Assembly: GCA_014804495.1 (NCBI GenBank)
Contig: JAAUZS010000002.1
Span: forward strand, 12,091 to 22,156
Length of the DNA stretch: 10,066 nt
Direction: 5' to 3'
Source: Lachnospiraceae bacterium
GTDB lineage: Bacteria; Bacillota; Clostridia; Lachnospirales; Lachnospiraceae
In this document: in pieces, positions 1-10,066 of the stretch
Layout: each line of letters begins with the position of its first letter
Numbering within the stretch: position 1 is the stretch's first letter
Translations under genes and position numbers: made by a program
The notes under the pieces: model-generated
What the model was told of the DNA's origin: nothing
Databases searched by the model: none
What the model saw: only the letters and a program-made list of their open reading frames with translations

Positions 1-1388
1 CTTCCGGTAGAATCTTCAATACCGTCGCCGTAAGAAGGGAACGGATATGTATGGAAACCAACGCCGGTAGTCTTGGAATACTCTGTATCAGTATTATTAT
101 AATCAATTTCTTCCTGTGTTCTGTAACGGTGTCCGTTCTCGTCGATCTGATAATTCACACCTTCAATACCCCAATGAGTCAATACCTGACCTTCATCAGA
201 GCACAGATAGTCGAGGAACTGAATTGCCCTTACAGGATCGGCACAGTCTACGGAGATACCAACGCCGTAACCGGTCGTAAGTCCTTGATACATTAAAGTT
301 GCGCACTTCGTATCTGCATCCGCTGTGAAGGGAAGTTCTGCATATGTTTTGCCTAATTTTCCATCAGCTTTCAGAATCGTTATTGCATCATTATAATCCC
401 AGTTTGCATCAATCAGGGAAAGTACCTGACCGGTTGCAATCTTAGCAATATAATCTTCATGTGTCTGTGTGGCAAAATTGTTGTCCAGTACACCTTCATC
501 GTACATACGGCTCAGCCATTTGAAATATTCTCTTTCCTTCTCTGAACGGAATTTATACATTGCGGTATAATCATCTTCAATCAGCCACTGGCCGTTATCC
601 GGTGCGCCGTCCCCGATATATCCTGCAGGATTTGCAAGCGTGATATACCAATGCCAGTCGCTGCATGAAATACTAAGACCGATTGTTTCATAACCGTCAT
701 CCGTTGTAGGATGTGCAGCCATGTAATCTTTTAACATTGTTTCATATTCTTCCAGAGTTTGCGGAATAGCATAATCATTCTCTTTCATAAGATCCCACTG
801 AAGCTGTAAGGTACCGCCTGTCTCATAAGTCACGCCGCCTACATTGTAAGAAGACAACTGATAAATAGCCTGATCATCAGCGGAATATTTCAATTTTGCA
901 AGCTCTTCCCCATACATCTTCTTGATATTGGGTCCATACTGATCAATTAAATCTGTCATGTCAATCAATGCGCCTGCATCAATCAAACTGCCCGCAGAAC
1001 CTTTTGCAAAAATCAAATCAGGGTAATTACCCTCAGCAATCATCAATGCGATATCCTCTTCTTCTGAGGACAACGGATAACTCGTATCCAGCTTTACTCC
1101 CGTTGCCTCTGTGATTGCAACTGCTACCGGGTCTGTCCACGGATCATCTGTACCATCTGCACTGTAGAAAGTAAGTGTGATCTCTTCCTTGGACTCTGTA
1201 GATACATCTGTTTGTGAGTTGTCTGTGCCAGAGGTCTCATTAACAGAACTGCTTGTTGAGCCACTGTCACTTGCTCCTGCTGAACCTGTGTCACCTGAAC
1301 TGCTGCCGCTGTCGTTGCCGCATGCGCTCAGGGATGCTGCTATCATCGTTGCCGCGAGCAGCATTGCCATAAGTTTTTTCTTCTTCAT
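1..1388 (-). CDS. Extracellular solute-binding lipoprotein of a CUT1-type sugar ABC importer (partial, C-terminus off the window)
   Basis: Receptor lipoprotein expected to sit on the outer face of the membrane and deliver a sugar, probably an oligosaccharide, to the two permeases encoded just upstream. The frame is open from the ATG at 1388 to the window edge, giving 462 residues without a stop. The N-terminus is a lipoprotein signal: Lys2-Lys5, a hydrophobic core, then LSAC with the lipidated Cys at residue 23. A Ser/Gly/Thr-rich linker of about 40 residues follows. The mature domain begins near ITLTFYSADGTDDPW and has the aromatic-rich, acidic character of the LipO/YtcQ-like binding proteins that pair with LplB/LplC permeases (family knowledge). 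A GGAGGA ribosome binding site lies at 1396-1401, 7 nt before the ATG. It is the last gene seen of the minus-strand operon, 29 nt after the LplC-type permease. Family members are usually about 500-560 residues, so perhaps 50-100 residues are missing. The substrate is unknown. Confidence 0.93.
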   Translation of the reverse strand, partial: MKKKKLMAMLLAATMIAASLSACGNDSGSSSGDTGSAGASDSGSTSSSVNETSGTDNSQTDVSTESKEEITLTFYSADGTDDPWTDPVAVAITEATGVKLDTSYPLSSEEEDIALMIAEGNYPDLIFAKGSAGSLIDAGALIDMTDLIDQYGPNIKKMYGEELAKLKYSADDQAIYQLSSYNVGGVTYETGGTLQLQWDLMKENDYAIPQTLEEYETMLKDYMAAHPTTDDGYETIGLSISCSDWHWYITLANPAGYIGDGAPDNGQWLIEDDYTAMYKFRSEKEREYFKWLSRMYDEGVLDNNFATQTHEDYIAKIATGQVLSLIDANWDYNDAITILKADGKLGKTYAELPFTADADTKCATLMYQGLTTGYGVGISVDCADPVRAIQFLDYLCSDEGQVLTHWGIEGVNYQIDENGHRYRTQEEIDYNNTDTEYSKTTGVGFHTYPFPSYGDGIEDSTG

Positions 1389-1417
1389 GAATAAATCCTC
1401 CTTGTTTTTTTATTAGC

Positions 1418-2314
1418 TCAGTCTTTGACTGCACCAATCGTCATACCGCCTACAAAATATTTCTGTAGGAAAGGATAAACAATCAGAATCGGCAGTGTAG
1501 CAATAATGGTAACTGCCATACGCACGGAAAGCGGCGATACCGTTGTGGTTGCCATCTGCTGCATGGTCGCGTGCGTGTCTATCCTTGTTGTTGCCTGCTC
1601 CATGATTTCGTAGAGCAGATACTGTAATGTGGGAAGCTTTTTCGCATACAGGTAGGTATCCATGAAAGAATTCCATTGTCCGACTGCCACGAAAAGCGCC
1701 ACTGTTGCCATTACCGGCTTGCAAAGCGGAACAACTATTCTTCCCCAGATGTATAAATCATTTGCTCCGTCAATTTTTGCAGCCTCCTGTAACGCATCCG
1801 GAAGCCCGTCTATGTAAGAACGGGTAAGGATGATGTTGTACACCCAGATAAGACCGGGGATTATATATACCAAAAAGTTGTTGGTAAGCTTCATCGTTCT
1901 TGCCAACAGCAGATATTCAGGAATCAGTCCGCCGCTGACATACATCGTAATGATGAACAACATTGTAAAAAGTTTATTGAAATAGAAATCCCTTCTGCTG
2001 AGCACATAAGCCACCATAGATGTACAGATGACGCCTGCTCCCGTACCGATTACTGTTCTTGCTACAGATATTATGAATGCACCAAGCAAATCGTTTTCTC
2101 TGAACACATATTGGTAGTTGTATAGTGTAAATACCCTTGGAAAAACAAAATTGATATTACGCATGGTGTCTACCGGGTCATTCAGCGAAATTGCCAATAC
2201 GTTTAAAAAAGGATATAGTGTCACAATAATTATCAGAATGAATACAACGACCAGTACATAGTCAAGATATCTGTCCTTGCTTTTAACTTTTTTTGATGCT
2301 TTAACATTTTCCAT
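1418..2314 (-). CDS. Sugar ABC importer permease, LplC/YtcP type (CUT1 family)
   Basis: One of the two membrane subunits of a binding-protein-dependent importer; 298 residues, the usual length. There is a short basic cytoplasmic N-terminus (residues 1-16), a first helix at about 17-42, and further helices to the end. The cytoplasmic EAA loop, which contacts the ATPase, is at about 177-200 and reads EAAKIDGAND, then VVPLCKP. The C-terminus, VYPFLQKYF then GAVKD, is the hallmark of the LplC/YtcP branch. The ATG at 2314 is chosen because AGGAGGG lies at 2321-2327, 6 nt upstream. Its first bases overlap the TAA stop of the preceding permease, suggesting tight translational linkage. The partner is the LplB-type permease 12 nt upstream and the receptor is the lipoprotein 29 nt downstream. 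No ATPase is encoded nearby. Confidence 0.95.
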   Translation of the reverse strand: MENVKASKKVKSKDRYLDYVLVVVFILIIIVTLYPFLNVLAISLNDPVDTMRNINFVFPRVFTLYNYQYVFRENDLLGAFIISVARTVIGTGAGVICTSMVAYVLSRRDFYFNKLFTMLFIITMYVSGGLIPEYLLLARTMKLTNNFLVYIIPGLIWVYNIILTRSYIDGLPDALQEAAKIDGANDLYIWGRIVVPLCKPVMATVALFVAVGQWNSFMDTYLYAKKLPTLQYLLYEIMEQATTRIDTHATMQQMATTTVSPLSVRMAVTIIATLPILIVYPFLQKYFVGGMTIGAVKD

Positions 2315-2326
2315 GACAGTCCCTCC

Positions 2327-3271
2327 TTATACCAGTTTGCTTTCGCCAAGCCATCCGGCGATCTTATTCGCAATCAGGAGCAGTGTAATGCCTACTAATG
2401 ACTGGAACATACCGATTGCAGTACCGACACCGTAATTATTGTTACCGATACCTCTCAGATAAGCGAACCAGGAAAGTACCATTGCATGATCCTGAACAAT
2501 TGCATTGCTTAACAACATCTGTCTTTCCATGCCGACATTCAGAGCGCTTCCGACACTCATGATCAGAAGTACGACAACAGTTGGCTTGATACCGGGCAGT
2601 GTAATATGCCAAATCCGCTGTAATCTGTTTGCTCCGTCCACTTTGGCAGCTTCATAGAGCCCCTGATCGATTCCCGCCATTGCCGAAAGATACACAATCG
2701 CATCCCAGCCTACTTCTTTCCATACATTGATGATACAAATAACTACCCAGAACAATGCGGAATTGGTTGACATCAATTTCAGATTCTTTCCCGTAAGCAT
2801 ATCCAGCATTCCGCCATCGTTGAATACCATCTTTGCAATACTCGCAATAACTACCCATGATACGAAATGCGGCAGATAAGAAATGGTCTGTGTGATTTTT
2901 TTGAATTTGACATAACGAAGCTCATTTAACATTAGGGCAAATACAATCGCCGAAACAGTTCCAAGTGCAATTCCCAGTATGCTAAGCGCTATCGTATTGA
3001 TCATTGTCTGTGCGAAAATACGATCTGAAAAGGCTTTAGTAAAGTTATCAAATCCCACAAACGTCCTCTCAAAAAACGAAAGTGCAAATGTCGCCGGTTT
3101 GACATCCTGAAATGCCATTGTCCAGCCCCATAAAGGTATGTACTTAAATATAATTAGCCAAACAACGAAAGGAACTGACATTAAAAGCAGATATCTTTGC
3201 TTATACATCAGCTGCCAGCTGAATTCCTGCTTGATTTTCTTCTGTTTAACTTTTTTCTCTCTGGTTCCCAT
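2327..3271 (-). CDS. Sugar ABC importer permease, LplB/YteP type (CUT1 family)
   Basis: First gene of the minus-strand importer operon and the second membrane subunit of the transporter; 314 residues, typical length. It has a very basic N-terminus (residues 1-14, rich in Lys), a first helix at about 29-48 followed by YIPLWGWTMAF, a motif common in LplB-type permeases, and a conserved EAA loop at about 207-230 (YEAAKVDGAN, then HITLPGIKP). The ATG at 3271 has AGGAGGG at 3278-3284, 6 nt upstream. An overlapping ATG at 3275 is out of frame. It is closely related in design to the permease core of the gene at 7022-8473 but lacks that protein's extra N-terminal membrane domain. It should form a heterodimer with the 1418-2314 product. 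Its promoter must lie in the short gap before the integrase gene. Confidence 0.95.
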   Translation of the reverse strand: MGTREKKVKQKKIKQEFSWQLMYKQRYLLLMSVPFVVWLIIFKYIPLWGWTMAFQDVKPATFALSFFERTFVGFDNFTKAFSDRIFAQTMINTIALSILGIALGTVSAIVFALMLNELRYVKFKKITQTISYLPHFVSWVVIASIAKMVFNDGGMLDMLTGKNLKLMSTNSALFWVVICIINVWKEVGWDAIVYLSAMAGIDQGLYEAAKVDGANRLQRIWHITLPGIKPTVVVLLIMSVGSALNVGMERQMLLSNAIVQDHAMVLSWFAYLRGIGNNNYGVGTAIGMFQSLVGITLLLIANKIAGWLGESKLV

Positions 3272-3293
3272 CCATCACCCTCCTGTCTGAATT

Positions 3294-3322
3294 TTCATAA
3301 TTGTTGTAAATATAAAAGTAAA
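3294..3322 (-). promoter_or_regulatory. Weak candidate sigma-A promoter of the minus-strand operon
   Basis: Read on the minus strand there is TTTACT (3317-3322), a 17-nt spacer and TATGAA (3294-3299), each a 4-5 of 6 match to the consensus. This would start RNA at about 3287, only a few bases before the ribosome binding site. The surrounding DNA is very AT-rich, so chance matches are likely. Another start farther upstream, within 3300-3460, is equally possible. Confidence 0.25.
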
Positions 3323-3332
3323 AAATAGAATT

Positions 3333-3347
3333 TTATTGTAAAATTTA
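3333..3347 (-). repeat. 15-bp shared motif TAAATTTTACAATAA, left copy
   Basis: On the minus strand this reads TAAATTTTACAATAA, in the direction of the importer operon, 61 nt before its first start codon. An exact copy lies at 4901-4915 on the plus strand, in the leader of the other operon. The two copies are therefore inverted with respect to each other and surround the integrase. They could be a shared cis-regulatory site, or the terminal inverted repeats of an inserted element. Confidence 0.5.
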
Positions 3348-3399
3348 ATTGTTTTGGAAAAATCTTAGATTGTCGGGGGTTTTGTAGATTTTCAAGCTG

Positions 3400-3421
3400 A
3401 ATTTACTACTGATTTACTACT
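3400..3421 (+). repeat. Left integrase arm-type (DR-2-like) tandem repeat
   Basis: TTTACTACT occurs at 3402-3410 and again at 3413-3421, an 11-bp period, i.e. one helical turn. Its reverse complement, AGTAGTAAA, matches the core of the DR-2 arm site bound by the N-terminal domain of Tn916 Int (as I recall from the published complex). The first copy also has the extra AA that makes AGTAGTAAATT on the other strand. The same arrangement, same orientation and same period, recurs at 4670-4691, just past the integrase stop. Confidence 0.75.
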
Positions 3422-3463
3422 AATACCGAATAATAATTTTTATTTAATGGAGGAAATTGCTTT

Positions 3464-4657
3464 ATGGCAGAGAAAAGACGAGACAGTAAAAATCGTATTT
3501 TACATTTAGGCGAAAGTCAGCGGAAAGATGGGAGATATGCGTATAAGTATACGGATGCTTCAGGAAGAGTACATTTTGTCTATGCCTGGAAATTAGTTCC
3601 TACGGACAGGACTCCTGTGGGAAAACGTGATGACATATCTTTGCGTGAAAAGGAGAAGAAAATTCGAAAAGACCTTGATGACGGAATAAATATGAAAGGC
3701 GGTAAAATAACGGTCCGTGAACTCTATATCAAACAGACAAGACATCATGGAAATGTCAGGTATAACACTGCGCAGGGGCGTAAGCGGCTGATGAAACTCT
3801 TAGAAGAAGACAGACTTGGCTCTTATCCAATTGAAAGCGTGAAGCAGTCTGATGTAAAAGAGTGGGTGCTGCGTATGAAGCAGAAAGGTATATCCTATAA
3901 GACGATTAATAACGATAAGCGGTCACTGAAGGCAGCATTTTATACAGCAATACAAGATGACTGTATAAGAAAAAATCCTTTTGCTTTTCAGCTGAGTACA
4001 GTAATAGAGGATGACACAGCGCCTAAAGTACCGCTTACGTTGGAGCAGGAGGAAAATCTTCTTGCCTTTATTAGTAAAGACAGAATTTATCAAAAGTATT
4101 ATGATGAATTTATTATTCTGTTAGGAACAGGACTGCGTATATCTGAGCTTTGCGGGCTGACCGATTCTAATCTTGATTTTGAAAATAAGACAATCAAGGT
4201 AGACCATCAGCTCCTGAGGAGTGCAGAAACCGGATATTATATTGAAAAACCTAAAACTCAAAGCGGAATAAGACAGATTCCAATGAGCGAGAAAGTGTAC
4301 GCCGCGCTAAGGCGCGTATTAGAAAACCGCAAGGAAGTAAAAAATATTAATATTGATGGCTGGAGCAATTTCCTGTTCCTCAACCGGGACGGATATCCAA
4401 AGACCGCAAGTAATTATGATAATATGTTCAGAAGACTTGTAGAAAAATATAATAAGTTTCATGAGACGGCGCTGCCAAAAGCCATGACGCCTCACACACT
4501 TCGTCATACATTCTGTACCAATCTTGCCAATGCGGGAATGAACCCAAAAGCTTTACAATATGTTATGGGACATTCAAACATATCAATGACACTGGACTAT
4601 TATGCCCATGCGTCTTTTACTACTGCAAAAGCAGAAATGGAACGACTGATTGCTTAG
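3464..4657 (+). CDS. int: Tn916-family tyrosine recombinase (integrase)
   Basis: Catalyses excision and integration of a Tn916-type element. At 397 residues it is close to Tn916 Int (405 residues) and resembles it along its whole length, from the N-terminal motif EKRRDSKNRIL to GMNPKALQY near the C-terminus. Residues 1 to about 75 match the arm-binding domain (GESQRKDGRY, then FVYAWKLV, then GKRDDISLREK). About 85-175 is the SAM-like core-binding domain (YKTINNDKRSLKAAF). About 190-397 is the catalytic domain. The catalytic set looks complete: Arg225 (GTGLRISE), Lys264, His344 and Arg347 (TPHTLRHTF), His370 (MGHSN) and nucleophile Tyr379 (LDYYAH). TGGAGGAA precedes the ATG by 10 nt. Arm-type repeats sit 43 nt before the start and 12 nt after the stop. 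No xis, relaxase, Orf-type conjugation genes or cargo lie next to it. It appears intact, so it may be a recently stranded or a minimal element. Confidence 0.96.
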   Translation: MAEKRRDSKNRILHLGESQRKDGRYAYKYTDASGRVHFVYAWKLVPTDRTPVGKRDDISLREKEKKIRKDLDDGINMKGGKITVRELYIKQTRHHGNVRYNTAQGRKRLMKLLEEDRLGSYPIESVKQSDVKEWVLRMKQKGISYKTINNDKRSLKAAFYTAIQDDCIRKNPFAFQLSTVIEDDTAPKVPLTLEQEENLLAFISKDRIYQKYYDEFIILLGTGLRISELCGLTDSNLDFENKTIKVDHQLLRSAETGYYIEKPKTQSGIRQIPMSEKVYAALRRVLENRKEVKNINIDGWSNFLFLNRDGYPKTASNYDNMFRRLVEKYNKFHETALPKAMTPHTLRHTFCTNLANAGMNPKALQYVMGHSNISMTLDYYAHASFTTAKAEMERLIA

Positions 4658-4669
4658 CTTAATGCGCAT

Positions 4670-4691
4670 AATTTACTACTTTTTTACTACT
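4670..4691 (+). repeat. Right integrase arm-type (DR-2-like) tandem repeat
   Basis: TTTACTACT at 4672-4680 and 4683-4691, again with an 11-bp period. Aligned with the left copy at 3400-3421, 20 of 22 positions agree, and only the 2-bp spacer differs (GA versus TT). The two clusters lie 1270 bp apart in direct orientation with the integrase gene as the only gene between them, as expected for arm sites at the two ends of a Tn916-type element. Confidence 0.75.
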
Positions 4692-4843
4692 TTTGAGAGA
4701 AAATCATAGAACATTGGTTACATGATTGTTTGTTGTATAAATAAAATATCATATAAATAGAAGATTCTGATATATGATAATGCTGATGATTTATTTTAAA
4801 GTGATAAAAAATTTACAATCCGCAAAAAAATTACCAATAATTC

Positions 4844-4872
4844 TTGTCTTTCTATAGATATATTGCTATAAT
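4844..4872 (+). promoter_or_regulatory. Sigma-A promoter of the plus-strand surface protein/importer operon
   Basis: TTGTCT (4844-4849, 4 of 6 to consensus), a spacer of exactly 17 nt, and a perfect TATAAT (4867-4872). RNA would start at about 4879, giving a leader of roughly 184 nt before the ATG at 5063. A short inverted pair, TATAG (4853-4857) and CTATA (4866-4870), lies across the spacer and -10 box and could be an operator, though it may be chance in AT-rich DNA. Confidence 0.65.
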
Positions 4873-4900
4873 AAATTAAGATACATCGTAAATAAAAAGG

Positions 4901-4915
4901 TAAATTTTACAATAA
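4901..4915 (+). repeat. 15-bp shared motif TAAATTTTACAATAA, right copy
   Basis: Exact match, on the opposite strand, to 3333-3347. It lies about 29 bp downstream of the -10 box of the plus-strand operon, hence inside the predicted transcript, 147 nt before the start codon. With the G before it, it contains the odd palindrome GTAAATTTTAC (4900-4910), which would suit a dimeric repressor. Confidence 0.5.
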
Positions 4916-4974
4916 TATTTGCAGAGTTGTAATTATTTTTTCTTAATTAAAGTATTCAAACTGCCCATATCAGA

Positions 4975-5045
4975 AATAAGGTTCAACACACCTTATTAGT
5001 GTGGGGAGTTTAAATAAATTTTTAATAAACTGTCCTAAAAGGGCA
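4975..5045 (+). promoter_or_regulatory. Structured 5' leader with competing small hairpins
   Basis: Hairpin A pairs AATAAGG (4975-4981) with CCTTATT (4991-4997) across a 9-nt loop. Hairpin B pairs CACAC (4987-4991) with GTGTG (4999-5003) and cannot coexist with A, because the strands overlap. Downstream, GTTTA (5008-5012) can pair with TAAAC (5026-5030), and TGTCC (5031-5035) with GGGCA (5041-5045) around loop TAAAA, just before AGGAGG at 5050-5055. None has a following U-tract, so these are not classical terminators. I do not recognise a known riboswitch class. Confidence 0.35.
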
Positions 5046-5062
5046 AAATAGGAGGAAAAGTA

Positions 5063-6922
5063 ATGAAAAGGTTAAAGAAGTTGTTAGCGACTGTATCTGC
5101 CGGCATATTTGCCTGCGTGCTTACACTTTCACCTTTGTCTGTGTATGCAGCTCAGGATGCGTCCGGGCTGGAAGACGGCACAGCGTACCTCAACATTAAC
5201 AATGAGGAATGGGGAGAGTTTGAAGCAGAGTGGACAAATGCCAAGATTACAGGAGACGGTTCCTATACCGTTGGTATGGAAGCCAAAGAAGGTCAGAGCC
5301 TTGTGCAGTTCAATGCACTTGAGGTAGTAAACGGTGAGTCTTATCTTGGAACAGGCTGTGTACTTACTGTAGACAGTATCAAGATTAACGGTGAAGAAGT
5401 AGAACTTCAGGGTTCAAGTTATACCTGTTCCGCAGACGGCGGCGGCGTAACTACACGTGTTAATATCTACAATGAGTGGAACAGCCCTGATGCAACTGCT
5501 ACGGCAGGCGAAGGCGATGACAAGCATTTGGATAACCGTGTAGCAGAAGGCAGTGTAGAAGATGCGGTAGCATGTCTTTTCTCAAGCGATTATGTTAATG
5601 CATCATCAGGCAGCGGATTCCTTGTAGAATCACTTGAAGTTGCATTTACAGTATCCGGATTTGGTACTCAGGCAGAAGCTGCAAGCGGCGATGGAGCACA
5701 GACAGCAGAAGGTCCTGCAATTGCTCATTTGAGCATCAACAATGAAGAATGGTCAGAATATGAAGCAGAGTATGTAGATGCAGAAATTACCGGCGACGGT
5801 ACTTACACAGTATCTATGAAGGCTTCTGAAGGTCAGAGCCTTGTACAGTTCAATGCTCTTGAAGTTGAGAACGGCGAGCTTATTTTAGGAACAGCTTATA
5901 CTATTACAGTAGACAGCATCAAGATTAACGGCGAAGAAGTAGAACTTCAGGGACCGAGTTATACATGCTCCGCAGATGGCGGCGGTGTAAACACCCGTGT
6001 AAATCTTTACAATGAATGGAACAACCCTGACGAGACAGCTACGGCAGGTGATGATAATCATATAGACAATCGTGTAGCAGATGGCAGTGTTATGGACGCA
6101 ACAGCATGTCTGTTCTCCAGCGACTATGTTAATGCGTCATCAGGAAGCGGATTCCTTGTAGAATCCATAGAAGTAACCTTTACGGTAGCAGGAGTTGGCG
6201 AACTGGCATCAGCAGGTGAAGCAGCAACTCCGGACGCTGTTGATTTAAACGGAACTTATAATGCATATATCGGTCTTCAGACACCGAACTTCTCTTTCCG
6301 TAATGCTTTTGATGATGAGACTTACGGACGTGACACGGAATATTTCAACCAGATTACAGGTTGGGAAGGCAGCGATGCAATTGTTAAGGATGGTACCTTG
6401 ACAGATGCCGTAATCGCAGGTAATGGTACATATACTATTTCTGCAAACGGAATGAATCTTGAAGGCGATTTTGAATCTCAGGATTACATGAATTTGATTT
6501 TTATTTCTACCGATATTCCTAATACCGGTGAGATTACAATTTCTGATATTAAATTGAGTATCGACGGAAGGGATGTACAGTGCAGCCCGATTTTGAGTCC
6601 GGACTCAGTAAATTATGTAAATATGCTGATCCAGAATATCTGGAATGAAGATGTAGCAACGATTGGTTACTATGCAGTACCGCCTAAGGATATAGAGATT
6701 ACTTTCACTGTATCGGGCTTTGCATATGATAATGAAGCTGCAGCAGATACGGCGGAACCGGAGACAACTGAAGAACCGGCAGAATCTGAACCTGCAGAAG
6801 AAGCTCCGGCAGCAGAGGAATCTTCTTCTATGTCACCTGTAGTTATTGTAATTATTGTAGTAGTTGTAGTTGCAGTAATTGCCGGAGTTGCAGTTGTTCT
6901 TAGCAAGAAGAAAAAAGACTGA
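5063..6922 (+). CDS. Secreted membrane-anchored surface protein with three repeats of an unrecognised beta-rich domain
   Basis: First gene of the plus-strand operon, 619 residues; I cannot name the family. A Sec signal peptide covers residues 1 to about 30 (Lys-rich start, hydrophobic core, cleavage near VYAA). Domain 1 is about 39-201 and domain 2 about 217-379, aligned at a fixed 180-residue offset (INNEEW at 45 and 225) and about three-quarters identical by eye. Each has a Cys pair, 122/171 and 302/349, in TCSADGGG and ACLFSSDYVNASSGSG. Domain 3 (about 397-553) is a diverged copy keeping NGTYTI, a single Cys507, QNIWNE and IEITFTVSGF. A Pro/Glu/Ala-rich spacer (555-590) leads to a Val/Ile-rich membrane helix (592-613) and a SKKKKD tail. 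There is no LPXTG, so it is a C-terminally membrane-anchored ectodomain, not sortase-linked. AGGAGG is 7 nt before the ATG. Its position before the importer genes suggests a carbohydrate-binding or sugar-presenting role (inference). Confidence 0.9.
   Translation: MKRLKKLLATVSAGIFACVLTLSPLSVYAAQDASGLEDGTAYLNINNEEWGEFEAEWTNAKITGDGSYTVGMEAKEGQSLVQFNALEVVNGESYLGTGCVLTVDSIKINGEEVELQGSSYTCSADGGGVTTRVNIYNEWNSPDATATAGEGDDKHLDNRVAEGSVEDAVACLFSSDYVNASSGSGFLVESLEVAFTVSGFGTQAEAASGDGAQTAEGPAIAHLSINNEEWSEYEAEYVDAEITGDGTYTVSMKASEGQSLVQFNALEVENGELILGTAYTITVDSIKINGEEVELQGPSYTCSADGGGVNTRVNLYNEWNNPDETATAGDDNHIDNRVADGSVMDATACLFSSDYVNASSGSGFLVESIEVTFTVAGVGELASAGEAATPDAVDLNGTYNAYIGLQTPNFSFRNAFDDETYGRDTEYFNQITGWEGSDAIVKDGTLTDAVIAGNGTYTISANGMNLEGDFESQDYMNLIFISTDIPNTGEITISDIKLSIDGRDVQCSPILSPDSVNYVNMLIQNIWNEDVATIGYYAVPPKDIEITFTVSGFAYDNEAAADTAEPETTEEPAESEPAEEAPAAEESSSMSPVVIVIIVVVVVAVIAGVAVVLSKKKKD
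5177..5665 (+). repeat. Tandem coding repeat, unit 1 (domain 1 of the surface protein)
   Basis: Codons 39-201. The central part lines up with unit 2 at an exact 540-bp offset. Identical stretches are short (for example GAAGAAGTAGAACTTCAGGG), separated by many third-position changes, so the protein is conserved more than the DNA. Confidence 0.85.
5711..6199 (+). repeat. Tandem coding repeat, unit 2 (domain 2 of the surface protein)
   Basis: Codons 217-379. It is colinear with unit 1 except for a two-codon deletion in the acidic segment after ATAG (GEGDDKH in unit 1, DDNH in unit 2). A third, much diverged copy follows at codons 397-553 and is visible only at the protein level. Confidence 0.85.
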
Positions 6923-6955
6923 TTGTAAGTAAATAGGGATATATAATAATATCAA

Positions 6956-6993
6956 CCGGGCAGGCATATCCGACATGGAGAATGTCTGTCCGG
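6956..6993 (+). other. Intercistronic two-part hairpin
   Basis: CCGGGCA (6956-6962) pairs with TGTCCGG (6987-6993), with one G-U pair. The inner stem GACAT (6972-6976) pairs with ATGTC (6982-6986) around loop GGAGA, with a 9-nt bulge on the left arm. No T-tract follows, so it is not a classical intrinsic terminator. It lies between the surface-protein stop (6922) and the permease start (7022) and could stabilise or attenuate the transcript, allowing more surface protein than permease. Confidence 0.5.
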
Positions 6994-7021
6994 CTATTAC
7001 TCCTAACATATGGAGGTGTTT

Positions 7022-8473
7022 ATGAAAGAAAATAATGAAAAATTTACAGATAAAGTTTATTATGTGCAGCGTATTGCAACGCTTCTTGCAACTGCGCTTA
7101 TTTTTTTCCCGGCAGCGACGCCTTCCAGAATCTGTACAATGATTAATAAAAACCTGTCGCTGTTTACGTCGGGTCTTTTCTATAGCAGTCTGACAGCTGA
7201 GATGGGGCGTGCATTTAACAGAGGATGGATTGTGCAGGGGACTATCGTTCTGCTGTATGTGGCTTCTCTGATCATGCTTTTGGGAATAGCTGCTGCGGCA
7301 GCCGGCGGATGTATGTCTTTGGGCAACCTGAAGTTTAAAAGGCTGGGAAATATCTTTTCGCTGGTCGGAGCGGCGGGTGAGATTCTGGGACTCATTTTGA
7401 TTTATGTTTCTTATGTGCAGATACAAGGAACCAGTAATTATGATAAAGTAGGACCTATGTTTCCTACCGGCTATATTGTATATCTGATTCTGACTGTACT
7501 GTTATTAGTTTCAACTATAGCTAATCTGGTATTACTGCCTAAACCGGAGAAGGACAGTAATTATGAGATGGAATCCAGATTTAAGCTGTTTCTGATGTTT
7601 CTCCCTTTCGCAACATTGTGTTTCGTATTCAGTTATCTGCCGCTTTGGGGATGGAGATATGCTTTCTTCAATTATTCGGCGGGCGGAACCTTGTCCATGG
7701 AAAATTTTGTAGGATTTAAATGGTTCACATCGCTGTTTCAGAGTCAGGCAACTAAGTCAGACGTAGTTCGTGTACTTCGTAATACATTAGCAATGAGCGG
7801 TCTGGGAATTGCCACCAGTTGGTGCGCAATGGCGTTTGCCATATTCTTAAATGAAATTAAAAATATCAGATTCCGTCGTTTTGTACAGACCTTTACAACA
7901 ATCCCTAACTTTATAAGCTGGGTTTTGGTATATGCTATCGCGTTTGCAATTTTTTCTACAGACGGTTTTGTAAATACCGCAGCTGCGCAGCTTGGGATAT
8001 TGTCAAGCGGAGACGTAGGGACAAACTATTTGATGAGTAATTCCCACATCTGGATCAAGATGCTTGCATGGGGTATGTGGAAAGGTATCGGATGGAGTGC
8101 AATTATCTACATAGCAGGTATTTCCGGTATTGACCAGCAGCTCTACGAGGCGGCGACGGTGGATGGAGCAGGACGTTTCGCCAAGATGTGGCACGTAACT
8201 CTGCCCGGTCTGATTCCTACATATTGTGTTATGCTGCTGATGTCCATTGCCAATATCTTAAGTAATGGTATGGATCAGTACATGGTATTCCATAATAAGG
8301 TAAATCTTGACACAATTCAGGTTCTTGATTTTTATGTATATACGCTGGGTATTCAAAATGGAAATATTCCGCTGTCCACGGTTATAGGTATGGTGAAATC
8401 GGTTATCAGTGTTATTCTTTTGTTTGCTGCAAACGGCATTTCCAAAGCTGTCCGTGGTGAGAGCATTGTGTAA
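7022..8473 (+). CDS. N-terminally extended sugar ABC importer permease, LplB type
   Basis: Membrane subunit of the second importer; 483 residues from the ATG at 7022, against about 300 for ordinary family members. This start is preferred because TGGAGGTG at 7011-7018 is correctly placed for it (5 nt from GGAGG), whereas the in-frame ATG at 7010 overlaps that site. Residues 187-483 are a normal LplB-type permease: FSYLPLWGWRYAFF at about 203-216, and the EAA loop at about 375-399 (YEAATVDGAG, then HVTLPGLIP). Residues 1 to about 178 form an added domain with four predicted helices (about 17-33, 68-96, 109-133 and 149-174), separated from the core by a charged linker (KPEKDSNYEMESR). I do not recognise that domain; it could be sensory, a docking surface for the upstream surface protein, or an assembly module. 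The partner permease starts 14 nt downstream. Confidence 0.94.
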   Translation: MKENNEKFTDKVYYVQRIATLLATALIFFPAATPSRICTMINKNLSLFTSGLFYSSLTAEMGRAFNRGWIVQGTIVLLYVASLIMLLGIAAAAAGGCMSLGNLKFKRLGNIFSLVGAAGEILGLILIYVSYVQIQGTSNYDKVGPMFPTGYIVYLILTVLLLVSTIANLVLLPKPEKDSNYEMESRFKLFLMFLPFATLCFVFSYLPLWGWRYAFFNYSAGGTLSMENFVGFKWFTSLFQSQATKSDVVRVLRNTLAMSGLGIATSWCAMAFAIFLNEIKNIRFRRFVQTFTTIPNFISWVLVYAIAFAIFSTDGFVNTAAAQLGILSSGDVGTNYLMSNSHIWIKMLAWGMWKGIGWSAIIYIAGISGIDQQLYEAATVDGAGRFAKMWHVTLPGLIPTYCVMLLMSIANILSNGMDQYMVFHNKVNLDTIQVLDFYVYTLGIQNGNIPLSTVIGMVKSVISVILLFAANGISKAVRGESIV

Positions 8474-8487
8474 GGGGGTGTGGTTAA

Positions 8488-9453
8488 ATGGCGAAAACTA
8501 AACAGGAAAAACTGGATCAAAAAGCGGAAAGGGAATATGAGAAGAAGCATAAGCCTAAATGGCAGCGCACACCGGGAAATGTTATTTTTAACATCCTGAA
8601 CTATTCCTTTTATACATTGTTTACTTTGAGTTGTATCTTCCCCTTTTATTACTTGTTTATTAATACGATTTCAGACAATGACATGGTGAGGAAGGGTCAG
8701 ATAGCCTTGATTCCGCACGGAATCAATATTCACAATTACATAGCGATGCTTCAGGTGTCGGATCTTGGAAATGCGTTCCTTGTTTCAATTGCAAGAACAG
8801 TGATAGGAACAGCCACTATGGTTGCGGCAACCGCACTGGTAGGATATTTGGTCACCAAACAGGAGATGTGGCACAGAAAATTCTGGTATCGTTTTCTGGT
8901 AATAACCATGTACTTTAATGCCGGAACGATTCCATGGTATTTGAATATGTCCATGCTGGGTCTGACGAACCACTTTGCGGCATATATCATTCCGGGAATT
9001 GTGGCGCCTTACAATATTATTCTGGTGAAGACATATATTGAGTCCATTCCTTCCGAACTGGAGGAGAGTGCGCTTATAGACGGAGCCGGATTTATGACAG
9101 TATTTAGAAGAATTATATGGCCCTTAAGTAAGCCGATATTGGCGACAATAGCTATCTTCGGCGCAGTAGGTCATTGGAACTCCTTTACGGATTCGCTGAT
9201 TCTGATGCAGAATGCGCCTTCGCTTTATACATTACAGCACAGACTGTACATTTATCTGAACACTAACTCCAATCTGGCGCAGATTATGAGTACGAGCGGT
9301 TCGGGTGCAACGGCGGCGGCACAGTCGGCTATGAGTACTAAAGTTTTGAAATATACCATTTCAATGGTAACGGTTATACCAATCCTTATGGTCTATCCTT
9401 TCATGCAGCGGTATTTTGAAAAAGGTATTATGCTGGGAGCGGTCAAAGGATAA
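8488..9453 (+). CDS. Sugar ABC importer permease, LplC/YtcP type (CUT1 family)
   Basis: Second membrane subunit of the right-hand importer, 321 residues. The cytoplasmic N-terminus is long and highly charged (residues 1-28, mostly Lys/Glu), then helices run from about 31. The EAA loop lies at about 191-216 and departs slightly from consensus: EESALIDGAG replaces EAA-x-x-DGA, followed by IIWPLSKP. The C-terminus, VYPFMQRYF then GAVKG, matches the LplC branch and closely parallels the 1418-2314 product, so the two are paralogues. A GGGGGTG ribosome binding site at 8474-8480 directly follows the upstream stop, and the ATG at 8488 is 14 nt after that stop. A Gly/Ala/Ser-rich insert (STSGSGATAAAQSA, about 268-281) occupies a loop before the last helix. 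Confidence 0.95.
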   Translation: MAKTKQEKLDQKAEREYEKKHKPKWQRTPGNVIFNILNYSFYTLFTLSCIFPFYYLFINTISDNDMVRKGQIALIPHGINIHNYIAMLQVSDLGNAFLVSIARTVIGTATMVAATALVGYLVTKQEMWHRKFWYRFLVITMYFNAGTIPWYLNMSMLGLTNHFAAYIIPGIVAPYNIILVKTYIESIPSELEESALIDGAGFMTVFRRIIWPLSKPILATIAIFGAVGHWNSFTDSLILMQNAPSLYTLQHRLYIYLNTNSNLAQIMSTSGSGATAAAQSAMSTKVLKYTISMVTVIPILMVYPFMQRYFEKGIMLGAVKG

Positions 9454-9503
9454 AACAGGATAGGAAATGGTCATGATTATTAAATGAAAAAGGAGAGAGA
9501 AAA

Positions 9504-10066
9504 ATGAAGAAGATGAAGAAATTTGCGGCATTGTTCCTGTGTGTGGCAATGACCGCAGGACTGTTGGCGGGCTGTGGTTCTAATCCTTCAGCCGGCGGCG
9601 GTAATTCAGACGGAGACAGTGGCGCTTCTAGCGGAGGAAATGGCGGAGAACCTATTACTCTTACCGTGTTCAGTCAGCTGGCGAACTATTCCGGTGAGCA
9701 GTCCGGATGGTCTGCAGATATTCTGTTAGATAAGTTCAATGTTATACTGAACATCGTACCCGACTTAAACGGTACCTATCAGACCCGTATGGAGGGTGGA
9801 GATTTAGGTGATATCGTAGTGTTCGGAAGTGACGGCGACCAATATGTGAATGCTGTCAATGCAGGACTTCTGCTTGATTGGAATGAAGAAAATCTGGTGC
9901 AGGAATATGGTCCTTATATCTATGAGCATATGCAGAATGCACTGGATTATAATGCAAGTATTTCCGGTGGTACGACTTATGGCTTTGGTCATAATGTAGC
10001 AAGCAGTATGCAGGATCATGAGGCATTCTTCTATACATGGGATATTCGCTGGGATTTGTATAAAGA
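9504..10066 (+). CDS. Extracellular solute-binding lipoprotein of the right-hand importer (partial, C-terminus off the window)
   Basis: Receptor lipoprotein for the second importer; 187 residues are visible and the frame is open at the window end. The signal peptide has Lys2, Lys3, Lys5 and Lys6, a hydrophobic core, and the lipobox LAGC with Cys24. A Gly/Ser-rich linker (about 25-48) leads to a mature domain starting EPITLTVFSQLANYSG. The following segments, TRMEGGDLGDIVVFG and AGLLLDWNEENLVQEYGPYI, fit the early lobe of family 1 binding proteins, where the low-affinity-unfolded, goal-of-binding region is described as a periplasmic-type fold (family knowledge). AGGAG at 9491-9495 is 8 nt before the ATG. 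The 50-bp gap after the permease contains no terminator, so it is probably co-transcribed. It differs strongly from the left operon's lipoprotein, suggesting a different sugar. Confidence 0.93.
   Translation, partial: MKKMKKFAALFLCVAMTAGLLAGCGSNPSAGGGNSDGDSGASSGGNGGEPITLTVFSQLANYSGEQSGWSADILLDKFNVILNIVPDLNGTYQTRMEGGDLGDIVVFGSDGDQYVNAVNAGLLLDWNEENLVQEYGPYIYEHMQNALDYNASISGGTTYGFGHNVASSMQDHEAFFYTWDIRWDLYK

What the first reader, a model, noticed from the sequence alone, without database searches (positions are those of the whole stretch)
3400..4691. Solo Tn916-type integrase bracketed by its own arm-type sites, with no xis and no cargo
The sequence shows an apparently intact Tn916-family integrase with a tandem TTTACTACT pair (11-bp period) 43 nt before its start and an equivalent pair 12 nt after its stop, in the same orientation. 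The reverse complement AGTAGTAAA matches the DR-2 arm site of Tn916 Int. In known Tn916-like elements these sites lie near the two ends, about 18 kb apart, with xis next to int. Here they are 1.27 kb apart with int as the only content. This could be a minimal int-only mobile element, a deletion relic, or an integrase retained to act on a local site.
Basis: partly seen in the sequence, partly recalled or inferred. Interest (0 to 1): 0.7.

Follow-up and report, generated by a model that had tools for sequence, protein, structure and literature searches.

The report
Self-flipping integrase unit between nutrient operons
A gene-moving enzyme left over from a mobile element has been kept in place in a group of gut bacteria, boxed in by a mirror-image pair of its own cutting sites, which suggests that it no longer jumps but flips its own DNA segment and may switch the neighbouring sugar-uptake genes.

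Summary
In detail: an intact Tn1549/Tn916-type integrase (3464-4657) with arm-type pairs on both sides, no xis, no cargo. The true unit is larger. Comparison with left ends of Tn1549-type elements shows that the upstream pair is such a left end abutting int, so the unit runs 3340-4908 (1,569 bp). Its terminal core sites (3329-3350, 4898-4920) form a 15-bp exact inverted repeat that includes the crossover bases. They are the longest invariant blocks in the flanking intergenic alignments; int sits at the same place in four species under purifying selection (dN/dS 0.046-0.063). A sister unit at another locus (L067) has the same build with a different 16-bp repeat: crossovers match 6 of 6 in inverted register in both units, against 0-4 of 6 in nine ordinary elements. 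Best explanation: the integrase became a resident DNA invertase acting on its own ends; a promoter-like site inside the right end, between divergent ABC-transporter operons, makes a Hin-like switch plausible. Against it: no inverted form was seen (four of four in one orientation) and the arm layout is still that of an excising element. Flipping and switching are inferred, not shown. An inert relic is unlikely; an int-only mobile unit remains possible.

The parts
3329..3350 (+). Left core site: outer half AATTTT, crossover ATTGT (3335-3339), left terminal repeat AAAATTTAATT (3340-3350)
   Evidence: Aligned with left ends of Tn1549-type elements; coordinates; invariant 22-bp block in four genomes
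3402..3421 (+). Left (upstream) arm-type pair TTTACTACT-GA-TTTACTACT
   Evidence: corresponds to the left-end arm pair of Tn1549-type elements
3464..4657 (+). int, Tn1549/Tn916-type tyrosine recombinase, 397 aa, intact
   Evidence: dN/dS
4672..4691 (+). Right (downstream) arm-type pair
   Evidence: shared by relatives
4844..4872 (+). Promoter-like site TTGTCT-17-TATAAT with TGn before the second hexamer, inside the unit, facing right
   Evidence: 10 of 12 matches; promoter-like sites overall not rarer in shuffles: 12 found, mean 7.2, sd 2.7; extended -10 recurs in G007, G021, L067. Function not shown
4898..4920 (+). Right core site: right terminal repeat AGGTAAATTTT (4898-4908), crossover ACAAT (4909-4913), outer half AATATTT
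   Evidence: 23-bp invariant block in own, G007, G021
2327..3271 (-). Left ABC permease (first gene of the divergent left operon; second permease 1418-2314, binding protein 3-1388 and beyond)
5063..6922 (+). Right operon, first gene: predicted surface protein, two repeated domains, C-terminal membrane anchor by eye
   Evidence: no Pfam or NCBIfam family
7010..9453 (+). Right operon, two ABC permeases (7010-8473, 8488-9453)
9504..10066 (+). Right operon, binding-protein-like gene (runs off the window; no Pfam family). Followed outside the window by DUF624, GH5 and BD-FAE-type genes

Best explanation
The unit 3335-4913 is the remainder of a Tn1549-like element (both ends, both arm pairs, int) that has become a resident, self-contained DNA invertase. 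Int recombines the two mirror-image core sites across identical crossovers (ATTGT read inward from either side) and inverts the 1.57-kb segment. Both states present the same inner ends, so no excisionase is needed, which fits the loss of xis. A promoter-like site about 35 bp inside the right end would read into the right glycan operon in the orientation seen and, after a flip, into the divergent left ABC operon with a leader of about 98 nt. Shown: anatomy, homology of the ends, inverted-identical crossovers in two units, conservation, selection on int. Inferred: that inversion takes place, and (less secure) that it switches expression.
For: Left end homologous to element left ends, 62 against 64 bp from terminus to arm. 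15-bp exact inverted repeat through the crossovers in window, G007, G021; 16-bp one of other letters in L067; crossovers 6 of 6 in inverted register in both units, against 0-4 of 6 in nine Tn1549-type elements, whose longest exact left-right repeats are 7-10 bp. Flank shuffles reach the length in 3 of 2000 (window) and 0 of 2000 (L067). The cores are the longest invariant blocks of the intergenic alignments (left, four genomes, 0 of 5000 column shuffles; right, three genomes, 39 of 5000). Exact 14/15-mers occur only at the unit ends in each of the five genomes. int dN/dS 0.046-0.063 in six pairs. One clade of int-only units (support 99).
Against: No inverted molecule seen: four of four genomes show the same orientation. 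Arm pairs keep the direct layout of an excising element. Right core overlaps a promoter-like -35 (TTTACA), whose -10 lies outside in G021, so part of its conservation could be promoter conservation. Two control elements, G057 and G063a, reach 4 of 6 in inverted register, and G057 has 10 of 11 matching inner repeats. Window repeat length alone is only moderately rare (3 of 2000). -35 boxes of the inner promoter are weak; the extended -10 turns up in 369 of 5000 simple shuffles. int dS is higher than that of its neighbours. L067's left neighbour is unknown and its promoter-like site faces a convergent gene.
Confidence: 0.55

Rival explanations
1. Int-only mobile element: a 1.57-kb mini-transposon of Tn1549 type that still moves rarely with its own Int (Xis perhaps from resident elements); the perfect repeats are simply its terminal repeats.
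For: Two different loci in the lineage (window clade and L067); ends and AT-rich junctions of Tn1549 type; about ten distinct integrases in the clade.
Against: Same place in four species that differ by dS up to 1.4; one copy in each of five genomes; the outer 6 bp differ between units but match within a unit in inverted register, which Tn1549-type integration does not predict; no empty site found.
Confidence: 0.2
2. Regulatory use: Int (or another protein) binds the repeats and arms as an operator, or the repeats are outward promoter elements (TTTACAAT) of the two divergent operons; no recombination.
For: TTTACA-16-TATAAT with its -35 in the right core in G021; G018, without int, has ATTGTAAAA in the leader of its left-permease orthologue.
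Against: L067 repeats lack TTTACA yet are perfect; left core is unchanged in G021, where the left operon is gone; catalytic residues are invariant in the five units.
Confidence: 0.15
3. Inert, fixed deletion relic.
For: No xis, no cargo; same place in all four species.
Against: dN/dS about 0.05, no stop in any of five units; both cores invariant.
Confidence: 0.07

Closest known systems
Tn1549 / Tn916 family conjugative transposons
   Same: Int with arm-binding domain, arm pairs at both ends, 11-bp AT-rich terminal repeats, 5-7 nt crossovers (PMC5871717, passages)
   Different: No xis, no conjugation or cargo genes between the ends; crossovers of the two ends match in inverted register; resident at one site
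Hin-type invertible segment of Salmonella
   Same: Recombinase gene and promoter inside the invertible segment (PMC5903667, one passage, for the recombinase; promoter recalled)
   Different: Hin is a serine recombinase; here a tyrosine integrase of ICE origin; inversion not yet observed
Tyrosine-recombinase switches: RecV of C. difficile, PsrA of S. pneumoniae, FimB/FimE
   Same: Tyrosine recombinase acting on short inverted repeats (PsrA IR1 is 15 bp: PMC7096588, passages; RecV: PMC2784873, passages)
   Different: RecV is described as XerC/XerD-like (PMC2784873, passage); the PsrA text has no mention of Tn916; that these lack an arm-binding domain and lie outside the segment is recalled

Membership tests
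Tn916/Tn1549-type integrase (protein) | Arm-binding domain PF02920 plus PF00589 catalytic domain with RKHRHY | tested here: met
Tn916/Tn1549-type element | Terminal repeats and arm pairs at both ends | tested here: met
Tn916/Tn1549-type element | xis next to int | tested here: not met
   xis elsewhere in the genome not searched
Tn916/Tn1549-type element | Conjugation genes between the ends | tested here: not met
   int is the only gene between 3340 and 4908
Invertible promoter switch (inverton) | Inverted repeats flanking a segment, with matching crossovers | tested here: met
Invertible promoter switch (inverton) | Promoter within the segment facing a flanking gene | tested here: inconclusive
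   Consensus match only; competing site at the right core
Invertible promoter switch (inverton) | Both orientations found in a population | not testable with these tools
   Only consensus assemblies; four of four in one orientation

The most novel reading that the evidence does not exclude
A lineage of Tn1549-type elements has shrunk to a 1.6-kb portable switch (integrase, two ends, outward promoter) that settled at different loci in different gut Lachnospiraceae, no longer needs Xis, and flips in place to phase-vary the adjoining operons, its two ends being kept identical by repeated inversion.
Probability: 0.35. Interest if true: 0.85.

Novelty: new variant of a known kind. Interest (0 to 1): 0.66.

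Why it matters
It would be a direct case of a conjugative-transposon integrase turned into a resident DNA invertase, showing how recombination direction can change from excision to inversion through loss of xis and matching crossovers, and tying Tn916-type elements to possible phase variation of glycan uptake in gut bacteria. It can be tested by read mapping or PCR.

Tried and rejected
Inert relic: rejected on selection. Genome-wide regulator motif: one-mismatch hits of the 14-mer are at about the level of the reversed-pattern control. Empty site: none found; G018 has a 91% orthologue of the left permease without int, but what lies beyond it differs, and among 77 genus genomes no other than the four has the surface gene over its length. 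A vestige of an ordinary right end at about 4828-4844 in the window is not kept in G007 or G021 and was dropped. The G021 deletion of the left operon ends close to the left core, not at the crossover, so no Int-made deletion is claimed. More members: 397 family genomes (only 4 candidates scored per genome, so misses are possible), 144 relatives of the L067 genome, viral contigs: none among the loci scanned for architecture. Places for which no locus was returned were not scanned. In the genus the four solo ints score 894-902 bits, the next 809. Rfam: nothing in the window.

Slips and dropped rows: one search misplaced G007 and G021, redone. One search read loci on one strand, so 18 of 30 printed. 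One search gave a quick tree in place of the careful one; 4 rows with stops left out. One search used 60 of 120 listed proteins (545 hits). crossovers were typed by eye for 7 of 9 elements; one search mislocated the right ends of six; one search replaces both. That the nine control elements carry conjugation genes was not checked. G011's right core lies on another contig, so its unit is not readable in one piece.

Full report
OBSERVATION. The genome holds no other close copy; its next match is 46% identical on another contig. A fifth TTTACTACT lies inside int (4616) and is not kept in the other three genomes.

WHERE THE UNIT ENDS. In 61 of 73 evaluable relatives from GTDB contigs an ORF of 55-105 codons ends 70-115 bp before int; the four tested are Pfam Tn916-Xis. 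All 80 relatives have at least one arm copy after int, 68 have two. A search of 16 genomes for the tandem arm pattern found left ends of such elements. They read AAAATGGTTGATTATC...TTTCAAGCTGAATTTACTACC-AA-TTTACTAC; the window reads AAAATTTAATTGTTTTGG...TTTTCAAGCTGAATTTACTACT-GA-TTTACTAC, 62 against 64 bp from terminus to arm. So the upstream pair is an element's left end that directly abuts int. With the published Tn1549 scheme (PMC5871717, passages: 11-bp imperfect terminal repeats, crossovers of 5-7 nt, target TTTT-n6-AAAA) the left core is AATTTT-ATTGT-AAAATTTAATT (3329-3350) and the right core AGGTAAATTTT-ACAAT-AATATTT (4898-4920). The right end is placed by the repeat, not by homology to ordinary right ends, which lie about 65 bp closer to int.

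THE MIRROR-IMAGE CORES. The cores form a 15-bp exact inverted repeat running through the crossover. In nine Tn1549-type elements with both ends in hand the longest exact left-right repeat is 7-10 bp, and the six bases outside the termini match 0-4 of 6 in inverted register (2, 4, 1, 0, 1, 3, 4, 3, 1), against 6 of 6 in the window and in L067. One control, G064, has 6 of 6 in direct register; G057 comes nearest to the solo units (4 of 6, with 10 of 11 inner bases alike). Of 148 rows of int loci, 140 outside this lineage, none of the 140 has a repeat of 12 bp or more spanning int within 450 bp (some flanks are shorter). Shuffled flanks reach the observed length in 3 of 2000 (window) and 0 of 2000 (L067) cases.

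A SISTER UNIT ELSEWHERE. L067 (UBA7480) has the same build in other surroundings (a DUF6320 gene on the right): one good and one decayed upstream arm copy, int without xis, a right pair, and a 16-bp exact inverted repeat of other letters. The 14-mer of the window clade occurs exactly at the two unit ends and nowhere else in G000, G007, G011 and G021 (8 of 9 exact hits in seven genomes; the ninth is in G034, which lacks the unit); the L067 15-mer occurs twice in its genome. The five ints form one clade (quick tree, 99); with the protein collection, about ten distinct members (0.95), of which only these five could be checked for architecture. Ends that differ between units but agree within a unit, crossover included, are what inversion between them would leave.

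RESIDENCE AND SELECTION. In G011, G007 and G021 the unit lies at the same place before the same surface gene; the left ABC operon is present in three of the four genomes and deleted in G021. Of 77 genus genomes only these four carry the surface gene over its length (6 of 77 have any match). int dN/dS is 0.046-0.063 in six pairs; flanking genes give 0.010-0.072; int dS is higher than theirs (own-G011 0.65 against 0.22-0.39). The core sites are the longest invariant blocks of both intergenic alignments (left with four genomes; right with three, G011 being broken there, though its other contig has the same 22 letters).

PROMOTER. TTGTCT-17-TATAAT with TGn lies at 4844-4872, inside the unit and facing right. 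The extended -10 recurs at a like place in G007, G021 and L067, and in none of the other loci searched over 190 bp after int (1 hit of 79 loci, L067 itself; the window clade's copies lie just beyond that range). The -35 boxes are weak, simple shuffles give the -10 in 369 of 5000, and a second promoter-like site has its -35 in the right core and its -10 outside in G021. Control by flipping is therefore plausible but the least secure step. Right operon: surface protein, two permeases, a binding-protein-like gene, DUF624, GH5, BD-FAE esterase; left: binding protein and two permeases, next to a GH31 gene.

MECHANISM. Excision joins the ends in direct register and in this family uses Xis (recalled; the in vivo Tn1549 assays in PMC5871717 expressed Xis with Int). 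Inversion joins them in inverted register and gives products with the same inner ends, so a directionality factor is dispensable. Loss of xis, matched inverted crossovers, invariant cores, an intact active site and divergent neighbours fit inversion together. L067 has lost R153 and Y160, which Tn1549 Int uses to flip bases at the crossover (PMC5871717, passages); matched crossovers might relax that need (guess).

LITERATURE. Searches joining Tn916-type integrases with inversion (listings and starts of abstracts) and passages of PMC5903667, PMC7096588, PMC8138268 and PMC2784873 showed no such case; most subscription papers are outside this library.

VERDICT.

Noticed in passing
L060 (G021), left of the unit: The left ABC operon is deleted; the junction lies within about 20 bp of the left core site, in the 3' part of the old binding-protein gene.
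   Followed up: partly
G011 contigs C24 and C174; L067 position 1: Contig ends fall close to these units: G011 breaks between window-equivalents 4772 and about 4877, the L067 contig starts 36 bp before its left repeat. Assemblies may break there because of mixed orientations, or by chance.
   Followed up: no
P0007, P0008: Two solo-clade integrases sit on contigs of 1697 and 1757 bp, about the size of a whole unit; DNA not available here.
   Followed up: no
5063-6922: The surface protein holds two tandem domains 76-79% alike in DNA and matches no Pfam or NCBIfam family.
   Followed up: no
G062:C1:2577826-2586940: A Tn1549-type element with only about 9.1 kb between its arm pairs and no xis ORF at the usual place (L105).
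   Followed up: no
G000:C20:9868-11055: A second Tn916-type integrase (46% identical) with counterparts in many genomes of the genus; context not studied.
   Followed up: no
P0003, P0009, P0024: Related integrases of 475-501 aa carry an internal tandem duplication of part of the protein; possibly assembly artefacts.
   Followed up: no
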